A stretch of 64,000 nt of DNA from Pseudomonas sp. HAR-UPW-AIA-41. Lineage in GTDB: Bacteria > Pseudomonadota > Gammaproteobacteria > Pseudomonadales > Pseudomonadaceae. The stretch is taken from positions 372,001 through 436,000 of the forward strand of contig NZ_NSLB01000001.1 of assembly GCF_002304225.1 (NCBI RefSeq), given 5' to 3'. Shown one piece after another: positions 1-64,000 of this stretch (position 1 is its first letter; each line of letters starts with the position of its first letter). The notes beneath the pieces were generated by a model that saw only the letters and a list, made by a program, of their open reading frames with translations, did no database searches and was not told where the DNA came from. The position numbers and the translations under genes are program-made.

Positions 1-20
1 TGCTCGCAGCAGTGATTCAT
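1..20 (-). CDS. Start of a fourth cassette gene, cut by the window edge
   Basis: Right after the attC core site at 26-32 (minus-strand reading GTTAGGC) an ATG at 20-18 opens a frame of six codons (MNHCCE) before the sequence ends. It sits where cassette genes start in the neighbouring cassettes, 6 to 12 bases into the cassette. Nothing about its product can be said. Confidence 0.35.
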
Positions 21-25
21 GTAGT

Positions 26-114
26 GCCTAACGATTAAGCTAACGGGCGGCCAAAAGCGTAGCTTTTGGACGTCCAGCGAACGGAGTGAGCGGCAGTTGA
101 GCGCATTGTTAGGG
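26..114 (-). repeat. attC site of cassette 3
   Basis: An 89-base imperfect inverted repeat bounded by the core sites GCCTAAC (26-32) and GTTAGGG (108-114). Inner arms pair (GAGTGAGCGGCAGTTGAGCG side against the CGATTAAGC side), and the centre holds the hairpin CCAAAAGC-GTA-GCTTTTGG. It differs from the site at 417-505 by one base in the central loop plus the cassette-specific core bases. The outer core on the gene side is complementary to the first bases of cassette 3, as expected for an excisable cassette. Confidence 0.88.
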
Positions 115-117
115 GAT

Positions 118-411
118 TCACCCTAGTAGCCCTGCTATTAGGAAGCCCAGTATCGCGGGGGTAATGAATATATTAAATAATGTTATGCAAAGGCAGTAGA
201 GGTGGAAGTTTTCTTTGCTCTCGACTGGGAGATGGAAAATTGCAAGCTGGAAAATAATGAGATAGGTGGAGATTATTAAAAATATTGCGCCACCTGCTAG
301 GCTTGCTGACCAAGAGTTTGATAGTGCTGCCAGTGCAAAGATAATTAGTATTGGGGAAAGGGTGTACGGAAGATACCCTTTCTTGAATTTGTAGGCTGCT
401 GGAGATTCCAT
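118..411 (-). CDS. Cassette 3 gene: small hydrophobic membrane protein of unknown function
   Basis: 97 residues from the ATG at 411-409, preceded by AGGGGA at the very start of the cassette, a good ribosome binding site. A longer frame reading upstream would cross the attC site, so the short start is preferred. After a basic N-terminus (KFKKGY) there are about three hydrophobic stretches, near residues 18-36, 38-58 and 70-97, the last one rich in Ile, Leu and Phe. This predicts an inner-membrane protein with a short loop containing HLPVESKENFH. I recognise no family. The gene is more AT-rich than the core chromosome, as cassette genes often are. Expression would depend on a promoter near attI or inside a preceding cassette. 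Confidence 0.7.
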   Translation of the reverse strand: MESPAAYKFKKGYLPYTLSPILIIFALAALSNSWSASLAGGAIFLIISTYLIIFQLAIFHLPVESKENFHLYCLCITLFNIFITPAILGFLIAGLLG

Positions 412-416
412 TTTTC

Positions 417-505
417 CCCTAACGATTAAGCTAACGGGCGGCCAAAAGCGCAGCTTTTGGACGTCCAGCGAACGGAGTGAGCGGCAGTTGAGCGCATTGT
501 TATGT
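417..505 (-). repeat. attC site of cassette 2
   Basis: An 89-base site bounded by CCCTAAC (417-423) and GTTATGT (499-505), with the same internal sequence as the site at 26-114 except for one base (C for T) in the central loop. The stop codon of the cassette 2 gene lies inside its outer core. The core bases on the gene side are complementary to the start of cassette 2, so the cassette ends match. Confidence 0.9.
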
Positions 506-826
506 TGCAGCCTTGCAGGCATTTTCAACCTCAGTATTGAAGTTGACCGCGCTTGCAATGTGCTGCCGAACATCTGCACCCATTATTGGGTCAGGATCAA
601 GCCACGATAGCTTGGCTAGCTTGATGAGCTGGTCAGCGCTAGGTGTTCGGTGTAGCCACCAATGGAACGCCCCACATCTTTCATGCTCTGAACCGGCTTC
701 GTTGCCAGGTTTATAGCCGCTGAGCTGGATTTTAAATAGCTCATCAGGATACATGCCAAAGGTTTCCCATTCGGCAGGGAAGTTGAGTATGTGTAGTAAC
801 TCGCTTTTGGTCATCGGCTGATACAT
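500..826 (-). CDS. Cassette 2 gene: 108-residue soluble protein of unknown function
   Basis: The first ATG (826-824) lies inside the attC core site shared with cassette 1 (minus-strand GTTATGT), so no Shine-Dalgarno fits in front of it and the message would be nearly leaderless in the cassette. A second ATG four codons later (814) is possible. The stop TAA falls in the next attC core. The product is acidic and probably mostly helical, with conspicuous aromatic residues (FHWWLHR near the middle) and a C-terminal part with repeated Asp and Leu (KLSWLDPDP). No transmembrane segment or signal peptide is seen. I do not recognise the family; integron cassettes often encode such orphan proteins, including toxin, antitoxin or immunity-like ones, but nothing here proves that. 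Confidence 0.72.
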   Translation of the reverse strand: MYQPMTKSELLHILNFPAEWETFGMYPDELFKIQLSGYKPGNEAGSEHERCGAFHWWLHRTPSADQLIKLAKLSWLDPDPIMGADVRQHIASAVNFNTEVENACKAAT

Positions 827-899
827 AACGATTAAGCTAAGGGGCCGGCTTTAGCCGGTCCCAGCGAACGGAGTGAGCGCTTTGAGCGCATTGTTAGAA
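823..899 (-). repeat. attC site of cassette 1
   Basis: A 77-base site bounded by ACATAAC (823-829) and GTTAGAA (893-899). The arms match the other two sites, but the central part differs and is shorter: a hairpin GACCGGCTAAAGCCGGCC replaces the CCAAAAGC/GCTTTTGG hairpin. The GTTAGAA core equals the core next to attI (minus strand 1132-1126), as expected for the two ends of cassette 1. Confidence 0.9.
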
Positions 900-906
900 G
901 GCAGCT

Positions 907-1119
907 TCATAGTAGATAACCGCTCTTTATCCATGAAGCAACCACGACCTTGACCGTTTCAACAACTGTGTCCCAGTTATTTGGATTGAGGCCGTGTGAT
1001 TCAATACCGTTAAGTGCGGCGACTGCTAAGCGCTGAGCACGTTCTTCGGGCACATGAAAGTGTCGCTGAATTAGCGCGGTAGTTTTGTGCTCGATTTCTG
1101 GCGTGTAGTACGCAGCCAT
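907..1119 (-). CDS. Cassette 1 gene: 70-residue protein of unknown function
   Basis: The attI-proximal cassette gene. ATG at 1119-1117 is preceded by AGAAGG, a ribosome binding site made by the first bases of the cassette itself. The product is small, soluble and predicted helical (PEERAQRLAVAALNGIESHG, then VVETVKVVVASWIKSG). I recognise no domain. Being first in the array, it should be the best expressed cassette if a Pc-type promoter exists in the attI region. The TGA stop lies eight bases before the attC core site. Confidence 0.72.
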   Translation of the reverse strand: MAAYYTPEIEHKTTALIQRHFHVPEERAQRLAVAALNGIESHGLNPNNWDTVVETVKVVVASWIKSGYLL

Positions 1120-1125
1120 GGTGCC

Positions 1126-1200
1126 TTCTAACTATAAGTAGACACCAAATGGTGTGTTTAAACGCACCATTTGGTGGATAACGTTCCTTGTCGTCACTGG
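1126..1200. other. attI recombination region between intI and the first cassette
   Basis: The crossover core reads GTTAGAA on the minus strand (1132-1126) and joins directly to cassette 1. Next to it lies a 34-bp inverted repeat at 1143-1176: CACCAAATGGTG, then TG-TTTAAA-CG, then CACCATTTGGTG. Each 12-base arm is itself nearly palindromic. Such repeats could be the extra integrase binding sites known in attI sites, an operator, or a cruciform. A weak sigma70-like pair for intI (TTGTCG at 1188-1193, TAGTCT at 1212-1217, 18-base spacer) lies to the right. The exact limit of attI cannot be read from sequence alone. Confidence 0.7.
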
Positions 1201-1261
1201 CTTTCCCTGTCTAGTCTGAGCTGTGCAGCGCATCGTGCGCATTAAGGGAGCGGTATACACC

Positions 1262-2227
1262 ATGGACGGCAAGCCTAAGCTGCTGGATCAACTGCGTGAG
1301 CAGATCCGGGTTCGACACTATTCGATTCGCACAGAACATGTCTACGCCAAGTGGGTGCGGGACTTTATCCGCTTTCACGGTTTGCGCCACCCTGCCGAAT
1401 TAGGGGCGGTGGAAGTTGAGCAGTTTCTTTCGTATCTGGCCGTGCAGCAGAATGTCTCGGCTTCCACTCAGAATCAGGCGCTGTCTGCGCTGCTGTTTTT
1501 GTACAAGCATGTGCTGCATATCGATTTGCCCTGGCTGGACGATATCGTTCGTGCCAAGCGACCGGCCCGGTTGCCTGTTGTGTTATCCAGAGAGGAGACA
1601 CAGCAGGTTCTGGAGCATTTTGAGGGGCAGATGGCATTGGTCACGGGGCTGTTGTACGGGGCCGGCTTAAGGCTGATGGAAGCCTTGCGGTTGCGGGTCA
1701 AGGATGTGGATTTCGCGTTGCGTGAAATTCTGGTGCGCGATGGCAAGGGGATGAAGGATCGGGTCACGGTGCTGCCTCAGTCTCTGGTGCTTCCCCTCCA
1801 GCAGCATTTGCTGTGGGTGAGGGCTCAGCATGAGCTGGACCTTCAGTCTGGTTTCGGCTCTGTCTATCTGCCGTTTGCCTTGGCGCGCAAATACCCTGGC
1901 GCGGCGCGTGAGTGGGGTTGGCAGTATGTGTTTCCTGCCTCGGGCATTAGCCGTGATACGCGTTCGGATGAGCGCCGTCGTCACCATCTGGATGAGAAGC
2001 GTGTGCAGCGGGCGTTTAAAGCGGCGCTGCGCAAAACGGCGATTACCAAACCCGCCACGCCCCACACCTTGCGCCATTGCTTTGCCACCCATCTGCTGGA
2101 GGCGGGGCAGGATATCCGTACGGTGCAGGAGTTGCTGGGCCATGCGGATGTGAAAACCACGATGATCTACACCCATGTGCTCAACCGTGGCGGGTTGGCG
2201 GTGCTCAGTCCGCTGGACCGGCACTGA
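1262..2227 (+). CDS. intI: Integron integrase IntI (tyrosine recombinase)
   Basis: 321 residues, the usual IntI size. It catalyses attI x attC and attC x attC recombination to capture and shuffle cassettes. An N-terminal SAM-like core-binding domain (about 1-90, with [17 protein letters not shown]) precedes the catalytic domain with Arg in [14 protein letters not shown], the His/Arg pair in [13 protein letters not shown], His in ELLGHADV, and the nucleophile Tyr in TMIYTHVL. The IntI-specific extra helix between the catalytic boxes is present ([11 protein letters not shown] to RRRHHLDEK), which separates it from XerC/D. ATG 1262 is chosen because it aligns with the N-terminus of known IntI proteins; a GTG at 1223 in frame is less likely. 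The frame is intact, so the enzyme is probably active. Confidence 0.95.
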
Positions 2228-2233
2228 GCGTAC

Positions 2234-3232
2234 TCAGCTCTCCTGCGCGCGGTAGGCGCCGGGGGTCAGGCCGGTCCATTTCTTGAAGGCGCGGTGGAAG
2301 GCCGATGGCTCGGAGAAACCGAGCTGTTCGGCGATGCTCTGTATGGCCAGTTCGTCGCGGCCGAGGTGGTAGATGGCAAGGTCGCAGCGCAGGTGGTCCT
2401 TGAGTTCCTGAAAGCTGGAACCTTCCTCGCGTAGGTGGCGGCGCAGGGTCTGCGGGCTGATATGCAGCTGGGCGGCCACGGCGTCGAGGTCGGGCCAGTT
2501 GGCGCAGTCGCGGCCGAGCAGGCGGCGGATCTGGCTGGTCAGGCTGTCGCCGCCATCCGGGCGGGCCAGCAGGTCGGCGGGTGAGTGTTCAAGAAACTGT
2601 TTGAGGGTGCGCTCGTCCTGCAGCAGCGGCATGCTCAGGTAGCGGGCGTGGAACAGCAGGCTGGTCCGCCCGGCGTTGAAGCGCCGCGCACAGGGGAAGA
2701 TCAGGTCGTACTCGGCGATGTGCGCCGGTTCCCCGTAGGTGAAGGTGGCTTCCTCCAGCCTGATGCGCTGGCCGATCAGCCAGCTGCCGAGGCGGTGCCA
2801 GATGACCAGCAGGCATTCGACCAGGAAGTGGTCCGGGTCCCACAAGCTGGAGTCGTCCACCGACAGACGGGCCCAGTCGCCTTCGCGCTCCAGGCGGATG
2901 GTCGGCGCATCGGGGAACAGGCCGTAAAACAGCGCGCCCCGGCTCAGGGCTTTTTCCAGTGTGCGGCAGTGAATGATGGCGTGCCCCATCATGGCGAAGG
3001 TGCCGCGTTTGCTCTTGAGGCGGCCGAAGCCGAGGTATTCGTCGTCCAGCGCTTCCCACAGCAGCTGCACCAGCCGGGCGAACTGCTGTGGATCGATGCG
3101 CGCACGCGGCTCTTCCAGCACGGCGGGCTGCACGCCGGCCTGACGCAGCAGCGGCAGGCAGTCCAGCCCCTGATGCTGGGCACCGCGCAGGGCGGCACGG
3201 ACGAAGTGGCTGGCAATGGTGCGTTCGCGCAT
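2234..3232 (-). CDS. AraC-family transcriptional regulator (arabinose-binding-like N-terminus)
   Basis: 332 residues from ATG 3232 (MRERTIASHFVR); a longer frame upstream adds a low-complexity Arg/Pro-rich stretch unlikely to be translated. Residues about 20-205 match the pattern of the Arabinose_bd-type domain found in OruR-like regulators, and about 225-330 form an AraC helix-turn-helix (DAVAAQLHISPQTLRRHLRE, then IAEQLGFSEPSAFHRAFKKW). It is divergent from the acyl-CoA gene group at 3420, and regulators of this subfamily commonly control adjacent acyl-CoA degradation operons, so it probably activates that operon in response to its substrate or CoA ester. The 3' end abuts the convergent intI. 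Confidence 0.87.
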   Translation of the reverse strand: MRERTIASHFVRAALRGAQHQGLDCLPLLRQAGVQPAVLEEPRARIDPQQFARLVQLLWEALDDEYLGFGRLKSKRGTFAMMGHAIIHCRTLEKALSRGALFYGLFPDAPTIRLEREGDWARLSVDDSSLWDPDHFLVECLLVIWHRLGSWLIGQRIRLEEATFTYGEPAHIAEYDLIFPCARRFNAGRTSLLFHARYLSMPLLQDERTLKQFLEHSPADLLARPDGGDSLTSQIRRLLGRDCANWPDLDAVAAQLHISPQTLRRHLREEGSSFQELKDHLRCDLAIYHLGRDELAIQSIAEQLGFSEPSAFHRAFKKWTGLTPGAYRAQES

Positions 3233-3419
3233 GGGGCTACCGGCTCGGACGGGGAGGTGGGCGATGGTAGTCAGCCCGCAAGGCTGCCGACAAGCGCCGA
3301 GCGATTGCGTCAATCGCCCTGAGCGCATGGGTCATTGAGGGGCGGGGAGGGCGGCGCCTACTCTGCGGCACGACCTCAGGGCCTTGGCCCTGACCACCTC
3401 ACCTGCACGGAGATGCAGC

Positions 3420-4559
3420 ATGCAGCGCAATCATTTCGAAACCGAACACAACATGTTCCGCGAGTCCTTCCGCGCCTTCCTGCACAAGGAAGTGGTGCCG
3501 CATCAGGAAGCCTGGGAAGAGGCCGGCATGGTCAGCCGCGAGGTCTGGCTCAAGGCCGGCGAGCAGGGCTTCCTGCTGCCCTGGGCCGAGGAGGAGTACG
3601 GCGGTCTGGGCCTGAAGGATTTCCGCTACGAGCAGATCATGTGCGAGGAACTGGCGCGCATCAACGAAGCCGGTTTCATGATTCCGCTCCACTCGGCCCT
3701 GTGCGGGCCCTACATTGCCGAGTACGGCAATGCCGAGCAGAAGGCGCGGCTGATGCCGGGCATCATTCGTGGCGAGATCATCCTCGCGGTGGCCATGACC
3801 GAGCCGGGCGCGGGTTCCGATCTGGCCGGCATGCGCACTACCGCGGTGGACAAGGGTGACCACTGGGAGCTGAACGGCTCCAAGGTGTTCATTTCCAACG
3901 GCTACCTGGCCGATGTGGTGATCGTCGCGGCCAAGACCGATCCGACCAACAAGCATGCCATGGGCCTGTTCCTGGTCGAGCGCGGCATGGAAGGGTTTGA
4001 GCGCGGCAAGAAGCTGAAGAAGCTGGGCATGCACAGCCAGGACACCGCCGAGCTGTTCTTCAACAACGTGAAGGTGCCCAAGGCCAACCTGCTGGGTGAC
4101 GCCAAGGGCGGCTTCTTCTACCTGATGAACATGCTCGCCCAGGAACGCCTGACCAATGCCTGCGGCGCGGTCGCCGGAGCCGAGGCGGCCCTGCAGACCA
4201 CCATCGACTACGTGAAGGAGCGCGAGGCCTTCGGGCGTCCGGTGTCGCACTTCCAGAACACCCGCTTCAAGCTGGCCGAAATGCGCACCCAGGTGGACGT
4301 GGCTCAGGTGTTCACCGACCGCTGCGTGATGGATCACAACCAGAAGAAGCTCACCCCCGAGGTGGCCGCCGAGGCCAAGCTGTTCACCACCGAGCTGCTG
4401 TGCAAGGTGGTCGACGAAGGCGTGCAGCTGCACGGCGGCTGGGGCTACATGTGGGAATACCCGATCTGCAAGATGTACGCGAACGCGCGCATCCAGCGCA
4501 TCTTCGCCGGCACCTCGGAGATCATGAAGGAGATCATCAGTCGCGGGATGAAGCTCTGA
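3420..4559 (+). CDS. Acyl-CoA dehydrogenase (long-chain/isovaleryl-type)
   Basis: 379 residues, full length for the FAD-dependent family that makes the alpha,beta double bond in acyl-CoA. Start ATG 3420 has GGAGATG six bases upstream. N-terminal helical domain (1-110), the flavin/substrate beta-domain with AMTEPGAGSDLAGM and NGSKVFISNG (about 125-160), and C-terminal helices ending in FAGTSEIMKEI. The position used as catalytic Glu in medium-chain enzymes (YEGT) is Ala here (FAGT). As in long-chain and isovaleryl enzymes, a Glu in the G helix (AGAEAALQ, near residue 255) is the likely base. First gene of a rightward four-gene set with 61- to 74-base gaps. Substrate is unknown. Confidence 0.92.
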   Translation: MQRNHFETEHNMFRESFRAFLHKEVVPHQEAWEEAGMVSREVWLKAGEQGFLLPWAEEEYGGLGLKDFRYEQIMCEELARINEAGFMIPLHSALCGPYIAEYGNAEQKARLMPGIIRGEIILAVAMTEPGAGSDLAGMRTTAVDKGDHWELNGSKVFISNGYLADVVIVAAKTDPTNKHAMGLFLVERGMEGFERGKKLKKLGMHSQDTAELFFNNVKVPKANLLGDAKGGFFYLMNMLAQERLTNACGAVAGAEAALQTTIDYVKEREAFGRPVSHFQNTRFKLAEMRTQVDVAQVFTDRCVMDHNQKKLTPEVAAEAKLFTTELLCKVVDEGVQLHGGWGYMWEYPICKMYANARIQRIFAGTSEIMKEIISRGMKL

Positions 4560-4620
4560 ATCTCTCACGTCTTGGCGCGTCGTTGGGCGCGCCTTGCCCT
4601 GTAAACAAAGGAGCCGAGTG

Positions 4621-5442
4621 ATGAACCGAGCCATCGATGTCTGGGCTCAGCCCGCCAATGGCCTGTTGCGTGAGCGCGTGCCGGAAGTGGCTCGTCTGTT
4701 TGAAAAATCCGGCAGCGGGCACTTGCTCGACCAGCGTCTGAGCCCGGAGCAGACCGTCGCGCTGATGGATGAAGCGGGCGTGGAAAAACTTATGCTGGCT
4801 GCCTGGTGCCGGCCCGAGGGTTGGGCCATCAGCAATGAAGAAGTGGCCGTCTATACCCGGGCCTTTCCGGACCGTTTTGTCGGCGTGGCCACGGTCGATC
4901 TGAGCAAGCCGGTTGTCGCCGTGCGCGAGCTGGAGCGGGCCGTGCAGGAACTGGGCTGCAAGGCCCTGCGCATTGTGCCCTGGTTGTGGAAACTGCCGCC
5001 CAATCACCGCCTGTATTACCCGCTGTACGTCAAATGCATCGAACTGGATATCCCGTTCTGTACTCAGGTCGGCCACACCGGCCCGCTGATGCCGTCCGAG
5101 ACGGGGCGCCCGGTGCCGTATCTGGATGAAGTGGCGCTGGACTTCCCCGAGCTGCGCATCGTCGCCGGGCATATCGGCCATCCCTGGACGGACGAAATGA
5201 TCGGCGTGGCCTGGAAGCACGACAACGTCTACATCGACACCTCAGCCTACCTGCCGCGCTATTACCCGCAGCCACTGCTGCAGTTCATGCAGAGCTACGG
5301 GGCGGACAAGGTCATGTTCGGCAGCAACTTCCCGCAGCTGTCGCACAGTCGCTGCATGACGCAGGTGCAGGAACTCGGGCTGAAGCCTGAGGTGCTGGAC
5401 AAGTTTCTGAGTGGCAATGCCCGGAGGGTCTTCAAGCTGTAA
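4621..5442 (+). CDS. Amidohydrolase-fold (Amidohydro_2) protein with missing metal ligands
   Basis: 273 residues from ATG 4621, with AAAGGAG upstream. The TIM-barrel signature of the amidohydrolase 2 family is clear: CTQVGHTGP (strand 5 His), AGHIGHPW (strand 6 His) and the C-terminal GSNFPQ plus GNARRVFKL. Two usual features are absent. The strand-1 HxH reads DVWAQP, and the strand-8 Asp of GSDxP is Asn. Known members use these residues to hold zinc or another metal in decarboxylases and hydrolases, so the protein may have an altered active site or a non-metal role. It lies between a dehydrogenase and a CoA ligase and is probably co-transcribed, so it may act on an acyl-CoA intermediate or a ring-derived acid. 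Confidence 0.82.
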   Translation: MNRAIDVWAQPANGLLRERVPEVARLFEKSGSGHLLDQRLSPEQTVALMDEAGVEKLMLAAWCRPEGWAISNEEVAVYTRAFPDRFVGVATVDLSKPVVAVRELERAVQELGCKALRIVPWLWKLPPNHRLYYPLYVKCIELDIPFCTQVGHTGPLMPSETGRPVPYLDEVALDFPELRIVAGHIGHPWTDEMIGVAWKHDNVYIDTSAYLPRYYPQPLLQFMQSYGADKVMFGSNFPQLSHSRCMTQVQELGLKPEVLDKFLSGNARRVFKL

Positions 5443-5508
5443 GCTCAGGTTCCAACGATTTCTGCCAGTTGCCCCACAACAGTCGCCCATAACAACAAGA
5501 GTGCCGCG

Positions 5509-7146
5509 ATGACCGATCAACTGCCTTTGCAACGTTTCAACCACTGGCTTGAACAGCAGCCCGATACCGTCTGGCTGCGTCAGCCGGTGGCAGGTGTGTG
5601 GCACGACTTCACCTGGCGCCAGGTCGACGACCAGGCCCGCCGCCTGGCCAGCGCGCTGCTGGCTCTGGGCTGCGTGCCGGGTGACCGGGTGGCGCTGCTG
5701 GCGAAGAACTGCGCCGAGTGGTTCATCAGCGATCTGGCCATCCAGCTCGCCGGTCTGATCAGCGTGCCGCTCTACCCGCTGCAGGCGCCGGAGCAGATCG
5801 CCTATGTGCTGGAGCATGCCGACTGCAAGGTGATTCTGGTCGGCAAGCTGGACGAGCCGGACAAGCTGGCGACCGGGATCGCGCCGCACATCACGCGCAT
5901 CGCCATGCCTTATCCGACCATGCCCACGGCGCATGACTGGCACAGCCTGTTGGCCCGTCACGCGCCGCTGGCCGGCACCCGCGAGCAGCAGGCCGATGAG
6001 CTGCTGTCGATTCTCTATACCTCCGGCACCACCGGCGCGCCCAAGGGCGTGATGCTCTCTGCCGGCGCCATGGCACGTTCGGCGGCCTGGGCCACCGGCG
6101 AGCTGGGCATCGGACCGGGCGACCAGTTCTTCTCCTACCTGCCGCTGTCGCATGCTGCCGAGCGTTTTCTGGTGCAGTTCAACAGCCTCTACAGCGGTGC
6201 GCCGGTGGCCTTCGTCGAGTCGCTGGAAACCTTCGCCAGCGACCTGCGGCATGTCCGCCCGACCGTGTTCTTCTCGGTACCGCGTCTGTGGACGCGCTTC
6301 CAGCAGGGCGTGCTGGAGAAGCTGCCGCAGAGCAGGCTGGACCGCCTGCTGGGCATCCCGCTGCTGGGCTGGCTGGTGGCGCGCAAGATTCGTCAGGGTC
6401 TTGGGCTGAACCGCGCGCGTATTCTGGTGTCCGGCGCGGCGGCTATCTCCACCGGGCTGCTTGAGTGGTACCGGCGCATCGGCCTGACCATCTGCGAGGG
6501 TTACGGCATGACCGAGCACTTCGCCTATGGCTGCTTCAACCGGCCGGGGCAGGTGCGCCTGGGCAGCGTGGGTCGGCCGATGCCGAACCTTGAGGTACGC
6601 ATTGCCGAGGACGGCGAAATTCTGCTGCGCAGCCAGACCCTGATGCAGGGCTATTACCGCGACCCGGAGAAGACCGCCGAGACGCTGCGCGATGGCTGGC
6701 TGCACACCGGCGACAAGGGCGCGGTAGATGGCGACGGCTACCTGCGCATCACCGGGCGGGTCAAGGACATCTTCAAGACCAGCAAGGGCAAGTACGTGGC
6801 GCCGGCGCCCATAGAGGGTGAAATCGCCAAGTGTCAGTGGGTCGAGCAGGTCTGCCTGATGGGCAGCAACCTCGACCAGCCGCTGGCGCTGATCGAACTG
6901 TCGCCGGCGGCACGTCAGCAGCCCCGGGAACAGGTGGCGGCCGATCTGCAGTCGCATCTGGCCGTGCTCAACAGTCATCTGGAGCCCCACGAGCGGGTCA
7001 GCCACTTCGTGCTGGTGCGCGAGCCCTGGACGGTAGACAACGGCTGCATGACGCCGACCATGAAGATTCGCCGCAATGTGCTGGAGGCGCGCCACGCCGA
7101 TCTCATTGAACGGCTGCCGGCGCACCAGCCGCTGTTGTGGGAATGA
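5509..7146 (+). CDS. AMP-forming acyl-CoA ligase (fatty-acid-CoA ligase type)
   Basis: 545 residues of the ANL superfamily. It would activate a carboxylic acid to its CoA thioester through an acyl-adenylate. Motifs in order: P-loop YTSGTTGAPKGV (about 166-177), YLPLSHAAER, A5 motif GYGMTEHF (about 330), A7 GWLHTGD, and the hinge GRVKDIFKTSKGKYVAP with the A10-like Lys region following. The arrangement (SHAAER, KTSKGKYVAP) is that of the long-chain FadD15/ACSL-like branch rather than acetyl-CoA synthetase. Third gene of the acyl-CoA module; it probably provides the CoA ester used by the dehydrogenase and the CaiB-like protein beside it. Not an obvious FadD1/FadD2 orthologue. Confidence 0.9.
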   Translation: MTDQLPLQRFNHWLEQQPDTVWLRQPVAGVWHDFTWRQVDDQARRLASALLALGCVPGDRVALLAKNCAEWFISDLAIQLAGLISVPLYPLQAPEQIAYVLEHADCKVILVGKLDEPDKLATGIAPHITRIAMPYPTMPTAHDWHSLLARHAPLAGTREQQADELLSILYTSGTTGAPKGVMLSAGAMARSAAWATGELGIGPGDQFFSYLPLSHAAERFLVQFNSLYSGAPVAFVESLETFASDLRHVRPTVFFSVPRLWTRFQQGVLEKLPQSRLDRLLGIPLLGWLVARKIRQGLGLNRARILVSGAAAISTGLLEWYRRIGLTICEGYGMTEHFAYGCFNRPGQVRLGSVGRPMPNLEVRIAEDGEILLRSQTLMQGYYRDPEKTAETLRDGWLHTGDKGAVDGDGYLRITGRVKDIFKTSKGKYVAPAPIEGEIAKCQWVEQVCLMGSNLDQPLALIELSPAARQQPREQVAADLQSHLAVLNSHLEPHERVSHFVLVREPWTVDNGCMTPTMKIRRNVLEARHADLIERLPAHQPLLWE

Positions 7147-7220
7147 TGCTTGTGGGAATGAGAAGGGTGCCAGCGCGGGCCTGCTCCGCGCCGCACGTTG
7201 AACTGTATTGAGGAGCTGTT

Positions 7221-8402
7221 ATGTCCGGTCCGTTGTCTTCGCTGAAAGTGCTGGATTTCTCCACCCTGCTGCCGGGGCCATTCGCCTCGCTGCTCCTGGC
7301 CGACATGGGTGCCGAGGTGCTGCGCGTCGAGTCGCCTTCGCGCATGGACCTGGTACGGGTGTTGCCGCCCCACGATCAGGGCGTGGCGGCCAGCCATGCC
7401 TACCTCAACCGCAACAAGCGCGGCATTGCTCTGGACCTGAAGAAGCCCGAAGCGGTAGAGCTGGTCAAGCAACTGGTGCAGGACTACGACATCGTGCTGG
7501 AACAGTTCCGCCCCGGCGTGATGGACAAGCTCGGCGTCGGTTACGAGGCGCTGCGGGCGGTCAACCCGAAACTGATCTACGTGTCGATCACCGGCTACGG
7601 TCAGACCGGCCCCTACAAGGACCGCGCCGGGCACGATATCAACTACCTGGCCCTGGCGGGGCTGGCCAGCTACACCGGCCGGCGCGATACCGGGCCGCTG
7701 CCGCTGGGCATGCAGGCCGCCGATATCGCCGGCGGATCGCTGCACGGGGTGATCGGTTTGCTGGCGGCCGTGGTGCAGCGTCAGGTGACAGGGCAGGGGC
7801 AGCAGGTGGATATCAGCATGACCGACTGCGCGTTCAGCCTGAACGCCATGTCCGGCGCCGGTTATCTCGCCTGCGGCGTGGAGCCGGACATGGAGAATCA
7901 GGCGCTCAATGGCGGCAGCTTCTACGACTACTACCGCACCCGCGACGGTCGCTGGTTCTCGGTGGGCAGCCTGGAGCCGCAGTTCATGCAGCAGTTCTGC
8001 GCTGCCATCGGTCGTCCGGAACTGGCCGCCCGCGGGCTGTCGATGAAGCCCGAGGACCAGCAGGCGCTCAAGCGTGAGATTCAGATGGAGTTCGAGCGGC
8101 GCGATTTTGCCGAGTGGCGTGAGGTCTTCGCCGCGCTGGATGCCTGTGTCGAGCCGATGCTGAGTCTGGCCGAAGCGGTGGAGCATCCACAGCTCAGGGC
8201 CCGCGAGCTGGTCGCCGAAGTGCCGCGCGAAGGCGCTGCGCCGCAGCGGCAGATCGCCTGCCCGATCAAGTTCTCCGGCGGTCTCGATGCGCCCCGGCAT
8301 ATCGGCGAGAAGGTGGGCGCGCACACCGATCAGGTACTGGCCGAGCTGGGCTGTTCGGCCGAGCGTATTGCCGAACTGCGTGCCGCCAAGGTTGTGGCCT
8401 GA
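7221..8402 (+). CDS. CaiB/BaiF family protein, alpha-methylacyl-CoA racemase-like
   Basis: 393 residues, full length for class III CoA-transferases. GAGGAG stands upstream of ATG 7221. The N-terminal Rossmann part begins LKVLDFSTLLPGPFASLLLADMG. The sequence GHDINYLALAG (near residue 136) and the following AADIAGGSL match the catalytic His and Asp positions of alpha-methylacyl-CoA racemase better than the transferase-type active site, so epimerisation of 2-methylacyl-CoA is a good guess; a CoA transferase role remains possible. As last gene of the module it would let the dehydrogenase use both stereoisomers of a methyl-branched acyl-CoA. Ends seven bases before the convergent sprT. Confidence 0.87.
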   Translation: MSGPLSSLKVLDFSTLLPGPFASLLLADMGAEVLRVESPSRMDLVRVLPPHDQGVAASHAYLNRNKRGIALDLKKPEAVELVKQLVQDYDIVLEQFRPGVMDKLGVGYEALRAVNPKLIYVSITGYGQTGPYKDRAGHDINYLALAGLASYTGRRDTGPLPLGMQAADIAGGSLHGVIGLLAAVVQRQVTGQGQQVDISMTDCAFSLNAMSGAGYLACGVEPDMENQALNGGSFYDYYRTRDGRWFSVGSLEPQFMQQFCAAIGRPELAARGLSMKPEDQQALKREIQMEFERRDFAEWREVFAALDACVEPMLSLAEAVEHPQLRARELVAEVPREGAAPQRQIACPIKFSGGLDAPRHIGEKVGAHTDQVLAELGCSAERIAELRAAKVVA

Positions 8403-8409
8403 GGCCGGA

Positions 8410-8907
8410 TTATTCCTTGCGCTGCTCGCCGGTGAAGCTCAGGGTGACCTTGCAGCGCCGGCAGAAGTAGCGCCTGCCTTGTGCCACCAGCCGGTGACGC
8501 TGGCTGGAGAAGGGAAACTCGCCGCCTTCGCTGCACGCGCAGCGGTAGATGTAGCGGGTTTGCGCGCGGCGCTGCACCTCGTAGTTGTGGCAGCGATTCG
8601 GCGGCAGTTCGTAGACGCCGCGCATGATCAGCTGCCACTCCTCACCGTGAGGCGCGATGCGCGGGCCGAACATCTGGTGGGCAATCAGGTGGGCCACTTC
8701 ATGAGCGACGGTCTGGCGCAGGAAGTCTTCCCGGTTGGCCTGGTACAGCTGCGGGTTGAAGCGCAGTTTGTTTTCTGTCAGGTGCGCCACGCCGGCCTTC
8801 TGCCCGCGCAGCCGGAAGCTGATTTCCGGGCGCGGGAAACGGCGCTGGAAGAAGGCTTCGGCCTGCTGGTAGCAGGTTTCCACCCGTTGTCTGAGGTGAT
8901 CTGGCAT
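8410..8907 (-). CDS. sprT: SprT-family zinc metalloprotease-like protein
   Basis: 165 residues, the normal SprT length. The zinc motif HEVAH is at residues 69-73, followed by a third His in APHGEEW, and the C-terminal zinc ribbon has CACSEG and CRRCK. SprT-like proteins are related to eukaryotic Spartan; the bacterial role is poorly known. Single gene, convergent with the acyl-CoA module and without an obvious operon partner. Confidence 0.9.
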   Translation of the reverse strand: MPDHLRQRVETCYQQAEAFFQRRFPRPEISFRLRGQKAGVAHLTENKLRFNPQLYQANREDFLRQTVAHEVAHLIAHQMFGPRIAPHGEEWQLIMRGVYELPPNRCHNYEVQRRAQTRYIYRCACSEGGEFPFSSQRHRLVAQGRRYFCRRCKVTLSFTGEQRKE

Positions 8908-8952
8908 GCGGGCATTATGCCCAAGGCCCCGGGCACCCGTCCTGCTGAAACG

Positions 8953-8978
8953 ACGAAACCGCCCTCAGGCGGTTTCGT
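8953..8978 (-). terminator. Hairpin terminator downstream of the Yip1-family gene
   Basis: Perfect 11-bp stem ACGAAACCGCC / GGCGGTTTCGT with a 4-base loop, 21 bases beyond the stop codon of the leftward gene at 8999. The T-run after it on the minus strand is broken (CGTCGTTTC), so termination may be partial. Confidence 0.65.
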
Positions 8979-8998
8979 TGGCGTAACAGCTGACGCGG

Positions 8999-9598
8999 TC
9001 AGCTGGTGTAGACGGGGCCTACGCCAAAGCCCCAGAGGATTACCGACGTGGCAATCATCGCCACCAGCACCACCAGACCAACGGCCAGCACCGAGCTGGA
9101 GAACATGAACCCTTCATCGCTGGGTATGTTCATGAAGGTGGGGATGCCGATGTAAAGCAGGTACACCGTGTAACAGATGGCGGCGGTACCGACGATCATC
9201 GCCAGCCACAGGCTCGGATACAGGGCGGAGATCCCGGCGATGAACAGCGGGGTGGCGCAGTAGGCAGCGAACACCACGCTTTGCGTCATGCTCGGGTTGG
9301 CGTCGTAGGTGCGTGCCATCCAGTGCACGAAGGCGCCCATCACGGCTACTCCGCCCAGCATGGCGATGTAGGTAAGGATGGTCATCTGTAGCGCACTGGC
9401 TTCGGTGAGCATCACGGGCGCTCCGTCGCCAATGGTCCAGCCCACTCTGGTGGTGCCGAAATAGGCGCAGATCACAGGTATGGCAGCGAGAATCAGGACG
9501 TGGGTGAGATACATGTGGCTGATGCTTTCTTCCTCGCCACGGATCTCCTGCCACTCTTCATCGGGATGGGTGAAAAGCCCCCAGACATGGTGGATCAT
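8999..9598 (-). CDS. Yip1-family inner-membrane protein
   Basis: 199 residues from ATG 9598, chosen because GAGGAGG lies eight bases before it; a GTG three codons upstream is too close to that site. The first 40 residues are soluble (HHVWGLFTHPDEEWQEI), followed by about five hydrophobic segments (for example LILAAIPVICAYFG, ILTYIAMLGGVAVMG, FIAGISALYPSLWLAMIVG, VLAVGLVVLVAMIA). This is the pattern of the Yip1 domain family, common in Pseudomonas but without a defined role. Monocistronic, flanked by its own terminator. Confidence 0.82.
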   Translation of the reverse strand: MIHHVWGLFTHPDEEWQEIRGEEESISHMYLTHVLILAAIPVICAYFGTTRVGWTIGDGAPVMLTEASALQMTILTYIAMLGGVAVMGAFVHWMARTYDANPSMTQSVVFAAYCATPLFIAGISALYPSLWLAMIVGTAAICYTVYLLYIGIPTFMNIPSDEGFMFSSSVLAVGLVVLVAMIATSVILWGFGVGPVYTS

Positions 9599-9765
9599 GC
9601 TGTACACCTCCTCATTATTTTATCGGTCGCTTGACCTAAGCGCCGGGGGCGCGTGGACCAGCGCCGCCCGGTGCTCAGTCGCTAAGGCGCGACCTTATGT
9701 CGCAGTATAGGAAAGCCCTGCAGACCGCGTGAGGTGTGGCTTTAGAGTAATTTCGCCTCTGCACG

Positions 9766-10362
9766 TCAGCTGTAATAGCGTTGCAGTATTTCCATGGCCA
9801 GGTTGATCGACTGCAGGCGCTGGGTGCTGCCGCCGCGATCCGGGTGGTGCTGGCTGACCAGCTGGCGGTAGCGCTGCTTGATCAGCGCCAGGGTCAGGCG
9901 CTGCTGGCTCTGGTCCAGCTCGAACAGCTCCAGCGCGGCCTGTTTCTCCTCGCCGCCGTGCATGCGTGTCCAGAAGCTGGCGAGCAGTTTCTCCACGTCG
10001 CGCTCGCTGGTGTCGCGCAGGTGGTTCATGTCCAGGTAATAGCTGCGCAGCGGATCGTGTTCGGTCAGTGCCTCCGTGCCGGCCTGGTAGGGCAGCAGGC
10101 GGATGCACAGCGGAGCGATTTCCAGATGAGCGCTGCGCGCTGCCCAGAGCTGATCGCGCAACTGGTACAGCGCGTTGAACAGCAGGAAATGGGTGCGGAA
10201 CAGCACCAGCGGCTCATGCAGCTGCAGGTGCGGGATATGGGTGCTGTGCCGGGCCTTGAGGGTCTGGATCAGCTGGTATTCGCTGATGCCGTCGGCATGC
10301 TCGTCGAGTAGCTGCCGGACCTGTTCGATCAGGCTCAGATCGCCGGTAAATTCAGTAGACAT
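9766..10362 (-). CDS. DnaJ-related (DNAJ_related plus J-domain) protein
   Basis: 198 residues. An N-terminal helical region of the DNAJ_related type (about 10-130, [16 protein letters not shown]) is followed by a compact C-terminal J domain whose essential loop reads QHHPDRGGS (about residues 173-181). A J domain would stimulate an Hsp70 such as DnaK. No Gly/Phe-rich or zinc-finger region is present, so it is not DnaJ itself. Divergent from ttcA. The 9599-9765 stretch before it holds no gene. Confidence 0.87.
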
Positions 10363-10451
10363 GCACGCAGCCTAGCGGGAAGGGCTGGGGCGCGTCGCGC
10401 TTTATGCGTAAAATACGCGCCTTTTCGCATTCCCCCAGGTTTTCACGCGCC

Positions 10452-11279
10452 ATGCCCAGCACCCTTTCGGTCAACCAGAACAAGCTGCAGAAACGCCTGC
10501 GTCGTCTCGTCGGCGAAGCCGTTACCGACTTCAACATGATCGAGGATGGCGACAAGGTCATGGTCTGCCTGTCCGGCGGCAAGGACAGTTACACCCTGCT
10601 GGATATCCTGCTGTACCTGCAGAAGGTGGCGCCGATCAAGTTCGAGATCGTGGCGGTGAACATGGACCAGAAGCAGCCGGGCTTCCCCGAGCATGTGCTG
10701 CCGGCTTATCTGGAGTCCATCGGTGTGCAGTACCACATCATCGAGAAGGACACCTACTCGGTGGTCAAGGAGAAGATCCCCGAGGGCAAGACCACCTGCT
10801 CGCTGTGCTCGCGCCTGCGCCGCGGCACCCTGTACACCTACGCCGACGAGATCGGCGCGACCAAGATGGCGCTGGGGCATCACCGCGACGACATCCTGGA
10901 AACCTTCTTCCTCAACATGTTCTACGGCGGCACGCTGAAGGCCATGCCGCCCAAGCTGTTGTCCGACGACGGGCGCAACGTGGTGATCCGTCCGCTGGCC
11001 TACTGCAACGAGGCGGATATCGAGGCCTACAGCAAGCTCAAGGAATTCCCGATCATCCCGTGCAACCTGTGCGGCTCGCAGGAAAACCTGCAGCGTCAGG
11101 TGGTCAAGGAAATGCTCAACGAGTGGGAGCGCAAGTCGCCCGGTCGTACCGAGATCATGTTCCGCGCCCTGCAGAACGTGGTGCCGTCGCAGCTTGCCGA
11201 CCGCAACCTGTTCGATTTCCAGAGCCTGAAAATCGACGACAGCGCCACGCCGCGTTTCGTCGATGTGATGAATCTGTAA
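10452..11279 (+). CDS. ttcA: tRNA 2-thiocytidine(32) biosynthesis protein TtcA
   Basis: 275 residues, nearly identical in my recollection to P. aeruginosa TtcA. It thiolates C32 in some tRNAs using ATP and an Fe-S cluster. The PP-loop [13 protein letters not shown] (about 45-57) and the cysteine pairs TTCSLCSRL and IPCNLCG are intact. ATG 10452 matches the known N-terminus ([14 protein letters not shown]); an upstream in-frame ATG at 10404 overlaps a promoter-like TAAAAT (10409-10414) and is rejected. Followed by a strong terminator. Confidence 0.96.
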
Positions 11280-11298
11280 ACGCTACAGAATCATGAAG

Positions 11299-11325
11299 AA
11301 GGGCTGCTGCGGCAGCCCTTTTTTG
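11299..11325 (+). terminator. Rho-independent terminator of ttcA
   Basis: Stem AAGGGCTGC / GCAGCCCTT with loop TGCG, then six T. It lies between convergent ttcA and the efflux gene and may serve the leftward operon weakly as well. Confidence 0.88.
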
Positions 11326-11335
11326 TGGCTGGCAT

Positions 11336-12892
11336 TCAGTGCGCGCCGCCACCGGTGCCGGCCATGCCGGCGGGCAGTGGTTTGGTCAGCAGCACGGCGA
11401 GCATGCTGATGCCGAGGACGATACCGATGGCATGGAAGGCGTCGTTGTAGGCCATGATGGCGGCCTGCTGGTGCACCTGCTCGCTGAGTTTGCCCAGCGC
11501 CGCGCCCTCACTGCCCAGACGTGCGCCCAGTTCGGCCAGACGCTCGGCCACCTGCGGGTTGGCCGGGGTCACAGCTTCGCGCAGGTAGTCGTAATAGACC
11601 TTGGCCCGTTCATCCAGCAGGGTGGCGAGCAGGGCAATACCGATGGCACCGCCCAGATTGCGCAGGATGTTGAACAGGCTGGAGGCCGAGCCGGCGTCCT
11701 GCGGCAGGATGTAGGCGGTGGCGATCAGTGAGATGGTCACCATCACCAGCGGCTGGCCCATGGCGCGCAGCAGCTGGATCTGGTTGAACTGCGGGCCGGC
11801 GAAATCCAGATTGAGTGCGCCGGAGAGAAAGCTGGCAGCGCCGAACAGGCCGAAGCCCAGGGCGCACAGGCGCTTGGGCGTGATGAACTGCATCAGCTTG
11901 GGCACCAGCGGAATCAGGAACAGCTGCGGCACGCCCATCCACATGATCACCTCGCCGATCTGCAGGGCGTTGTAGCCCTGGATCTGCGCCAGGTACAGCG
12001 GCAGCACATAGATCGAGCCGTACAGGCCCATGCCCAGGCCGATGCTGCCGATGCTGGCAAAGCCGAAGTTGCGGTTGCGCAGGATGTGCAGGTTGATCAG
12101 CGGGTTGGGTTTGGACAGCTGAATGATCACGAAGCTGATCAGGCTGACCAGCGCGATCGAGCCGAGGGCGACGATCAGTGGCGATTCCAGCCAGTCCTTG
12201 CGGTGGCCTTCCTCGAGAAACACCTGCAGGCAGCCCAGACCCAGACCGAGGGTGACGATGCCGGCGTAATCGGTACTTTTCAGCAGTTCCCAGTGCGGCG
12301 CCTTCTTCTCCAGTCCGTACATCAGCCCGGCGATCATCAGAAGGCCCGGCGGCACGTTGATGTAGAAGATGTATTCCCAGCCAAAGTTTTCCGTCAGCCA
12401 GCCGCCCAGTGTCGGACCGATGGAGGGGGCGAAGGTGGCGGTGATGGCGAACAGCGCCATGCCCTTGGCGCGGTGGTGTTCCGGCAGCTTGATCAGGGTC
12501 ATGGTGAAGGCCAGCGGGATCAGCGCGCCCCCGGTAAAGCCCTGCATCGCGCGGAACACGATCATGCTCTCCAGGCTCCAGGCCAGCGAGCAGAGCAGGG
12601 AAGAGGCGAGAAACCCCAGCGATACCCACAGCGCCAGGCGGCGGGCCGAGAGCACCTGCACCAGCCAGGCGGTCAGCGGAATCATGATGATCTCGGCGAC
12701 TAGGTAGGACGTGGAAATCCACGAGCCTTCCTCCAGTGTGGCCGACAGCGCGCCCTGGATGTCCTTCAGCGACGAGTTGGTGATCTGGATGTCCAGCACG
12801 GCCATGAACGCGCCGAGCATGGCCGAAAGCACGGCGATCCAGTCGCGCCGGCTTGGCTCGCCCGTGGCGCGGATCAGCTGGTCACCGGCCAT
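11336..12892 (-). CDS. EmrB/QacA-type (DHA2) multidrug efflux transporter
   Basis: 518 residues, about 14 transmembrane segments, the size and pattern of the DHA2 branch of the major facilitator superfamily (FMAVLDIQITNSSLKDIQGAL start; SYLVAEIIMIPLTAWL; the antiporter-type region GWEYIFYINVPPG). Proton-driven export of lipophilic compounds across the inner membrane is the family role. It starts two bases after the stop of the HlyD-like gene, so the two are one operon, and together with an outer-membrane channel they would form a tripartite pump. No outer-membrane factor gene is nearby. The pair next to a LysR gene and gltX matches the order I recall in P. aeruginosa (PA3134-PA3137). Confidence 0.93.
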   Translation of the reverse strand: MAGDQLIRATGEPSRRDWIAVLSAMLGAFMAVLDIQITNSSLKDIQGALSATLEEGSWISTSYLVAEIIMIPLTAWLVQVLSARRLALWVSLGFLASSLLCSLAWSLESMIVFRAMQGFTGGALIPLAFTMTLIKLPEHHRAKGMALFAITATFAPSIGPTLGGWLTENFGWEYIFYINVPPGLLMIAGLMYGLEKKAPHWELLKSTDYAGIVTLGLGLGCLQVFLEEGHRKDWLESPLIVALGSIALVSLISFVIIQLSKPNPLINLHILRNRNFGFASIGSIGLGMGLYGSIYVLPLYLAQIQGYNALQIGEVIMWMGVPQLFLIPLVPKLMQFITPKRLCALGFGLFGAASFLSGALNLDFAGPQFNQIQLLRAMGQPLVMVTISLIATAYILPQDAGSASSLFNILRNLGGAIGIALLATLLDERAKVYYDYLREAVTPANPQVAERLAELGARLGSEGAALGKLSEQVHQQAAIMAYNDAFHAIGIVLGISMLAVLLTKPLPAGMAGTGGGAH

Positions 12893-12894
12893 GC

Positions 12895-13932
12895 TTATTC
12901 AGCCGAGTCGAGGTCGACGTCGACTTCCACCGACATGCCTGGGCGGATCTTGCCGGCCAGCGGGTTGTCCGCGGCAAAGGTCAGCTTGACCGGGATGCGC
13001 TGGACCACCTTGGTGAAGTTGCCGGTGGCGTTGTCCGGCGGCAGCAGGCTGAACTGCGCGCCGGAGGCGGCGAACAGACTGTCGACGCGGCCTTCGATCG
13101 GCTGGTCGGGGAAACTGTCGAAGACCAGTTCGGCCTTCTGTCCCGGCTGCATGCGGCCGATCTGTGTTTCCTTGAAGTTGGCCTGAACCCAGATGGCATT
13201 GTCAGGCACGAGGGCCAGCAGGTGAGAGCCTACCTGCACATACTGGCCGCTGCGGGCGGCGCGGTTGCCGACCAGGCCGGCGACCGGGGCATGGATGTCG
13301 GTGCGCGACAGGTTGACCTCGGCCTGCTGCAGGTCGGTGCGGGCACTGGCGAGCATGGCTTCCAGACGCTGGATGTCGGTGGTCAGGCTGTCGATCTGGA
13401 TGCGCTGGGCCTGCAGGTCGGCCTGGGCCTTGCTCATCTGCGAGCGGGCGACGTTGGCATCGGCGGAAAGGGTGGTGACGCGTTCTTCGGAGATGAAGCC
13501 GGGCTTGCGCAGGGCCTGGGCGCGGGACAGGTCGATCTGGGTGCGCCCCAGGGTGGCCTGGCTGGCTGCTACGTCGGCCTGCTTGGCGGCAATCAGACTG
13601 GCCTGCTGCTCCAGACGGGTCCTGGCCTGGGCCAGTTCGGCTTCACGGGTGGCCACGGCCGCCCGGGCCCGCTCCACGGCCAGGGTGAAGTCGCGCTTGT
13701 CCAGACGCACCAGCAACTGGCCTTTTTCCACATGCTGGTTGTCCTGCACCAGCACCTCGTCGATGCGTGCCGACAGCTGGCTGGAGAGGCGGGTGATCTC
13801 GCCCTGCACGTAGGCGTTGTCGGTTTCCACATGGTGACGGCCGACCAGCAGCCAGTGACCGAACAGGGCGGCGCCGATCAGCGCGACGACGATCAGGAAC
13901 AGGGACAGACGACGTTGCAATTGCGCGGGCAT
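12895..13932 (-). CDS. HlyD/EmrA-type membrane-fusion protein
   Basis: 345 residues. One N-terminal transmembrane helix (LFLIVVALIGAALFGHWLLV, about 10-29), a lipoyl half (VETDNAYVQGEITRLSS), a long alpha-helical hairpin rich in Ala, Gln and Arg (about 85-205), the second lipoyl half (DIHAPVAGLVGNRA) and a beta-barrel domain (IWVQANFKETQIGRM). These are the standard parts of periplasmic adaptor proteins that link the MFS pump to an outer-membrane channel. First gene of the leftward efflux operon, divergent from the LysR gene 103 bases away. Confidence 0.93.
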   Translation of the reverse strand: MPAQLQRRLSLFLIVVALIGAALFGHWLLVGRHHVETDNAYVQGEITRLSSQLSARIDEVLVQDNQHVEKGQLLVRLDKRDFTLAVERARAAVATREAELAQARTRLEQQASLIAAKQADVAASQATLGRTQIDLSRAQALRKPGFISEERVTTLSADANVARSQMSKAQADLQAQRIQIDSLTTDIQRLEAMLASARTDLQQAEVNLSRTDIHAPVAGLVGNRAARSGQYVQVGSHLLALVPDNAIWVQANFKETQIGRMQPGQKAELVFDSFPDQPIEGRVDSLFAASGAQFSLLPPDNATGNFTKVVQRIPVKLTFAADNPLAGKIRPGMSVEVDVDLDSAE

Positions 13933-14035
13933 GGGGAAATCCGGACAGCATGGACAGGTTCGGCAATCTAGCAGTGTTCGATCAGACTCAACAGCTAGTA
14001 TGCTTCGGACACTTTGTTGCGATTAAGGAACAGTC

Positions 14036-14956
14036 ATGGGGCTGGATGATGCCTTGATCTTCACGCGCGTCGTGGAGTGCCACAGCTTTACCCTGGCGGC
14101 GGCCGGTCTGGGCATGCAGAAGTCCACGGTCAGCCGGCGCATTGCCCAGCTGGAGGAGCGCCTCGGCGTGCGGCTGCTCAACCGCACCACGCGCAAGCTG
14201 CGCCTGACCGAGGTGGGGCAGGCCTACTACGAGCGCTGCCGGCAGATCATGCTCGACTTTGCCGAGGCCGAGCAGGCGGTGATGCAGTTGCAGCAGGCGC
14301 CGGCCGGGCTGTTGCGGATTACCGCGCCGATCGAGTTCGGCCAGCTGTTTCTGGGTGGCCTGCTGGGCGCTTTTATGCGCGATTATCCGCAGATCACCGC
14401 CGAGGTGGAGCTGACCTCGCGCCTGGTCGATCCGCTGGAGGAGGGGGTCGATATCGCCATTCGCGTGGGCGTGCCACAGGACTCCACGCTGATTGCCCGT
14501 AAATTGTTCGAGAGCCGGCGCGGCCTCTTTGCCAGCCCGGACTACCTGGCGCGGCAGGGCATGCCGCTGGTAATCAGTGATCTGGCCAGCCACCGCGCCG
14601 TGGTGCAGAGCCACGACACCGGCCGCTACTGGCCGCTTCTGGAGGCGCAGGTCAGCTGCCAGCAAGCCCTGGTGTGCAACAACATCACCTTCCTGCGCGA
14701 GGCTTTGCTGGCCGGGGCGGGCATCGGCTGCCTGCCGGTGATGATCTGCGGCGAGGCACTGGCCAGTGGGCGTCTGGTCGAGGTGCTGGAGCAGGCCCGT
14801 TTGCCGGTGGGAGAGATCTATGCGGTGTACCCCTCGCGGCGTTTTCAGGCGACCAAGGTCAAGACCTTTCTCGACTTCCTCATGGCCAGCCTGCCGTCAT
14901 ACGGCGGGCGGTTGCTGGAGCCGGCAGGGCCCGGCCTGTTAACATCGCACCTTTGA
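14036..14956 (+). CDS. LysR-family transcriptional regulator next to the efflux operon
   Basis: 306 residues with the N-terminal winged helix-turn-helix (FTLAAAGLGMQKSTVSRRIA, about 18-37) and a LysR substrate domain from about 90 (GLLRITAPIEFGQLFL). It is of the CrgA-like subgroup with the LNRTTRKLRLTEVG segment. Divergent from the EmrA/EmrB-like genes with a shared 103-base promoter region, so control of the pump and of itself is likely. Effector unknown. gltX follows 39 bases downstream. Confidence 0.9.
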   Translation: MGLDDALIFTRVVECHSFTLAAAGLGMQKSTVSRRIAQLEERLGVRLLNRTTRKLRLTEVGQAYYERCRQIMLDFAEAEQAVMQLQQAPAGLLRITAPIEFGQLFLGGLLGAFMRDYPQITAEVELTSRLVDPLEEGVDIAIRVGVPQDSTLIARKLFESRRGLFASPDYLARQGMPLVISDLASHRAVVQSHDTGRYWPLLEAQVSCQQALVCNNITFLREALLAGAGIGCLPVMICGEALASGRLVEVLEQARLPVGEIYAVYPSRRFQATKVKTFLDFLMASLPSYGGRLLEPAGPGLLTSHL

Positions 14957-14995
14957 TTCCTGCTGCGGCTCGCAGCCCGTCATTAGAGAGCCTCC

Positions 14996-16477
14996 ATGAC
15001 CACCGTCCGTACCCGCATTGCGCCGTCGCCTACCGGTGACCCGCACGTAGGCACTGCCTATATCGCCCTGTTCAACCTGTGCTTCGCCCGTCAGCATGGC
15101 GGCCAGTTCATCCTGCGTATCGAAGATACCGATCAGGTGCGTTCCACCCGCGAGTCCGAACAGCAGATCTTCGATGCCCTGCGCTGGCTGGGTATCGAGT
15201 GGGACGAGGGTCCGGATGTCGGTGGCCCGCACGGCCCTTACCGGCAGAGCGAGCGCGGCGCTATCTACAAGAAATACTCGGATGAGCTGGTCAGCAAGGG
15301 CCATGCCTTCCCGTGCTTCTGCAGCGCCGAGCGTCTGGACGAGGTGCGCGCCCAGCAGATGGCCAACAAGGAAACGCCGCGTTACGACGGCCATTGCATG
15401 CACCTGGATCCGGCCGAAGCGCAGCGCCGCATTGCGGCCGGCGAGTCCCATGTGGTGCGCATGAAGGTGCCGAGCGAAGGCATCTGCAGCGTGCCGGACA
15501 TGCTGCGCGGCAACGTGGAGATTCCGTGGGACCGCATGGACATGCAGGTGCTGATGAAGGCCGACGGTCTGCCCACCTACTTCCTGGCCAATGTGGTCGA
15601 CGATCACCTGATGGGCATCACCCACGTGCTGCGCGGCGAGGAGTGGCTGCCGTCGGCGCCCAAGCTGATCAAGCTGTACGAATACTTCGGCTGGGAGCAG
15701 CCGGCACTGTGCTACATGCCGCTGCTGCGCAACCCGGACAAGAGCAAACTGTCCAAGCGCAAGAACCCGACCAGCATCACCTTCTACGAGCGCATGGGCT
15801 ACCTGCCGGAGGCCATGCTCAACTACCTGGGGCGCATGGGCTGGTCGATGCCGGACGAGCGCGAGAAGTTCTCGCTGGCCGAGATGATCGAGCACTTCGA
15901 CCTCAACCGCATTTCCCTCGGCGGGCCGATCTTCGATCTGGAGAAGCTCTCCTGGCTCAATGGCCAGTGGCTGCGCGAACTGCCGGTCGAGCGCTTTGCC
16001 GCCGAGGTACAGAAGTGGGCGTTCAACCCGCAGTACCTGATGCAGATTGCCCCGCATGTGCAGGGCCGCGTGGAAACCTTCAGCCAGATCGCTCCGCTGG
16101 CCGGGTTCTTCTTCAGTGGCGGCGTGGCCCCGGATGCCAAGCTGTTCGAGCACAAGAAGCTGTCGCCCGATCAGGTGCGTCTGGTTCTGCAACTGATCCT
16201 GTGGAAGCTCGAAGCCCTGCGTCAGTGGAACAAGGACAACATCACCGCGATCATCCAGAAGGTGGCCGAGCATCAGCAGCTCAAGCTGCGTGACTTGATG
16301 CCACTGATCTTCCCGGCCATCAGTGGTCAGGCTAGCTCCGTCTCGGTACTCGACGCCATGGAAATCCTCGGTCCGGATCTGTCGCGTTTCCGTCTGCGTC
16401 AGGCCGTCGAGCTGCTCGGTGGTGTGTCGAAGAAGGAAACCAAGGAGTGGGAGAAACTCCTGGGCGAGATCGCCTGA
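14996..16477 (+). CDS. gltX: Glutamyl-tRNA synthetase
   Basis: 493 residues. It charges tRNA-Glu with glutamate. The class I HIGH motif appears as [10 protein letters not shown] (about 17-26) after IAPSPTG, and the KMSKS equivalent is SKLSKRKN (about 246). The C-terminal anticodon-binding helical domain is present to the end ([15 protein letters not shown]). Two tRNA-Glu genes, the substrate, lie just downstream. Start ATG 14996 follows a GAGAG site. Confidence 0.97.
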
Positions 16478-16486
16478 TCGCGCAAG

Positions 16487-16509
16487 GGGCGCCGGCTTGC
16501 CCGGCGCCC
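16487..16509 (+). terminator. GC-rich hairpin after gltX
   Basis: Stem GGGCGCCGG / CCGGCGCCC with loop CTTGC, starting ten bases past the gltX stop codon. No T-run follows, so it is a transcript-stabilising hairpin or a weak terminator rather than a standard one. Confidence 0.5.
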
Positions 16510-16565
16510 GCCGATAAGTGGTTGTTCTGTTTGAAGAAAAAATCAGCCTATCGGCGAAAATAGTG

Positions 16566-16594
16566 TTGACAGCCTGGCGGGTCGCCCCTAATAT
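16566..16594 (+). promoter_or_regulatory. Sigma70 promoter of the tRNA array
   Basis: A perfect -35 TTGACA (16566-16571), a 17-base spacer and a -10 TAATAT (16589-16594), followed by the GC-rich discriminator GCGCCCCG typical of stringently controlled stable-RNA promoters. It lies about 18 bases upstream of the first tRNA gene. Confidence 0.9.
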
Positions 16595-16612
16595 GCGCCC
16601 CGTCCAAGCGAC

Positions 16613-16688
<76 letters not shown>

Positions 16689-16729
16689 AATTTCCAGCAA
16701 GCTGCGTAAGCGGTTTGCACGAAGGTTTC

Positions 16730-16805
16730 GTCCCCTTCGTCTAGTGGCCTAGGACACCGCCCTTTCACGGCGGTAACAGGGGTTCGAGTCCCCTAGGGGA
16801 CGCCA
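16730..16805 (+). tRNA. tRNA-Glu (anticodon TTC), copy 1
   Basis: 76 bases with encoded CCA. Acceptor GTCCCCT / AGGGGAC, anticodon arm CCGCC-CTTTCAC-GGCGG with anticodon TTC. 41 bases after tRNA-Ala and surely on the same transcript. Confidence 0.98.
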
Positions 16806-16891
16806 CTTTAGATTTGCAGAGTCCACCCAGCCGGAACTGCAAATCGCGATCTGAAAAGTTCGCACCCTGTTTCAGGGGTTACTTGTTTCAC

Positions 16892-16967
<76 letters not shown>

Positions 16968-17008
16968 AATTTCCAGCAAGCTGCGCAAGCGGTTTGCACG
17001 AAGGTTTC

Positions 17009-17084
17009 GTCCCCTTCGTCTAGTGGCCTAGGACACCGCCCTTTCACGGCGGTAACAGGGGTTCGAGTCCCCTAGGGGACGCCA
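17009..17084 (+). tRNA. tRNA-Glu (anticodon TTC), copy 2
   Basis: Identical to the copy at 16730, with encoded CCA. Last gene of the array; a strong terminator follows 26 bases downstream. Confidence 0.98.
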
Positions 17085-17110
17085 ATTTTCATTTCCCGGT
17101 TTTCGGGTTC

Positions 17111-17142
17111 AAGGGCCATCCCACGGGATGGCCCTTTTGTTT
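17111..17142 (+). terminator. Rho-independent terminator of the tRNA array
   Basis: Perfect 11-bp stem AAGGGCCATCC / GGATGGCCCTT with loop CACG, followed by TTGTTTTG. Confidence 0.92.
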
Positions 17143-17239
17143 TGTCTCGATTTTCTCTTCCGTCGCTGTTACCGGCGTGTGGCTGCCGGCGCCTGCTCGA
17201 ATGGGGCATGATGAGGCCTGATGTCAGGAGAGACTGATC

Positions 17240-17905
17240 ATGTCCGCCGTTCTGCATACCTTTGCGACCCGCAGCGCCTGTCTGCAGGCTCTGGCTGATG
17301 AGCTGGTGACCCGCCTGCAGCGCGCCGTTGCCGGGCAGGGGCATGCCAGCCTGTTATTGCCCGGTGGCAGCTCTCCCGCCCCCTTGTTGCCGTTGCTGGC
17401 TGCGGCCGAACTGGACTGGTCGCAGGTAATGGCCAGCCCCAGCGATGAGCGCTGGGTTCAAGCCGGGGACGAACAGAGCAATCTGCGCCTTCTGCGCGCG
17501 GGTGTTCCGGGCGCGCAGTGGCTTGATCCGCGCCAGGGTTCGACGCCAGAGCAGGCGGCGCAGCGCTGGGGAGAGCAACTGCAGTCGTGGCTGCCCATGA
17601 CCGCCGTGTTGCTGGGGATGGGTGAAGATGGCCATTTTGCTTCGCTGTTCCCGGGCATGCCAGGGCTGGAGGCGGCGCTGAATGTGGCCGCCGAACCGGC
17701 AGCGCTGCCGGCGCAGGCGCCGAGCGAATCGCGACTGCGCCTGACACCGAATCTGGCCCTGTTGCGGCGCAGTGACTGGCTGGGCCTGCTGGTGTTCGGC
17801 GGCGCCAAACGTGCGCTGCTGGAGCAGGCACAGCAGGGGCAGGGCGACTGGCCGGTGCGTAAACTGCTGGAGTCGGGTATGGTGCAGGTCTACTGGGCCG
17901 AGTAA
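17240..17905 (+). CDS. pgl: 6-phosphogluconolactonase
   Basis: 221 residues of the DevB/NagB-like type. It hydrolyses 6-phosphogluconolactone to 6-phosphogluconate. Motifs: LLLPGGSSPAPLL (about 34-46), SDERW, and the family signature GMGEDGHFASLFPG (about 130-143). AGGAGAG precedes ATG 17240. It heads a rightward group pgl-edd-eda, so lactone hydrolysis and the Entner-Doudoroff steps are made together. In P. aeruginosa pgl usually sits with zwf and eda; no zwf is in this window. Confidence 0.94.
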   Translation: MSAVLHTFATRSACLQALADELVTRLQRAVAGQGHASLLLPGGSSPAPLLPLLAAAELDWSQVMASPSDERWVQAGDEQSNLRLLRAGVPGAQWLDPRQGSTPEQAAQRWGEQLQSWLPMTAVLLGMGEDGHFASLFPGMPGLEAALNVAAEPAALPAQAPSESRLRLTPNLALLRRSDWLGLLVFGGAKRALLEQAQQGQGDWPVRKLLESGMVQVYWAE

Positions 17906-17994
17906 GGCCGCAGCGCGTTATGCTCGCTGCGCGGCTGACGTCCCCGTCCCAGAGCCGTTACACTCAGCGCATTCGCCGCTGAAGGACGTGCCTC

Positions 17995-19809
17995 ATGCTG
18001 CATCCCGTGCTGGAACAGGTCACTGCCGCCATTGAGCAGCGCTCGGCGCCACGCCGCCGTGCCTACCTCGAGCGGTTGCAGCTGGCCAATCAGCGAGAGC
18101 CGCGGCAGCACCTGGGCTGTTCCAACCTGGCCCACACGTTGGCGGCGCAGCCCGAGGCGGCCCGGCTGATCGTGCGTCAGGGCGGTTCGCCGCACATCGC
18201 CATCGTTTCCAGTTACAACGACCTGCTCTCGGCCCATGCGCCGCTGCGTGACTATCCCGAACAGCTCAAACAGGCGCTGGCCCAGCATGGTGCCAGCGGG
18301 CAGTTTGCTGCCGGGGTGCCGGCTATGTGCGATGGCATTACCCAGGGCGAGCCGGGGATGCAGCTGTCGCTGTTCTCCCGCGACCTGATTGCCCAGGCCA
18401 CGGCCATCGGTCTGACCCATGGTGTGTTCGATGGCGGTCTGTATCTGGGTGTGTGCGACAAGATCGTGCCGGGTCTTCTGATCGGCGCCCTGCATTTCGG
18501 CCATCTGCCCGCCGTGTTCGTGCCGGCCGGGCCCATGAGCTCGGGGCTGCCGAACAAGGCCAAGGCCGAAGTGCGCCAGCGTTTCGTGCGTGGCGAGGCC
18601 AGCCGGGAGGAACTGCTGGCGGCTGAGCTGGCGGCCTATCACGGTGAGGGCACCTGCACCTTCTACGGCACCGCCAATACCAACCAGTTGCTGATGGAGT
18701 TCATGGGCCTGCATGTGCCGGGATCGGCCTTCGTTCCGCCGCATGGCGAGTTGCGTCCGGCCATCACCGCGGAAGCGGCGCGTCTGGTGGCGCGCAACAG
18801 TCGGCATGGCGAGCGCCCCTTGCCGCTGGGCGTGCAGATCGATGCGCGGGTGCTGGTCAATGCGGTGGTCGGTCTGCTCGCCAGTGGCGGCTCGACCAAC
18901 CATACCCTGCATCTGCCGGCGATTGCCAGGGCGGCGGGTTACGAGCTGAGCTGGGACGATATTGCCGCGCTGTCGCGGGTGGTGCCGCTGCTGGCGCGGG
19001 TCTACCCCAATGGTGCGGCGGACGTGAACCAGTTTCAGGCAGCCGGCGGCCCGGCCTGGCTAATCCGCCAGCTGCTTGAGGGCGGCCTGCTGCATGGCGA
19101 GGTGGCCACCGTGGCCGGTGACAGCCTGGATGACTATGCCCGCGAGGCATGGCTGGATCAGAGCGGTCTGAGCTGGCGTGAGGTGCCGGCTGAAACCTTC
19201 GCGCCGGACATCCTGAAGCCCCTGTCGACGCCCTTTGCTGACGAGGGCGGACTGGTCCTGCTACAGGGCAATCTTGGCCGTGCCATGCTCAAGACCTCGG
19301 CGATTCCACAGTCTGCCTGGCAGGTACGGGCGCAGGCAAGGGTCTTCGACAGCGAGGCGGCGGTGCAGCGTGCCTATGCCGCCGGCGAATTCAGCGGTGA
19401 CCTGGTGCTGGTCGTGCGCTTCCAAGGACCACGAGCCAACGGTATGCCCGAGCTGCACAAGCTGATGCCCTTGCTGGCCAATCTGCAGCAGCAGGGACAA
19501 CGGGTGGCACTGGTGACCGATGGCCGGCTGTCCGGTGCCTCCGGTCAGGTGCCGGCGGCCTTGCACCTGACGCCTGAAGCCGCGTGCGGCGGTCTGCTGG
19601 CCCGGGTGCGTGATGGCGACTGGTTAACTCTGGATGTGGCGGCAGGCACCTTGCATCTGGAGGTGAGTGAGGCGGAGCTGGCCCAGCGGGTGCCGGCCAC
19701 TGCCAGTGAAGCGCAGGCGGTCGGTTATGGCCTGGAGCTGTTTGCCAGCCAACGCCGTTGGGTCGGACCCGCCGATCGCGGGGCCAGCTGGTTCGATGCA
19801 GGAGAGTGA
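17995..19809 (+). CDS. edd: 6-phosphogluconate dehydratase
   Basis: 604 residues, the normal length of Edd in the IlvD/Edd family. It dehydrates 6-phosphogluconate to 2-keto-3-deoxy-6-phosphogluconate with a [4Fe-4S] cluster. Cluster and active-site segments are present: [14 protein letters not shown] (about 102-115), [11 protein letters not shown] and [15 protein letters not shown], and the C-terminal [15 protein letters not shown]. Its TGA overlaps the first possible start of eda. Second gene of the Entner-Doudoroff operon. Confidence 0.96.
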
Positions 19810-19811
19810 TG

Positions 19812-20459
19812 ATGTTGACGATGGATCAGGTGTTGCAGCGTGCCCGCCCGGTGTTGCCGGTGCTGGTGATCGAGGATGTCGGTCTGGCTGTTGATCTGGC
19901 CCTGGCGCTCAAGGCCGGTGGCATCGAGGTGCTGGAGGTGACCCTGCGCACGCCGGGCGCGCTGGATGCGCTGCAGGCGATCCGTCAGGCGGTGCCGGAC
20001 CTGCTGGTCGGTGCCGGCACGGTCATTCATGCCGAGCAGTTCAGTGAGGCCCGCGATGCCGGCGCCCAGTTCGCCGTCAGCCCCGGTTGCACCGAGCGTC
20101 TGGCCGCCGCCGCCGATGACTCCGGACTGCCGTACCTGCCGGCGGTGATGACGCCGTCCGAAGTTTTGCTGGCGCTGGAATATGGCTACCGCTCGCTCAA
20201 GCTGTTCCCGGCCAATGGCGCCACCAGCGTGAAGATGCTGAAAAGCTTCAAGGGGCCTTTCACCGGCATCCGCTTCTGTCCCACCGGCGGCATCACCCCG
20301 GACAACCTGCTGAGTTTCCTGCGCCTGCCCAATGTGGCTTGTGTCGGCGGTACCTGGATTGCCCCGGAGAATCTGGTCAAGGCGCGTGCCTGGGATCAGA
20401 TCACCCAGCTGGCCGCCGAAGCCCGCGACATTGCCTCGACGCTGGAGCGCCGGGTGTGA
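19812..20459 (+). CDS. eda: 2-keto-3-deoxy-6-phosphogluconate aldolase
   Basis: 215 residues. It splits KDPG into pyruvate and glyceraldehyde 3-phosphate. A trimeric class I aldolase: VLPVLVIED near the N-terminus, the catalytic Glu in VLEVTLRTP, and the Schiff-base Lys in SLKLFPAN (about residue 133). ATG 19812 is seven bases from GGAG; an ATG at 19809, overlapping the edd stop as ATGA, is also possible. Translational coupling to edd is likely either way. Confidence 0.95.
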   Translation: MLTMDQVLQRARPVLPVLVIEDVGLAVDLALALKAGGIEVLEVTLRTPGALDALQAIRQAVPDLLVGAGTVIHAEQFSEARDAGAQFAVSPGCTERLAAAADDSGLPYLPAVMTPSEVLLALEYGYRSLKLFPANGATSVKMLKSFKGPFTGIRFCPTGGITPDNLLSFLRLPNVACVGGTWIAPENLVKARAWDQITQLAAEARDIASTLERRV

Positions 20460-20899
20460 GCTGGGGGCTGCCTGATCCCTTTGTCATCGATATCGTCGTG
20501 CAACCCGAAGATATCGATGGCCTCGGCCATGCCAACAATGCGGTCTATGTCAGCTGGCTGGAGCGCTGTGCCTGGCGCCATTCGCAGAGTCTTGGGCTGG
20601 ACCTGGCCGAGTACCGCCGGCTGGACCGCGCCATGGCGGTTGTGCGCCATGAGGTGGACTACCTGGCCAGTGCCTACGAGGGGGATCAGCTGCAGCTGGC
20701 GACCTGGATCGTCGAGTCGGATCAGCGCCTGAAGATGACCCGGCATTTCCAGCTCAGGCGCCCGGCCGATGACCTGACCTTGCTGCGGGCGCAGACCACC
20801 TTTGTCTGCATCGAGCTTTCCACCGGCAAGCCAAAACGCATGCCGGCGGAATTCGTCGAGGGTTATGGCCGGGCACTTCTGACGCCGGTCGGTGCCTGA
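20456..20899 (+). CDS. 4HBT-type acyl-CoA thioesterase (YbgC/FadM-like)
   Basis: 147 residues starting at a GTG (20456) that overlaps the eda stop codon, as GTGA. The hot-dog fold signature DIDGLGHANNAVYVSWLERC (about 17-36) carries the Asp and the helix of 4HBT thioesterases, and WRHSQSLGL follows. Such enzymes hydrolyse acyl-CoA. Its coupling to the Entner-Doudoroff genes has no obvious metabolic reason; the order may be historical. Convergent with the reductase gene three bases away. Confidence 0.85.
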   Translation: MSWGLPDPFVIDIVVQPEDIDGLGHANNAVYVSWLERCAWRHSQSLGLDLAEYRRLDRAMAVVRHEVDYLASAYEGDQLQLATWIVESDQRLKMTRHFQLRRPADDLTLLRAQTTFVCIELSTGKPKRMPAEFVEGYGRALLTPVGA

Positions 20900-20902
20900 G
20901 AT

Positions 20903-21916
20903 TCAGAACCCTTCCAGAACGATCTTGCCTCGGGCCTTGCCACTCTCCAGCAAGGCGTGGGCGCGTCGCAGGTTGCTGGCATTGATCTGCCCGTAGTGTT
21001 CGCCCAGCGTGGTGCGCAGCGTCCCCTGGTCAATCAGGCGGGCTACCTCGTCCAGCAGCTCGTGTTGCGCCTGCATGTCAGGCGTTTCGTAGAGCGAGCG
21101 GGTGTACATGAACTCCCAGTGCAGGGAGAGGCTCTTGCGCTTGAGTTTGAGGACGTCCAGCGATGCCGGATCATCGATCAGGGCGAGCTGTCCTTGCGGC
21201 GCCAGGCATTCGACCAGTTGATCATAGTGGGTGTCGGTGTGAGTCAGGCTGGCCACATGGTCGACCTGGGACAGGCCCAGTGCCTGCAGCTGTGGCAACA
21301 GGGGCTGGCTGTGATCGATGACGTGGTGAGCGCCCAACTGCCGCACCCAGTTCATCGTTTCTTCACGGGAAGCGGTGCCGATCACGGTAAGCCCGGTGAG
21401 TCGTCTGGCCAGCTGCGTAAGTATCGAGCCGACACCGCCAGCGGCGCCGATGATCAGCAGGGTTTGCCCGTTGCTGGAACTGTCCCGACGGATTTTCAGG
21501 CGCTCGAATAGCAACTCCCAGGCGGTGATGGCGGTCAGTGGCAGCGCCGCACTCTGAGCAAAGTCCAGGCTGGCAGGTTTGTGGCCGACCAGGCGCTCGT
21601 CGACCAGATGCAGCTCGCTGTTGCCGCCGGGGCGTTGCAGAGCGCCGGCGTAATACACCGTATCACCCGCTTTGAACAAGCTGACTTCGGCGCCAACCGC
21701 GCGTACCACCCCGGCCACGTCCCAGCCGAGTACCTTTGCCTGGCCAGCCTCAGGCGCGACGTTACGACGGATTTTGGTGTCTACCGGATTCACCGAGATG
21801 GCCCGCACTTCCACCAGTAGGTCCCTTGGTCCTGGTATGGGAGTGGACAGCTCAACGTCTTGCAGGCTCTGCTCATTGCTGATGGGCAGCGAGTCGAAAT
21901 AGGCGACAGCTTTCAT
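20903..21916 (-). CDS. Zinc-type alcohol dehydrogenase-like protein / quinone oxidoreductase
   Basis: 337 residues of the medium-chain reductase superfamily. GroES-like part (MKAVAYFDSLPI, SVNPVDTKIRRN, LGWDVAGVV), then the NADPH-binding Rossmann part with LLIIGAAGGVGSILTQLARRLTG broken here for length: GAAGGVGSI at about 162-170. No zinc-binding Cys set is visible, which fits the YogA/QOR-like non-zinc branch. It follows the Old Yellow Enzyme gene by 12 bases, so both are one operon, probably reducing quinones or unsaturated carbonyls. Confidence 0.88.
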   Translation of the reverse strand: MKAVAYFDSLPISNEQSLQDVELSTPIPGPRDLLVEVRAISVNPVDTKIRRNVAPEAGQAKVLGWDVAGVVRAVGAEVSLFKAGDTVYYAGALQRPGGNSELHLVDERLVGHKPASLDFAQSAALPLTAITAWELLFERLKIRRDSSSNGQTLLIIGAAGGVGSILTQLARRLTGLTVIGTASREETMNWVRQLGAHHVIDHSQPLLPQLQALGLSQVDHVASLTHTDTHYDQLVECLAPQGQLALIDDPASLDVLKLKRKSLSLHWEFMYTRSLYETPDMQAQHELLDEVARLIDQGTLRTTLGEHYGQINASNLRRAHALLESGKARGKIVLEGF

Positions 21917-21928
21917 GGGGGTTCCTGT

Positions 21929-23050
21929 TTACGAGAGGGTGTGAGGCGCGGCCGTGTCCGCCAGCGCCGGGTAATCGGTGTATCCGTGAGCATCGCCGCC
22001 AAACAGCGTCGAGCTCTCGAAGTCTGCCAACGGGAGGTTGTTGGCCAGTCGCCGCGGCAAGTCGGGATTGGCGATAAAGGGGCGGCCGAAGGCGATCAGG
22101 TCGACCAGTCCCTGCTCCAGCAATGCGTTGCCGCGCTCGGCGGTATAGCGTCCGGCAACCATGATGGTGCCCGTGTAAGCTGCCCGCAGGGCCTGGCGGA
22201 ACGAGTCGGGAATCTGTGGTGCATCGTCCCAGTCGGCTTCGGAGAGGTGCAGGTAGGCAATCTTCTGTTGCTGCAGATAGGCCGCCGCTTCGAGGATAGT
22301 CGGGATGATGTCCGGGCAGTCCATATTACGGGCGGTGATGAACGGCGCCAGGCGAATACCAACACGATGTGCGCCGAGTTCGTTGGCCACGGCGGCAACA
22401 ACTTCGCGGAGAAAGCGCAGCCGGCCGTGACGGTCGCCGCCGTACTCATCGCTGCGCTGGTTGGAGGTGGTGCGCAGAAACTGGTCGATCAGATAACCGT
22501 TGGCGCCGTGAATTTCCACCCCGTCGAAACCTGCCAGGTCAGCACGCCGGGCGGCCTGGCGGAAGTCCTCGATGATGTTCTTGATATCGCTTTGGCTTAG
22601 GGCGCGGGGCGTCGGACAATCGACCATGCGGCCGACACCATCGTCGCCAACTACCCAGACCTGGGCGTCCGGGGCCAGCGCCGACGGCGCTACTGGCAGA
22701 CCATCGGGGTGAAAGCTGGCATGCGACATGCGCCCCACATGCCATAGCTGCAGGAAGATGCGTCCGCCTGCGGCATGCACCGCTTCTGTCACCTGACGCC
22801 AGCCGTCGACCTGCGCCTGACTGTGAATGCCAGGGGTGAAGCTGTAACCCTTGCCCTGCGGACTGATCTGGGTGGCCTCGCTGATGATCAGACCGGCAGA
22901 GGCGCGCTGGGCGTAGTAGCTGGCCATCAATGCAGTGGGAATATCGCCGGGCTGGCCACTGCGGGCGCGTGTCATCGGCGCCATGACAATACGATTGGGT
23001 AGGCTCAGCGTGCCCAGGGACCCTGGGGAAAACAGTTTTGCGGTGGTCAT
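21929..23050 (-). CDS. Old Yellow Enzyme family alkene reductase (NemA/XenB-like)
   Basis: 373 residues from ATG 23050, with GGAGAAGG just upstream. An FMN TIM-barrel: LPNRIVMAPMTRARS (about 17-31), LQLWHVGRMSH, the substrate-binding HGANGYLIDQFLR with His and Asn, and RSDEYGGDRHGRLRF. The family reduces activated C=C bonds and nitro compounds with NADPH. Middle gene of a leftward operon with a VOC protein upstream and a reductase downstream, and a LysR gene facing away. Confidence 0.92.
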   Translation of the reverse strand: MTTAKLFSPGSLGTLSLPNRIVMAPMTRARSGQPGDIPTALMASYYAQRASAGLIISEATQISPQGKGYSFTPGIHSQAQVDGWRQVTEAVHAAGGRIFLQLWHVGRMSHASFHPDGLPVAPSALAPDAQVWVVGDDGVGRMVDCPTPRALSQSDIKNIIEDFRQAARRADLAGFDGVEIHGANGYLIDQFLRTTSNQRSDEYGGDRHGRLRFLREVVAAVANELGAHRVGIRLAPFITARNMDCPDIIPTILEAAAYLQQQKIAYLHLSEADWDDAPQIPDSFRQALRAAYTGTIMVAGRYTAERGNALLEQGLVDLIAFGRPFIANPDLPRRLANNLPLADFESSTLFGGDAHGYTDYPALADTAAPHTLS

Positions 23051-23088
23051 CACCTTCTCCTAAGCGTCGGTCATTGTGCAGGCTAGCC

Positions 23089-23466
23089 TCAGCGGGCCGG
23101 TGTTTGGGGCGTTTTTCTGGCGTTGAGTTCCAGCAGCAGACCACCGGGTAGTTGTACGAAGCATTGCCACAGGGATTCCCCCGGAACCTCAGTCAGGTGG
23201 TAAGGCAGTCCGCTGAGTTCCACCCGCTGCAATACCATCTCGGCTGGGCTGTCTGTATGCAGTGCCAGATGGCTCAGATGATCGTGACTGAAGGCGTCGC
23301 GTTCGATGATGTGCACCAGAGCCTGACTGCCTTGGTAGAGCCAGCGACCAGGGAAAGGAAAGGGTGGGCGAGCTCCAGGTTGCAGATCCAGTAAAGCGGA
23401 AAAGGCCTCCTGCAGATGGGCGCCATTGGCGCTATTGAAGGCCAGATGATCAAAGTGCCAGTGCAT
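23089..23466 (-). CDS. VOC-superfamily (glyoxalase-like) protein
   Basis: 125 residues from ATG 23466, chosen because GGAGAG is correctly spaced before it; the frame could extend upstream. Two beta-alpha-beta-beta-beta repeats with possible metal ligands: His in HFDHLAF near the start, His in HLSHLALHT, and Glu in LLLELNA at the end. This fits glyoxalase, dioxygenase or fosfomycin-resistance type folds, without a clear substrate. First gene of the electrophile-reduction operon. Confidence 0.8.
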   Translation of the reverse strand: MHWHFDHLAFNSANGAHLQEAFSALLDLQPGARPPFPFPGRWLYQGSQALVHIIERDAFSHDHLSHLALHTDSPAEMVLQRVELSGLPYHLTEVPGESLWQCFVQLPGGLLLELNARKTPQTPAR

Positions 23467-23562
23467 GGTTCGCTCTCCGTTTTCAAGAGAACTTATGATC
23501 ATCTACTAATAATTCGCTATAAAGTGCCTGTATTCAGAATGACCTGTTAAGAAAATTTAAGA

Positions 23563-24465
23563 ATGACCACGCTTCTGGATTTGGAAATCTTTGTTCGCAC
23601 GGCAGACAGCGGTAGCTTTTCGGCGGCTGCCCGCAGTTTGGGGCTCACGCCTGCGGCGGCGAGTCTTTCCATCAAACGCCTGGAAAAAAGCCTGGGTATT
23701 GCCTTGCTGGTGCGTTCAACGCGCAGTCTCCGACTGACCGAGGAAGGTCGTCACTACCTCGATAGCGTGCGTCTGGCCCTCGGCGCCCTGAGCGAGGCCA
23801 AGCAGGCACTGGGTCAGCAGTCATCTGGGCTCAGTGGCACGCTTCAGCTCACGGCACCCTCGGACTTTGGCCGCAATGTTCTGTTGCCGTGGCTGGATGA
23901 GTTCCGTCTGGAGCATCCTCATCTTCGTCTGAACTTGCGCCTCAATGACCGCAACACCGATCTGATTCGTGAACCGGTGGATCTTGCCCTGCGCTATGGC
24001 GTGCCCAACGACTCCTCTCTGGTGGCGTTACCCGTGGTGCCGGAACACCGTCGTGTGGCTTGTGCCAGTCCTGAGTACCTGGCTCGTCATGGCTGTCCGG
24101 CCAGCCCGCTGGAGTTGGAGCAACACAAGGCAGTGCTCTATCGGCTCGGTGACCGCCGCTATGACGAATGGCGCTTCAGCCAGGGTGATATGACGCAGGA
24201 AGTAGGGGTCCGTGGTGAGCTGGAGTGTGATGATGGGGAGGTGGCGCGTCGCTGGGCGTTGGCCGGGCATGGCATCGTCTATAAGGCGCAGCTGGATGTG
24301 CAGGCCGATTTGCGTAGCGGTCGGCTGGTTGCTCTGTTTCCCGACTGGCAGGGTGAGCGAGTTCCACTGAACCTGCTATGCCCGCAACGGGCGCAGGTGA
24401 CTGAGCGAGTCCGGCTGTTGCAGCAGTTCCTCCGGCACCACTGCAACGAGTGGCTGAGCGTCTGA
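23563..24465 (+). CDS. LysR-family regulator of the VOC/OYE/reductase operon
   Basis: 300 residues, with the helix-turn-helix [20 protein letters not shown] (about 18-37) and the substrate domain from about 90. Divergent from the VOC gene over an AT-rich 96-base gap holding a TATAAA-like element, the standard layout for a LysR regulator of the facing operon. The inducer is probably an electrophile or quinone, which is an inference from the neighbours. Confidence 0.9.
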
Positions 24466-24489
24466 GCGGCGTTTGGCGACCGACGTGGC

Positions 24490-24518
24490 TTGGATTTGCC
24501 GGGGTGGGCCTCTAGAAT
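24490..24518 (+). promoter_or_regulatory. Candidate sigma70 promoter of dusC
   Basis: TTGGAT (24490-24495), a 17-base spacer and TAGAAT (24513-24518), 33 bases before the GTG start of dusC. Confidence 0.55.
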
Positions 24519-24550
24519 CGCCGCCCCGTTTGCCTGCCGAGACTGCTGCC

Positions 24551-25504
24551 GTGCAAATCGCCTTGGCCCCGATGGAGGGGCTGGTCGACGAAATCCTGCG
24601 TGATGTGCTGACGCGTGCCGGTGGCATCGACTGGTGCGTGACCGAGTTCATCCGCATCTGTGACCGCCTACTGCCGGCCTCGGCCTTCTACAAGCTGGCG
24701 CCGGAGCTGGCGCATGGCTCACAGACCCGGGCCGGCACGCCAATGCGTGTGCAGCTGCTGGGCTCCGATCCGGTCTGTCTGGCTGAGAATGCGGCCTACG
24801 CCTGCGAGCTGGGGGCGCCGGTGATCGACCTGAACTTCGGCTGCCCGGCCAAAACGGTGAACAAGTCGCGCGGCGGGGCCGTGCTGCTCAATGAGCCTGA
24901 GCTGCTACATCGCATTCTCTGCGAGGTGCGCCGCGCAGTACCGGCGGCCATACCGGTAACAGCGAAGATGCGACTGGGCTATGACGCTCCGGATGGCGCT
25001 CTGGATTGCGCGCGTGCTCTGGTCGACGGCGGGGCAGCGCAGCTGGTGGTGCATGCGCGGACCAAGCGCGACGGCTACAAGCCGCCGGCCCATTGGGAGT
25101 GGGTGGCCCGTGTGGCCGAGACGGTCCGGGTACCGGTGCTGGCCAACGGCGAGGTCTGGAGCCTGGCCGATTACCAGCGCTGCCGCGAGGTGAGTGGCGT
25201 TGCCGACATCATGCTGGGTCGCGGCCTGGTCTCACGCCCCGACCTGGCCCGGCAGATTGCCGCCTGGCGCGATGGCGCCGATACCACGCCGATGACCTGG
25301 GCCGAACTCTGGCCCCTGCTGCAGGACTTCTGGCGGCAGGCGCGCGGCAAACTGGCACCGCGCTACGCCCCGGGCCGGCTCAAGCAGTGGCTGGCCATGC
25401 TGACGCGCAGCTACCCGGAGGCGGCGCAGCTGTTTGCCGAGCTGCGCCGGGAAAACGACTGCGAGCGCCTGGATGCACGCCTGCAGCAGTCGGTTATTGT
25501 TTGA
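24551..25504 (+). CDS. dusC: tRNA-dihydrouridine(16) synthase DusC
   Basis: 317 residues from GTG 24551, which gives the usual N-terminus [12 protein letters not shown] and the normal length. It reduces uridine to dihydrouridine in tRNA with FMN and NADPH. Motifs: [15 protein letters not shown], with the catalytic Cys (about 98), [13 protein letters not shown], and the FMN-phosphate site NGEVWS / [12 protein letters not shown]. The pattern [15 protein letters not shown] separates DusC from DusA and DusB. Confidence 0.93.
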
Positions 25505-25886
25505 TATCTGTAAAACCAAAGATCGGGAAAAACTGATTTATTCAACGCAAATCCGCGTGCGACCCTGCATTCAGTCAGGTTTTTCCGGATCGCCCATGGC
25601 GCTTTTAACCCTTTCCACACTGTTCGGTGCTCTGTCTTTCATGGCAGGCAAGCACTGTCGCTGCAGTATGGATGGCTTGCGCTGTTTGCCGCTGGCGTTC
25701 TGGGCACTGTGGCACTGCCGTCATGCCCGTCCACCGGATATCAGTCCGTCATAGCACTGACCCATTTCAGATCGAGCCCTTTGGCTCAGCGGTTGTTGCA
25801 GGTCGTCAGTACCGGACAACCGAACCGTTTTGCCGCACCGCTGTGGTGCCGCCTCCCATAACCGCTTTGAATAACAGGGAATCCCC
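25505..25886. other. 382-base stretch with no gene
   Basis: Between dusC and the PuuB-like gene. The frames are short and without recognisable homology or ribosome binding sites. I see no clear sigma70 pair and no -24/-12 pair with correct spacing. It presumably holds the promoter and leader of the oxidoreductase gene. Confidence 0.5.
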
Positions 25887-27200
25887 ATGAACGCTGCGAT
25901 CAAGCCCGTGACGCCTGCGCCCGAGCGCTGCAAGTCCTATTACACCGCCACGCTGAATTACGAGACCGATTACCCGACGGTACAGGGCACGGTGAAGGTC
26001 GATGTGGCCATTATCGGTGGCGGCTTCACTGGCGTGGCCACGGCGGTGGAACTGGCCGAGCGTGGTCTCAAGGTGGCGGTGATCGAAGCCAACAAGATCG
26101 GCTGGGGCGCGACCGGCCGCAATGGCGGGCAGGTCACCGGCAGCCTGTCCGGCGAAGGGGCCATGCACAAACAGATGAGTAAGACCCTCGGCAGCGAGGT
26201 CGAGGATTTCATCTGGCACCTGCGCTGGCGCGGCCACGAGATCATCAAGAACCGCGTGGCCAAGTACGGCATCCAGTGCGACCTCAAGCACGGCCACCTG
26301 CATGCGGCGATGAAGCCGGTGCACATGGCCGAGCTGGAAGCGTCCTACGAGGAGGCCGTGCGCCGTGGCATGGGCAGTGAGGTAACCCTGCTCGATGCTC
26401 AGGGCGTGCGTCAGCACCTGGAAAGCGACCTGTACTACGGTGCGATCAAGAACACCCGCAACATGCACCTGCACCCGCTGAACCTGTGCATCGGCGAGGC
26501 CAAGGCCGCCGAGAGTCTGGGTGCGCTGATCTTCGAACATTCCGAGGTGCTGGATATCGTGCACGGCGCCAACCCGGCGGTGGTCACTGCTCAGGGGCGG
26601 GTCGAGGCCAAGCAGGTGATGCTGGCCGGCGATGTTTACCACAAGCTCGAGCGCAAGAAGCTCAAGGGTCTGATCTTCCCGGCCATGGGCGGCATCGTGA
26701 CGACCAAGCCGCTGGGCGACCTGGCCAAGCAGATCAACCCGCAGGATCTGGCGGTGTATGACTGCCGCTTCGTGCTCGACTACTACCGCCTGACCGCCGA
26801 CGGCCGTCTGCTGTTCGGCGGTGGTGCCAACTACTCCGGGCGTGATTCGCGGGATATCGCCGGCGAACTGCGTCCCTGCATCGAGCGTACCTTCCCGGCG
26901 CTCAAGGGCGTGGACATCGAGTTCCAGTGGAGCTGCGCCATGGGCATCGTGATGAACCGCATCCCGCAGCTGGGCAAGCTGTCGGACAACGTCTGGTACT
27001 GCCAGGGCTACTCAGGTCACGGCGTGGCCACCACCCACATCATGGGCGAGATCATGGCCAATGCCATGACCGGCACGCTGGAGAAGTTCGACACCTTCGC
27101 CTCGTGCAAGCACATCAAGGTGCCGATGGGCGACATCTTCGGCAACCCGATGCTGGCTGCCGGCATGTGGTACTACCAGATGATGGAAAAACTGCGCTGA
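25887..27200 (+). CDS. FAD-dependent oxidoreductase, gamma-glutamylputrescine oxidase (PuuB/PauB)-like
   Basis: 437 residues of the DAO family. The FAD-binding dinucleotide fold is VDVAIIGGGFTGVATAVELA (about 37-56) and the FAD contact GWGATGRNGGQVTG follows. The C-terminal GYSGHGVATTHIMGE is typical of the PuuB/OrdL group, which oxidises gamma-glutamylputrescine or related amines. No glutamine synthetase-like or aminotransferase gene is nearby, so the substrate is uncertain. The start ATG has CAGGGA upstream. Terminated by the hairpin at 27237. Confidence 0.87.
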   Translation: MNAAIKPVTPAPERCKSYYTATLNYETDYPTVQGTVKVDVAIIGGGFTGVATAVELAERGLKVAVIEANKIGWGATGRNGGQVTGSLSGEGAMHKQMSKTLGSEVEDFIWHLRWRGHEIIKNRVAKYGIQCDLKHGHLHAAMKPVHMAELEASYEEAVRRGMGSEVTLLDAQGVRQHLESDLYYGAIKNTRNMHLHPLNLCIGEAKAAESLGALIFEHSEVLDIVHGANPAVVTAQGRVEAKQVMLAGDVYHKLERKKLKGLIFPAMGGIVTTKPLGDLAKQINPQDLAVYDCRFVLDYYRLTADGRLLFGGGANYSGRDSRDIAGELRPCIERTFPALKGVDIEFQWSCAMGIVMNRIPQLGKLSDNVWYCQGYSGHGVATTHIMGEIMANAMTGTLEKFDTFASCKHIKVPMGDIFGNPMLAAGMWYYQMMEKLR

Positions 27201-27236
27201 TTGCCGCCCCACAGGCCTGTCTGGCCTGAGCTAAAC

Positions 27237-27270
27237 AAAACCGATGCCAGGACCTGACATCGGTTTTTTA
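27237..27270 (+). terminator. Rho-independent terminator after the PuuB-like gene
   Basis: AAAACCGATG pairs with CATCGGTTTT, extended by CAGG/CCTG inside, with a run of T after the stem. Confidence 0.88.
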
Positions 27271-27385
27271 ATGCCCGTGCCTTCGGTCCCGGGTCGATGC
27301 TCGGCGTGCGTTTGTCCTGCATCAACGCTTCGCACGGCCATGGCGCTATGCTCTCAAAGAGTTTGCAAACGGGAAGGACAAGGCT

Positions 27386-28495
27386 ATGGGCAACGCCGCG
27401 ATCAAACTGCGTGGGGTGAATCTGGGCAGCTGGCTGGTACTGGAGAAATGGATGGTGCCCAGCCTTTTCGAGGGGCTGGCGGCCACCGACGAGACGACCT
27501 GGTGCGCCGAGCTGGGCGAGGCTGCCGGGGAACGCCTGCGGGCCCACTGGCAGCGCTGGATTACCCGCGAGGATTTTGCCTGGCTGGCCGAGCGTGGCAT
27601 CAACGCCGTGCGCATTCCCGTGGGGCACTGGATTTTCGGCCCGGATTATCCCTATCACCCCAGCTACGGCGAGGCCCGTCATCCCTTTGTCGAAGGCGGC
27701 ATTGCCGTGCTCGACAATGCCATGGCCTGGGCGCAGGAGTTTGGTCTGCAGGTGGTGCTCGATCTGCACGCCGCGCCGGGCTGCCAGAACGGTTTTGACA
27801 ACGGCGGCATCAAGGATGTCTGCGAGTGGCATACAAGGCCTGAATACCTGGAGCACTCGCTGGCGGTGCTGGAACGACTGGCCGAGCGCTATGGCCGGCA
27901 TCCGGCGCTGCATGCCATCGAAGCCCTCAACGAGCCGCGCTGGGACGTGCCGACCGACTACCTGAAGGCCTATTACCTGCAAGCCTATGAGCGCATCCGC
28001 CGGCATGCGCCGGCCGAGCAGGTGGCGGTGGTGTTCCACGATGGTTTCCGCGATTTTCGCGAATACCTGGGCTTCATGCAGGCGCCGGAGTTCAGCAATG
28101 TGCTGTTCGATATCCACCGCTACCAGTGCTTCGAGCGTGGCGACATCGACATGGATATCTACGGGCACATGCGCAAGGCGGCCGGTGAGTGGAAGGCCGA
28201 GGCCGATGCCATCATCACCGAGCTGGGCCTGCCGACCTTCTGTGGCGAGTGGAGCCTGGGGCTGGACCTGAAAGTGGTGTCGCTGTGGGCGCAAGGGCCG
28301 TTCAATCATGCGCTGGAGCGCATGGACGATTTCCAGCAGAACGTGGCCTACCGTGGTTACGCCGCCGCCCAGTTGGCGACCTTCGAGAAGTATCAGGGCT
28401 GGTTCTTCTGGAACTACAAGACCGAGACCACCCCCGCCTGGTGTTTCCGCGAGTGTGTCGAGCGCGGCTGGTTGCCATCGAGCTTCGTGTCATGA
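27386..28495 (+). CDS. Glycoside hydrolase family 5, exo-1,3-beta-glucanase-like, cytosolic
   Basis: 369 residues. The start LRGVNLGSWLVLEKWMVPSL matches the yeast EXG1-like subgroup of GH5. The acid/base Glu is in IEALNEPRW (about residue 180) and the nucleophile Glu in FCGEWSLG (about 288). No signal peptide or transmembrane segment, so it should act in the cytoplasm on an imported or internal beta-glucoside or glucan. GGAAGGAC precedes the ATG 27386. It converges with an ABC-like/glucokinase operon, so released glucose could be phosphorylated by the neighbouring glk product; this is inference. Confidence 0.87.
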   Translation: MGNAAIKLRGVNLGSWLVLEKWMVPSLFEGLAATDETTWCAELGEAAGERLRAHWQRWITREDFAWLAERGINAVRIPVGHWIFGPDYPYHPSYGEARHPFVEGGIAVLDNAMAWAQEFGLQVVLDLHAAPGCQNGFDNGGIKDVCEWHTRPEYLEHSLAVLERLAERYGRHPALHAIEALNEPRWDVPTDYLKAYYLQAYERIRRHAPAEQVAVVFHDGFRDFREYLGFMQAPEFSNVLFDIHRYQCFERGDIDMDIYGHMRKAAGEWKAEADAIITELGLPTFCGEWSLGLDLKVVSLWAQGPFNHALERMDDFQQNVAYRGYAAAQLATFEKYQGWFFWNYKTETTPAWCFRECVERGWLPSSFVS

Positions 28496-28507
28496 GCGCC
28501 TGTGCCA

Positions 28508-30265
28508 TCAGTTCTGGCGCAGCGTGCAGGTCGGCTGTGAGCAGTTCAGGAAGCGCGGTTCAGCCAGGCGGTTGAGCACCAGCTTGCGGCTGAAGTGACG
28601 CTCCAGCCCCGGGTGGAAACTGATCGACAGCAGGGTGCTGTTGGGCAGCTCCTGGTGCAGCACATCCAGCAGGCAGTCCTCGCCATTGGCGTCCGAGGCA
28701 TCGGTAGCCTGCTCCATGAACACCCAGGCCGGGCGTTGCAGGATGACGCGGGCAATGCCCAGGCGCTGCTGGGCGCGCATCGGCAGCACGCGGTCCCAGC
28801 TGTCGCTTTCATCCAGCCGCGCAGTCAGCCAGGCGACGCCGGCGCATTCCAGCGCGTGCCGCAGTTCGCTGTCGCTGAAGTGGTTGATCGCATAGGGGTA
28901 ACTGAGGGCCGCGCGCAATGGACCTTCCGGGAGAAACGGGCGTTGCGGCAGGAACACCAGCGGTGTTTCGGCGGGCAGGCAGATCTCGCCGCTGCCCCAG
29001 GGCCACAGACCAGCCACGGCCTTGAACAGGCCGATGGTCACGGCGGGGTCGCCGGCAATCAGGATGCGCTCGCCGCGCCGCACGCGCAGATCGAGATGCT
29101 CCAGCAGCACTTCGCCATCGGGGTTGGCCAGGCACAGGTTATTCAGGCTGAGGTGGCCCGAGTCGCCCGGGCGCAGCTCGATGCGATGCTCCATGGGTTC
29201 GCGCGCCTGCTGCTCCAGATCGAGCATGTCCTGATACAGACTGACCACGCGGTCGGCCGAGGCGCGGCAGCGGGCCAGCTCGCCCAGGTTGTCCACCGGC
29301 CAGGACAGGGCCGAGGTCAGGCGCTGGAAGGCCATGGCTGCCTGCATGAGGATGCCGAGGCTCATGAGCCCGGCGATGTACTGCGGGGCGGCGACCAGAA
29401 TCGGGAACACCGGCAGCAGCGCGCCATAGCCGGCGGAGAACGAGACGATGCCCAGGTAGCCGAGGGTCTGGCGGTTCCAGCCGCGGCCGACATCGGCGAA
29501 CAGGCGCTCGGCATGTTGGCGCTCCACAGGCTCGCCGTGCATCAGGGCAATCGATTCGGAGTGCTCGCGGGTGCGCGCCAGGCCAAAGCGCAGGTTGGCC
29601 TCCACGGTCTGCAGGTGGTTGGTGGCCTTGACCAGCGGGCGGCCGAGCAGCAGGCCGAGCAGGGTTCCGCCGCCAGCGTAGAGGAAGGCGAGGATCACCA
29701 GATAACCGGGCACAGCGATGTCGGTGCCGGGAATCGGCAGGCTGCCGGACAGGCCGTAGAGAATGTCGATGAAGCTGCCGAGAATCAGCAGCGAGTAGAT
29801 CAGCGAGTGGGCCAGACCGATGGCTGAATCGGTAACGATGCGGATGTCCTCGGCGATGCGCCCGTCCGGGTTGTCGTGCTCGCCTTCCTTGAACAGCAGC
29901 TGGTAGTGATGGCCGCGACTGAGCCACTGGTCGAGCAGGCGTTCGGTCATCCAGCGGCGCCAGTCCAGCTGCAGCCAGCGTTTGACATGCAGGTGCAGCG
30001 CGGTGACCAGCATGGTCAGCAGGAAGATCACGGCGAAGGTGGCAATCTGCACCAGCAGCGCCTGCAGCGAGCGGTCTTCCAGGGCATCGAACAGTTCGCG
30101 CTGCCAGTAGCTGGTCCAGATCACCAGACCGACCTGGCCGAGTGTCAGGCCCAGCAGCAGGGCCACGGCAGTGCGGATGGTCCATTTGCGCTCGCTGCGC
30201 CAGTAGGGCGCGGCCAGACGCAGGAAGCGCCAGCGCTGACGGGGCGGACGGCTGCTGGGCTGCAT
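28508..30265 (-). CDS. ABC-type membrane/ATP-binding fusion protein (YddA/SbmA-like) with degenerate nucleotide-binding motifs
   Basis: 585 residues. The N-terminal half (about 1-330) has six hydrophobic segments of the ABC_membrane_2 type, with the EHDNPDGRIAEDIR segment typical of the group. The C-terminal half aligns with an ABC ATPase but its motifs are ruined. The Walker A position reads LIAGDPAVTIGLFK (about 397-410), with no Gly-Lys-Ser/Thr; the LSGGQ position reads PMRAQQR; the Walker B end reads VFMEQATDASD with Gln for the catalytic Glu. The frame has no stop or frameshift, so the protein is kept but can hardly hydrolyse ATP as a homodimer. Starts two bases after the glk stop, so both form an operon. 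Confidence 0.85.
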   Translation of the reverse strand: MQPSSRPPRQRWRFLRLAAPYWRSERKWTIRTAVALLLGLTLGQVGLVIWTSYWQRELFDALEDRSLQALLVQIATFAVIFLLTMLVTALHLHVKRWLQLDWRRWMTERLLDQWLSRGHHYQLLFKEGEHDNPDGRIAEDIRIVTDSAIGLAHSLIYSLLILGSFIDILYGLSGSLPIPGTDIAVPGYLVILAFLYAGGGTLLGLLLGRPLVKATNHLQTVEANLRFGLARTREHSESIALMHGEPVERQHAERLFADVGRGWNRQTLGYLGIVSFSAGYGALLPVFPILVAAPQYIAGLMSLGILMQAAMAFQRLTSALSWPVDNLGELARCRASADRVVSLYQDMLDLEQQAREPMEHRIELRPGDSGHLSLNNLCLANPDGEVLLEHLDLRVRRGERILIAGDPAVTIGLFKAVAGLWPWGSGEICLPAETPLVFLPQRPFLPEGPLRAALSYPYAINHFSDSELRHALECAGVAWLTARLDESDSWDRVLPMRAQQRLGIARVILQRPAWVFMEQATDASDANGEDCLLDVLHQELPNSTLLSISFHPGLERHFSRKLVLNRLAEPRFLNCSQPTCTLRQN

Positions 30266-30267
30266 GG

Positions 30268-31221
30268 CTAGTGCCGCCGCGCCAGTTGCAGGGCGACCTG
30301 GGCGGCGCCGTGCAGGCCGAGCAACTCATCGCGCACCACATGCAGGCCGATTCCGCTCAGCAGTGCCTGCATCGGCGGCTTGTCGGCAAAGGCCTGCAGC
30401 ACGGCGGGCTGTTGCAGGTACGGCAGCATCTTTGGTGCGATACCCCCGGAAATATAGACACCACCCTCGGCCAGGCTGGTCAGCGCCAGGTTGCCGGCGG
30501 CGCTGCCGAGCAGGCGGGCGAACAGCTCAAGGCTCTGTCGTGCGGCGTCATCGCCCTGTTCGGCCAGCCGGCTGATCTGCCGGGCGTCGGGCAATTGCGG
30601 ATGGTCGGCGGCTTGTGCGGTGAAGAAGGCATACAGGCGGCTCAGGCCACGACCGCAGAGGAGTAGTTCCAGACTCACGCGCCGGTAGTGACGACGCAGA
30701 AACTGCAGCAGCTCGATCTGCTGCTCATCGGCCGGGGCAAAATCGGCATGCCCGCCCTGGCTGGCCAGCGCCAGCGGGTGCTGGGCCGTGCCGCCCAGCA
30801 GAGCCATGCCCAGACCGGTGCCGGCACCGAGCAGGGCGCGGGTGCCGAGGCGGCTGGTGCCCGCCTGCAAGGTGGTGAGCGCTGAGTCAGGCAGCAGAGG
30901 CAGGCCATGGGCCTGGGCGGCAAAGTCATTGATCAGTTGCAGGTGCGGGATGTGCAGCTGGCGGCTGAGCTCACCGGCATCCACCTGCCAGGGCAGGTTG
31001 GTCAGTTGCACCTGCTGCTGGTGGACCGGGCCGGCAAGGGCCAGGCAGGCGCTGTTGGGCTGCTCGCCCGGCTCAAGGAACTGCGCCAGCAACTCCTGCA
31101 GGCTGGCGAACGCCTGACTGGGCAATACGGCCTGGCGCACGGGCTGCCACTGGCTGCCCTGAGCTTCGGCCAGTAACAGCCGTGCCTGGGTGCCTCCGAT
31201 GTCTGCCGCCAGAATGATCAT
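30268..31221 (-). CDS. glk: Glucokinase
   Basis: 317 residues from ATG 31221, which has GAGG five to eight bases upstream; ATG 31236 in frame is possible. It phosphorylates glucose with ATP. Motifs of bacterial Glk: AADIGGTQARLLLA at the N-terminus, LINDFAAQAHGLP with the catalytic Asp (about 95), GAGTGLGMALLGG, GGHADFAP and VYISGGIAPK. In P. aeruginosa glk lies next to edd; here it is 10 kb from edd and linked to the ABC-like gene. Confidence 0.94.
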   Translation of the reverse strand: MIILAADIGGTQARLLLAEAQGSQWQPVRQAVLPSQAFASLQELLAQFLEPGEQPNSACLALAGPVHQQQVQLTNLPWQVDAGELSRQLHIPHLQLINDFAAQAHGLPLLPDSALTTLQAGTSRLGTRALLGAGTGLGMALLGGTAQHPLALASQGGHADFAPADEQQIELLQFLRRHYRRVSLELLLCGRGLSRLYAFFTAQAADHPQLPDARQISRLAEQGDDAARQSLELFARLLGSAAGNLALTSLAEGGVYISGGIAPKMLPYLQQPAVLQAFADKPPMQALLSGIGLHVVRDELLGLHGAAQVALQLARRH

Positions 31222-31358
31222 CCGTGCCTCGCTCATTCGCCTATTGCGCAAGACTAACCCGAAGCGTCCGGCTTTGCCTTGATCTGTGCCGGTGGGCCTG
31301 GCTCTAGCTAGCGAGCCTGTGAACAGGCTCTAATGCGTGTCCTTAGCTCTTGTCCGGG

Positions 31359-32240
31359 ATGTCGTCCTTTGTCCAAATCCCTGCCTGCCGCCAGTCGTCT
31401 GCACCTGCCGCGTGGTCCCTGGCACACCGTGCTGGAGTGCCTGTGCGCGCGTTTTCCGGCGTTGCCGAGGATGTCTGGCGTTCGCGCATGCAGCGCGGAC
31501 TGGTGCAGGACTTGGCCGGCCAGCCGCTGAACGAGTGCAGCCCTTACCGCGAGGGTCTGGGGGTGCAGTATTTCCGCGAGGTGGCGGACGAGCCGCAGAT
31601 TCCCTTCGAGCTGGAGATTCTCTATCAGGACGAGCACCTGCTGGTGGTCGACAAGCCGCACTTTCTCGCCTGTGCCCCGGTGGGACAGTGGGTCGAGCAG
31701 ACGGCGCTGACCCGCCTGCAACGGCTGCTGGACAATCCGCAGCTGGTGCCGCTGCACCGCCTGGATCGCCTGACGGCCGGGTTGTTGATGTTCTCCTGTC
31801 AGCCGTCCAGCCGCGATGCCTACCAGGCGCTGTTTCGTGAGCGGCGCATCGACAAGACCTACGAGGCGCTGGCGCCGGCGCTGGAGCAGCTGCAGTTTCC
31901 CTACCTGGCCGAGCATTGTCTGGAGCGGGGCGAACCCTTCTTTCTGACCCGCATCGCCGAGGGGCCGGCCAACAGTCAGACGCGTATCGAGGTGCTGGAG
32001 CGGCGTGCTGACTGCTGGCTCTATGCGTTGTACCCGCACAGCGGACGCAAGCATCAGCTGCGCGTGCAGATGGCGGCGCTTGGTGCGCCGCTGCTCAATG
32101 ACCCCTGGTACCCGGTGGTTCAGGCCGAGGAGGCCGATGACTTCAGCCGGCCGCTGCAACTGCTGGCGCGCCGCCTGAGCTTTACCGATCCGCTGAGCGG
32201 CGAACTGCGCGAGTTCGTCAGTCGCCGTCAGCTGAGCTGA
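31359..32240 (+). CDS. RluA-family RNA pseudouridine synthase
   Basis: 293 residues. An RluA-type catalytic domain: HLLVVDKPHFL (about 95-105) and the signature PLHRLDRLTAGLLMFS with the catalytic Asp (about 138), then the RKHQLRVQMAALG motif. It is not RluA, RluC or RluD proper; it has no S4 domain but a long N-terminal extension with SPYREGLGVQYFREV. This subgroup is common in Pseudomonas; the target RNA is unknown. The ATG 31359 is preferred over a TTG three codons before it. The 3' end overlaps the convergent c-di-GMP gene by 13 bases. Confidence 0.85.
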   Translation: MSSFVQIPACRQSSAPAAWSLAHRAGVPVRAFSGVAEDVWRSRMQRGLVQDLAGQPLNECSPYREGLGVQYFREVADEPQIPFELEILYQDEHLLVVDKPHFLACAPVGQWVEQTALTRLQRLLDNPQLVPLHRLDRLTAGLLMFSCQPSSRDAYQALFRERRIDKTYEALAPALEQLQFPYLAEHCLERGEPFFLTRIAEGPANSQTRIEVLERRADCWLYALYPHSGRKHQLRVQMAALGAPLLNDPWYPVVQAEEADDFSRPLQLLARRLSFTDPLSGELREFVSRRQLS

Positions 32241-35200
32241 TCAGGCACCGAGCCGTCACAGGCCGGCAGCAACAGCTGGCAGAAGTCCTGCAGGGGGACT
32301 GGTTTGCTGAACAGATAGCCCTGGCACACGTGACAGCCCTGGGCTTCCAGCAGCGCCAGCTGCTGCGGGGTTTCCACCCCTTCGGCCACCAGGGTCAGGC
32401 CCAGACTTTGCGCCATGGCGACAATGGCGCGGATGATCTCGGCATCGTTCTGATCGATGCAGGCATCGCGGACGAACGACTGGTCGATCTTCAGCACGTC
32501 CACCGGCAGGCGCTTGAGGTAGGTCAGCGAGCTGTAACCGGTGCCGAAGTCGTCCATGGCGAAGCTGACGCCGAGTTTCTTCAGGCGGTTCATCTTGGCG
32601 ATGGTGTCGTCGAGGTTCTGGATCACGATGCCTTCGGTGATTTCCAGCTTGAGCATGCGGGCCGGCAGGCGCGAGTTTTCCAGGCAATCCATCACCTGCT
32701 CGACGAAGTCGACCTGACGGAACTGCCGCGGGCTGATGTTGACGCTGATGCTGAACTCTTCACGTTGCACCAGCCCCTGCTCCAGCAACTGTTGAGTCTG
32801 CAGGCAGGCCTGACGCAGTACCCAGTTGCCGACTTCGAGAATCAGCCCGCTCTCTTCGAGAATCTGGATGAACAGCGCCGGTGACTGCTGGCCCAGCGTG
32901 GGGTGTTGCCAGCGCAGCAATACCTCGGCGCCGACCATGCGCTGCGACTGGCTGTCGACCTGGGGCTGGAAGTGCAGGAGGAATTCGTTGCGTGGCAGGG
33001 CCAGGCGCAGGTCGCTTTCCAGACGCAGGCGTTCGCTGGCCACGGTCTGCATGGTTTTCTGGAACACCTGCACGGTGTTGCGCCCGGAGTCCTTGGCCCG
33101 GTACAGGGCAATGTCGGCCCGCTTGAGCAGGTCGGCCGGGTTGTCGCCGTGGTCGGGCAGCATGGCGATGCCGATGCTCGGGGTGATCTGCAGACGATGA
33201 CCTTCAATGAGCATCGGCTCGGCCAGCAGGGTGCGCAGCTTGTCGGCAACGCTGCGTGCCTCGCGGGTGGCCTCGGTGCGCTTGCCTTCCAGACCGCTGA
33301 GCAGCACGACGAACTCGTCGCCACCCAGGCGCGCCACGGTGTCCTCCATGCGCACGCAGGATTCCAGGCGGGCGGTGACCATCTTCAGCACCGAGTCGCC
33401 AACCGGGTGGCCGAGTGAGTCGTTGATGTGCTTGAAGTGGTCGAGGTCCAGATAGAGCAGGGCGCCGCGCAGGTTGTGACGCTTGAGCAGCGCGATCTGT
33501 TGGGTCAGACGGTCGAGCAGCAGCGTGCGGTTGGGCAGGTTGGTCAGTGGATCGTGGTAGGCCAGATGCTGGATCTGTGCCTGAGCCTGTTTGAAGGCGG
33601 TGACGTCACGGGAGATCAGCAACAAGCAGTCGCTGCCGGCAATGCTGATCGGCTCGGCGGAGACTTCCACGGTCATGGCCCGGCCATCGCGGCTCAGCGC
33701 CTGTAGCTCGAGATTGTGTACATGGCCGTCGCGTTGCAGGTGGTCGATCAGCAGTTGGCGCTGGCTGGCATCGGCCCAGGTATTGAGTTCCAGGGACGTC
33801 CGTCCGAGTACTTCCTCGGGCTGATAGCCGGTGAGACGGCAGAAGCCGGCGTTGACCTCAAGGAAGCGGCCGGTGCTGCGCTCGCTGATGCTGATGGCAT
33901 CGGGCGAGGCGTGGAACGCCTTGGCAAATTTCTCCTCGCTGTACTTGAGCAGGCGTTCGGCATTTTCGCGGTCGGTTACGTCGCGGAAGGTCGAGACGAT
34001 GCACAGCTGACGGTCGACGCGGATAAAGCGGCTGGACACCTGGCAGGTCAGGAGATCGCCGCCCTTGGTGTTGTACTGCGCCAGTTCATTATCCAAGCCT
34101 TGTTGAGCTTTCAGTTTTTGGAACAGGCGTTGGCGCTCACTGGCCAGTGCCCAGAAGGGCACGCTGCCGGCGTCGCGGCCTAGCAGATCGTCGAGGCTCC
34201 AGCCAAAGATCTGGGTGAAGCTTGGATTGATGTCGATGAAATGGCCGTCGCGAATGCGCGATACGCAGATCGGGTCCGGGCTTGAGTTGAACAGGGTGAC
34301 GAACTTTTCCTCAGATGCAGCAATTTGCCGCTCGCGCTGTGTCCGCTCGGTGATATCGGCGACCACACCGGTGATGCGGCGCGGTTGACCCTGTTCGTCC
34401 AGGTAAAGAGTGGCCGTACTCTCAAGATGAAGATGACCGCCTTGAGGAAGCCTGACCCTATAGTGCAGCTGGCGAGCTTGGCCAGGCTGGCGCTTCATCT
34501 CTTCAAATTGTTCGCGAAGGTGCTGCTGGTCATTGCGCTCAAGGTGGACGAAGAACTGCCTGTAGTCGGCATGGAACGGTTCATCAGACAAACCGTGCAG
34601 TCTGCTGCAGCGCGCTGAGGCGAAGAACTGCAGCGTCTTCAGATCCCAGTCCCAGGTGCCCAGTTGTGCCGAATCCAGGGCCAGTTTGAGACGTTGTTCA
34701 CTGCTACGCAGTGCCTGCTCCTGGCGGCGTTGCAGAGTGATGTCGCGCAGTGTCAGGGCCAGGCAGGTGCGTCCTTCAATCTCGCATTCGGCACCATACA
34801 AGAGGTTGGTGCTGGTTGCGCCGTTACGGTGGCACAGCTCGGCCTCAAGGTGTTCGAGTCGTCCTTGGGCGTCGAGTGCATCAATCATCCGCTGGCGGTC
34901 TTGGGGATCACCCCAAATACCCAGTTCCAAGGATGTCTTGCCAATCGCTTCGGCGGTACTCCAGCCAAATTGCTTCTCGAATGAGGGGTTGACGGCGATA
35001 AAGCGTCCCGTCGTACGGTCTGTGATGACAACCGTGTCCGGCGTGGTAAGGAAGGTTTTAGCGAACTTTTCCTCACTGCTATGCAGAGCTTGTTCTGTCG
35101 CAATGCGTTCGCTTTCATCAAGAAAGCTGCACAGCAGGCAGGGTTCGCCATCGATCACGATGCTGCGCGCCGAGAGCGTGCCACAGAGTTGCTGGCCATC

Positions 35201-35878
35201 GCGTCGGCGAAAGAGGGCGAAGAGCGTGACGGGCTTTTCGAGATGGCGGCTGCGGCGCCGCAGTTCATCGCGTTGCTGGGTATCGACCCATAGCTCCAAC
35301 TCCATGGCTGTGTGTCCCAGGCAGTCCTGCCGTGACCAGCCAAAGAGTTCACAGAACTGGTCATTGACATCGATGATGCAGCCATCGCAATAGCGCAGCA
35401 GTGCCATGGGGCCGGGGTTGAGCTGGAACAGGGCGCTGTAGCGTGCCTGAGTAGCGGCTTGCTCAGCCTCGCGCTGTTGCAGGTGGCTGATATCGCGCAA
35501 TACGCCAAGCAGGCTGGGCTTGCCGTCGGCCTGGGTCAGCAGTTGGCCACTCAGTTCCAGCCAGCGTAAGGTGCCGTCCGCCAGTTTAATGCGATGCTTC
35601 AGGGCTAGCTCACGGCCGGGTTGCTGATCGAGCGAGGCCAGGGTGGCAATCAGTTCTGCGCGGTCTTCCTCAATAATCAGTTCGATATAGTCGCTGAGTT
35701 GACGCAAGGGCTGCTGCGGGTTTCGGCCAAGCAGGCGCAGGCAGCCGGGCGAGAGATTGAGCAGGTCAGCTTGCGGGTCCCAGAACCAGGTACCCAGTTG
35801 CGCGGCATCCAGCGCCGCACTGAGTTGACTCAGATGGGCGTGCAGATCGGCAGGCGCGGCGGGTGAGGCTTCAGCCAT
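32228..35878 (-). CDS. Six-PAS GGDEF-EAL (c-di-GMP) signalling protein
   Basis: 1216 residues from ATG 35878; a GTG at 35893 is a possible earlier start and neither has a clear ribosome binding site. No transmembrane segment, so cytoplasmic. I count six consecutive PAS domains of about 120 residues each, from about 15 to 760, then GGDEF (about 775-945, with RLGGDEFVVLL intact) and EAL (about 965-1210). The EAL motif reads GAEVLLRWQHP, but Asn in NISPRQF, Glu in LEITEG, DDFGTGYSSL and Lys in LKIDQSF are kept, so phosphodiesterase activity is plausible. The I-site upstream of GGDEF has ARLESC rather than RxxD. A multi-PAS sensor could respond to redox, light or small ligands. Confidence 0.93.
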   Translation of the reverse strand: MAEASPAAPADLHAHLSQLSAALDAAQLGTWFWDPQADLLNLSPGCLRLLGRNPQQPLRQLSDYIELIIEEDRAELIATLASLDQQPGRELALKHRIKLADGTLRWLELSGQLLTQADGKPSLLGVLRDISHLQQREAEQAATQARYSALFQLNPGPMALLRYCDGCIIDVNDQFCELFGWSRQDCLGHTAMELELWVDTQQRDELRRRSRHLEKPVTLFALFRRRDGQQLCGTLSARSIVIDGEPCLLCSFLDESERIATEQALHSSEEKFAKTFLTTPDTVVITDRTTGRFIAVNPSFEKQFGWSTAEAIGKTSLELGIWGDPQDRQRMIDALDAQGRLEHLEAELCHRNGATSTNLLYGAECEIEGRTCLALTLRDITLQRRQEQALRSSEQRLKLALDSAQLGTWDWDLKTLQFFASARCSRLHGLSDEPFHADYRQFFVHLERNDQQHLREQFEEMKRQPGQARQLHYRVRLPQGGHLHLESTATLYLDEQGQPRRITGVVADITERTQRERQIAASEEKFVTLFNSSPDPICVSRIRDGHFIDINPSFTQIFGWSLDDLLGRDAGSVPFWALASERQRLFQKLKAQQGLDNELAQYNTKGGDLLTCQVSSRFIRVDRQLCIVSTFRDVTDRENAERLLKYSEEKFAKAFHASPDAISISERSTGRFLEVNAGFCRLTGYQPEEVLGRTSLELNTWADASQRQLLIDHLQRDGHVHNLELQALSRDGRAMTVEVSAEPISIAGSDCLLLISRDVTAFKQAQAQIQHLAYHDPLTNLPNRTLLLDRLTQQIALLKRHNLRGALLYLDLDHFKHINDSLGHPVGDSVLKMVTARLESCVRMEDTVARLGGDEFVVLLSGLEGKRTEATREARSVADKLRTLLAEPMLIEGHRLQITPSIGIAMLPDHGDNPADLLKRADIALYRAKDSGRNTVQVFQKTMQTVASERLRLESDLRLALPRNEFLLHFQPQVDSQSQRMVGAEVLLRWQHPTLGQQSPALFIQILEESGLILEVGNWVLRQACLQTQQLLEQGLVQREEFSISVNISPRQFRQVDFVEQVMDCLENSRLPARMLKLEITEGIVIQNLDDTIAKMNRLKKLGVSFAMDDFGTGYSSLTYLKRLPVDVLKIDQSFVRDACIDQNDAEIIRAIVAMAQSLGLTLVAEGVETPQQLALLEAQGCHVCQGYLFSKPVPLQDFCQLLLPACDGSVPDQLS

Positions 35879-35997
35879 AGGCAGCAGTTCCACTACATGT
35901 CGGCACGTACTGGTCCGTGCTCGGACAAGGGTGCTGATCGTTATTGTCCGGTCACACTAGCCCCGTTGCCGGCTTACCTGCAAGCAACATTGCCGGC

Positions 35998-36870
35998 TCA
36001 GTGGCGCTGCTCTTCCAGCAAAGCAATAAAGGCGCGCGCGGCGTTGGACAGAGTGCGTTCGGTATGCACGATATAGCCTAGTCGACGCATCAGCTGGACG
36101 CCGGGGAGTGGCAGGGCGGCGACCTGACTGTCGAGCATGGTGCGCGGCAGCACGCTCCAGGCAATGCCGATGGACACCATCATCTTGATGGTTTCCAGGT
36201 AGTTGGTGCTCATGCCGATGTTCGGCTTGAGCCCTTCGGCCTCGAACAGGCGGCGCACGATGTGGTGGGTAAAGGTGTTGTCGCCGGGAAATACCGCCGG
36301 ATGCCGCGCCACGTCGGCCAGGCTGACGGCGCCGTTGCGCGCCAGCGGGTGTTCGGGGGCGGCGACGAAGTCCAGTACATCGTCCCAGATTGCCGTGGCG
36401 GCCACCGGTGGCCGGGTTTCCGGGGCCAGGGTGATCACCGCCAGTTCGGCGCGACCGTGCAGCACTTCCTCATAGGCCACTTCCGAGTCGAGGAACTGGA
36501 TGTCCAGCGCAACCTGCGGGTGGGCGCGGGTAAAGGCACGCAGCAGAGGGGGCAGGCGGTGCAGGCCGATGTGGTGGCTGGTTGCCAGGGTCAGGCGACC
36601 GCTGATCTCGCCGTTGAGGTTGGTCAGGGCGCGGCGGGTATCGTCCAGTACATTGAGGATCTGGTAGGCGCGCGGCAGCAGGGCCCGGCCGGCCTCGGTC
36701 AGGCTGACTTCGCGGCCGATGCGGTCGAACAGGCGCACATTGAGCTGCTGCTCCAGACCGGCGATGCGCTTGCTCACGGCGGGCTGGGTCAGGTGCAGTC
36801 GCTCGCCGGCTTCGGAGAAGCTGCCGGCCTCGGCGATGGCGATGAAGGCATTGAGGTTGGCCAGATCCAT
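35998..36870 (-). CDS. LysR-family regulator divergent from the leu operon
   Basis: 290 residues with helix-turn-helix SFSEAGERLHLTQPAVSKRI (about 17-36) and a substrate domain from about 90 (GRLTLATSHHIGLHRLPPLL), of the CysB/CbbR-like group. It faces leuC over 160 bases, as the LysR gene does in P. aeruginosa (PA3122 as I recall). Control of leucine biosynthesis is the natural guess; CysL/HdfR-like roles are possible. Confidence 0.88.
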   Translation of the reverse strand: MDLANLNAFIAIAEAGSFSEAGERLHLTQPAVSKRIAGLEQQLNVRLFDRIGREVSLTEAGRALLPRAYQILNVLDDTRRALTNLNGEISGRLTLATSHHIGLHRLPPLLRAFTRAHPQVALDIQFLDSEVAYEEVLHGRAELAVITLAPETRPPVAATAIWDDVLDFVAAPEHPLARNGAVSLADVARHPAVFPGDNTFTHHIVRRLFEAEGLKPNIGMSTNYLETIKMMVSIGIAWSVLPRTMLDSQVAALPLPGVQLMRRLGYIVHTERTLSNAARAFIALLEEQRH

Positions 36871-36907
36871 GTTGGATTCCTTTTGGTTATCCAGGTGATG
36901 AAAATTA

Positions 36908-36925
36908 TGAATTTGAGTTATTCAA
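36908..36925. promoter_or_regulatory. Candidate LysR-type operator between the regulator gene and leuC
   Basis: TGAATTTGAGTTATTCAA contains the T-N11-A palindrome TTGA-N5-TCAA (36913-36925) overlapping a TGAAT/ATTCA repeat (36908-36924). It sits 43 bases upstream of the regulator start, where such sites usually lie. Confidence 0.4.
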
Positions 36926-37030
36926 TGCAAGCCCCTAGCATCGCCTCATGCACAAAAGGGCGTTCGACCCTTGCTTGCAAATGACCTGATTCGCGCGGGC
37001 AGCCCGCGCAAACCGATAGAGGAACAGCAG

Positions 37031-38458
37031 ATGGCCGGCAAAACGCTGTACGACAAGCTCTGGGACATGCACGAGGTGAAGCGCCGCGACGACGGTTCGT
37101 CGCTGATCTACATCGACCGGCAGATCCTCCACGAAGTGACCTCGCCGCAGGCCTTCGAAGGGCTGCGTCTGGCCGGGCGCAAGCCGTGGCGCATCGACGC
37201 CAACATCGCCACCCCGGACCACAACGTGCCGACCACCAAGGCCGAGCGCCAGGGTGGCCTGGAAGCCATCGTCGATGAAGTGTCTCGCATTCAGGTGCAG
37301 ACCCTCGACGAGAACTGCGATGACTTCGGCATCCTCGAATTCAAGATGAACGACAGCCGCCAGGGCATCGTTCACGTGGTCGGCCCGGAGCAGGGCGCCA
37401 CCCTGCCGGGCATGACCGTGGTCTGCGGCGACTCGCACACCTCCACCCATGGTGCCTTCGGCGCGCTGGCCCACGGCATCGGCACGTCCGAGGTGGAGCA
37501 CGTGCTCGCCACCCAGTGCCTGGTGGCCAAGAAAATGAAGAACATGCAGGTGCGTGTCGAAGGTCAGTTGTCCTTCGGCGTTACCGCCAAGGACATCGTG
37601 CTGGCCGTGATCGGCAAGATCGGCACCGCGGGTGGTAACGGCCACGCGCTGGAATTTGCCGGCAGCGCTATCCGTGACCTGTCGATGGAAGGCCGCATGA
37701 CCATCTGCAACATGGCCATCGAGGCCGGTGCGCGCGTCGGTCTGGTGGCTGTCGATGAAAAGACCATCGCCTATGTCGAGGGCCGTCCGTTTGCGCCCAA
37801 GGGCGCTGACTGGGCCAAGGCCGTCGAGCAGTGGAAGGGCCTGGTGTCTGACGCGGATGCGCAGTTCGATACCGTGGTCGAGCTGAAGGCCGAAGAGATC
37901 AAGCCGCAGGTGTCCTGGGGCACCTCGCCGGAGATGGTTCTGGCTGTGGATGAGAAAGTGCCGGACCCGGCAGCCGAGGCCGACCCGGTCAAGCGCGACT
38001 CCATCGTCCGTGCGCTCAAGTACATGGGCCTGACCGCCAACCAGCCGATCACCGAGATCAAGCTGGACCGCGTGTTCATCGGCTCCTGCACCAACTCGCG
38101 GATCGAAGACCTGCGCGCCGCCGCCGAGGTGGCCAAGGGGCGCAAGGTCGCCGCTACCGTCAAGCAGGCGCTGGTGGTGCCGGGTTCCGGTCTGGTCAAG
38201 GCGCAGGCCGAGGCCGAGGGGCTGGACAAGATCTTCATCGAAGCCGGTTTCGAATGGCGTGAGCCGGGCTGCTCCATGTGCCTGGCGATGAACCCCGACA
38301 AGCTGGGCAGCGGCGAGCATTGCGCCTCGACCTCCAACCGCAACTTCGAAGGCCGTCAGGGCGCCGGTGGCCGTACCCACCTGGTCAGCCCGGCCATGGC
38401 CGCGGCAGCTGCCGTGACCGGTCACTTCATCGACGTGCGCGAACTGATCCAGGCCTGA
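37031..38458 (+). CDS. leuC: 3-isopropylmalate dehydratase, large subunit
   Basis: 475 residues, with LeuD forms the aconitase-family enzyme that isomerises isopropylmalate in leucine synthesis. The [4Fe-4S] cysteines are in [17 protein letters not shown] (about residue 350) and the pair GCSMCLAMN (about 413 and 416); [20 protein letters not shown] is typical. ATG 37031 with GAGGAAC upstream gives the standard N-terminus [15 protein letters not shown]; an earlier in-frame start lacks homology. leuD follows after 11 bases. Confidence 0.97.
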
Positions 38459-38469
38459 GGAGACAGATG

Positions 38470-39117
38470 ATGAAAGCCTTTACCCAACACACTGGCCTGG
38501 TGGCTCCGCTGGATCGTGCCAACGTCGACACCGACCAGATCATTCCCAAGCAGTTCCTCAAATCCATCAAGCGCACCGGCTTCGGCCCGAACCTGTTCGA
38601 CGAGTGGCGCTATCTGGATGTGGGGCAGCCGAATCAGGACTGCTCGAACCGTCCGCTGAACAAGGACTTCGTGCTGAACTTCCCGCGCTATCAGGGCGCC
38701 AGCGTGCTGCTGGCCCGCGAGAACTTCGGCTGCGGTTCGAGCCGCGAGCACGCGCCATGGGCGCTGGACGAATACGGTTTCCGCACCGTGATCGCGCCGA
38801 GCTTTGCTGACATCTTCTTCAACAACAGCTTCAAGAACGGCCTGCTGCCGATCATCCTCAAGGATGAAGAGGTCGATGCGCTGTTCCAGCAGGCCGAGGC
38901 CATCGAGGGCTATCAGCTGACCGTGGACCTGGCGGCGCAGACCGTGACCCGTCCGGATGGCGTGCAGTACAGCTTCGAGATCGATGCCTTCCGCAAGCAC
39001 TGCCTGCTCAATGGTCTGGACGACATTGGCCTGACCCTGCAGGACAGTGATGCCATCAAGGCCTTCGAAGCCAAACACCAGCAGAGCAGCCCCTGGCTGT
39101 TCGGCGCGATCAAGTAA
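38470..39117 (+). CDS. leuD: 3-isopropylmalate dehydratase, small subunit
   Basis: 215 residues from ATG 38470, with GAGGAG seven bases upstream; ATG 38467 directly before it is possible. Swivel domain of the LeuCD heterodimer: [20 protein letters not shown] and [18 protein letters not shown], which is the substrate-binding region, and [16 protein letters not shown]. Second gene of leuCDB. Confidence 0.97.
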
Positions 39118-39129
39118 TAAGGATTGAGC

Positions 39130-40212
39130 ATGAGCAAGCAGATTCTGGTTCTCCCGGGCGACGGTATCGGCCCGGAAATCATGGCCGAGGCGGTCAAGGT
39201 ACTGAACCTGGCCAATGAGAAGTACAACCTCGGTTTCGAGCTGTCCTTCGATGATCTGGGTGGCGCCGCCATCGATCGTTACGGCGTACCGCTGGCCGAC
39301 GAGACCCTGGAGCGGGCCCGTGCCTCCGATGCCGTGCTGCTCGGCGCTGTGGGGGGGCCGAAGTGGGACAGCATCGATCCGGCCATCCGCCCGGAGCGCG
39401 GCCTGCTGAAGATCCGCTCGCAGCTGGGCCTGTTCGGCAACCTGCGTCCGGCCATTCTCTATCCGCAGCTGGCCGAGGCTTCCAGCCTCAAGCCGGAAGT
39501 GGTGGCCGGCCTGGATATCCTCATCGTCCGTGAGCTGACCGGCGGCATCTACTTCGGCCAGCCGCGCGAAAGCAAGGTGCTGGAAAACGGCGAGCGCATG
39601 GCTTACGACACTCTGCCGTACAGCGAGAGCGAGATCCGCCGTATCGCCAAGGTCGGCTTCGACATGGCCATGGTGCGCAACAAGAAGCTCTGCTCAGTGG
39701 ACAAGGCCAACGTGCTGGCCTCCAGCCAGCTGTGGCGCGCCGTGGTCGAGGAAGTGGCCAAGGACTATCCGGAGGTCGAGCTGTCGCACATGTATGTCGA
39801 CAACGCCGCCATGCAGCTGGTCCGTGCGCCCAAGCAGTTCGACGTGATGGTCACCGACAACATGTTCGGCGACATCCTCTCCGATGAAGCCTCCATGCTC
39901 ACCGGCTCCATCGGCATGCTGCCGTCGGCATCCCTGGACGCCAACAACAAGGGCATGTACGAACCGTGCCATGGTTCGGCACCGGACATCGCCGGCAAGG
40001 GCATCGCCAACCCGCTGGCGACCATCCTCTCGGTGTCCATGATGCTGCGTTACAGCTTCAACCAGTCCGCTGCCGCTGATGCCATCGAGCTGGCGGTGAG
40101 CAAGGTGCTGGATCAGGGCCTGCGCACCGGCGACATCTGGTCGGAAGGCAAGACCAAAGTTGGCACCGCCGGCATGGGTGATGCGGTAGTCGAAGCGCTG
40201 CGTAGTCTGTAA
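39130..40212 (+). CDS. leuB: 3-isopropylmalate dehydrogenase
   Basis: 360 residues. NAD-dependent oxidative decarboxylation of 3-isopropylmalate. Family motifs [18 protein letters not shown] at the start, the substrate Arg in [18 protein letters not shown], and [19 protein letters not shown] with the metal-binding Asp. The ATG at 39130 follows GGATTGAGC; a TTG two codons upstream is unlikely. In P. aeruginosa a further small gene separates leuD from leuB; here leuB follows leuD by 12 bases. Confidence 0.97.
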
Positions 40213-40268
40213 TCTTTCCAGCCCCGTCGTGACTGTAGCGGCGGGCTGTTAACAAGGGTGTAGTCGTT

Positions 40269-41381
40269 ATGAAACGTGTAGGTCTGATCGGTTGGCGCGG
40301 TATGGTCGGTTCCGTGCTCATGCAGCGCATGCTGGAAGAGCGTGACTTTGACCTGATCGAGCCGGTGTTCTTCACCACCTCCAATGTCGGCGGCCAAGGG
40401 CCTGCCGTGGGCAAGGACATTGCCCCGCTGAAGGATGCCTACAGCATCGACGAGCTGAAAAGCCTGGACGTGATCCTGACCTGTCAGGGTGGCGACTACA
40501 CCAGCGAAGTCTTCCCCAAGCTGCGCGAAGCCGGCTGGAATGGCTACTGGATCGACGCTGCCTCGACCCTGCGCATGGCCGATGACGCCGTGATCGTGCT
40601 GGACCCGGTGAACCGCAAGGTCATCGATCAGCAGCTTGATGCCGGCACCAAGAACTACATCGGCGGTAACTGCACCGTCAGCCTGATGCTGATGGCGCTG
40701 GGCGGTCTGTACGAGGCCGGGCTGGTCGAGTGGATGAGCGCCATGACCTATCAGGCGGCTTCCGGTGCGGGCGCGCAGAACATGCGTGAGCTGATCAAGC
40801 AGATGGGTGCCATTCACGGTGCCGTGGCTGACGATCTGGCCAACCCGGCCAGCGCCATCCTCGACATTGACCGCAAGGTTGCCGAAACCATGCGTGGCGA
40901 AGCCTTCCCGGTGGACAACTTCGGTGTGCCACTGGCCGGCAGTCTGATCCCCTACATCGACAAGGAACTGCCCAACGGTCAGAGCCGTGAAGAGTGGAAA
41001 GGTCAGGCCGAGACCAACAAGATCCTCGGCCGCAACAAGAGCCCGATTCCGGTGGACGGCCTGTGCGTGCGTATCGGGGCCATGCGCTGCCACAGCCAGG
41101 CGCTGACCATCAAGCTGAACAAGGATGTGCCGATGGCCGACATCGAGCAGCTGATCAGCCAGCACAATCCTTGGGTCAAGCTGGTGCCGAATCAGCGTGA
41201 AGCCAGCATCCGCGAGCTGGGCCCGACTGCCGTGACCGGTACGCTCAGTGTGCCGGTGGGCCGTCTGCGCAAGCTGAACATGGGTTCGCAGTACCTGGGC
41301 GCCTTCACCGTGGGCGACCAGCTGCTCTGGGGTGCTGCCGAGCCGCTGCGGCGCATGCTGCGCATCCTGCTGGAGCGCTGA
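40269..41381 (+). CDS. asd: Aspartate-semialdehyde dehydrogenase
   Basis: 370 residues, as in P. aeruginosa. It reduces aspartyl phosphate to the semialdehyde for lysine, threonine, methionine and diaminopimelate. NADP-binding [13 protein letters not shown] at the N-terminus, nucleophile Cys in [12 protein letters not shown] (about residue 136), and the His in [13 protein letters not shown]. Terminated by the hairpin at 41405. Confidence 0.97.
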
Positions 41382-41404
41382 TCGGCAGTTGCTGACTGTT
41401 GGAC

Positions 41405-41432
41405 AAAAGGGCCGGCTTGTTCCGGCCCTTTT
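41405..41432 (+). terminator. Rho-independent terminator of asd
   Basis: Perfect 11-bp stem AAAAGGGCCGG / CCGGCCCTTTT with a 6-base loop, then GCTTTTCT. Confidence 0.9.
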
Positions 41433-41491
41433 GCTTTTCTGCAGGCGCTCGTTAGAGTGCCGCGCAGTGTTTCTCTCTATGGGGTCTGTTC

Positions 41492-42502
41492 ATGTCTCAA
41501 TCCTTTGCCATTGCCCTGATTGGTGCGACCGGCCTGGTCGGTGAAACCCTTATCGAACTGCTGGAGGAACGCGAATTTCCGGTGAGTACGCTGCATCTGC
41601 TGGCCAGTGCCGAGTCGGCCGGGCAGAGCTTTGCCTTCCGGGGCAAGAATCTGCGGGTGCGCGATGTCGCTGAGTTCGATTTTGCTCAGGTGCAGATCGC
41701 CTTTTTTGCGGCAGGCGAAGCGGTGACCCGCAGTTTTGCGCCGCGCGCCCGGGCGGCGGGCTGTGCGCTGATTGATCTGTCCGGCGCGCTCTTGCCTGAT
41801 GAGGCGCCGCGCATCGTGCCTGAAGTCAATGCCGGGGCGGTCGCTGCGCTCAAGCCGCCCTACGTGCTGGCCAGCCCGTTGAGTCCTGTGGTCATGTTGG
41901 CCTGCGTGCTGGCGCCGCTGGCCCGTGAGCATACTCTGCGTCGCTTGACAGTGACGGCGGCGCTGGCGATTTCCCAGCGAGGCCGCGAAGGCGTGACCGA
42001 GCTGGCCAGGCAGACCGCCGAGTTGCTCAATGCCCGGCCGCTGGAACCGCGTCTTTTTGATCGGCAGGTGGCGTTCAATCTGCTGGCTCAGGTCGGTCAG
42101 GTCGATGGTGAAGGTCAGGCGCTGCTGGAACGGCGTCTGGCGGCCGAGTTGCGTCAGGTGCTGGCGCTGCCTGAACTCAAGGTCAGTGCCACTTTCGTGC
42201 AGGCTCCGGTGTTTTTTGGCGATAGCCTGAGTGTCAGTCTGCTGTCTGCAGAGGCGTTAGCGCCGGAGCAGGCAAGGGCGGCGCTGGCCTGCGAGAGTGC
42301 GCTGGAAGTGGTCGAGGAGGGTGACTATCCGACGCCTGTGGGCGATGCCGTAGGGCAGGATGCCATTTATGTCGGTCGACTGCGTCAAGGTCTGGACGAT
42401 GCAACCGAACTTAATTTGTGGATTACTTCCGATAACGTACGCAAAGGCGCGGCGCTAAACGCTGTGCAAATAGCCGAGTTGTTGATAAAACACTATCTGT
42501 AA
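41492..42502 (+). CDS. usg: Usg-1-like aspartate-semialdehyde dehydrogenase paralogue without catalytic Cys
   Basis: 336 residues homologous to Asd (IALIGATGLVGETLIELLEE) but lacking its nucleophile: the NCST region reads VLASPLSPVVMLACVL. E. coli Usg-1 also lost this Cys, so the protein is probably not a dehydrogenase; its role is unknown. The conserved VQAPVFFGDSL region and the dimer-domain C-terminus (DNVRKGAALNAVQIAELL) remain. It sits between asd and fimV as PA3116 does, as I recall. Confidence 0.9.
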   Translation: MSQSFAIALIGATGLVGETLIELLEEREFPVSTLHLLASAESAGQSFAFRGKNLRVRDVAEFDFAQVQIAFFAAGEAVTRSFAPRARAAGCALIDLSGALLPDEAPRIVPEVNAGAVAALKPPYVLASPLSPVVMLACVLAPLAREHTLRRLTVTAALAISQRGREGVTELARQTAELLNARPLEPRLFDRQVAFNLLAQVGQVDGEGQALLERRLAAELRQVLALPELKVSATFVQAPVFFGDSLSVSLLSAEALAPEQARAALACESALEVVEEGDYPTPVGDAVGQDAIYVGRLRQGLDDATELNLWITSDNVRKGAALNAVQIAELLIKHYL

Positions 42503-42521
42503 AAGATACTTACCGGAAAAT

Positions 42522-42550
42522 TTGAAGAATTTTTCTAGCTTGACAATACT
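42522..42550 (+). promoter_or_regulatory. Possible promoter of fimV
   Basis: TTGAAG (42522-42527), a 17-base spacer and AATACT (42545-42550). A perfect TTGACA at 42540 has no good -10 partner. Weak support. Confidence 0.35.
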
Positions 42551-42655
42551 GGCTTGACTGAACGCTGGCGGGGCTTCGTGCAAACGGAAGCGGGTAGCGT
42601 TCAATCTGACCCCTCTCGCGCGTCGAGAAAAAAAGATAAAACAAGGGAAAACGCT

Positions 42656-45610
42656 ATGGTTCGGGTTCGCAAACTGGTGCTGGCAATCGCGGCGGCGTCT
42701 TCGCTGTCAACCGGAATGGCACATGCGCTAGGGCTGGGGGAAATCAACCTCAAGTCGGCACTGAACCAGCCGCTGAACGCTGAGATCGCACTGATGGAAG
42801 TGCGCGATCTGGCTTCCGGTGAGGTGGTTTCCACCCTGGCATCGCCTGAGGAGTTCAGCAAGGCCGGTGTTGATCGCCAGTACTTCCTGACCGACCTCAA
42901 GTTTACTCCGGTGATCAAGCCCAACGGTCAGAGCGTGATTCGCGTGACCTCGAGCAAGCCGGTACGCGAGCCCTATCTGAATTTCCTGGTCGAGGTGGCC
43001 TGGCCAACCGGCCGTACCCTGCGCGAATACACCGTGCTGCTTGATCCGCCGATGTATTCGCCTCAGGCCGCCGCAGCGCCGCAAATGCCTGTTGCTGCTC
43101 CGGTAACCCGCCCACAGGTTCCGGTGGCCGCGGCACCTGTCAGCAAACCTACTTACACCGCTCCGGCACCGCGTCCGGCGGCTGCTCCGGCAGCTTCTTC
43201 GCGCATCGAAGGCAATCAGTACAAGACCACCGGCAACGACACGCTGTGGGAAATTGCCGCTCGTGTGCGTCCCAATAGTCGTGTCTCGGTTCATCAGACC
43301 ATGCTGGCCATTCAGGATCTCAATCCGGATGCCTTCCTGGCCGGTAACATCAATCGCCTGAAAAACAATCAGGTACTGCGCCTGCCCGACGAGCAGCAGA
43401 TCAAGGCCCGCAGTCAGGCCGAAGCGGTAGCTCAGGTTGCCGAGCAGAATGCGGCGTGGCGTGAAGGTCGGGCCGTGGCTGCTGCGCCGGCCGGTGCCCG
43501 TCAGCTGGATGCCACCAAGCGTGCGAGCGCTGGTGCCGCTCCGGCCAAGGTCGAGCAGCAGGACAGCCTGAAGCTGGTGTCGGCCGACAGTGGCAAGGCT
43601 GCTGGCGGTAGCGAGAAGGGCGCCGCTGAAGCCAAGGCGCTCCATGACAAGCTGGCGGTGACCAAGGAGAGCCTTGATTCGACCCGCAGCGAAAATGCCG
43701 AGCTGAAAGATCGCATGAGCGATCTGCAGAGCCAGTTGGACAAGTTGCAGAAACTGGTGGCGCTGAAAGATGCGCAGATGGCCAAGTTGCAGGCCGATCT
43801 GGCTGCCAAGGATAAGGCCGCTGCGGCTCCTGCGGCCGCAGCAAAGCCGGCAGCTCCTGCTGCTGTCGAGCCGACTAAGGCCGATGCGAGCAAACCGGCG
43901 GCCGTTGTACCGCCAGCCAGCAAACCTGCAGAAGCCAAGCCGGTTGAAACTAAGCCGGTTGAAGTCAAACCTGCCGAGACCAAGCCGGCTCAGGCTGACT
44001 TCAACTATGCGGAAGAGCCGGCCAAGCCTGCTGCTCCTGCTGCTCCTGCTGCTCCTGCTGTTAAGCCTGCAGCTGAACCTGCTGCCAAACCGGCTGAAGC
44101 AGTCAAACCAGCAGAGCCGGCCAAGCCTGCAGTACAGCCGGTCAAACCGGCGGCGGTGCCTGCCCCGGCTCCGGCCGAGCCGGCCAGCTTCATTGATGAG
44201 CTGATGGCCAATCCGTTGCTGCTTGGCGCTGCCGGTGGCGGTGCGCTGCTGTTGCTGTTGGTTGGTCTGATGGTGCTGTCGCGCCGTAACGCCATGAAGG
44301 AAGCCGAGCTGCAGAGTACGCTGGCCGGACAGTCCGAACAGAATCTGGAAGCTGATCTTGATATGCCGGAGAGCAGCTTCGAGGGACTGTCTGAAGAAGT
44401 CGAGAGTGCACAGGCTCCCGTCGAAGAGGAGCGAGTGACTCCGCAGACCGGCGATCCTCTGGCTGAAGCTGATATCTACATCGCCTATGGCAAGTTCAGT
44501 CAGGCTGCTGATCTTTTGCACAATGCCATCAATCAGGAGCCGCAGCGCAGTGACCTGCGACTGAAGCTGATGGAAGTGCTGGCCGAGATGGGTGATCGCG
44601 AAGGCTATCAGCGTCAGGCTGGTGAGCTGGCGGAAATGGGTGGTGCACAGTCTCAGGTTGAGCAGCTCAATGCCAAATACCCGGCAATGGTGGCCGCTGC
44701 CGCTGTGGCTGCCGCATCGGTCTCCGCGCTGGACGATCTGGGTGATTTCAGCCTGGATGATCTGACGCTGGATGACCCGGTCAGTGAGCCGGCCAAGGCG
44801 CAGGCAAGTGATCTCGATGACGCATTTGATCTGAGTCTGGATGATCTGGAAGCTGATCTGGCGGCTGACCTGCCGAATACGTCCGATGCTGGCAGTGCCC
44901 CGGAGCTTTCGCTGGATGATGACTTTAGCTTCGATCTGCCAGCAGAGCCGACGTCGGCGCCTGCACCGGCTGCGCTGGCCGAAGATGATCTGGGCTTTGA
45001 TCTGGAACTGGCTGATGAGCCGTTGCTCAGTGCGGATTCCGGTCAGCCGTCGGATGACCTGGCTGACTTCAGTCTGGAGCTTGAGGCTGATCTGCCGGCC
45101 GCTGCGGATGACGAAGAGTTCACGCTGAGCCTGGAAGACGATGCTCCGGCTGCGCTGTCCGACGATCTGGCTGATTTCAGTCTGGATGAGCCATTGGCTG
45201 CGCCTGCTGCAGCGTCGGCCGCTGAAGAGCTGGATCTGCCGATGGACTTCGATCTGTCCCTGGCTGATGAGCCGGTTGCCGCTCCGGTTGTAGAGGCTGA
45301 TGACTTTGCTGCTCAGTTGGAGCAGGTCAGTGCCGAGCTGGATCAGATGGCTGAGACGCTGAGTGAGCCGGCACCGGTCGAGCCAGCTGCAGCACCTGTG
45401 ACTGCTCCGCTGGCGGATGCTCTGGAAGGCGAAGAGGACTTCGATTTCCTTTCCGGTACCGATGAGACTGCCACCAAGCTTGATCTGGCGCGCGCTTATA
45501 TCGATATGGGCGACAGCGAGGGTGCACGTGACATTCTTGATGAAGTTCTGGCTGAAGGTAACGAGGCTCAGCAGGGCGAGGCCCGTGAGTTGATCGCAAA
45601 ACTGGTTTGA
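42656..45610 (+). CDS. fimV: FimV, inner-membrane LysM/TPR protein of twitching motility and polar organisation
   Basis: 984 residues. FimV organises the pole, type IV pilus assembly and PilY/CyaB signalling in P. aeruginosa. A signal-like hydrophobic N-terminus (LVLAIAAASSLSTGMAHA), FimV N-domain (LGLGEINLKSALNQPLNAEI), LysM (about 186-250), a coiled coil (about 325-380), a Pro/Ala/Lys-rich stretch (about 395-510, repeated PAAP), one transmembrane helix (about 517-543), and a cytoplasmic tail with TPR (EADIYIAYGKFSQAADLL), a long acidic DDL-rich region and the FimV C-domain (LDLARAYIDMGDSEGARDIL). ATG 42656 with GGGAAAAC; the upstream in-frame region is not signal-like. truA follows after three bases. 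Confidence 0.96.
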   Translation: MVRVRKLVLAIAAASSLSTGMAHALGLGEINLKSALNQPLNAEIALMEVRDLASGEVVSTLASPEEFSKAGVDRQYFLTDLKFTPVIKPNGQSVIRVTSSKPVREPYLNFLVEVAWPTGRTLREYTVLLDPPMYSPQAAAAPQMPVAAPVTRPQVPVAAAPVSKPTYTAPAPRPAAAPAASSRIEGNQYKTTGNDTLWEIAARVRPNSRVSVHQTMLAIQDLNPDAFLAGNINRLKNNQVLRLPDEQQIKARSQAEAVAQVAEQNAAWREGRAVAAAPAGARQLDATKRASAGAAPAKVEQQDSLKLVSADSGKAAGGSEKGAAEAKALHDKLAVTKESLDSTRSENAELKDRMSDLQSQLDKLQKLVALKDAQMAKLQADLAAKDKAAAAPAAAAKPAAPAAVEPTKADASKPAAVVPPASKPAEAKPVETKPVEVKPAETKPAQADFNYAEEPAKPAAPAAPAAPAVKPAAEPAAKPAEAVKPAEPAKPAVQPVKPAAVPAPAPAEPASFIDELMANPLLLGAAGGGALLLLLVGLMVLSRRNAMKEAELQSTLAGQSEQNLEADLDMPESSFEGLSEEVESAQAPVEEERVTPQTGDPLAEADIYIAYGKFSQAADLLHNAINQEPQRSDLRLKLMEVLAEMGDREGYQRQAGELAEMGGAQSQVEQLNAKYPAMVAAAAVAAASVSALDDLGDFSLDDLTLDDPVSEPAKAQASDLDDAFDLSLDDLEADLAADLPNTSDAGSAPELSLDDDFSFDLPAEPTSAPAPAALAEDDLGFDLELADEPLLSADSGQPSDDLADFSLELEADLPAAADDEEFTLSLEDDAPAALSDDLADFSLDEPLAAPAAASAAEELDLPMDFDLSLADEPVAAPVVEADDFAAQLEQVSAELDQMAETLSEPAPVEPAAAPVTAPLADALEGEEDFDFLSGTDETATKLDLARAYIDMGDSEGARDILDEVLAEGNEAQQGEARELIAKLV

Positions 45611-45613
45611 TAA

Positions 45614-46474
45614 ATGGTTGATGTACTAACCACAGCGGCGGCCGATTCGGCCGCCGCTGGCGTTTTCAGGATTGCTCTGGGCGTTGAATACCGGGGTTCG
45701 CGTTATCGTGGTTTTCAGCGTCAGCGTGCCGGGATTCCGTCCATCCAGGAAACGCTGGAGAAAGCCCTGACCAAGGTCGCGGGTGGCGTTCCGATTACCA
45801 TCAGTTGTGCCGGGCGGACCGATGCGCTGGTGCATGCCTCGGGTCAGGTGGTGCACTTCGATACTCCGGTCGAGCGCAGCATGCATTCCTGGATGATGGG
45901 GGCCAACCTCAATCTGCCAGCGGATATCAGCGTGACCTGGGCCAAGGCTATGCCGCGGGAGTTCGATGCGCGTTTCAGTGCAATGGCCAGGCGTTACCGG
46001 TATGTGATCTACAACGATCAGATTCGTCCGGCGCACATGGCCGAGGAAGTCACCTGGAATCACCGCCCTCTGGATGTTTCGCGCATGCGCGAGGCGGCGC
46101 GTCATCTGGTGGGAACTCATGACTTCACTTCATTCCGTGCGGTGCAGTGTCAGGCCAAGTCCCCCGTCAAGACGTTGCATCACCTGGAGGTGATCGAGCA
46201 TGGTCGTCTGATCGTGCTGGATGTGCGTGCCAATGCCTTTCTGCACCATATGGTGCGCAACTTTGCCGGCGTGCTGATGACCATTGGTGCCGGAGAGCGT
46301 CCGGTGGAGTGGGCGGCCGAGGTGCTGGCTGCACGCGACCGGCGGGCTGGCGGTGTCACGGCGCATCCGTATGGTCTGTATCTGGTTCAGGTGGAGTATC
46401 CCGAGCAGTTCGATTTGCCGAAACGTTACATCGGGCCACATTTTCTCAGCGTTCTGCCGGATGTGGTGAGCTGA
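45614..46474 (+). CDS. truA: tRNA pseudouridine(38-40) synthase TruA
   Basis: 286 residues. Catalytic Asp in AGRTDALVHASGQV (about 69). GVEYRGSRYRGFQRQ at the N-terminus and RANAFLHHMVRNFAG near the C-terminus are family signatures. Its start lies three bases after the fimV stop, suggesting co-transcription. The usual place of truA after fimV is kept. Confidence 0.96.
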   Translation: MVDVLTTAAADSAAAGVFRIALGVEYRGSRYRGFQRQRAGIPSIQETLEKALTKVAGGVPITISCAGRTDALVHASGQVVHFDTPVERSMHSWMMGANLNLPADISVTWAKAMPREFDARFSAMARRYRYVIYNDQIRPAHMAEEVTWNHRPLDVSRMREAARHLVGTHDFTSFRAVQCQAKSPVKTLHHLEVIEHGRLIVLDVRANAFLHHMVRNFAGVLMTIGAGERPVEWAAEVLAARDRRAGGVTAHPYGLYLVQVEYPEQFDLPKRYIGPHFLSVLPDVVS

Positions 46475-46530
46475 CGGCGCTTTGCTTCGTTTGCTAACAT
46501 CCCGGCACTTTCTCATTAGGTATCTGCACA

Positions 46531-47151
46531 GTGTCTGCCGTTCGCAGCAAGATTTGTGGCATTACCCGCGTCGAGGATGCTCTGGCTGCCGTTGCTGCCG
46601 GGGCGGATGCCATCGGCCTGGTGTTCTACGCCAAGAGCCCGCGTGCCGTCTCTGTCAGTCAGGCACAGGCCATTGTGCGGGCGTTGCCGCCCTTCGTGAC
46701 CACGGTTGGTCTTTTCGTCAATTCCAGTCGTTGTGAAGTTGCTGAAACCCTGGACGCCGTGCCGCTCGATCTTTTGCAGTTTCATGGCGATGAGGATTGT
46801 GCGGCCTGCGAAGGCCATGGTCGTCCGTACATGAAGGCGTTGCGGGTCAAGGCGGGTGATGATGTTGCTGCTCAGGTCCGCGCCTTCCCCTCGGCTCAGG
46901 CTGTATTGCTGGATGCCTATGTGCCAGGCATTCCTGGTGGAACTGGCGAGGCTTTCGACTGGGATCTGGTTCCGTCACATCTGCCCAAGCCGGTTGTGCT
47001 GGCAGGCGGACTGACACCCCAGAACGTGGCGGAGGCCATTGCTCGCGTGCGGCCTTACGCCGTGGATGTCAGTGGCGGCGTGGAGTTGGCCAAGGGAATC
47101 AAGGATGCAGCCAAGGTTCAGGCGTTTATTCAGGCGGTGCGCAATGCGTGA
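46531..47151 (+). CDS. trpF: Phosphoribosylanthranilate isomerase
   Basis: 206 residues from a GTG (46531). TIM-barrel isomerase of tryptophan synthesis: [15 protein letters not shown] with the catalytic Cys (about 9), [13 protein letters not shown], and [15 protein letters not shown], with the Asp in DVSGGVE. The rest of the trp genes are elsewhere, as usual in Pseudomonas. Between truA and accD. Confidence 0.96.
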
Positions 47152-47330
47152 CAGGTTGCTCATGGTATGTGACGTCGCCGGTCTGGCTGCCGTCCACAGG
47201 CCAGTCATGATTGATCGTCATGCTCTGTGCCAGGGTGGGTTCATCAATGGCCAGTAAGCAACCGAATACGCTGGAGCTGCCGCGCGATCCGAATGCTGGC
47301 AGTTCTGCAGAAGGACTGGAGAACACGCGC

Positions 47331-48209
47331 ATGAGCAACTGGTTGAGAGACAAGCTGATCCCTTCGATTATGCGGTCGGAATCGAAGAAGAGTTCGGTGC
47401 CCGAAGGGCTGTGGCACAAGTGCCCTTCCTGTGATGCGGTGCTGTATCGCCCTGAGCTGGAAAAGACTCTGGATGTCTGCCCCAAGTGCCATCACCACAT
47501 GCGTATCGGCGCGCGGCAGCGTCTGGATATCTTCCTCGATGCCGAGGGGCGCGAGGAGCTGGGTGCCGATCTGGAGCCGGTCGATCGCCTCAAGTTCCGG
47601 GACTCGAAGAAGTACAAGGATCGCCTGCTCGCGGCGCAGAAGCAGACGGGTGAGAACGACGCGCTGATTGCCATGCGCGGCAAGCTGGCCGGCATGCCGG
47701 TTGTGGCCTGTGCGTTCGAATTCGATTTCATGGGCGGCTCCATGGGCGCCATTGTTGGCGAGCGCTTCGTGCGTGCCGCCAATGCAGCTCTGGAGCAGCG
47801 CTGCCCGATGCTGTGTTTTGCCGCCTCCGGTGGTGCGCGCATGCAGGAAGCCCTGATTTCCCTGATGCAGATGGCCAAGACCAGTGCTGCCCTGGCTCGC
47901 CTGCGTGAAGAGGGTATTCCGTTTATCTCCGTGCTGACCGACCCGGTATATGGCGGGGTTTCGGCCAGTCTGGCCATGCTGGGCGATGTGATTGTTGCCG
48001 AGCCGCGTGCGCTGATCGGTTTTGCCGGCCCTCGGGTGATTGAGCAGACGGTGCGCGAGAAACTGCCCGAAGGCTTCCAGCGCAGCGAATTCCTGCTGGA
48101 GCATGGCGCCATCGACATGATTATCCCGCGCAATGAGCTGCGTCCGCGTCTGGCGCGCCTGCTGGCACAGATGCAGCACAAGCCTTCTCCCGTACTGGAA
48201 AGCGCATGA
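47331..48209 (+). CDS. accD: Acetyl-CoA carboxylase carboxyltransferase subunit beta
   Basis: 292 residues from ATG 47331 ([11 protein letters not shown]), the usual N-terminus; an in-frame extension to 47211 has no family similarity. Zinc ribbon [11 protein letters not shown] and CPKCHHHM (about 30-55). Carboxyltransferase domain with [17 protein letters not shown] and [17 protein letters not shown]. With AccA it transfers CO2 from biotin to acetyl-CoA. folC starts inside its stop (ATGA). Confidence 0.97.
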
Positions 48210-49498
48210 TTCAACGCGACCTCGCCGGCTGGCTGAGTTATCTGGAGCAACTGCACCCCACTGCCATCGATATGGGGCTGGAGCGCAGCCGGCAGGTCGC
48301 TACCCAACTCGGGCTCGGTCGTCCCGCGCCGCTGGTGATTACTGTGACCGGCACCAATGGCAAGGGCTCGACCTGTGCCTTTCTGGCCAGTCTGCTGACG
48401 GCCAGTGGTCTGAAGGTTGGGGTGTACAGCTCTCCGCACCTGCTGAGCTACAACGAGCGGGTACAGATTCAGGGGGTGGAGGCCAGTGATACGGCGCTAT
48501 GTGATGCCTTTGCCGCTGTCGAGGCGGCGCGAGCCGGCGTCAGCCTGACCTATTTCGAAATGGGCACGCTGGCGGCCTTCTGGCTGTTCGAGCAGGCGGC
48601 GCTGGATGCGGTCGTGCTCGAAGTCGGTCTCGGTGGCCGTCTGGATACGGTCAATCTGATCGATGCTGATCTCGCGGTAATCACCAGCATTGGTCTGGAT
48701 CATGCCGACTGGCTGGGTGATACCCGCGAATCAGTGGCCTTCGAGAAAGCCGGCATCTGTCGTGCCGCAAAGCCGGTGCTCTGCGGCGATCGTGATCCGC
48801 CCCTGCCTCTGCTGGAGCAGGTTGCGCTGCTCGATTGTCCTTTCCTCCTGCGTGGTCGTGACTATGACCTGGAGATCGGTGCAACGGGTTGGCAGTGGCG
48901 AGGGCTGACTTCAGAGGGGCTGCCGCTGCAGTTGGACGATCTGCCGCTGCTCGATCTACCGATGGAGAATGCGGCGCTGGCTGTGCAGGCCTTTGCACTG
49001 CTGGATTTGCCCTGGAAGGCGGATTTGATCGCGGCGGCATTGCGTACCACCCGTGTAACCGGGCGCCTGGATCGCCGTGATCTCACCTGGGGCGGCAAGC
49101 GCCTGCAGCTCATGCTGGACGTCGGGCATAACCCGCATGCCGCCAGTTATCTGGCCGAGCGTCTGGGGCAAGGTGAGCAACCCGTCGAGCGCCTGGCGGT
49201 CTTCGGCTTGCTGGCGGACAAGGATTTGCCGGGTGTTCTGGCCCCTCTGCAGGCGCTGGTGAATCGCTGGTACGTGGCTACCCTCGATTCGCCGCGTGCG
49301 CGCCCTGCTGTGGAGCTGGAAAGTGCCTTGCTTGCCGGTGGTGCCAGCGTGGAGAATGCCGGCACGGTGGCGGCTGCACTCACACAGGCCGCCGATGATG
49401 CTGTGGATGGTGCGCAGATTCTGTTGTTTGGATCGTTCTTCTGCGTGGCCGAGGCGCTGCAGTGGCTGCATCAGCACAATGGGCATGGGGTCGAGTAG
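48206..49498 (+). CDS. folC: Folylpolyglutamate / dihydrofolate synthase
   Basis: 430 residues. Adds glutamate to folates and makes dihydrofolate. P-loop [18 protein letters not shown] (about 47-60), [30 protein letters not shown], and [15 protein letters not shown]. Overlaps accD by four bases (ATGA), so translation is coupled. The dedD-like gene starts on the base after its TAG. Confidence 0.96.
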
Positions 49499-50077
49499 AT
49501 GGCTGAGCTGGACAAGGGCTTGAAACAGCGCATGGTTGGCGCGCTGGTGTTGGTCGCGCTGGCGGTGATCTTCCTGCCGATGCTGTTTTCCCGTCCGGAT
49601 GAACAGCGGCAGATTGTGGTCGATGCCCCGGCCATGCCTGCAATGCCTGCCATGCCTGAACATCCAGTGGTGCCGGCAGAGGTGCCTGAGCCTGAGCCCA
49701 TTCCCGAGCCGCCGCAATTGCCCCAGACTCAAACAGAGCCTGCGGTCGCTGAGTCGGCACCGGCACCGGCTGCGGTTGTGCCTCCGCCTGCGCCTTCCGA
49801 GCCTGCCAAGCCGACCAGTCATCTGGACGCCAACAGTCTGCCGGTCAGTTGGTCGGTGCAACTGGCCAGCCTTTCCAGTCGCGAGCGTGCGGTCGAGCTG
49901 CAGCAGCGCTTGCGGTCGCAGGGCTACAACGCCTATGTGCGCAGTGTCGATGGCATGAACCGGGTCTTCGTCGGCCCGGTGATCGAGCGGGCCGAGGCCA
50001 ATCGCCTGCGCGACCAGCTCAATCGTCAGCAGAAGCTGAACGGCTTTATCGTGCGTTTTCAGCCTGAGCAAGGCTGA
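49499..50077 (+). CDS. dedD: SPOR-domain membrane protein DedD
   Basis: 192 residues. One transmembrane helix near the N-terminus (VGALVLVALAVIFLPMLF, about 13-30), a periplasmic Pro/Glu/Ala-rich linker with MPAMPAMP repeats, and a C-terminal SPOR domain (SWSVQLASLSSRERAVELQQ, about 117-190) that binds denuded septal peptidoglycan. The position after folC and before cvpA is the same in E. coli and Pseudomonas. Directly adjacent to the folC stop. Confidence 0.93.
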   Translation: MAELDKGLKQRMVGALVLVALAVIFLPMLFSRPDEQRQIVVDAPAMPAMPAMPEHPVVPAEVPEPEPIPEPPQLPQTQTEPAVAESAPAPAAVVPPPAPSEPAKPTSHLDANSLPVSWSVQLASLSSRERAVELQQRLRSQGYNAYVRSVDGMNRVFVGPVIERAEANRLRDQLNRQQKLNGFIVRFQPEQG

Positions 50078-50109
50078 GGTCAAGACTTACCGGCAAAACA
50101 GGGCTCTGC

Positions 50110-50115
50110 TAGAAT
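50110..50115 (+). promoter_or_regulatory. Possible -10 box of a cvpA-purF promoter
   Basis: TAGAAT 30 bases before the cvpA start, with only a weak -35 (TTACCG at 50087, 17-base spacing). It lies in the short gap between dedD and cvpA. Confidence 0.35.
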
Positions 50116-50145
50116 GCAGGGCCTTTTTCGATTGTGGGATGCAGC

Positions 50146-50670
50146 GTGGCTTTCACCTGGGTTGATTGGGCCATTGTCGCCATCATCGGTGTTTCTGCCT
50201 TGATCAGTATCAAGCGTGGATTCGTCAAGGAAGCCCTGTCACTGGTGGTCTGGATCGTTGCAGGCGTTGTCGCCTGGCTGTTCGGCGGGGCCGTGGCGCA
50301 GCATCTTACCAACTTCATCGACATTCCCTCGGCACGTGTGATTGCCGCCTGTGCTTTGCTTTTCGTGGCGACGCTGCTGGTCGGTGGTCTGGTCAGCTTT
50401 CTGATCGGTGAGCTGATCCGGGTGACCGGGCTGAGCGGGACCGATCGTTTTCTCGGCATGTTTTTCGGCGCGGCGCGTGGCGCCCTGCTGGTGGTGGTAC
50501 TGGTGGGGCTGCTGAGTCTGGCGCCGGTACAACAGGATATCTGGTGGCAGCAGTCGACCTTGCTGCCACATTTTCTGATGGTGGCCGATTGGTCCAAGAA
50601 CCTGATTCTGGGCCTGGCCGGTCAATGGTTAGCTGGTGGTTTGCCCGCTCAGGGCCTGCCTTCTCTGTAA
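50146..50670 (+). CDS. cvpA: CvpA family inner-membrane protein
   Basis: 174 residues from GTG 50146, which gives the conserved N-terminus FTWVDWAIVAIIGVSALISI; the frame could extend four codons. Four hydrophobic segments, ending with the conserved SGTDRFLGMFFGAARGALLVVV region. Needed for colicin V production in E. coli and linked with purF and stress phenotypes; molecular role still unclear. purF follows 34 bases later. Confidence 0.93.
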   Translation: MAFTWVDWAIVAIIGVSALISIKRGFVKEALSLVVWIVAGVVAWLFGGAVAQHLTNFIDIPSARVIAACALLFVATLLVGGLVSFLIGELIRVTGLSGTDRFLGMFFGAARGALLVVVLVGLLSLAPVQQDIWWQQSTLLPHFLMVADWSKNLILGLAGQWLAGGLPAQGLPSL

Positions 50671-50704
50671 TGCGTTTAGCTTGAATCAATAGGGGTTCCG
50701 TCAC

Positions 50705-52210
50705 ATGTGTGGCATCGTCGGTATCGTGGGCAAATCCAACGTCAATCAGGCGCTGTATGACGCCCTTACTGTGCTTCAGCACCGCGGCCAGGACGCTGCC
50801 GGCATTGTGACCAGCCATGACGGCCGGTTGTTTCTGCGCAAGGACAACGGTCTGGTGCGCGATGTGTTCCAGCAGCGCCACATGCAGCGTCTGGTCGGGC
50901 ATGCCGGCATCGGCCATGTGCGTTACCCGACAGCCGGCAGTTCGAGTTCGGCCGAAGCCCAGCCGTTCTACGTCAACTCGCCGTACGGCATTACCCTGGC
51001 GCATAACGGCAACCTGACCAACGTCGAGCAGCTGTCGCGCGAGATCTACGAATCCGACCTGCGCCACGTCAACACTAACTCCGACTCGGAAGTGCTGCTC
51101 AACGTGTTCGCCCATGAGTTGGCAGTGCGTAACAAGCTGCAGCCGACGCCCGAAGACGTGTTCGCGGCCGTCAGCGGCGTGCACAAGCGCTGCCTGGGCG
51201 GCTATGCCGTCGTTGCGATGATCACCGGCTACGGCGTGGTCGGCTTCCGCGATCCCTTTGGTATTCGCCCGATCGTCTTCGGTCAGCGTCACACCGATGA
51301 GGGCGTTGAGTACATGATCGCGTCGGAAAGCGTGGCACTGGATGTGCTCGGCTTTACCGTGATCCGTGATCTGGCTCCGGGTGAAGCGGTGTACATCACC
51401 GAAGATGGCAAGCTGCATACCCGCCAGTGTGCCGAGAACCCGCAGTACGCTCCCTGCATCTTCGAACACGTCTACCTGGCTCGCCCGGACTCGATCATGG
51501 ACGGCGTCTCGGTGTACAAGGCGCGCCTTCGCATGGGCGAGAAGCTGGCCGAGAAGATTCTCCGTGAGCGTCCGGATCACGGTATCGATGTGATCATTCC
51601 GATTCCTGACACCAGCCGCACCTCGGCGCTGGAGCTGGCCAATCACCTGGGCGTGAAGTTCCGCGAGGGCTTCGTCAAGAACCGCTATATCGGCCGCACC
51701 TTCATCATGCCGGGCCAGGCGGCGCGCAAGAAATCGGTACGCCAGAAGCTCAACGCTATCGAGCTGGAATTCCGCGGCAAGAACGTGATGCTGGTGGATG
51801 ATTCCATCGTGCGCGGCACCACCTGCAAGCAGATCATCCAGATGGCCCGCGAAGCCGGGGCAAAGAATGTCTACTTCTGCTCGGCGGCACCGGCCGTGCG
51901 CTACCCGAACGTCTACGGCATCGATATGCCGAGCGCCCATGAGCTGATCGCCCACAACCGCAGCACCGAGGAAGTGGCCGAACTGATTGGCGCCGACTGG
52001 CTGGTGTATCAGGATCTGCCGGACCTCATCGAAGCCGTTGGTGGTGGCAAGGTGAAGATCGCCAACTTCGATTGCGCAGTGTTCGACGGCAAATACGTGA
52101 CCGGCGATGTCGACGAGGCCTATCTGAACAAGATCGAGCAGGCGCGCAACGACGCTTCGAAGAACAAGGTCAACGTGGTCAGCGCGATCATCGATCTGTA
52201 CAACAACTGA
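50705..52210 (+). CDS. purF: Amidophosphoribosyltransferase
   Basis: 501 residues. First committed step of purine synthesis. Cys2 after Met is the glutaminase nucleophile ([13 protein letters not shown]), with RYPTAGSSS and HNGNLTN in the Ntn domain; the PRPP loop is [17 protein letters not shown] (about 363-379), and [14 protein letters not shown] precedes it. Full length and intact. Confidence 0.97.
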
Positions 52211-52247
52211 GGGCAGGGCGGCGCGGGCCGCCCGCAGAGGCACGAGC

Positions 52248-53459
52248 ATGAGTAACGAGTGGCAGGCAGGTCGGCTGGACAGCGACCTCAGCGAAGCAGG
52301 TTTCGATACGCTGGCGGTGCGTGCCGGCCAGCGTCGCTCGCCGGAAGGCGAGCATGGCGAAGCCCTGTTCATGACCTCCAGCTACGTGTTCCGCAGTGCT
52401 GCCGATGCTGCTGTGCGCTTCTCCGGCGAGGTCGCCGGTAACGTTTATTCGCGTTACACCAACCCGACTGTGCGCACTTTCGAGGAGCGTATGGCGGCGC
52501 TGGAGGGTGCCGAGCAGGCGGTAGCGACTGCGTCCGGCATGGCCGCGATCATGGCCTGTGTGATGAGCCTGTGCTCGGCCGGTGATCATATTCTGGTCTC
52601 GCGCAGCGTCTTTGGTGCCACCGTCACCCTGTTCGAGAAGTACTTCAAGCGCTTTGGCATTCAGGTCGATTACGTCACCCTGGCGGATCTGGGGCAGTGG
52701 CAGGCGGCGTGCAAGGCCAACACCAAGCTGTTTTTTGTCGAGTCGCCGTCCAACCCGCTGGCCGAACTGGTGGACATCGCGGCGCTGGCCGAAGTGGCCC
52801 ATGCCAATGGTGCGCAGCTGGTGGTCGACAACTGCTTCTGCACCCCGGTACTGCAGCAGCCGCTGAAGCTCGGGGCCGATATCGTGATCCATTCGGCGAC
52901 CAAGTTCATCGACGGTCAGGGTCGTTGCCTCGGTGGCGTGGTGGCCGGCCGTGCCGAACAAATGAAAGAGGTGGTCGGTTTCCTGCGCACAGCAGGGCCG
53001 ACCCTCAGCCCGTTCAATGCCTGGGTGTTCCTCAAGGGGCTGGAAACCCTGCGTCTGCGCATGCAGGCCCACTGCGCCACGGCGCAGCAGCTGGCCGAGT
53101 GGCTGGAGCAGCAGCCGCAGGTGGAAAAGGTCTACTACGCAGGCTTGCCCAGCCACCCTCAGCATGAGTTGGCCAAACGCCAGCAGAAGGGCTTTGGCGC
53201 GGTGGTCAGCTTCGAGGTCAAGGGTGGCAAGGAAGGCGCCTGGCGTTTCATCGACGCCACCCGGCTGTTTTCCATTACCGCCAACCTGGGCGATGCCAAG
53301 AGCACCATCACCCATCCGGGCACGACCACCCATGGTCGTCTGAGTCCGGAGGACCGGGCCAAGGCCGGCATCCGTGACAGTCTGGTCCGCATTGCCGTGG
53401 GCCTTGAAGAGCTTGAGGATCTCAAGGCCGATCTGACATTAGGTCTGGCAGCGCTGTAA
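52248..53459 (+). CDS. metZ: O-succinylhomoserine sulfhydrylase
   Basis: 403 residues, PLP-dependent Cys/Met-metabolism family. It makes homocysteine from O-succinylhomoserine and sulfide. YSRYTNPTVRTFEERMAALEG, ASGMAAIMA, the PLP Lys in IHSATKFIDGQGR (about 211) and TLSPFNAWVFLKGLETL. In P. aeruginosa metZ follows purF, as here. Terminated by the hairpin at 53479. Confidence 0.96.
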   Translation: MSNEWQAGRLDSDLSEAGFDTLAVRAGQRRSPEGEHGEALFMTSSYVFRSAADAAVRFSGEVAGNVYSRYTNPTVRTFEERMAALEGAEQAVATASGMAAIMACVMSLCSAGDHILVSRSVFGATVTLFEKYFKRFGIQVDYVTLADLGQWQAACKANTKLFFVESPSNPLAELVDIAALAEVAHANGAQLVVDNCFCTPVLQQPLKLGADIVIHSATKFIDGQGRCLGGVVAGRAEQMKEVVGFLRTAGPTLSPFNAWVFLKGLETLRLRMQAHCATAQQLAEWLEQQPQVEKVYYAGLPSHPQHELAKRQQKGFGAVVSFEVKGGKEGAWRFIDATRLFSITANLGDAKSTITHPGTTTHGRLSPEDRAKAGIRDSLVRIAVGLEELEDLKADLTLGLAAL

Positions 53460-53478
53460 AACGCCCCGTCAGTTTCCT

Positions 53479-53508
53479 AAAGCCCCCGCTGGTCGGGGGC
53501 TTTTTATT
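53479..53508 (+). terminator. Rho-independent terminator of metZ
   Basis: Stem AAAGCCCCCG / CGGGGGCTTT with loop CTGGT, then TTATT. Confidence 0.9.
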
Positions 53509-53590
53509 GCGCCACTCAGAGGCTGGGCACATACGCATTGGCGAGGAGCTTCTATAGTGGAGGGGCATATCGCTGCCAGAGAAGCGTGCC

Positions 53591-56491
53591 ATGCCTTCAC
53601 GACGAATTCCGCTCTACGTGCACATTTCCTATTTGTTCGTTGGCCTGCTGCTGGCGTTTGCATTGGTCAGCAACAGCTACCAGTTCATCCAGACCAGTGA
53701 ACTGATGGTCAATGGTGCGAAGAAGCACTTCGAACTGGTTCGTCAGCGTTCGATTGCCGAACTGGATGCCCTTTACCGGCCAACGGTTGGCACTGTGTCT
53801 TTAATGGCACATCAGCGTTTGATTCGAGCGAAAAACCTGCAGGAACGGCTAGATAGTCTGCAGTTTCTGGTCACCGCTCTGGATAGTCAGCCCTCGGTGA
53901 CGGCCTTGTATATGGGCTATGACAGCGGCGATTTTTTCATGATTCGTCCCTGGCGAAATGAACCTGCTCTGGTGACGCTGTTCAAACCACCAGCTGGCAC
54001 CCAGTGGCTGGTGCAGAGTATCCAGATGGTCGATGGCAAAGCGGTTGGCGAGCATCTGTTTATTGGGGTGGACTTTCAGGTCATTGAGCGCCGACTGAAG
54101 TCCGACTACCAGTTTGACCCTCGCACTAGACCGTGGTTTCTCAGCGCCAAACAACGTGGTGACCTCTATGTCACCGATCCCTACCGTTTCTTTAGTACCG
54201 GGCAAGTCGGCGTCACTTTTGCCTACCCGGCAGAGAATGGTCTGGCGGTGGCAGGTGCTGATGTAACGCTGCAGTCCCTCAATACTCTGCTGCAGGAAAT
54301 TAAAGTCACACCTGGCAGTAGCATTGCACTACTCAATCCTATGGGAGAAGTGCTCGGCTGGCACAAGGGGGCGCCAGAATTGATCAAGGCGGCAGATGGC
54401 AGCATGCATCTGCCGCGTCTTGGCGAGTTACCGGCGCCGATGCTGCATAGGCTGGTCAGTGAGCTTAACCAAACGGGTAAGGATGATCTGACGTTTTCCA
54501 TGGAGGGAGCTGACTGGCAAGGCATACGCGTGGTGTTACCTACTGTTGGTGGGCAGGCGCTTAGTTTGTTGATGGCGTCGCCCCATTCGGAATTGCTGGC
54601 CGAGGCCTATGAGCTGCGATGGCGCGGCATGCTGATAGCCGTCGTCCTCCTGGTTCTGGGCGTCATGCTGGCATTGGCTATGGCGCGTCTGGCGTCGAAG
54701 CCTTTGCATGCGTTAACTGCTGAGGCAGAGAAAATTGAGCGTTTCGACTTTGATGATCCGGTCAAGGTTGAGTCTCAGATTGCCGAGGTGGTCGACCTTT
54801 CTCGTGCCATGGGCAATATGAAAAGCACCATCCATCGATTCCTTGAAATGTCGATTGCGCTTTCAAGTGAAACGAACTTCCAGAGCCTTTTGGCTCATCT
54901 CTTGCGGGAAATGCAGGAAATTACCAATGCCGAGGGTAGCCTAATCTACCTGGCCGATGCTGACTCCAGCCACATCGAACTGGCTCGTATGCGTTGGGGC
55001 GGTAGTCTGCTCGAAGGTGATACAGATAATGCGATTGATCTGGCCATGGCGCATGGTCATCCGGTGGTGCGAGCCATGCGTGCAGGTAAGCCCTGTTCGC
55101 TGTCTGCGGAAGAGTTGCAGACCTATTTGCCCATGCTCAGCGATATCAACAAACCGCTTTCGCTGTGGGTGTTACCGCTCAAAAGTCGGGCCGGGGACCT
55201 ACTGGGTGTGCTTGCACTCCTGGTTGACGAGCAGCGGCACAAGCTGACGCCAGAACTGAGGGCATTCGTCGAGGCGTTGTCGACCACTTCGGCGGTGGCC
55301 CTCAACACCCAGCGCTTGATTGATGAGCAGAAGGTACTGCTCGAATCATTTATTCAGCTGATTGCCGGTGCGATCGACGCCAAGAGCCCCTATACCGGTG
55401 GTCATTGCCAGCGCGTGCCGGAGCTGACCAAAATGCTGGCGCGGGCAGCCTGTGCCGAACAAGACGGGCCATTCGCCAGTTTTGCCTTGAGCGAGGAGCA
55501 GTGGGAGGAGCTGCATATTGCGGCCTGGTTGCACGACTGTGGCAAGGTCACCACGCCTGAGTATGTGGTGGACAAGGCGACCAAGCTGGAAACGCTGTAC
55601 GACCGTATCCATGAAGTGCGCATGCGTTTCGAGGTGCTCAAGCGTGATGCCGAAGTAGCCTGCTGGCAGGCCATTGCGGAAGGTGCCGAGGCCACGGCAG
55701 CGCAGCAGGCGCTGGCCGAACAGCTGCAGCAACTGGATGATGACTTTGCTTTTGTCGCCCAGTGCAACGAGGGAGGCGAGTTCATGGCGCCGGAGCTGCT
55801 GGAGCGCCTCCGGCGGATCGCCCAGCGTACCTGGCGACGCACGCTGTCTGATCGTATCGGCATTTCCCATGAGGAAAAGGAACGCAAGAACCGCACGGCT
55901 GAGCCGAGCTTGCCGGTGCTGGAGCCCTTGCTGGCGGACAAGCCCGAACACCTGTTTCCGCGCGGCCCACGCGAGCAGATGGCGGCTGACAATCCCTGGG
56001 GATTCAAGGTCAATGTGCCTGAGCATCTGTACAACCGTGGCGAACTCTACAACCTCAGTGTCGGTCGCGGGACGTTGGCCGAGGAGGAGCGTTACAAGAT
56101 CAACGAGCACATCATCCAGACCATCATCATGCTGGAGAAGCTGCCATTTCCGCGTCACCTGCGCCGTGTTCCGGAAATCGCCGGGGGCCATCACGAGAAG
56201 ATGGACGGCAGCGGTTATCCCAAGCGCCTGACCCGCGAAGAGATGAGTGTGCCGGCGCGGATGATGGCGATTGCCGATATCTTCGAGGCGCTCACGGCGG
56301 TGGATCGGCCATACAAGAAGGGCAAGACCCTGTCCGAAGCGATCAAAATCATGGGCTTCATGCGCAAGGACCAGCACATCGATGCCGATCTCTTTGCATT
56401 ATTCCTGCGCTCGGGCGTTTATCGTGACTACGCCGAACGGTACATGCCCAAGACCTTGATCGACGAAGTCGATATCTCCGCCTATCTCTGA
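53591..56491 (+). CDS. Membrane sensor with dCache, HAMP, GAF and HD-GYP domains
   Basis: 966 residues. Transmembrane helix about 10-28, an extracytoplasmic dCache-like sensor (about 40-330), a second helix about 345-365, HAMP, a GAF domain (about 420-575), and an HD-GYP domain (about 590-960) that would hydrolyse c-di-GMP. The metal set is intact: His in YTGGHCQRV, HD in WLHDCGKV (about 651), His in INEHIIQT (about 839), HH in GGHHEKMDGSGYP, and Asp in IADIFEAL. About 160 extra residues, charged and helical, sit between HD and the next His, larger than in standard HD-GYP proteins. Divergent signalling partners are absent; the LuxR-type gene follows 136 bases downstream. Confidence 0.9.
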   Translation: MPSRRIPLYVHISYLFVGLLLAFALVSNSYQFIQTSELMVNGAKKHFELVRQRSIAELDALYRPTVGTVSLMAHQRLIRAKNLQERLDSLQFLVTALDSQPSVTALYMGYDSGDFFMIRPWRNEPALVTLFKPPAGTQWLVQSIQMVDGKAVGEHLFIGVDFQVIERRLKSDYQFDPRTRPWFLSAKQRGDLYVTDPYRFFSTGQVGVTFAYPAENGLAVAGADVTLQSLNTLLQEIKVTPGSSIALLNPMGEVLGWHKGAPELIKAADGSMHLPRLGELPAPMLHRLVSELNQTGKDDLTFSMEGADWQGIRVVLPTVGGQALSLLMASPHSELLAEAYELRWRGMLIAVVLLVLGVMLALAMARLASKPLHALTAEAEKIERFDFDDPVKVESQIAEVVDLSRAMGNMKSTIHRFLEMSIALSSETNFQSLLAHLLREMQEITNAEGSLIYLADADSSHIELARMRWGGSLLEGDTDNAIDLAMAHGHPVVRAMRAGKPCSLSAEELQTYLPMLSDINKPLSLWVLPLKSRAGDLLGVLALLVDEQRHKLTPELRAFVEALSTTSAVALNTQRLIDEQKVLLESFIQLIAGAIDAKSPYTGGHCQRVPELTKMLARAACAEQDGPFASFALSEEQWEELHIAAWLHDCGKVTTPEYVVDKATKLETLYDRIHEVRMRFEVLKRDAEVACWQAIAEGAEATAAQQALAEQLQQLDDDFAFVAQCNEGGEFMAPELLERLRRIAQRTWRRTLSDRIGISHEEKERKNRTAEPSLPVLEPLLADKPEHLFPRGPREQMAADNPWGFKVNVPEHLYNRGELYNLSVGRGTLAEEERYKINEHIIQTIIMLEKLPFPRHLRRVPEIAGGHHEKMDGSGYPKRLTREEMSVPARMMAIADIFEALTAVDRPYKKGKTLSEAIKIMGFMRKDQHIDADLFALFLRSGVYRDYAERYMPKTLIDEVDISAYL

Positions 56492-56627
56492 GGTTTTCCC
56501 GTCAAAGGTTGGCGGGATAGTGCGAGGCTGGTCACATTCGCTCAGGGTTAGGCAACCTACTCTGCGGGCGCAGCGTCGAGTACGTTGCCAACAACAATAA
56601 GAATAATGCCCGCATGAGGCCTGCTGT

Positions 56628-59267
56628 ATGGACTGCCGAGTCACCCCGCTGCCGGTGTCACTGGGCGTGCTACGTCCGGGTTTATTGCAACTGCTCAGCC
56701 ACAGCGAGCGTTATGCCCTGACCCTCTTGCTGGCGCCTGCCGGCTCAGGCAAGAGCACGCTGTTGGCTCAATGGCTGCAGCGTGAATCCAGCACCCGACA
56801 TGTATTGCTCAATCTACAGGCTCGCGATAACGAGCCGGTGCGCTTTTTCCGCCGCCTATTAGCTGCCATCCGTCAGCAGGTCAGTGATTTCGATCCCTCC
56901 TGGTTCGACCCCATCGGTGCCGAGTTTTCGCGTTCGCCGGTGGTTGCCGGTGAGTTGCTGGCCGAGGCGCTGGAGCGTGTCGGCGGCAATCTGCAGCTGG
57001 TGTTTGATGATTTCCATCATCTGACCGACAGCGTGATTGTCGATGCCCTGGCGGCATTGCTCGACAGCCTGCCTGACAACGTGCGGTTGCTGATCGCCTC
57101 GCGCAAGCATCCGGGGTTTTCCCTGACCCGCTTGAAGTTGCAGGACCGTCTGCTGTGTATCGACCAGCATGACCTGCGCCTGTCGGCCGAGCAGGTGCAA
57201 CAGCTCAATCGTCACCTCGGTGGGCCGCCGCTGAGTGATGACTACTTGCGCAGCCTGCAGGGCATGACCGAGGGCTGGGTGGCCGGAGTCAAGGTCGCAC
57301 TGCTGGCCTTTGCCCGCTATGGCATCACTGCTCTGGAGTGTTTCAGTGGCACCCAGCCGGAAATCGTCGATTACTTCGGTGAGGTGGTGCTCAAGCAATT
57401 GGCGCCGGAGTTGCGCGAGTTCTTCCTTGGCTCGGCGCTGTTCGATCAGTTTGATGGGGCGCTGTGTGACCACGTTCTGCAGCGCAGTGGTTCGGCTCTG
57501 TTGCTGGAACAGCTGGCTGAGCAGCACCTGTTCATGCTGCCGGTCGAGCAGCGTCCGGGCACCTATCGCTATCACGCTCTGTTGCAGGACTTTCTCGGGG
57601 CGCGCTTGCGTATCGAGAGTCCGGAAACCGTGCTTCTGCTGCGTCGCCGTGCTGCCGAGTATTACCAGCGTCAGGGGGATGTCGAGGCGGCCCTGCAGCA
57701 GGCTCAGGCAACGGCTGATCAGGCCCTGTTCATCAGCGTACTGGAGCGGGCAGGCAGTGCCTGGGTGGGTAGCGGCCGTTTTGAGCTGATCCGCAAATGG
57801 TATGGGCTGCTGTCCGATGAGCAGTTGCAGGAGCACCCGCCGCTGCTGGTGACCCTGATCGGTGCCCTGACCTTGTCGCGGCGCTTTCATCAGGCCGAGT
57901 TCTACCTGCAGATGCTCCAGCAACAGGTCGCGCAGGGCAGGGCGCCGCAGCTGGGTACGCATGCCATGCAGTTCATGCGTCTGACCCTGAACCTGTTCCA
58001 GTTCGACAGCGAGGCCGATATCCAGCGTGATGCGCCGAGCCTGCTGGATGAGCGGGTATGCCCGGAAACCCGGGTTCGCGCGCTGACTGCGCTGGCCTAT
58101 CACGACCTGATGGGTGGTCGTCTGAGCTCTTCCCTGCGAAGGGCCAGTGAGGCCAAGGTGTTGCTCGAACAGGGCGGTAATTTCTTCATGGCCAGCTACA
58201 TCGATCTGGTCATTGCGCTCTGTCACCGCGCTGCGGGACGGGCGAGCGAGGCGCGGCAGGCGGTGTATGCCGATTATCAGCGCACCGAGCGGCATGAGCC
58301 GGCCTGGATCAACCGGGCGACAGCCATGGTGGTGGCGCTGTACGAGCAGAATCAGCTGGCCGCGGCGCAGCAGTTGTGCGAGGACCTGCTAACCGAAGTC
58401 AGTTCCTCTTCGGCCACCGAGGCGATCGCCACGGTGCATATCATCCTGTCGCGGTTGCTGAACGGGCGCCAGTTGCCCGGACGTGCTCAGCGTCTGCTCG
58501 ATCAGTTGCTGCGCATTCTGGAGTTGGGTCGCTTTCCCCGCTTCGTCAGTCAGGTGGCACAGGAGAGTCTGCGCCAGGCGCTGCTGGCCGGTAAGCCGGC
58601 GGCGCTGGAAAGTGCTGCGCAACGCTTCGGTCTCACCGAGCGTCTGCAGGCGGGTGAGTGGGATACGGTACGGCCTTATGAAGAGTGCTGGGAACGCTAT
58701 GGTCTGGCGACGGCATATTGGCTTATCGGACGTGGCAATGCCGGGCGTGCTGTGCGGGTGCTCAAGGTGCTGGCCGAGTCGCTGCGCGGCAGCGAGATGC
58801 ATGTGCGCAGCCTGGTGGTCGAGATCAATCTGTGGTTGCACAGTCCGGAGTTGGCATCTGACAGTCAGCGAGTAAGAGTGCTGCGCCAGTTGGTGGCGCG
58901 CTACGGGGTGCATAACCTGACTCGCACCATCCTTGATGAGGCACCGGGCTTCGGGCCCATCCTGGCGCAGTTGCAGCAGGCCGGCCTGCTGCAGATTCCC
59001 TCACGTTACTGCGAGCTGTACGCCGAGTTTTTCCAGGCAGGAGCGGTGGCGCGACAGTCGATCAACCCCCGTTCAGTGCTGACCGACAAGGAGTTGGAGG
59101 TGTTCCATGGACTGCTGGCGGGCTGGTCGAATGGCGAGATCAGTCAGCGCGCGGGCATTGCGCTGTCCACCACCAAGTGGCACCTGAAAAACATCTATTC
59201 CAAGTTGCAGGTTGCCAGTCGTACCGAGGCGATTCTCGCCGCGCGCGAGCATATCTGGCCGGTCTGA
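56628..59267 (+). CDS. MalT-type LuxR-family transcriptional regulator (STAND ATPase)
   Basis: 879 residues. N-terminal P-loop ATPase with Walker A APAGSGKSTLLAQWL (about 36-50) and Walker B LVFDDFHHL, then a winged-helix and a superhelical TPR-like middle (about 330-790), and a C-terminal LuxR helix-turn-helix (LTDKELEVFHGLLAGWSNGE and STTKWHLKNIYSKL, about 805-870). Like MalT, it should bind an inducer and ATP, oligomerise and activate promoters. The next rightward gene is the peroxidase, 367 bases on, the obvious candidate target. No sugar-metabolism genes nearby, so the inducer is unknown. Confidence 0.92.
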   Translation: MDCRVTPLPVSLGVLRPGLLQLLSHSERYALTLLLAPAGSGKSTLLAQWLQRESSTRHVLLNLQARDNEPVRFFRRLLAAIRQQVSDFDPSWFDPIGAEFSRSPVVAGELLAEALERVGGNLQLVFDDFHHLTDSVIVDALAALLDSLPDNVRLLIASRKHPGFSLTRLKLQDRLLCIDQHDLRLSAEQVQQLNRHLGGPPLSDDYLRSLQGMTEGWVAGVKVALLAFARYGITALECFSGTQPEIVDYFGEVVLKQLAPELREFFLGSALFDQFDGALCDHVLQRSGSALLLEQLAEQHLFMLPVEQRPGTYRYHALLQDFLGARLRIESPETVLLLRRRAAEYYQRQGDVEAALQQAQATADQALFISVLERAGSAWVGSGRFELIRKWYGLLSDEQLQEHPPLLVTLIGALTLSRRFHQAEFYLQMLQQQVAQGRAPQLGTHAMQFMRLTLNLFQFDSEADIQRDAPSLLDERVCPETRVRALTALAYHDLMGGRLSSSLRRASEAKVLLEQGGNFFMASYIDLVIALCHRAAGRASEARQAVYADYQRTERHEPAWINRATAMVVALYEQNQLAAAQQLCEDLLTEVSSSSATEAIATVHIILSRLLNGRQLPGRAQRLLDQLLRILELGRFPRFVSQVAQESLRQALLAGKPAALESAAQRFGLTERLQAGEWDTVRPYEECWERYGLATAYWLIGRGNAGRAVRVLKVLAESLRGSEMHVRSLVVEINLWLHSPELASDSQRVRVLRQLVARYGVHNLTRTILDEAPGFGPILAQLQQAGLLQIPSRYCELYAEFFQAGAVARQSINPRSVLTDKELEVFHGLLAGWSNGEISQRAGIALSTTKWHLKNIYSKLQVASRTEAILAAREHIWPV

Positions 59268-59634
59268 GAGTCTGCTTGCGCCCTTCTGAATCCTGAGCCA
59301 GGCCAAGCGAAACCGGTCTGGGTAGACGCACGCCCTGGAGACTGCAGGTACTGGCGTAAAGCAGCCAGCAACTGGCCTGAGCATTAGAAATCACCGTGGT
59401 TGCCGGATGGCCGCGTCGCAGGAGGCCGCCAGCGCTTCTGAGCGGTCTGTCGCAATTTCTCCTCACTTTCCTCGGCCAATGCCCCCGCCCCCCCTCCGGG
59501 GAGGGGGGGCGGGTACGGCGCTTTTCCCTAGTCTGCCGAGCATGGCAAAAGCCGAGTCAGTCCGGCTGTCGCCAGGTGTCGCACCTTGCCGATACCCCAC
59601 CTGCGTTTCACACAACAATAACGAGGAGAACACC
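59268..59634. other. 367-base gene-free leader between the LuxR-type gene and the peroxidase gene
   Basis: No credible ORF. It contains a striking C/G inverted repeat at 59484-59513 (CCCGCCCCCCCTCC, two bases, GGAGGGGGGGCGGG) about 120 bases before the peroxidase start. The long space is suited to a promoter and regulator binding sites, but I cannot pick a -35/-10 pair with confidence. Confidence 0.6.
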
Positions 59635-62379
59635 ATGGCTGTATGGGTCACGTGGCCAGCTCTAACCAAGCTGGGTACTCTCGGCGTAATGGCCGGTCTG
59701 ATTACGCTTGCGATCGAGCGTCAGGAACTGTTCGATAACAACCTGTTCGATCTGGAAAACTACGGGCCGTACAACGCGGCGATCAACTGCGACGAACGCA
59801 GCAAGACGGCGCGCACCGAAGATGGTACCTGTAACATCCTCGAAAACCCGGCCGAGGGCTCGGTCTACCGTCGTTTCGGGCGCAATACCGATCCTGCCAC
59901 TCTGGCTGCCGAAACCACCACGCTGCTGAGCCCCAACCCCCGTGAAGTCAGTAACGTGCTGATGGCGCGTGGCGAGTTCAAACCCGCCACCAGCGTCAAC
60001 TTCATCGCGGCAGCCTGGATTCAGTTCATGACCCATGACTGGTTCGACCATGGCCCGAACGCCGATGGCAACCCGATCGAAGTGCCGCTGCCGGCCGGTG
60101 ATGTGCTCGGCTCCGGGACCATGAGCGTCAAGCGCACCCAGGCCGACCCGACCCGCACCGGCGCAGATGCCGGCAAGCCGAGCACCTTCCGTAACCACAA
60201 CACTCACTGGTGGGATGGCTCGCAGATTTACGGCAGCAACAAGGACACCAGCGACAAGATCCGTACCTTCGAGGGCGGTAAGCTGAAGATCAACGCTGAC
60301 GGCACCCTGCCGGCTGAGCTGTTGTCCGGCAAGCCGGTTACCGGCTTCAACAACAACTGGTGGATCGGTCTGAGCATGCTGCACCAGATCTTCACCAAGG
60401 AACACAACGCCATCGCCGACATGCTGGCCCAAAAATACCCGGGCAAGAGCGATCAGTGGCTGTATGACAAGGCCCGCCTGATCAACGCCGCGCTGATGGC
60501 CAAAATCCACACCGTGGAGTGGACCCCGGCGATCATTGCCAACCCGGTCACCGAGCGTGCCATGTACTCCAACTGGTGGGGTCTGCTTGGCCAGGGTGGT
60601 CCGCGTGATGACTTCCAGGCCGAAGCGCGCAAGCTGCGTGATGACCTGACCAAGTCCGATTCTTTCGTCAAGGCGATTCTCGGCTTCGACCCGAATGCCG
60701 CCGATGGCGTTGGCAACAGCGCGATTGACCATGCCCTGACCGGTATCGTGGGTTCGGCTGCCCCGAACAACTACGGTGTACCGTTTACCCTGACCGAAGA
60801 GTTCGTGTCCGTTTACCGCATGCACCCGCTGATGCGCGACGACGTTCAGGTCTACGATATCGGCAGCAACGTGCCGAGCAAGACCGTTGCCCTGCCGGCC
60901 ACCCGCGATGCCGATGCCGAGAGCATGCTGCGCAGTGAAGGCGCCGACCGTCTGTGGTATTCCTTCGGTATCACCAATCCGGGCTCGTTGACCCTCAACA
61001 ACTTCCCGAACTTCCTGCGTAACCTGTCGATGCCGCTGGTTGGCAATATCGACGTGGCTACCATCGACGTTCTGCGTGACCGTGAGCGTGGCGTGCCGCG
61101 TTACAACGAGTTCCGTCGCCAGATTGGTCTGAACCCGATCACCAAGTTCGAGGACCTGACCAGCGACGCGAAAACCCTCGCAAATCTGAAACGCATCTAC
61201 AGCAACGACATCGAGAAGATCGACACTCTGGTCGGTATGCTGGCTGAGACCGTACGTCCTGAAGGCTTCGCCTTTGGTGAGACCGCGTTCCAGATCTTCA
61301 TCATGAACGCCTCCCGTCGTCTGATGGCTGACCGCTTCTACACCAAGGACTACACCCCAGAGGTGTATACCCCGGAAGGCTACAACTGGGTTGAGCACAC
61401 CACCATGGTGGATGTGATCAAGCGTCACAACCCGAGCCTGGCTGCTAGCCTTGCCGGCGCTGAAAACGCGTTCAAGCCCTGGGGTCTGAAGATTCCGTCC
61501 GACTATGAAAGCTGGAAAGGCGCTACCAAGCAGGAACACCTGTGGGTCAATGGTGCCCTGCGTACCCAGTACAAGGCGGGTGAAATGCCGGCTCTCAAAC
61601 CTGTAGATGTCGGTGGTCTGATCAGCTCAATCCTGTGGAAGAAGGTGCAGGAGCGCACTGACGTGGCGCCGGCTGGCTACGAGAAGCCGATCCACCCGTA
61701 CGGCGTGATGGCCAAGGTGAAGTTCAATGCTGTGGCCGGCAACCCGTACAGCGGTCTGTTCCAGGGTGCCAGCAGCGGCCTGCTGCGCCTGTCGGTAACT
61801 GGCGATCCGGCTGACCGTGGCTTTGCTCCGGGTCTGGCGTGGAAGGCCTTTGTCGATGGCAAACCGTCGCAGAACGTATCGGCGCTCTATACCCTCTCGG
61901 GTCAGGGCGGCAACTACAACTTCTTCGCCAACGAACTCTCGCAGTACGTGCTGCCGGAAGTGAACGAGACCCTGGGTACCACCACCCTGTTCTCGCTGGT
62001 CAGCGCCAAGCCGACCAAGCTGCGTCTGGATGATATGTCGGAAGTGACTCAGACCGGTGCTGTGGTGGCCACGCCTAAAGCGCCGACGCAGATCTACTTC
62101 GTGCCGCGTGCCGAAGTGAAGACCCGTTTCAGCACCGCTGCGCATGACTTCCGTAACGACCTGCTGACTCTGCCGGCCGGCACCAAGCTGTATGACGTGT
62201 ATGCCACCTCGATGGAGATCAAGACCTCGATCTTCCCGTCGATCAGCAAGAGCTACGCCACTCAGCGCCGCAACAGTGCGGTGAAGATAGGCGAGATGGA
62301 GCTGACTTCGGCCTTCAATGCTTCGGCCTTCGGTGATGGTGGTGTGTTCTTCAAGCACCAGCGTGACGAAGACAAGTAA
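59635..62379 (+). CDS. Animal-type heme peroxidase (An_peroxidase superfamily)
   Basis: 914 residues from ATG 59635, which has GAGGAG nine bases upstream; an in-frame extension of 76 codons is low-complexity and crosses the GC hairpin, so it is rejected. A hydrophobic stretch at about 9-26 (LTKLGTLGVMAGLITLAI) may anchor or export it, but no standard signal peptide is seen. The peroxidase domain covers about 60-620: distal His in FMTHDWFDHGPN (about 134), Arg in the YRMHPLMRD region, with its proximal His (about 396), HNAIADML and HTVEWTPAII. The C-terminal 250 residues match nothing I know. Bacterial members include secreted antimicrobial or lignin-related peroxidases. The gene lies between a MalT-type regulator and a secretin gene. 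Confidence 0.88.
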   Translation: MAVWVTWPALTKLGTLGVMAGLITLAIERQELFDNNLFDLENYGPYNAAINCDERSKTARTEDGTCNILENPAEGSVYRRFGRNTDPATLAAETTTLLSPNPREVSNVLMARGEFKPATSVNFIAAAWIQFMTHDWFDHGPNADGNPIEVPLPAGDVLGSGTMSVKRTQADPTRTGADAGKPSTFRNHNTHWWDGSQIYGSNKDTSDKIRTFEGGKLKINADGTLPAELLSGKPVTGFNNNWWIGLSMLHQIFTKEHNAIADMLAQKYPGKSDQWLYDKARLINAALMAKIHTVEWTPAIIANPVTERAMYSNWWGLLGQGGPRDDFQAEARKLRDDLTKSDSFVKAILGFDPNAADGVGNSAIDHALTGIVGSAAPNNYGVPFTLTEEFVSVYRMHPLMRDDVQVYDIGSNVPSKTVALPATRDADAESMLRSEGADRLWYSFGITNPGSLTLNNFPNFLRNLSMPLVGNIDVATIDVLRDRERGVPRYNEFRRQIGLNPITKFEDLTSDAKTLANLKRIYSNDIEKIDTLVGMLAETVRPEGFAFGETAFQIFIMNASRRLMADRFYTKDYTPEVYTPEGYNWVEHTTMVDVIKRHNPSLAASLAGAENAFKPWGLKIPSDYESWKGATKQEHLWVNGALRTQYKAGEMPALKPVDVGGLISSILWKKVQERTDVAPAGYEKPIHPYGVMAKVKFNAVAGNPYSGLFQGASSGLLRLSVTGDPADRGFAPGLAWKAFVDGKPSQNVSALYTLSGQGGNYNFFANELSQYVLPEVNETLGTTTLFSLVSAKPTKLRLDDMSEVTQTGAVVATPKAPTQIYFVPRAEVKTRFSTAAHDFRNDLLTLPAGTKLYDVYATSMEIKTSIFPSISKSYATQRRNSAVKIGEMELTSAFNASAFGDGGVFFKHQRDEDK

Positions 62380-62403
62380 GTTCTAGCTGCAACCGCGTCA
62401 CAC

Positions 62404-62429
62404 AAAACCCCGGCCTCGGCCGGGGTTTT
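62404..62429 (+). terminator. Rho-independent terminator of the peroxidase gene
   Basis: Perfect 11-bp stem AAAACCCCGGC / GCCGGGGTTTT with loop CTCG, then GCTTTTA. Confidence 0.92.
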
Positions 62430-62585
62430 GCTTTTATGGGGCGTTGCGGAGGTTGGCCTGCGTGGCCGGTCGGGCTGATGATGTGTTGTCGGTGTCGAGC
62501 GCAGGTGGGCTGGCATGGGTGGTGTGAACGCGCAATCTGCTGCAGCTTTAACTATGGCGCGCAATCAGCGTGGCTTTCCGTTAGC

Positions 62586-62621
62586 CAAACAAAAGCCCCG
62601 CAATTGCGGGGCTTTTGTTTG
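62586..62621. terminator. Bidirectional terminator between the peroxidase and secretin genes
   Basis: A perfect 36-bp palindrome (CAAACAAAAGCCCCGC joined to its complement through AATT), with A-rich and T-rich ends. It should stop transcription from both sides, 15 bases beyond the secretin stop codon on the minus strand. Confidence 0.88.
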
Positions 62622-62636
62622 TTACTGACTCGACTG

Positions 62637-64000
62637 TTACTGGCGCAGGTCGATGGCGCGTGCGCCCTGACCGTCGAACAGGCGATCCGGCGAGGTTGGC
62701 AGCACGGCACGGCTGGCATCGCGGCTCTCGTCGCCGAGGATACGGATGTCGCTGTACTTCTTGCCTGACAGTGCCGCCAGGCCGGCGCTGTCACGAACCA
62801 GACTGGGACGCAGGAAGACCATCAGGTTGCGCTTGATGTGCGAGTCCTTGGTCGAGCGGAACAGCCGGCCGATCAGTGGCAGGTCGCCGAGCAGCGGAAC
62901 CTTGGAGTCGGCTTGCGTGACATCGTCCTGAATCAGGCCGCCGAGCACCACCACCTGACCGTCCTCGGCGAGGATGGTGCTCTTGATCGAGCGCTTGTTG
63001 GTCACCAGGTCGACGGCCTGCGAGTTGAGCGAGGTGCTTGGGGCAATCGAGGAAATTTCCTGCTCGATCTCCAGGCGCAGGACGCGGCCTTCATTGATGT
63101 GCGGGGTGACCTTGAGTGTCACACCGATATCTTTGCGTTCGATGGTGGTGAACGGGTTGCTCGCGCCATCGGTGGCGGTGGTGTAGGAGCCGGTCTGGAA
63201 GGGCACGTTCTGGCCGACCAGAATTTCAGCCTTCTGGTTGTCCAGAGTGAGCAGGCTCGGTGTAGACAGCAGGTTGCTCTTGCTGTTGGCCGACAGTGCC
63301 GTGATCAGCGCACCGAAGTTGTCGGTGCCGATGCCGATGATGGCGCCGTCGGGGAGAGTGGTGTTTTCCGGAATCTTGTCGTTGGCGATGGCATTGATGA
63401 TGGTGCCCACCGACAGGCCGGTGTTACCAAAATTGACGCCGCCCAGGCCGCCGGTACTGCCGCGGGCATCAACGGCCCACTGTACGCCCAAGGCGTCGGT
63501 GATATCGCCGGCGACTTCGACGATGGCCGCCTCGACCAGCACCTGAGCACGCGGCACATCGAGCTGGCGCACGATATCTTCAAGCGTCGCGACCATGTCT
63601 GGCTCGGCCAGCAGCACCAGTGCGTTGAGGCTCTCGTCGGCGCGAATCATGATGTTCTGTGGCTTGCCGGCCGCTTCGCCACCGCCATCGGCTTGTTTCA
63701 GCTGTTCGGAAATATCGCCGAGGGTTTCGGCCAGGGATTTGGCATCGTTGTGGCGCAGACGAATCACGCGGGTGTTGGCCGAGCGCTCGGTCGGTGTGTC
63801 GAGCGACTGGGCCAGACCTACCAGCCGGGCGCGAGCCTGCGGTGGGCCGAGCAGGATCAGACGATTGGTGCGGGTGTCGGCGATGACCTGGGTGCCGCTT
63901 GTGCCTTTGCTCTGGCCACGGGCCACGGCATTGTTGAGTACTTCGGCGGCATCCACCACCCAGGCGTGGCGCAGGTTGAGCACGCTGTAATCATGCTCGC
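62637..64000 (-). CDS. gspD: Type II secretion secretin GspD/XcpQ, C-terminal part (cut by the window edge)
   Basis: 454 residues are visible in an open frame that continues beyond 64000 (EHDYSV precedes an internal GTG at 63983). Part of the N-domains (TQVIADTRTNRLILLGPPQAR; NIMIRADESLNALVLLAEP) and the complete secretin homology domain (VEAAIVEVAGD; NLLSTPSLLTLDNQKAEILV; VVVLGGLIQDD; PLLGDLPLIGRLF) are present. The C-terminal tail is short. It would form the outer-membrane pore of a type II secretion system. Neighbours beyond the edge are presumably other gsp/xcp genes. A role as a pilus secretin is unlikely because the repeat pattern is GspD-like. Confidence 0.93.
   Translation of the reverse strand, partial: EHDYSVLNLRHAWVVDAAEVLNNAVARGQSKGTSGTQVIADTRTNRLILLGPPQARARLVGLAQSLDTPTERSANTRVIRLRHNDAKSLAETLGDISEQLKQADGGGEAAGKPQNIMIRADESLNALVLLAEPDMVATLEDIVRQLDVPRAQVLVEAAIVEVAGDITDALGVQWAVDARGSTGGLGGVNFGNTGLSVGTIINAIANDKIPENTTLPDGAIIGIGTDNFGALITALSANSKSNLLSTPSLLTLDNQKAEILVGQNVPFQTGSYTTATDGASNPFTTIERKDIGVTLKVTPHINEGRVLRLEIEQEISSIAPSTSLNSQAVDLVTNKRSIKSTILAEDGQVVVLGGLIQDDVTQADSKVPLLGDLPLIGRLFRSTKDSHIKRNLMVFLRPSLVRDSAGLAALSGKKYSDIRILGDESRDASRAVLPTSPDRLFDGQGARAIDLRQ

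Follow-up and report, generated by a model that had tools for sequence, protein, structure and literature searches.

A 585-residue ABC half-transporter encoded in the window, the whole stretch of 64,000 nucleotides that was analysed, was found to have lost the ATPase motifs of its nucleotide-binding domain (NBD), in common with 13 relatives. Judged by sequence comparison, these proteins form one branch, are under purifying selection, are linked in their core members to a GH5 exo-beta-1,3-glucanase homologue and lack the NBD altogether in one genus. The preferred reading, to which a probability of roughly 0.4 was given, is that the protein (hereafter the query) belongs to an old, selected lineage of ATP-independent homodimeric carriers, which would bring beta-1,3-gluco-oligosaccharides into the cytosol, with GH5 and glucokinase acting downstream.

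The query was assigned to the YddA/Rv1819c type of ABC half-transporters by Pfam and phmmer. Residues 32-264 matched ABC_membrane_2 (PF06472) with an E-value of 1.7e-37 and 129.7 bits against a cut-off of 24.4, which places the protein in this family, and a match to SbmA_BacA (E 3.7e-19) was also obtained. The best solved relative was Rv1819c (6TQE), whose alignment covers query residues 67-563 (E 2.8e-63, phmmer); because of this span, the query has both a transmembrane domain (TMD) and a fused C-terminal domain of NBD fold. The best stretch of the NCBIfam model TIGR00954 on the query, 363-565, stayed under its cut-off. The features are collected in Table 1.

Table 1. Features of the query, its neighbours and its NBD-free relatives; positions are those of the window, except where a locus is named.
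Feature	Position	Strand	Basis or occurrence
Pseudo-ABC half-transporter, 585 aa	28508..30265	-	Single intact frame; Pfam, phmmer, motif alignment
Transmembrane domain, residues 14-340	29246..30226	-	Pfam stretch 32-264; limits chosen for trees
His91	29993..29995	-	14/14 lineage, 0/100 other homologues
His130	29876..29878	-	14/14 lineage, 2/100 other homologues
His153	29807..29809	-	14/14 lineage, 1/100 others; aligns with SbmA V207, four residues past ladder E203
Degenerate Walker A, GDPAVTIG, residues 405-412	29030..29053	-	Motif alignment
Retained Q-loop region, FLPQRPFL, residues 438-445	28931..28954	-	Motif alignment
Degenerate signature motif, LPMRAQQ, residues 494-500	28766..28786	-	Motif alignment
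Degenerate Walker B and catalytic Glu, WVFMEQ, residues 514-519	28709..28726	-	Motif alignment
H-loop His replaced by Phe550	28616..28618	-	Motif alignment
Glucokinase	30268..31251	-	Pfam Glucokinase, E 2.1e-95; 2 bp upstream of transporter
GH5 exo-beta-1,3-glucanase homologue	27386..28495	+	Convergent, tail to tail with transporter
NBD-free relatives, 386 aa	L126:9239-10396; L141:5190-6350		Two genomes, one genus

The ATPase motifs were read in 110 proteins, query included, and in three further paralogues, a selection from the homologue matches. Walker A was intact in 95 of the 110, and its strict pattern was missing in the other 15, namely the 14 lineage members and a YddA-type homologue (L090, genome G136), a mild case in which only the first Gly of the P-loop is replaced (APSGYGKS). 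In the query, the pattern GxxGxGK[ST] has given way to GDPAVTIG, one residue short and with no Lys, and LPMRAQ stands where LSPGEQ was expected, so that an LSGGQ-like signature is missing. The Walker B Asp is replaced by Glu (E518), the catalytic Glu by Gln (Q519) and the H-loop His by Phe; the Q-loop (PQRPF) is kept. The claim of an earlier sequence-only reading, that three ATPase signatures are lost within one intact frame, was thus confirmed, and the loss extends to the H-loop His. ATPase activity is presumably lost in the query and in its lineage.

Homologues were drawn from the genus (298 genomes), near relatives (144), the order (390), the class (369) and the phylum (378), together with smaller draws from families or orders of 6, 5 and 4 genomes. 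Genomes recur among the draws, and for the genus, near-relative and phylum draws the best matches were listed, or loci for a few only; the Pseudomonas fluvialis protein (L032, 96% identity) was taken from a named genome collection. The group with shared motif loss comprised 14 proteins, whose genomes span two classes and six families. Nine of them form its core: the query, the P. fluvialis protein, three others from Pseudomonas (G240, G284 and G093, 67-68% identical to the query), two from family f9 (G347 and G355, 60-65%) and two from family f18 (G392 and G419, 62-63%). These are also the nine proteins, query counted, at 60% identity or more, and all have dead motifs. Every core member carries GDP[AT]V[TSA] with a one-residue deletion, LP[LMP]R[AE]QQRLG at the signature (the LP[LMP]R[AE]Q part standing at the query's LPMRAQ), Glu for the Walker B Asp, and no H-loop His, which is Phe in seven and Val in two; the H-loop state of L077 and L078, unflagged by the script pattern, was taken from the alignment. 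Only the query and P. fluvialis are without the catalytic Glu, which the other seven keep, so that its loss, also claimed from the letters of this locus, holds for the query but not for the lineage.

The loss was graded among the more distant members. The protein of G1176, from another class (47% identity), has lost Walker A and kept the H-loop His and the catalytic Glu, and in those of G792 and G907 (43-45%) neither Walker A nor the H-loop His remains but much of the signature does, G792 also keeping the Walker B Asp-Glu. A shortened, lysine-free P-loop is common to all 12 NBD-bearing members, the other motifs being lost to varying degrees, and because it is common to all of them the P-loop was probably lost first. 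In G810 the NBD is absent, and the protein stops after the TMD at 386 residues; since a second genome of the same genus, G1043, has the same protein (90% identical), this is unlikely to be an assembly error. In G810 (L126) the NBD-free gene is followed by a frame that was judged hisH-like by eye.

These relationships were reproduced in trees of both domains. In a first TMD tree, 12 dead rows lay on one side of a branch (support 100/99), and in a first NBD tree 11 dead rows fell together (100/98); a warning of the program marked the joining of L085 and L086 to the lineage as a possible long-branch artefact. Second trees were made with these two removed and with L131 and L132 added, and in them all 14 members formed one branch by TMD (100/98) and all 12 NBD-bearing members one branch by NBD (100/99). 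The core nine were one group (100/100), and the NBD-free pair was grouped with G1176, G792 and G907 (96/92), its exact place being poorly supported (57/6). The NBD-free relatives are possibly an independent SbmA-like protein; in the first tree the G810 protein lay inside the lineage and apart from SbmA, itself a very long branch. Whether homologues share the loss had been proposed as a check, and they do, down to 43-47% identity and across 14 proteins.

The distribution of the losses also bears on whether the query is a catalytically slow or nucleotide-gated ABC protein, binding ATP without a canonical P-loop or retaining some hydrolysis. The conserved NBD core and Q-loop, with 73 of 202 NBD-region positions invariant in the nine core members, are in keeping with such a protein, but the P-loop Lys, the signature Ser and Gly, the Walker B Asp and the H-loop His are changed in all nine, and two lineage members do without an NBD, which makes this alternative improbable.

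Selection on the gene was estimated against P. fluvialis, giving a dN/dS of 0.069 overall, 0.087 for residues 1-335 (TMD) and 0.065 for residues 365-566 (NBD); in the same species pair, the neighbouring glk and GH5 genes gave 0.154 and 0.038. In eight further pairs, nearer saturation, whole-gene values ran from 0.058 to 0.389, and the NBD value was above that of the TMD in three (query-L003, query-L005 and L004-L005), equal in one, lower in three and undefined in one. The NBD/TMD protein distance ratio of the core members, with medians of 1.12, 1.32, 1.23 and 1.05 by bin (4, 7, 23 and 1 pairs), was similar to that of live homologues (1.35, 1.15, 1.23 and 1.16). There is thus no sign of a general relaxation of the NBD. 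Chance can be excluded as the source of the motif changes, since relatives share them and purifying selection acts on the gene.

That a recent pseudogene in decay would account for the five lost motifs is scarcely credible, and this candidate was rejected on the dN/dS against P. fluvialis; moreover, the frames are open in all 14 members, and the loss is common to relatives down to the lowest identities of the lineage. The idea that the protein has been kept after catalysis was lost was therefore borne out, and the contrary case, in which close relatives have intact motifs and this copy decays neutrally, fails on the dN/dS values, overall and for the NBD, and on the dead motifs of every protein that is at least 60% identical. 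Elsewhere among the YddA-type homologues, L104 (G952) and L116 (G895) have one in-frame stop each (TAA and TAG), and are pseudogenes or sequence errors.

A dead half-transporter might be paired with an active one in a heterodimer. Three lineage genomes (G093, G284 and G1176) do carry a paralogue of 37-39% identity with intact motifs, which would suit this arrangement, but the single PF06472 match and the single PF05992 match in the query's genome, the two families searched, are both this protein. An active partner from the same family was thus rejected for the query, the earlier suggestion of a partner for an active subunit lost its candidate within these families, and the heterodimer was considered very improbable.

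The gene neighbourhood pointed to sugars. Glucokinase (glk) and the transporter are likely co-transcribed, as judged from their spacing and strand, and glk is adjacent in five of the nine core members, those of Pseudomonas only. In the four others the adjoining upstream gene is luciferase-like, CN hydrolase, GDSL-like or ANKH-like, and glk was absent from their stretches of 11-18 kb, of which L064 and L122 start about 1.3 kb upstream; glk was rejected as the defining partner on this ground. Near glk, the window also holds a 1221-residue protein (32228-35893, minus strand) with a GGDEF motif and an EAL-like end, recognised by eye in the translation, and in G093 a DDE transposase (L060:12943-14406) lies beyond glk, beside the conserved gene group.

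By contrast with glk, the GH5 gene was adjacent and tail to tail in all nine core members, from three families, the copies outside the window being 68-97% identical to the one in it; the copy of G284 is cut by the contig end. Among the 298 genus genomes, a GH5 orthologue was found in four, the same four in which the listed matches show a core-type transporter (67-100% identity to the query), and a fifth GH5 match, in G192, was distant (29%). The Fisher p of this co-occurrence, 3e-9, is descriptive, the genomes being related and the genes linked, and thus not phylogenetically independent. The GH5 protein resembles solved exo-beta-1,3-glucanases: the match to 8z2w had an E-value of 6.4e-59, and those to several entries named exo-beta-(1,3)-glucanase lay at about 1e-54. 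No obvious leader was seen by eye in the eight complete GH5 N-termini, so the enzyme is probably cytosolic, and it is this by-eye reading that argues for import as the direction of transport. GH5 was not found in the 7-19 kb flanks of the five distant members, and the downstream frames of two of these, L140 and L124, showed neither informative families nor a match to each other. The sugar role first read from the glk linkage therefore survives in part: a role with sugar oligomers fits, but the glk link is local to Pseudomonas and the conserved partner is GH5, which that reading did not name.

Additionally, a GH17-like protein followed by an 864-residue GT2 protein was detected beyond GH5 in G347 (L064), the GH17-like match scoring 27.9 bits (E 2.3e-6), just short of the Pfam cut-off of 28.2. 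The GT2 protein is cyclic-glucan-synthase-like, no NCBIfam match over cut-off being obtained for it. A strong homologue (E at most 1e-200) was present in 13 of the 14 lineage genomes, and G240, a genome 77% complete, gave a weaker match only; in the five distant members the homologue is only 43-45% identical. Among non-lineage genomes it occurred in 24 of 30 other Pseudomonas, in 4 of 4 other f9 and in 0 of 12 other controls. Since it is common in Pseudomonas and f9, the association is informative only outside both, where all seven lineage genomes and none of the 12 controls have it (Fisher 2e-5, with unequal phylogenetic sampling).

The TMD was compared within the lineage and with SbmA. Fourteen columns (Q44, T88, H91, K95, R96, G128, H130, G135, H153, Q266, I297, Q314, P323 and S336) are invariant in all 14 members, and each is found in no more than 2 of 23 live homologues and 5 of 100 other homologues; six of them (H91, K95, R96, G135, Q314 and P323) occur in none of the 100. 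P323 comes right after W322, the counterpart of the gate residue Y368 in the alignment with SbmA. The membrane half had been called normal, and these lineage-specific columns show that it is not simply so. Invariance at 43-47% identity suggests constraint on the TMD columns, and some of the lineage-specific residues could have been fixed by shared descent alone.

In excerpts of PMC13316013, SbmA has a glutamate ladder (E193, E203, E269, E276, E287 and E378), and its proposed origin is a YddA-like protein from which the NBD was lost. Together with the SbmA_BacA match and the invariant His residues of the TMD, this origin would agree with a strict proton-driven importer of peptides or mixed hydrophilic solutes working through that ladder, the sugar neighbours being incidental. 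The alignment speaks against it: of the six positions, the query has Glu at two, those matching E193 and E276, and these are acidic in 23 of 23 and 20 of 23 live ABC relatives. Nor is there an equivalent of TM0, as the alignment pairs query residue 27 with SbmA residue 85 and the first hydrophobic segment begins at 29, and the GH5 linkage in nine of nine core members would be left as coincidence. The absence of an NBD, a trait of the SLiPT proteins, was found in the relatives from G810 and G1043 and not in the query. The strict ladder mechanism was accordingly rejected, a proton-driven importer literally like SbmA, as once suggested, does not fit the four missing glutamates, and this alternative as a whole appears unlikely.

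It is also rather unlikely that the protein has given up transport and now assists or regulates beta-1,3-glucan metabolism from the membrane, perhaps as a glucan sensor or scaffold. Constraint on a dead NBD and the genomic association with GH5 and GT2/GH17-like genes would agree with such a role. Against it, 57 of the 81 lineage-invariant TMD columns hold the commonest residue of the 23 live homologues, and an NBD-free form with an intact TMD has been kept in two genomes.

We infer transport, its direction, substrate and driving force, the oligomeric state of the carrier and a clamping role of the NBD along the following lines. The beta-1,3-gluco-oligosaccharides would come from NdvB-type cyclic beta-1,3-glucan made by the cell itself, through its breakdown or as by-products, or from environmental laminarin, and would be imported by the carrier without its using ATP itself. 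The cytosolic GH5 exo-beta-1,3-glucanase would then free glucose from them, which glucokinase would phosphorylate in Pseudomonas, so that ATP would be spent at glucokinase instead of at the transporter. Once hydrolysed and phosphorylated, the sugar would be trapped, which by itself could draw more of it in; proton coupling may or may not add to this, and H91, H130 and H153 are candidates for it by alignment. The dead NBDs may have been retained as a structural clamp on the TMDs, dispensable once the TMD had adapted, as the NBD-free members suggest. Several points count against the carrier reading, whose function is read from sequence: GH5 is convergent and outside the transporter operon, it was not found in the flanks of the distant members, the GT2 protein is common outside the lineage, and in three of the eight further pairs the NBD has the higher dN/dS.

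A wider proposal, held at a little under even odds, is that in this lineage an ATP-driven ABC transporter was turned, independently and for a second time, into a carrier that works without ATP. The carrier would be adapted to beta-1,3-gluco-oligosaccharides and would have living intermediates: the P-loop would have gone first, the signature, Walker B and H-loop would have followed to varying extents, and one genus would have shed the NBD entirely. The transition from primary to secondary transporter is an open question, and the lineage offers natural intermediates for it, some that still carry a dead NBD and some that have none. It therefore allows direct tests of the order in which parts were lost, of what an NBD does without catalysis and of the new driving force. 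An uptake step for beta-1,3-glucan fragments is also proposed in this way for bacteria with cyclic-glucan-synthase-like proteins.

No description of dead homodimeric ABC transporters or of this lineage was found in open-licence PMC literature, the scope of searches that were in part broad. In heterodimeric ABC exporters with one degenerate site, such as TAP and TM287/288, one site stays active; degenerate ATPase-site motifs are common to both, but the query's genome has no family partner (PF06472/PF05992). The GT2 protein is like NdvB and the 'Orphan' cyclic-beta-glucan synthase of pseudomonads in size and make-up, and with NdvB the linkage is beta-1,3, as for GH5; it may be a metabolic partner of the carrier. 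The cyclic-beta-glucan synthase is described in PMC10237404, excerpts of which name no such transporter.

Among the nearer systems, SbmA/BacA (SLiPT) has a TMD related to that of the query, for which ATP-independent work is likewise proposed, and the query differs from it by its fused NBD, the lack of TM0 and the four missing ladder glutamates. Excerpts of PMC13316013 call SbmA a peptide importer and Rv1819c a cobalamin transporter, and report some YddA proteins with separate TMD and NBD genes. Rv1819c has the same domain order as the query, and its aligned stretch keeps a P-loop with lysine and an SPGEQQR signature, both of which the query is without. BclA is reported to require ATP hydrolysis, in excerpts of PMC12003926 that make no mention of degenerate NBDs. 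The YddA/BclA family (ABC_membrane_2) is by Pfam the parent family, and the lineage is one branch among such proteins: Walker A is intact in 95 of the 110 sampled, whereas the query has lost Walker A and four other motifs.
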